A stretch of DNA of 9,613 bases from Pseudomonadota bacterium (GTDB lineage: Bacteria; Pseudomonadota; Gammaproteobacteria; Burkholderiales; JABEVD01): contig JAJZPK010000087.1 in assembly GCA_021811205.1 (NCBI GenBank), positions 1 to 9,613 on the forward strand. Direction: 5' to 3'. Positions 1-9,613 of this stretch are shown here, piece after piece; position 1 is the stretch's first letter, and each line of letters begins with the position of its first letter. A program made the translations under genes and the position numbers. The notes beneath the pieces were generated by a model. The model did not search any database, was not told where the DNA came from, and saw only the letters and a list, made by a program, of their open reading frames with translations.

Positions 1-917
1 TGATCCTGTCCATCTTCGTATTCGAAATGCTCTACGGCTTCTTTTTCGAGACGCGCGCAAAAAGGCAGATGTCGGGCCTTTTCGGTCAATACGTTCCCCC
101 CGAACTGGTGAACGAAATGAGCAAGAATCCGACGATGTTCGACATGAAGAGCGAAAGCAGGGAAATGACGGTTCTGTTTTCCGACATCAGGGATTTCACG
201 AAAATGTCCGAGGGACTGGATCCCGACCAGTTGTCGAAATTGATCAACAGCTATCTGACGCCCATGACGACGATCATCCACAAAAACCACGGCACCATAG
301 ACAAGTATATCGGGGATGCGATCATGGCCTTCTGGGGCGCTCCCGTTCACGATCCGGAACATGCACAGCATGCCGTGACGGCAGCGCTCGAAATGCAGGA
401 GGCGCTCGAAAAACTCAACGCCGAATTCAAGGAAAAGGGCTGGCCGAAACTGAAAATAGGGATAGGCGTGAACAGCGGATTGATGAGCGTGGGCAACATG
501 GGCTCCGAATTCAGAAAGGCCTATACCGTGATGGGCGATGCGGTGAATCTCGCTTCTCGTCTCGAAGGGCTGACCAAGCAGTACGGCGTCGGGATATTCG
601 TCTCGGATGCGACGATGCATGCCGTCAAAAGGGTGAAGTTCCAGGAAATCGATCGCGTGCGGGTCAAGGGCAAGATCGAGCCGGCCACCATCTATGTGCC
701 GCACAAGGGCGAATTGTCGCCATCCGTGGAGAAGTTCGAAGAGTCGCTCGGCCATTACCGGAATCAGCAATGGGACGAGGCCGAATCGATTCTCAAGGTA
801 TTGCAAGAAGAGGAAGACAGGCTGCTCTACAGGGTCTATCTCGATCGGATCGCGATTTTCAGGGAAAAACCGCCAGGGGACGAGTGGGACGGCGTCTTCG
901 AAATGAAAACGAAGTGA
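1..917 (+). CDS. CHASE2-type class III adenylate cyclase, C-terminal part (5' truncated)
   Basis: This is the end of a membrane-anchored nucleotide cyclase that would make cAMP from ATP in the cytoplasm. The frame is open from base 3, so the true start lies outside the window. It opens with the end of a hydrophobic segment (ILSIFVFEMLYGFFF), probably the last transmembrane helix, followed by the FGQYVPPELV linker typical of CHASE2 cyclases. Counting from the Met at 27, the two metal-binding Asp are D53 (FSDIRDFT) and D97 (KYIGDAIMAFWG). K93 is the adenine-selecting lysine, and YTVMGDAVNLASRLE carries the Asn/Arg pair for the transition state. The catalytic core therefore looks intact and ATP-specific. 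The last 70 or so residues (HYRNQQWDEAESILKVLQ to DEWDGVFEM) form the TPR-like tail common in this family. A CHASE2 sensor upstream is inferred from these family features and is not seen. The next gene starts 111 bases downstream behind its own leader, so co-transcription is uncertain. Confidence 0.93.
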   Translation, partial: ILSIFVFEMLYGFFFETRAKRQMSGLFGQYVPPELVNEMSKNPTMFDMKSESREMTVLFSDIRDFTKMSEGLDPDQLSKLINSYLTPMTTIIHKNHGTIDKYIGDAIMAFWGAPVHDPEHAQHAVTAALEMQEALEKLNAEFKEKGWPKLKIGIGVNSGLMSVGNMGSEFRKAYTVMGDAVNLASRLEGLTKQYGVGIFVSDATMHAVKRVKFQEIDRVRVKGKIEPATIYVPHKGELSPSVEKFEESLGHYRNQQWDEAESILKVLQEEEDRLLYRVYLDRIAIFREKPPGDEWDGVFEMKTK

Positions 918-936
918 TGTTACATTTCGGTAACAT
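917..936. promoter_or_regulatory. 7-bp inverted repeat at the cyclase stop codon
   Basis: ATGTTAC and GTAACAT form a perfect 7-bp dyad with a 6-base loop, beginning on the last base of the cyclase stop codon. It could be an operator, because it sits just upstream of the candidate -10 at 944. It could also be a weak terminator, because an A/T-rich stretch (TATATTTTAT) follows. The stem is AT-rich and the following T-run is interrupted, so I do not call it an intrinsic terminator. The regulator, if any, is unknown. Confidence 0.4.
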
Positions 937-949
937 TATATTTTATACT
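919..949 (+). promoter_or_regulatory. Candidate sigma70 promoter for the slam-like/fecR/large-protein operon
   Basis: TATACT at 944-949 matches the TATAAT -10 in four of six positions and lies in an abrupt AT-rich island between GC-rich coding regions. The best -35 candidate is GTTACA at 919-924 (four of six), but its 19-base spacing is poor and it overlaps the dyad at 917-936. An alternative -10 is TATATT at 937-942. If 944-949 is used, transcription would start near 956 and leave a leader of about 70 bases. Assignment rests on composition and position only. Confidence 0.35.
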
Positions 950-982
950 ATGATCAAATTATATCAAGAAACGTTGCGTCAA

Positions 983-1004
983 ATTGCGATTTTTTGATCG
1001 CAAT
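983..1004. promoter_or_regulatory. 8-bp inverted repeat (potential leader hairpin or operator)
   Basis: ATTGCGAT (983-990) and ATCGCAAT (997-1004) are perfect inverse copies separated by TTTTTG. In RNA this gives an 8-bp hairpin ending 24 bases before the start codon and about 11 bases before the ribosome-binding site. As DNA it could be an operator. Its right arm shares bases with the FNR-type box at 994-1007, so the two signals may interact or exclude each other. Confidence 0.45.
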
Positions 1005-1007
1005 CAA
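994..1007. promoter_or_regulatory. FNR/ANR-type binding site
   Basis: TTGAT-CGCA-ATCAA is an exact match to the FNR-family consensus TTGAT-N4-ATCAA. It is the only one I noticed in the window and it lies in the only intergenic leader. Its centre is 28.5 bases before the ATG at 1029. If transcription starts near 956 the box is downstream of the start, which suggests repression or roadblocking. Activation from the usual -41.5 spacing would put the transcript start inside the coding region. The match is seen; binding and direction of control are inferred. Confidence 0.5.
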
Positions 1008-1015
1008 TTCATTAT

Positions 1016-1023
1016 AAAGGGGA
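1016..1023 (+). promoter_or_regulatory. Ribosome-binding site fixing the ATG at 1029
   Basis: AAAGGGGA ends 5 bases before ATG 1029. It decides between this start and the in-frame TTG at 984, which has no Shine-Dalgarno sequence and would place 15 charged and mixed residues before the signal peptide. Confidence 0.75.
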
Positions 1024-1028
1024 TAGCT

Positions 1029-2351
1029 ATGTCTCGTTTGCGGGCGGCGGCTTTGTGCATCGCCATCTTCTGGGCGAGCGCAGCGCACGCTGCCGCGCCC
1101 GATTTGGGGAAAGCTGCGGAATTGATGCGGGAAGGGAAGCCCGCTGAAGCCTATAAACTGCTGGAACCCTTTGAATTCGAGATGGCTGGGGTGGTCAAAT
1201 ACGACTACCTGCTCGGCATCTCGGCGCTCGACAGCGGCAATCCGGCCAAGGCGACATTCGTCTTCGAGCGCGTGCTCGCAGTGGATCCCAACTATGCCGG
1301 AGCAAGGCTCGACATGGCGCGGGCCTACTATCAGCTGGGCGATCTTCCGCGCGCCAAGAAGGAATTTCAGACCGTTCTCGCATTGAATCCGCCTCCCTTT
1401 GCCAAGGCGACCATCAAGAAGTATCTTGCTGCCATAGAAGAGCGGGAAACAGGGGTGAGCACCAAGCTTTCTGGCTATGTCGAAGGGGCATGGGGACACG
1501 ACGACAACATCAACAATGCATTGTCTCAGGCGCAGATTGCAGTGCCCGCTTTCAACAATCTGCTTTTCACGCTGAACCCAACGAACCTCCAGACAGGCGA
1601 CGGCTATCTGGGGGTCAATGCAGGCATCGATCTGGATCACCATTTCGACCATACGTATTCAGCCTATGCCGGGGCAGACCTTCAAGAGCGATCGTATTTT
1701 TCCCAGTCTGCTTTCAACATGAACATCATCGACGAGCGCGCAGGCATGGGGTTCGGAGAAGGAAAGAATGTCGTCAGGGCTGGTTTCATCGGCGAGCAGT
1801 ACGACATGGGAAGCGCGCGATTCATGAATACGAGCGGCGCTAATGTTGAATGGCGGCATGTTCTGGACAAGAACAATATGCTCAATATCGGCGGGCAGTA
1901 CACGACCTACCGTTTTCCGCAGGTCGGTTTGAATATCAACGATTTCAACCAGAACATCGTGAGCCTCGCCTGGATGCACGCGGTTGCTGGCGGGAAAGGG
2001 CTGATCTTTTCCAGCCTGTTCACCGGAAACCAGCAGGCCGTGAACGGCAGGGCGGACGGGAACAGCACGCTCAAGGGGATCAGGGTGGGCGGCCAGTATT
2101 CGGCCACGCCGAAGTTCGATCTGTTTGCAAGCCTGGGCGGGATGGTGGGCAGCTATGCCAAGCAGAATGCAGCATTCCTGACCAATCGCAGGGATAATGC
2201 CTACGACATGGCCATAGGGATGATCTGGCATTACGACAAGTATTGGAGTCTGAAGCCGCAGGTCAAGAAGATGCGCAATCTGTCGAACATCCCCATCTAC
2301 CAGTTCGACATGACGGACGTGTCGGTGACCCTGCGGCGCGATTTCCAGTAA
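1029..2351 (+). CDS. TPR plus outer-membrane beta-barrel protein, Slam-like (DUF560 family)
   Basis: Predicted 440-residue outer-membrane protein. Residues 1-21 are a Sec signal with cleavage after AHA. Residues 26-140 are TPR helices (for example AKATFVFERVLAVDPNYAGARLDMARAYYQLGD) in the periplasm. From about 145 to the end the chain is beta-rich with alternating polarity, opening with a WGHDDNINNA motif and closing with NLSNIPIYQFDMTDVSVTLRRDF. The NPPP-x-A-x-IKKYLAAIE junction, the DDNIN motif and the SNIP-Y-x-V-x-L-x-F ending are what I recall of the surface lipoprotein assembly modifier (Slam) family, which moves lipoproteins and hemophores across the outer membrane. The length is close to known Slams. 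It heads the operon and the fecR gene follows after 10 bases. The likely passenger is the 1603-residue protein two genes on. The TPR/barrel architecture is well supported. Slam function is inferred, and other TPR-barrel porins remain possible. Confidence 0.8.
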   Translation: MSRLRAAALCIAIFWASAAHAAAPDLGKAAELMREGKPAEAYKLLEPFEFEMAGVVKYDYLLGISALDSGNPAKATFVFERVLAVDPNYAGARLDMARAYYQLGDLPRAKKEFQTVLALNPPPFAKATIKKYLAAIEERETGVSTKLSGYVEGAWGHDDNINNALSQAQIAVPAFNNLLFTLNPTNLQTGDGYLGVNAGIDLDHHFDHTYSAYAGADLQERSYFSQSAFNMNIIDERAGMGFGEGKNVVRAGFIGEQYDMGSARFMNTSGANVEWRHVLDKNNMLNIGGQYTTYRFPQVGLNINDFNQNIVSLAWMHAVAGGKGLIFSSLFTGNQQAVNGRADGNSTLKGIRVGGQYSATPKFDLFASLGGMVGSYAKQNAAFLTNRRDNAYDMAIGMIWHYDKYWSLKPQVKKMRNLSNIPIYQFDMTDVSVTLRRDFQ

Positions 2352-2361
2352 GGAGAGAAAC

Positions 2362-2829
2362 ATGCGCAAGCTATTGATGGTTTTGCTTCTGAGCAGTTAT
2401 TCCGGAATGCTGCAGGCCGCAGCCGGACATTTCCTGTTCATTTCGGGAAGCGTAAATGTGATCAACAAGACGGGACAGTCTCACGCTGCAACGAGAGGCG
2501 GTGAAGTGGACGTGGGGGATACCATCTCCACCGGTCAGGCTTCCACCGCTCAGCTCAAGATGGTCGACGGCGGTTTCCTTGCGGTCAGGCCGCAATCCGA
2601 GCTCAGGGTGGACAGCTATTCATTCCATGGCAAAAAGAGCGACAACAGTGCCGTTTCCCTGGTCAAGGGCGGATTCAGGGCAATCACCGGCATGATAGGC
2701 AAGAACAATCCGCAGAACGACATCGCCAAGACGCCGACAGCGACCATAGGCATACGCGGAACGGACTACGAAGCGGTCTATGTGCCTGCGACGCCTACCG
2801 GCAAGGGAGTGAACCATGAAAAGAATTAG
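2362..2829 (+). CDS. Short FecR-domain periplasmic protein
   Basis: Predicted 155-residue exported protein. The signal peptide is residues 1-19 with cleavage after LQA. The remainder is a FecR domain: SGSVNVINKTGQ, a GGEVDVGDTISTGQASTAQLKMVDGG core, LAVRPQSELRVDSY, LVKGGFRAITG and the signature TPTATIGIRGTDYEAVYV (GIRGTD at 130-135). Unlike classical FecR it has no cytoplasmic anti-sigma part and no transmembrane helix, so it is a stand-alone periplasmic domain of unknown ligand. A strong AAGGAGAG sequence at 2350-2357, overlapping the previous stop, supports the ATG at 2362. The chain stops about 20 residues after GIRGTD, earlier than many stand-alone family members that carry a further beta-rich tail. 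The last 14 bases overlap the next gene, implying translational coupling. A role with the neighbouring barrel or large protein is inferred from the operon only. Confidence 0.85.
   Translation: MRKLLMVLLLSSYSGMLQAAAGHFLFISGSVNVINKTGQSHAATRGGEVDVGDTISTGQASTAQLKMVDGGFLAVRPQSELRVDSYSFHGKKSDNSAVSLVKGGFRAITGMIGKNNPQNDIAKTPTATIGIRGTDYEAVYVPATPTGKGVNHEKN
2804..2809 (+). promoter_or_regulatory. Ribosome-binding site for the large secreted protein, inside fecR
   Basis: AGGGAG lies 6 bases before ATG 2816 and inside the end of the fecR reading frame. A TGA at 2810-2812 in the frame of the large protein rules out any start further upstream. Confidence 0.75.
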
Positions 2830-5800
2830 CCTGCTGCTCGCGGCACTCTATTCAAGCGCGGTACTGGCCGATGGCCCCGCGCAGACCATCGTGCTGCTCC
2901 ATAGCGGGGCGGTGAACGTTACCAATAATTTTAGCAATGTTTCGCAGCCGCTCACCACGCCGGGTGCTGCGGTATCGGTGAACGCGACGGGTTCGATCAA
3001 CTCCTTCAAGGGGGCGCTGCCTTCGACCGATACCCACAGTTCAACCACCAATACGGGCGGCAGCAGAAAGGGCTCTTCCGGTGGAAGTTCGCAAAGCTCG
3101 TCGAATACGCAGGGCAAGTCGTCCGGCGGTTCATCGCAGTCCGGGCAGAATGGAAGTTCGAATGGTTCATCTTCCCAATCGAGTTCGAGCAGCGGTTCTT
3201 CGGAAGCGAGTTCGAACGGTTCATCCGGCGGAAGCGCTTCTTCCGCTTCGAACGAATCGTCCGGCAATGGGACGTCTGCTTCCGGCGGTACAGGGGGAAC
3301 ATCAAGCGGATCAGGCTCGGAATCCGGCGCAAACATCACTTCGTCTGATACCGGATCATCCCAACCCGTGAACCAGGATAATGGCGGCACATCGACCGTA
3401 GGATCGTCGACAACACCGACGACCACGACGACCACGACGAACACGACGACTCCGTCAACCTCTTCGACTCCGCAGCAGGTTGTCACGCTACAAGGCTCAG
3501 GCGGAACAACCCTGAATACGACCCAGCAGACCGTCACCAGTTCGACGGGACAGACGACGACAATCCAACAGAGCATCTATGGGAATCTGGCGCAGACCGC
3601 GGCCGCTGCAGCCGCTTCGGCAGCTGGCACGACCAATTTCTCCCTTGCGCTGTCGACGTCTTCGATCAGCACGGCGATTGCTTCGGCGAGCAGTTCGATT
3701 TCCAGCATAACCAGTGCGCAGACGACTGCAAACAATGCAATTTCAAGTGCCGCTTCCGCGCAGTCCATCTACACTGCCAACGGTAGTTTCGCAGACAACC
3801 AGGCGGTGACGGCCAATACCGCCATCCAGACAGCCAATACTGCCATCCAGTCTGCCCTCACAGCCTTGAATTCCGCGCTCACCACTGCCAATGCCAGCCT
3901 GAATTCTGCGAACACCTACTTGAATGCAGCCACTACCCAGATTTCGAATATCGGCACCTCGCTGACGTCGATTTCAACCAACCAGGCGACGATCGGCAAC
4001 CATGCGTCCGCCATGACAATATTGACTACTGCAGGAGTGGGGCTTGTGACGTCGCCGACGACCATGCAGGGGGCTGTGACGGCGGCGAGTACTGCCGCAT
4101 CCCAGGCATCTGCACTGGAGCAAGCGGGGGACCTGGTCGATGCGCAGGCTGCGCTGGCAACAGCACAGGCTGCGCTGGGTATTGTAACGGCGGCAATCTC
4201 CGCCAACAGCTCCGCCACTGCCGCATCATCTGCGGCAAGCGCAGCGTCCACCACGATCTCGAATGTTTCGACCCAGATTGCCTCGATCAGCAGCAGTACC
4301 GCGACCATATCCAGCAATGCGCCGATCGCGGCCTACAACAATCCCGCCGTATCAGGCAATTTCATCGGGCATTTCATGATGCCGGTTGCGGCAACAGGGG
4401 GCTACAATCTCGGCGAGGCGCCGAACAATCCCGCGACACCCAACACTTCATTCGTGCTTGATGGCAACGGAAACCTGAACGAAGCGCGCAGCATGAGCTT
4501 CCAGGTGACCGATCCTTCCACCGCCACTGCGGTAACTTCGCCGATTTCGAGCGCGGATATCAAATGGTCAGGGGGCACGGCTGCAGATACGTTCAAGCTT
4601 GCCGACAACAGCATCTATGGCGGGCGCTGGGCCAATGCGACTGTGACCGTAACCGACACCAGCACCAGCACCAGCACCAGCACCAGCACCAGCACCAGCA
4701 CCAGCACCAGCACCAGCACCAGCACCAATGCCGTTACCACCTACAATCCTGCAGACAGTCTCTGGGCGGTGCTGCTTGCGCCGCCAGCGAACTACGTGCA
4801 ATCGCTCACCGGCACCGTGACCTATTCGCTTGCACGCAATACCACGCCTTTCGATGCTGCAGGGGTGCTCGGCACATTGAGTGGCGCGACGCTCACTGCC
4901 AACTTCACCAACCAGACAGTCGGCGCGTCGGTGAACCTCACCATGCCTTCCGGGGCGATGGCGGGCACCTATGCGGCTACAGGTACGGCGATGCCGATCG
5001 AGACCGCGACTTCAATCAACCCGGCTGGGTTTACAGGCGGCACCCAGGTCGTGAGCTGCACGACAGGAACCTGCGCTGCCGGATCGACGGGTTACAGCGT
5101 CGGGCTGGGAGGCAGTTTCGCCGGGAGTACGGCTTCCAGCGCAGGGCTCGCCTATTCCATCTGGCCGACTTCGACAGGTGCTGCTTCCGACATGGTGCAG
5201 GGGTTGGTCGCGTACACCGCATCAACCGCGCCGACGGTTGCAGCACTGGCGGCGTACAATGCCAACCAGATCGGCTACGCATTTGCCGATCCGACCTATT
5301 ATTCGAGTTTCTCGACCGGTTTCTACAACAGTCTGGGGATCGTGCCTGCATCGGCCATCACTTCCACGAGCGGCTCACCGACTTCGATCGTGGACAATAC
5401 CTATTCATGCTACGGATGCAGCGGCAATCTGACCCTCAGCATACTCGGTGCATCCTCTCCCGTGACTGGTAATGCGAATTCCTATGCGACGACCGGCATA
5501 CAATTCGGACGTTGGACGGTTTCCACGGGTGCGCAATCCGTTTTCAACGTGCCGCTCGGTGCGCAATTGGGTGCGCCTGCATCCTGGATGTACGGTCCGC
5601 AGGGCTATCTCGATTCAGCGATCGTTGTCGGCAGCAATACCGGGCCGCTGACGGGAAAGTTCAATTATGCGCTCGATGGCAGCAATGCACCGGTCGATAC
5701 GAATTCCGGGACCAAGGGAACACTCACCAGCGCGAGCCTTTCGGCCGACTTCACCAACCAGACAGTAACCGCGAATTTTGCGCTGACCATGGGATCGAAC

Positions 5801-7627
5801 AACTGGAGTGCGAGCACCAACGGAATGCCGATTTCGAGTGGCAAGTTCAGCGCATATTCAGGCAGCACGACGAATGCCATGTACGTCAATTTGAATGGCG
5901 CTGCCTGTTCGACCTGCGGCGGCAACCTGAACGGCGCTTTTACCGGGCAAAATTATGTGGGGGCGATTCTTTCCTACAATCTGTACGACAATAGCAAAGT
6001 CTACATCGAAGGCAATGCCGCATTCACCCGGGATGTGTCCGGCAATCCCACAGTGAGCAACGCCACGGCGGCGCCTACCGGGCAATACTGGGTCGCCGAT
6101 TATGGCGGCGGTTTGCTGCTTGCAAGCTCCGTGACGGCAAATACCGGAAATGTCCTGACTGCGTATTCCATGCCATCCATAACGGTTTCAGGGGTGACTG
6201 CATCCTATTCGACGAGCGTTTCCTGCACGACGTGCGCCGGGAATGCTTCGAGTGACGTGGCCAATACGGGGATTTACTACGGCACATGGGATGCAGGGAC
6301 ATACAGCAATACCAGTACCGTGAACTGGACGACCGCGCCTGGGCAGTATCACTGGATCACGGGCCCGGAAGTCGGCCCGGTTTATCTTGCTCAGGTGCTT
6401 ACCGGCACTTTGAATTTCACGCTCGATGGGGGAACGGCGCCGACCAACCAGTCGGGCATTGCGGGCACGCTGAATTCAGGATCATTGACCGTCAATTTCG
6501 ACAAGCAGACCGTGGGAATCGCGCTCGGGCTCACGGACAATGGCCATACCTGGAGCGTGACCACGCCGACAGGCAACGAAGCGCCCTTGACCGGGACCAA
6601 CGGCTTGGGCAACACCATGTTCTATGCTTACGGCAGTGGTGCGGTGCCCATGGCCAATACGCCCGGGAATGTGAATATTACAGTTGACGGCACCAACGCG
6701 AAAGGAAACCTTGCCGGGCAATTGACGGGAACAGGCATTACGGGCGCGATTCTGAATTACAGCTTGAGCAGTACAGTGACGACGCCGACGGCGGGGACCG
6801 AGAACGTGAACGGCGTTGCGGCTTTCGTCGCGCCGTCCGTGAGCAACACGGCAGCACCCTATCAGTTCATCGGCGGGTCGGCGACAGATGCCATCAGCAG
6901 CTCTGTCATATCGACGAACAGCTCAGGCGGAATCGGGGCGGGATTCGATGCGCAAAGCAGGATTGCTTCCGCGGGAGGCAGTCTTACAGGTTTCGATATC
7001 AATCCGGTCAATGGCAGCAGCAATCCGCTCACGCTGGCCATCGGAACCAGCACGGCAACCGATACGGGCAGCGATGCTGCGACCGGCATCACCTGGGGAC
7101 GTTGGCAGGGCGGTACGATCAATGTGACCGACAGGGTGACGGGTGTCGTCACCCCGGTCACCCTGGTAAGCAGCCTGCACTGGATCAGCGGTCCACTTGA
7201 AACTTCGCCTGTCACGCTGCCGACTTCCGGGACCTTTGCCTATACCTGGGCGGGAGGCACGCATCCCACCGACAACGCAGGCCTGACCGGCACGCTGAAT
7301 TCGGCAACGCTGACCGCCGATTTTACAGCGCAGACCGTCAATGTCGGGGTGAACGTGACCGTCAACGGCTCCAACATGGTTGCTTCCGCGACTGGCGTGC
7401 CCATTGTTCAGAAGGCGGCATTCAGCGCAAACTCTGCCATCCCCGCAGGCACGCCAGGCAATCTGACCGTGACCTGCAGCGGCACATGCGGCGCATCCGC
7501 TGCCGGGCAGATCGCTGGCGGCTTTACTGGTGCTGGCGGTACTGGTGCGGGAATCATGTACGCGCTGCAGCGTATCGGCGGAACGAGCCCGGGCAGTATT
7601 GCCGGCGTGGCGGCATTCCACAGGTAA
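2816..7627 (+). CDS. Giant secreted protein with Ser/Thr linker, helical stalk and four TbpB-like barrel repeats
   Basis: Predicted 1603-residue exported protein. Residues 1-18 are a Sec signal (cleavage after AVLA) with no lipobox Cys. In order follow a short beta-like segment (to about 65), a Ser/Gly/Thr-rich linker (about 71-220), an Ala/Ser/Thr-rich likely helical stalk (about 255-500), and four diverged repeats (505-800, 801-1070, 1071-1337, 1338-1603). Each repeat carries GRW or GTW, LTGT-x-Y, GTL-x-SA-x-LTADF-x-QTV, a GMPI-like turn, G-x-FTG and a terminal GVAAF-like strand. These motifs resemble the TbpB beta-barrel handle domain found in Slam-dependent proteins. The only ten cysteines fall in five close pairs. 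There is no autotransporter barrel or terminal aromatic residue. It is the third operon gene, and a Slam-like barrel sits two genes upstream, so it may be that barrel's passenger. Ligand and function are unknown: haem or iron capture, adhesion or a surface layer are all possible. Confidence 0.85.
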   Translation: MKRISLLLAALYSSAVLADGPAQTIVLLHSGAVNVTNNFSNVSQPLTTPGAAVSVNATGSINSFKGALPSTDTHSSTTNTGGSRKGSSGGSSQSSSNTQGKSSGGSSQSGQNGSSNGSSSQSSSSSGSSEASSNGSSGGSASSASNESSGNGTSASGGTGGTSSGSGSESGANITSSDTGSSQPVNQDNGGTSTVGSSTTPTTTTTTTNTTTPSTSSTPQQVVTLQGSGGTTLNTTQQTVTSSTGQTTTIQQSIYGNLAQTAAAAAASAAGTTNFSLALSTSSISTAIASASSSISSITSAQTTANNAISSAASAQSIYTANGSFADNQAVTANTAIQTANTAIQSALTALNSALTTANASLNSANTYLNAATTQISNIGTSLTSISTNQATIGNHASAMTILTTAGVGLVTSPTTMQGAVTAASTAASQASALEQAGDLVDAQAALATAQAALGIVTAAISANSSATAASSAASAASTTISNVSTQIASISSSTATISSNAPIAAYNNPAVSGNFIGHFMMPVAATGGYNLGEAPNNPATPNTSFVLDGNGNLNEARSMSFQVTDPSTATAVTSPISSADIKWSGGTAADTFKLADNSIYGGRWANATVTVTDTSTSTSTSTSTSTSTSTSTSTSTNAVTTYNPADSLWAVLLAPPANYVQSLTGTVTYSLARNTTPFDAAGVLGTLSGATLTANFTNQTVGASVNLTMPSGAMAGTYAATGTAMPIETATSINPAGFTGGTQVVSCTTGTCAAGSTGYSVGLGGSFAGSTASSAGLAYSIWPTSTGAASDMVQGLVAYTASTAPTVAALAAYNANQIGYAFADPTYYSSFSTGFYNSLGIVPASAITSTSGSPTSIVDNTYSCYGCSGNLTLSILGASSPVTGNANSYATTGIQFGRWTVSTGAQSVFNVPLGAQLGAPASWMYGPQGYLDSAIVVGSNTGPLTGKFNYALDGSNAPVDTNSGTKGTLTSASLSADFTNQTVTANFALTMGSNNWSASTNGMPISSGKFSAYSGSTTNAMYVNLNGAACSTCGGNLNGAFTGQNYVGAILSYNLYDNSKVYIEGNAAFTRDVSGNPTVSNATAAPTGQYWVADYGGGLLLASSVTANTGNVLTAYSMPSITVSGVTASYSTSVSCTTCAGNASSDVANTGIYYGTWDAGTYSNTSTVNWTTAPGQYHWITGPEVGPVYLAQVLTGTLNFTLDGGTAPTNQSGIAGTLNSGSLTVNFDKQTVGIALGLTDNGHTWSVTTPTGNEAPLTGTNGLGNTMFYAYGSGAVPMANTPGNVNITVDGTNAKGNLAGQLTGTGITGAILNYSLSSTVTTPTAGTENVNGVAAFVAPSVSNTAAPYQFIGGSATDAISSSVISTNSSGGIGAGFDAQSRIASAGGSLTGFDINPVNGSSNPLTLAIGTSTATDTGSDAATGITWGRWQGGTINVTDRVTGVVTPVTLVSSLHWISGPLETSPVTLPTSGTFAYTWAGGTHPTDNAGLTGTLNSATLTADFTAQTVNVGVNVTVNGSNMVASATGVPIVQKAAFSANSAIPAGTPGNLTVTCSGTCGASAAGQIAGGFTGAGGTGAGIMYALQRIGGTSPGSIAGVAAFHR
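3026..3477 (+). repeat. Ser/Gly/Thr-rich low-complexity linker
   Basis: Residues 71-220 of the large protein are dominated by Ser, Gly and Asn, with degenerate SSNGSS/GSSGGS units. A poly-Thr run with one Asn interruption follows near 3410-3455. The segment is probably disordered and spans between the signal-proximal part and the stalk. Its biased composition also keeps a long antisense frame open, which I treat as an artefact. Confidence 0.75.
3578..4315 (+). repeat. Ala/Ser/Thr-rich helical stalk with heptad (21-bp) duplications
   Basis: Residues 255-500 are rich in Ala, Ser, Thr, Asn and Gln with regularly spaced Ile/Leu, suggesting long helices or a coiled-coil-like stalk. Seven-residue units recur in tandem: TANTAIQ twice at 3809-3850, and AQAALAT/AQAALGI around 4143-4184. 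Prolines are almost absent, apart from one near SPTTMQ at about residue 418. Helicity is inferred from composition. Confidence 0.6.
4328..5215 (+). repeat. TbpB-like domain repeat 1 of the large protein
   Basis: Residues 505-800. It contains GGRW (602-605), QSLTGTVTYSLARNTTPFDA, GTLSGATLTANFTNQTV, a TAMPI turn, the C748/C753 pair, GGSFAG and the closing GLVAY. It is the longest copy because the loop after GRW carries the (Thr-Ser)11 expansion at 4658-4726. Its first part (NFIGHFMMPVAATGGYNLG and onward) is less like the other copies. Confidence 0.65.
4658..4726 (+). repeat. Perfect hexanucleotide microsatellite (ACCAGC)11 plus ACC
   Basis: Eleven uninterrupted copies of ACCAGC (4658-4723) and a half copy encode a (Thr-Ser)11-Thr run inside repeat 1. 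The unit is six bases, so copy-number changes keep the frame and only lengthen or shorten the loop. The DNA is perfectly periodic even though synonymous codons were available, which indicates recent slippage. Confidence 0.97.
5216..6025 (+). repeat. TbpB-like domain repeat 2 of the large protein
   Basis: Residues 801-1070. It contains FGRW (897-900), SWMYGP, LTGKFNYALDGSNAPVD, GTLTSASLSADFTNQTV, NGMPI, FSAYSG, NLNGAFTG and the closing GNAAF. It has two CxxC pairs, C865/C868 and C1031/C1034. Confidence 0.7.
6026..6826 (+). repeat. TbpB-like domain repeat 3 of the large protein
   Basis: Residues 1071-1337. It contains GTW at 1156-1158 in place of GRW, YHWITGPE, LTGTLNFTLDGGTAPTNQ, GTLNSGSLTVNFDKQTV, NLAGQLTG and the closing GVAAF. 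It has one CxxC pair (C1137/C1140) before the GTW strand and lacks the second pair seen in the other copies. Confidence 0.7.
6827..7624 (+). repeat. TbpB-like domain repeat 4 of the large protein
   Basis: Residues 1338-1603. It contains WGRW around 1427-1430, LHWISGPLE, TSGTFAYTWAGGTHPTDN, GTLNSATLTADFTAQTV, TGVPI, the C1554/C1558 pair, IAGGFTG and GVAAF, two residues before the C-terminus. It reads as the cleanest match to the TbpB-type barrel pattern and, being terminal, is the best candidate for the translocator-recognised domain. Confidence 0.7.
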
Positions 7628-7634
7628 GCTAGAT

Positions 7635-7656
7635 GCGCCCTAGTAACCCAGGGCGC
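7635..7656. terminator. Possible shared terminator hairpin between convergent genes
   Basis: GCGCCCT (7635-7641) and AGGGCGC (7650-7656) form a perfect 7-bp GC-rich stem with an 8-base loop. It begins 7 bases after the stop of the large gene and spans the feoB stop codon. No T-run follows on either strand, so it is not a textbook intrinsic terminator. Position between convergent genes is the main argument. Confidence 0.35.
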
Positions 7657-9427
7657 GGGCACCTTGGTAGAAAACGAAGCTGACCAGCCAGGCAAGACCG
7701 AGAGACCAGGCCAGCGAAAGCGCCATGAAGCCAGAGCTTTTCGATTCGCTCTTCAATGTCGCGATCGTGGAAAGGCATGGCGTATAGATCAGGGTGAATA
7801 GCATGAAGCTGTAGGCCTGAACCCAGTCGAGCTGATGCGCCATGAGCGCCATCAATCCGTTTCCCCCGATGCCGTAAATTACGGCAAGCGATCCGATCAC
7901 GATTTCCTTGGCGACGAAACCGAAAATGAGGGCAACCGCAAGCTGCTGATTGATGCCGATCGGGTCGAGCAGCGGGGAGAAGAGCTTGCCGATCATGCCG
8001 GCCAGGGTATGGGAACTGGCCGGGGGAACGCCTATGGGGAAATGGGTGAGCAGCCAGACAAGTACGACGCCGGCCACGATGAATTTGCTCGCCCGGTTCA
8101 GGAAATGCCTGACTTCATGCCATCCTCTCAGCAGCATCTGCCTCAATGTCGGAAAGCGGTAGGGCGGGACCTCCAGAATGAAAGGCTCCGTGTTTTTGTA
8201 TTGCCGCTTGAACAGGATCGCAGTCAGGAGTGAGGTGGCGAAGCTGAAGAGGTAAAGGCTGAACAGGACAAGCGGCGCCGCTTTTTGGGAAAAGATGGCT
8301 GCGGTGATGAAAATGAATACCTGCAGCCTTGCCGAGCAGAGCGAGAACGGGATGACCAGCATGGTCAGAAATCGCAGGCTCCTGGTGCGCATCACGCGTG
8401 TGCCCATCAGCGCAGGAACGTTGCAGCCGAAGCCCATCAGCAGCATGACGAAGCTGCGCCCATCCAGCCCAAGCCGCGACATCAGCGCATCCATCAAGAA
8501 TGCAGCCCTGGAAAGATAGCCGGTATCCTCTATGATGGCCATGAAGAGGAAGAACAGAATGATGATGGGCACGAACGTGGCTACCGTTCCCACGCCATTG
8601 TAGATGCCGTCCAGCAACAAGCCCCTGGCAAATTCAGGCAGAGGGGAAAGCATCGGCTCAAGGGCTGCGTGCCTGAAAGCGTCAAGCAGCCATGCGACGC
8701 CATCCTGGAGCGGCTTGCCGAACAGGAATATCGCCTGGAAGGTGAGGTACATCACGAAGAAAAAGAGCGGCAGCCCAAGCCAGGGATGGAGGAGAAGCCT
8801 GTCCAGGCGAGTGGTAAGATTATTCGGGAGCTGAATGGGTACCTGTACCGTGCTTTTCAGTACACGCTCCATTTCGGATTCCAGCCTGTCGTCCTGGGAG
8901 AGCTTTGTCTGCAGATCCTCGAGCCTCAATGGGCTGCTTTCGTTCAGCATTTTTTCGAGCAGGCCGCGAACTTCCTTGTAACCGTTGCCGTACTTTGCGC
9001 TCATGAGCTGAACGGGAAGATCGAGCATGTCGGCCATTTTTTCGGCGTTGACGGTGATTCCGAATTTCTTGGCTTCGTCTGCCATGTTGAGGAGCAGGAC
9101 GGCGGGAAACCCGAGTTGCTTGATCTGAAGTACCAGGGAAAGCTGCCGCTCGATCTGGGAAGCATTGAGAATGATCAGCAGGGCATCGACGCTGTTGTGC
9201 TCCAGAAAATGGCGCACCACCTGCTCATCTTCCGAAAAGCCGTGAAGATCGTAAATGCCTGGAAGATCCACGATTTCTATCATGCTTGACCCGATCAGCA
9301 CCTTCGCCCCGAGCAGATCGACGGTCACGCCCGGCCAGTTGCCGGTTCTTGAAGACGCGCCGGTGATCCGGTTGAAGAAGGTGGACTTGCCCGTATTGGG
9401 CATCCCCAGAATGGCGATGCGTTTCAT
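7640..9427 (-). CDS. feoB: Ferrous iron transport protein B (GTPase-linked permease)
   Basis: Predicted 595-residue inner-membrane Fe(II) transporter. The N-terminal G domain has GMPNTGKST (8-16), T35 as G2, DLPG (54-57), NMAD (114-117) and SAK (143-145). A helical spacer runs to about residue 210 (RLDRLLLHPWLGLPLF), followed by multiple hydrophobic segments to the C-terminus. The two FeoB gate motifs are present: GCNVPALMGTR with C335 and PFSLCSARL with C364. AKEIVIGSLAVIYG and TPCLSTIATLKSE are also characteristic. The protein is shorter than E. coli FeoB (773 residues) but has no broken motif, so it belongs to the compact forms. Its ATG overlaps the feoA stop (ATGA), implying translational coupling. 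It converges on the large secreted-protein gene with a 12-base gap. Confidence 0.97.
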   Translation of the reverse strand: MKRIAILGMPNTGKSTFFNRITGASSRTGNWPGVTVDLLGAKVLIGSSMIEIVDLPGIYDLHGFSEDEQVVRHFLEHNSVDALLIILNASQIERQLSLVLQIKQLGFPAVLLLNMADEAKKFGITVNAEKMADMLDLPVQLMSAKYGNGYKEVRGLLEKMLNESSPLRLEDLQTKLSQDDRLESEMERVLKSTVQVPIQLPNNLTTRLDRLLLHPWLGLPLFFFVMYLTFQAIFLFGKPLQDGVAWLLDAFRHAALEPMLSPLPEFARGLLLDGIYNGVGTVATFVPIIILFFLFMAIIEDTGYLSRAAFLMDALMSRLGLDGRSFVMLLMGFGCNVPALMGTRVMRTRSLRFLTMLVIPFSLCSARLQVFIFITAAIFSQKAAPLVLFSLYLFSFATSLLTAILFKRQYKNTEPFILEVPPYRFPTLRQMLLRGWHEVRHFLNRASKFIVAGVVLVWLLTHFPIGVPPASSHTLAGMIGKLFSPLLDPIGINQQLAVALIFGFVAKEIVIGSLAVIYGIGGNGLMALMAHQLDWVQAYSFMLFTLIYTPCLSTIATLKSESKSSGFMALSLAWSLGLAWLVSFVFYQGARALGY

Positions 9428-9613
9428 TCCAGGATCACGTCGATCCTGCTCGCATCATTGCGCCTCAGCATGAGATCCGTGGTTCCAATGCGCAAATGAA
9501 GCGGACCAGAGAACCGGCCAAGCCTGAGGATCTCGACCCGCTTGCCGATGCGGAAGCCCATGGCAGCGAGCCTGTGGTACAGATCGCCATCCGTGTGCAA
9601 AGCTGAGATCACG
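9424..9613 (-). CDS. feoA: Ferrous iron transport protein A, N-terminus cut by window edge
   Basis: The visible 62 residues (DGDLYHRLAAMGFRIGKRVEILRLG, then SGPLHLRIGTTDLMLRRNDASRIDVILE) are the SH3-like fold of FeoA, a small cytoplasmic partner that modulates FeoB. The usual start, about 15 residues upstream, is outside the window. A GTG at 9612 is available but would leave the first strand incomplete, so I treat the gene as partial. It overlaps feoB by four bases and would be co-transcribed with it. The promoter is not in view. Confidence 0.92.
   Translation of the reverse strand, partial: VISALHTDGDLYHRLAAMGFRIGKRVEILRLGRFSGPLHLRIGTTDLMLRRNDASRIDVILE

Follow-up and report, generated by a model that had tools for sequence, protein, structure and literature searches.

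Outer membrane proteins of type 11 secretion systems (T11SS) combine a TPR domain in the periplasm with a C-terminal barrel of 14 strands. T11SS have been described together with cargo that carries one to three handle-barrel pairs (PMC8406197; PMC12282271), and predicted Slam cargo with two to three such pairs is reported from Sphingomonas and Psychrobacter (PMC12282271). The Slam model presented in PMC9090332 includes a C-terminal specificity motif and the movement of an unfolded chain through the protein. According to PMC12282271, cargo is neither known nor predicted for the majority of T11SS outer membrane proteins, and those that have been verified come from the animal-associated cluster 1.

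The locus analyzed here lies in a window of 9,613 nucleotides, by which we mean the whole stretch of DNA studied. It shares with the type 11 systems of the DUF560/PF04575 family (Slam1, NilB, HrpB, and TepS) a PF04575 protein with TPR and barrel parts and, as those systems are described in PMC8406197 and PMC12282271, an adjoining exported protein with a C-terminal handle-barrel lobe. It differs in that a FecR gene is a near-constant neighbor here and in that such loci come from MAGs whose titles are mostly Gallionella, Nitrosomonadales, Burkholderiales, or Proteobacteria. The exported protein has the predicted lobe fold of TbpB, hemophilin, and fHbp cargo, but it comprises four lobes (2–6 in relatives) within 1603 aa, lacks a lipobox, has a long linker and a stalk, and carries repeats that PF01298 misses. 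The Sphingomonas and Psychrobacter proteins likewise have several TbpBBD domains behind a low-complexity N-terminus, but they are described as having two to three pairs and Pro/Thr repeats and as being mostly lipoproteins (PMC12282271). The original prediction held that known passengers have one or two barrels; since predicted cargo with two to three pairs is already published (PMC12282271), the four lobes represent an extension. The main text of PMC12282271 contains neither the word FecR nor the word Gallionella, and in the open-licence literature, which leaves absence unproven, we found no paper on a FecR domain that is part of T11SS cargo by fusion or that is split between the cargo and a second protein.

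Organization of the Locus

The ORF list and a profile search give five coding regions in the window. The profile search identifies the end of an adenylate/guanylate cyclase gene at 3–917 on the plus strand. It is followed on the same strand by genes for a Slam-like TPR-plus-barrel protein of 440 aa (1029..2351), a small exported FecR protein (2362..2829), and a giant protein of 1603 aa (2816–7627, from the ORF list), and a convergent FeoB gene occupies 7640–9427 on the minus strand. The three middle ORFs are tightly packed on one strand and, judging from this layout, are arranged as an operon. An alternative start of the barrel ORF is found at TTG 984, Shine-Dalgarno-like sequences precede the FecR start (AAGGAG) and the giant start (AAGGGAG, 2803–2809), and the FecR and giant ORFs overlap in different frames. 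A scan of the window for promoters and terminators returned counts near the shuffle level (5 vs 3.2 and 4 vs 6.2), the window contains no tRNA, and window positions 984–2829 have no plasmid relatives at the DNA level.

The nearest loci are in MAGs titled Proteobacteria and Burkholderiales bacterium, and the host is a bacterium related to freshwater iron-oxidizers; among the literature matches listed, no paper names Ferrigenium kumadai, a cultured relative that encodes a homolog (P0091). An adenylate/guanylate cyclase homolog adjoins the unit in 7 of 45 loci, lying upstream in L001, L002, L003, and L041 and downstream on the opposite strand in L010, L030, and L033. The adjoining FeoB gene could be taken as a sign of iron uptake, a reading that we dropped because, in the available sequence of the 45 loci, FeoB is visible at L001 only.

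The Barrel Protein

The first gene of the unit was predicted to encode a DUF560-like TPR-barrel protein, and PF04575 indeed matches it with 39.8 bits against a cut-off of 22. The match spans model positions 7–288 of 288 and residues 168–454 of the TTG-started frame, and the motifs DDNIN and SNIPIY are both present. In the predicted structure (pLDDT 89.0) a TPR domain (approximately 1104–1454) is followed by 14 long strands (approximately 1458–2345), the number anticipated for the barrel, and the barrel part aligns best with CymA/OmpG. Generic TPR models match the protein; the curated Slam N-terminal TPR model PF24575 (TPR_Slam) stays below its cut-off (14.6 vs 35.2 bits), which distinguishes it from the described type 11 systems.

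The first Foldseek match of the model is BcsC (E 6e-12), and there are weak matches to EpsL (24.1 bits, cut-off 275) and BBP2_2 (16.5 bits, cut-off 23.7). These similarities would fit a protein of the BcsC/PelB/EpsL type that exports a polysaccharide, with the giant being a matrix protein that leaves the cell otherwise. We consider this very improbable in view of the nearly full-length PF04575 match above cut-off, the 14 strands with their best alignment to CymA/OmpG, and the predicted Slam-cargo fold of the adjoining giant. One genome (G013) encodes, besides the FecR-type system, a second DUF560 gene (contig C100, 6303–8116; 62.4 bits), which adjoins a frame of 384 residues that PF01298 matches weakly (21.8 bits, under its cut-off); no FecR match was found on that contig.

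The Giant Protein

The giant has its own ribosome-binding site and begins with a Sec-type signal peptide (2816..2869) that is typical by eye and has no lipobox, and its start is conserved in relatives. Putative C-terminal FecR strands (2870..3025) are followed by a Ser/Gly/Thr-rich linker (3026..3595) and an Ala/Ser/Thr-rich stretch (3596..4345), which, from their composition, are probably disordered and a helical stalk, respectively. The remainder is predicted to form four lobes: lobe 1, with handle and barrel (4358..5230, residues 515–805); lobe 2, which has the least direct support of the four (5255..6037, residues 814–1074); lobe 3 (6080..6847, residues 1089–1344); and the C-terminal lobe 4, the candidate Slam-recognition lobe (6860..7624, residues 1349–1603).

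Several lines of evidence support the four tandem repeats that had been read from the sequence. A repeat profile finds copies at residues 576–803, 871–1073, 1128–1340, and 1402–1603, each with E 3.5e-53 or lower. Because this profile was seeded with the giant's own four copies, firmer evidence comes from the fold and from the other 110 homologs, each of which contains 2–6 copies. The copies are divergent, and a BLAST search of the giant against itself returns the self-match only. A confident model (pLDDT 87) shows lobes of the TbpB/hemophilin/fHbp type, each a handle plus an 8-strand barrel, as the original prediction proposed, and all 20 PDB matches found by Foldseek at E<=0.001 belong to TbpB (17) or hemophilin (3). 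Their TM-scores are low (0.16–0.44 by target length) because the alignments span several lobes. The 50 VIA rows listed for the model are likewise all of this class and comprise TbpB, LbpB, fHbp, NHBA, HpuA, hemophilins, and one 'surface lipoprotein'.

The repeats are linked to known cargo through the structure model, since direct sequence links failed. The suggested PF01298 search matches none of the four repeats of the window and none of the 45 sequences of repeat alignment A3; by sequence, the four lobes match no Pfam family. In PDB sequence searches, neither the giant alone nor alignment A3 gave a match, and the 32 matches of alignment A1 up to E 10 include no TbpB-type protein. A different domain inside three related arrays does pass PF01298 (34.7, 42.3, and 40.8 bits, cut-off 26), and hhalign found no match between the core repeats and this neighboring domain. 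A PF01298 search alone would thus have missed the window's repeats.

The repeat array ends at most 10 aa from the C-terminus in 107 of the 110 homologs, and its last repeat is the best-scoring one in 81 of them, where 30 would be expected by chance. Both the position of the array and the conservation of its last repeat fit a putative C-terminal recognition lobe. At 4657–4727 the window contains a perfect array of the hexanucleotide CACCAG (11.8 copies), which encodes Thr-Ser repeats and falls in a low-confidence loop of lobe 1; the run is shorter in a 97% identical homolog (P0001), so the length of the array varies without frameshift.

Co-occurrence of Barrel and Repeat Cargo

Among 150 genomes from the family of genome G010, the repeat is present in 47 and the barrel in 77; 45 genomes have both, 2 have the repeat alone, 32 have the barrel alone, and 71 lack the two (Fisher P 5.7e-15, without control for kinship). 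The two genes thus co-occur, as predicted, in 45 of the 47 repeat-bearing genomes. Their pairing is also evident from position: for 43 of 52 repeat arrays, a barrel gene of the same strand lies no more than 8 kb upstream. The contigs of the other nine arrays lack a barrel; in seven cases no more than 2.2 kb separate the contig start from the first repeat, so that the contig was likely cut, and two arrays (in G126 and G154) are on the minus strand. We regard it as very likely that the giant is the cargo of the barrel protein, with export being predicted.

The original observation of a three-gene unit is therefore confirmed by the ORFs, the PF04575 and PF04773 matches, and the repeat copies. Its interpretation largely holds: the barrel matches PF04575, the predicted fold of the repeats is TbpB-like, and the genes co-occur. 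It needs amending with regard to the PF01298 search and to the number of barrels in published predicted cargo, and it missed the linkage, fusion, and split of FecR. The locus is a real and coherent unit, and its most interesting feature is FecR with the split of the domain.

Linkage and Fusion of FecR

The FecR ORF of the window matches PF04773 with 39.7 bits (cut-off 24) over model positions 1–80 of 97. We surveyed 45 barrel copies with BLAST scores of at least 300 bits, and in 42 of them a FecR gene starts less than 300 bases downstream of the barrel. The three misses are the first copy in L004 and two loci near a contig end (L008, with 216 bases left, and L015, with 2 kb left). Across 28 of these genomes, FecR domain matches total only 100. 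The neighbor that accompanies the barrel clade most constantly is FecR.

Of the 42 pairs, 19 have FecR fused to repeats and 16 have it as a short gene of its own; in 4 it is split, and in 3 the contig ends within it. Where repeat cargo exists, FecR is mostly fused to its N-terminus: a FecR motif lies in the first 260 residues of 89 of 105 homologs (P0006–P0110), and fused proteins reach 2949 aa (L033). The short separate genes encode 225–311 aa and have no repeat cargo behind them. In L026 (11266–16234), two consecutive cargo genes that both carry FecR follow one barrel, and the second of these, like the cargo of L018 (11265–12917), encodes approximately 550 aa with FecR and a single C-terminal repeat.

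Lipoprotein-type genes lie upstream of the barrel in L011 (3114–4673), L014 (8082–9815), L016 (4458–5990), L017 (8085–9785), L019 (8287–9831), L020 (8167–9804), L022 (8301–9821), and L023 (8250–9830). All eight proteins have a lipobox-like L-x-A-C (three behind a later start) and all eight scanned match PF17517 (IgGFc_binding). PF17517 occurs in 5 of 28 genomes, always adjoining a barrel-FecR pair, and these proteins may be a second, non-TbpB type of cargo.

A FecR Domain Apparently Split in Two

A FecR gene between barrel and giant had been predicted; the gene is there, but its ORF, which by eye begins with a signal peptide, encodes only the N-terminal part of the domain and stops soon after GIRGTDYE. 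Including the window, five split cases were seen (window, L001, L002, L003, and L041). In an alignment of 26 sequences, the split FecR ORFs end soon after GIRGTD[HY]E, and the terminal GTYxKVNxGET...PNQMGFAG of their relatives is missing from them. In L003 and L041 the missing end is found behind the giant's signal peptide, with 29.6 and 30.0 bits over model positions 129–177, where the best of 400 shuffles scores 6.6. The corresponding scores in the window, L001, and P0002–P0004 are not significant (-0.7 to 2.8 bits), that of the N-terminus of the window's own giant being -0.7 bits. An hhalign alignment of the tail is in register when L003 and L041 are included (P 0.002, probability 14%) and gives no in-register match when they are left out. 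Since the split domain is demonstrated in part of the clade, kinship suggests it for the window.

In the barrel tree, all rows labelled split (five seen, four assumed) fall to the same side of a branch whose support is 100/100. The split rows adjoin the fused L021; fusion probably preceded the split, although the root is arbitrary. The overlap of the two ORFs in different frames could also stem from an ordinary fused gene that was missequenced or misassembled. Such an error is extremely improbable, as the same split, with a start of the giant at its own signal peptide, recurs in L001, L002, L003, and L041, and as the split rows group together in the tree.

A motif R-x-[TS]-A-V-V-D, chosen after looking at the sequences, is found behind FecR in 63 of 89 fused giants (shuffled rate 0.002 in the fused set) and in 8 of 16 short FecR proteins, and is absent from all four split giants checked. 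In the fused homologs (P0006–P0110) it sits approximately 125 residues past GIRGTDHE. It may be a docking or processing site.

Possible Roles of FecR

A Lysobacter cluster described in PMC11233812 resembles the present locus in having a FecR gene beside a TbpB homolog and a Slam gene, and its combination of RpoE-type sigma factor, FecR, TonB-dependent transporter, TbpB, and Slam could suggest that FecR regulates expression of exporter and cargo through a sigma factor. As described there, however, the Lysobacter FecR is a regulator like that of ferric citrate uptake and neighbors a sigma factor and a TonB transporter, whereas FecR here fails to match the regulator model and is either fused to the cargo or split with it. 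The regulator model NF007296 matches 0 of 26 linked FecR domains at E<=0.01, whereas three unlinked FecR proteins score 70.6–279.7 bits (cut-off 385) and three score 15–17 bits. The linked protein is a signal peptide plus a FecR domain, fused to cargo in 19 of 42 pairs, and neither the ORF list nor the profile search places a sigma-factor gene in the window. FecR as a sigma regulator is thus unsupported and, in our view, highly implausible.

The best NCBIfam match of the window's FecR is the model of Lsa33, a FecR-type surface protein of Leptospira (39 bits, E 5.3e-10), which matches all 26 linked domains, though far under its cut-off of 420. FecR could accordingly be a further outside domain of the giant that is exported and binds surfaces or matrix. 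We consider this distinctly improbable, given that FecR is tightly linked to the barrel even where the giant is absent and that Lsa33 also matches seven of seven unlinked, non-regulatory FecR proteins.

FecR might also serve as an export adaptor that binds the TPR domain and brings cargo, giants or lipoproteins, to the barrel with no permanent anchor, fusion then being a means of efficient delivery. This is the main rival to a tether, albeit an unlikely one. It would account for FecR being a separate short gene beside the barrel in 16 of 42 pairs and for the PF17517 lipoprotein upstream in 8 of 13 short-FecR loci examined, where, with a lipoprotein as cargo, a FecR tether is not needed. FecR is nonetheless mostly a covalent part of repeat cargo (89 of 105 homologs), and covalent fusion would be odd for a reusable adaptor.

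LapA-type adhesins have a domain that stays in the periplasm (PMC13090378) and show weak profile similarity to the linked FecR domains, but they use type 1 secretion, and retention is inferred for the proteins studied here. The LapA retention-module profile NF033682 matches 26 of 26 FecR domains weakly (best E 3.2e-10; in the window 23.1 bits, below the cut-off of 50). We rejected this match as proof of retention; because six of seven unlinked, non-regulatory control proteins match as well, it is no specific sign of it. A LapG-type protease is encoded in 18 of 47 repeat genomes versus 19 of 103 others (Fisher P 0.014), and in a smaller set of 28 genomes it was found in 13 of the 20 that have repeats and in none of the 8 that lack them (P 0.0025). 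Release controlled by LapG is not relied on, as the association is weak in the 150-genome set, the two sets overlap, and kinship is not controlled.

A Model for Export and Retention

We favor, with a probability of roughly 0.6, the hypothesis that the locus encodes an environmental type 11 variant with a giant cargo, in which a periplasmic FecR domain tethers the giant on the surface. Computation gave the protein families and their predicted folds as well as the gene order, the conservation, and the FecR split of the relatives. We infer from the signal peptides, judged by eye, that all three proteins would reach the periplasm via Sec. The TPR-plus-barrel protein would move the unfolded giant through its 14-strand barrel, probably with the C-terminal lobe first, and the four TbpB-like lobes would fold outside at the end of the stalk, any ligand of theirs being conjectural. 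The N-terminal FecR domain would not be passed but would stay in the periplasm at the TPR domain, with the Ser/Gly linker threading the barrel, so that no lipid anchor would be needed to hold the giant on the cell. In the clade of the window, the FecR domain would come from two polypeptides, each with a signal peptide, that pair in the periplasm.

The tether draws on the published order of Slam export and on the C-terminal conservation: if a C-terminal motif is recognized and the chain is moved through (PMC9090332), the N-terminal domain comes last and could remain inside. Taken separately, FecR as a tether is a tentative proposal at somewhat less than even odds, and the chance that the two FecR parts pair is about even. 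Against the model stand the low TM-scores of the Foldseek matches, the NF033682 matches that lie below cut-off in the window and are nonspecific, the nine arrays whose contig lacks a barrel, the N-terminus of the window's giant, with no significant FecR-tail score, the presence of a LapG-type protease in only 18 of 47 repeat genomes, and the short FecR proteins that lack repeat cargo in 16 of 42 pairs.

A large environmental group with many iron-oxidizer relatives gains a concrete cargo family that is invisible to PF01298, and FecR is a new candidate component of T11SS. The tether, if true, would be a lipid-free way of holding T11SS cargo on the cell, and the natural split version makes this model testable. 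It is conceivable, though doubtful, that these loci form a separate T11SS branch in which FecR is a near-obligatory third component and acts as a periplasmic stopper, itself split in the window's clade. Such a stopper would hold the multi-lobed giant on the cell without lipid, two independently exported halves completing one fold in the periplasm, and its split form would then allow attachment to be made or undone without proteolysis.
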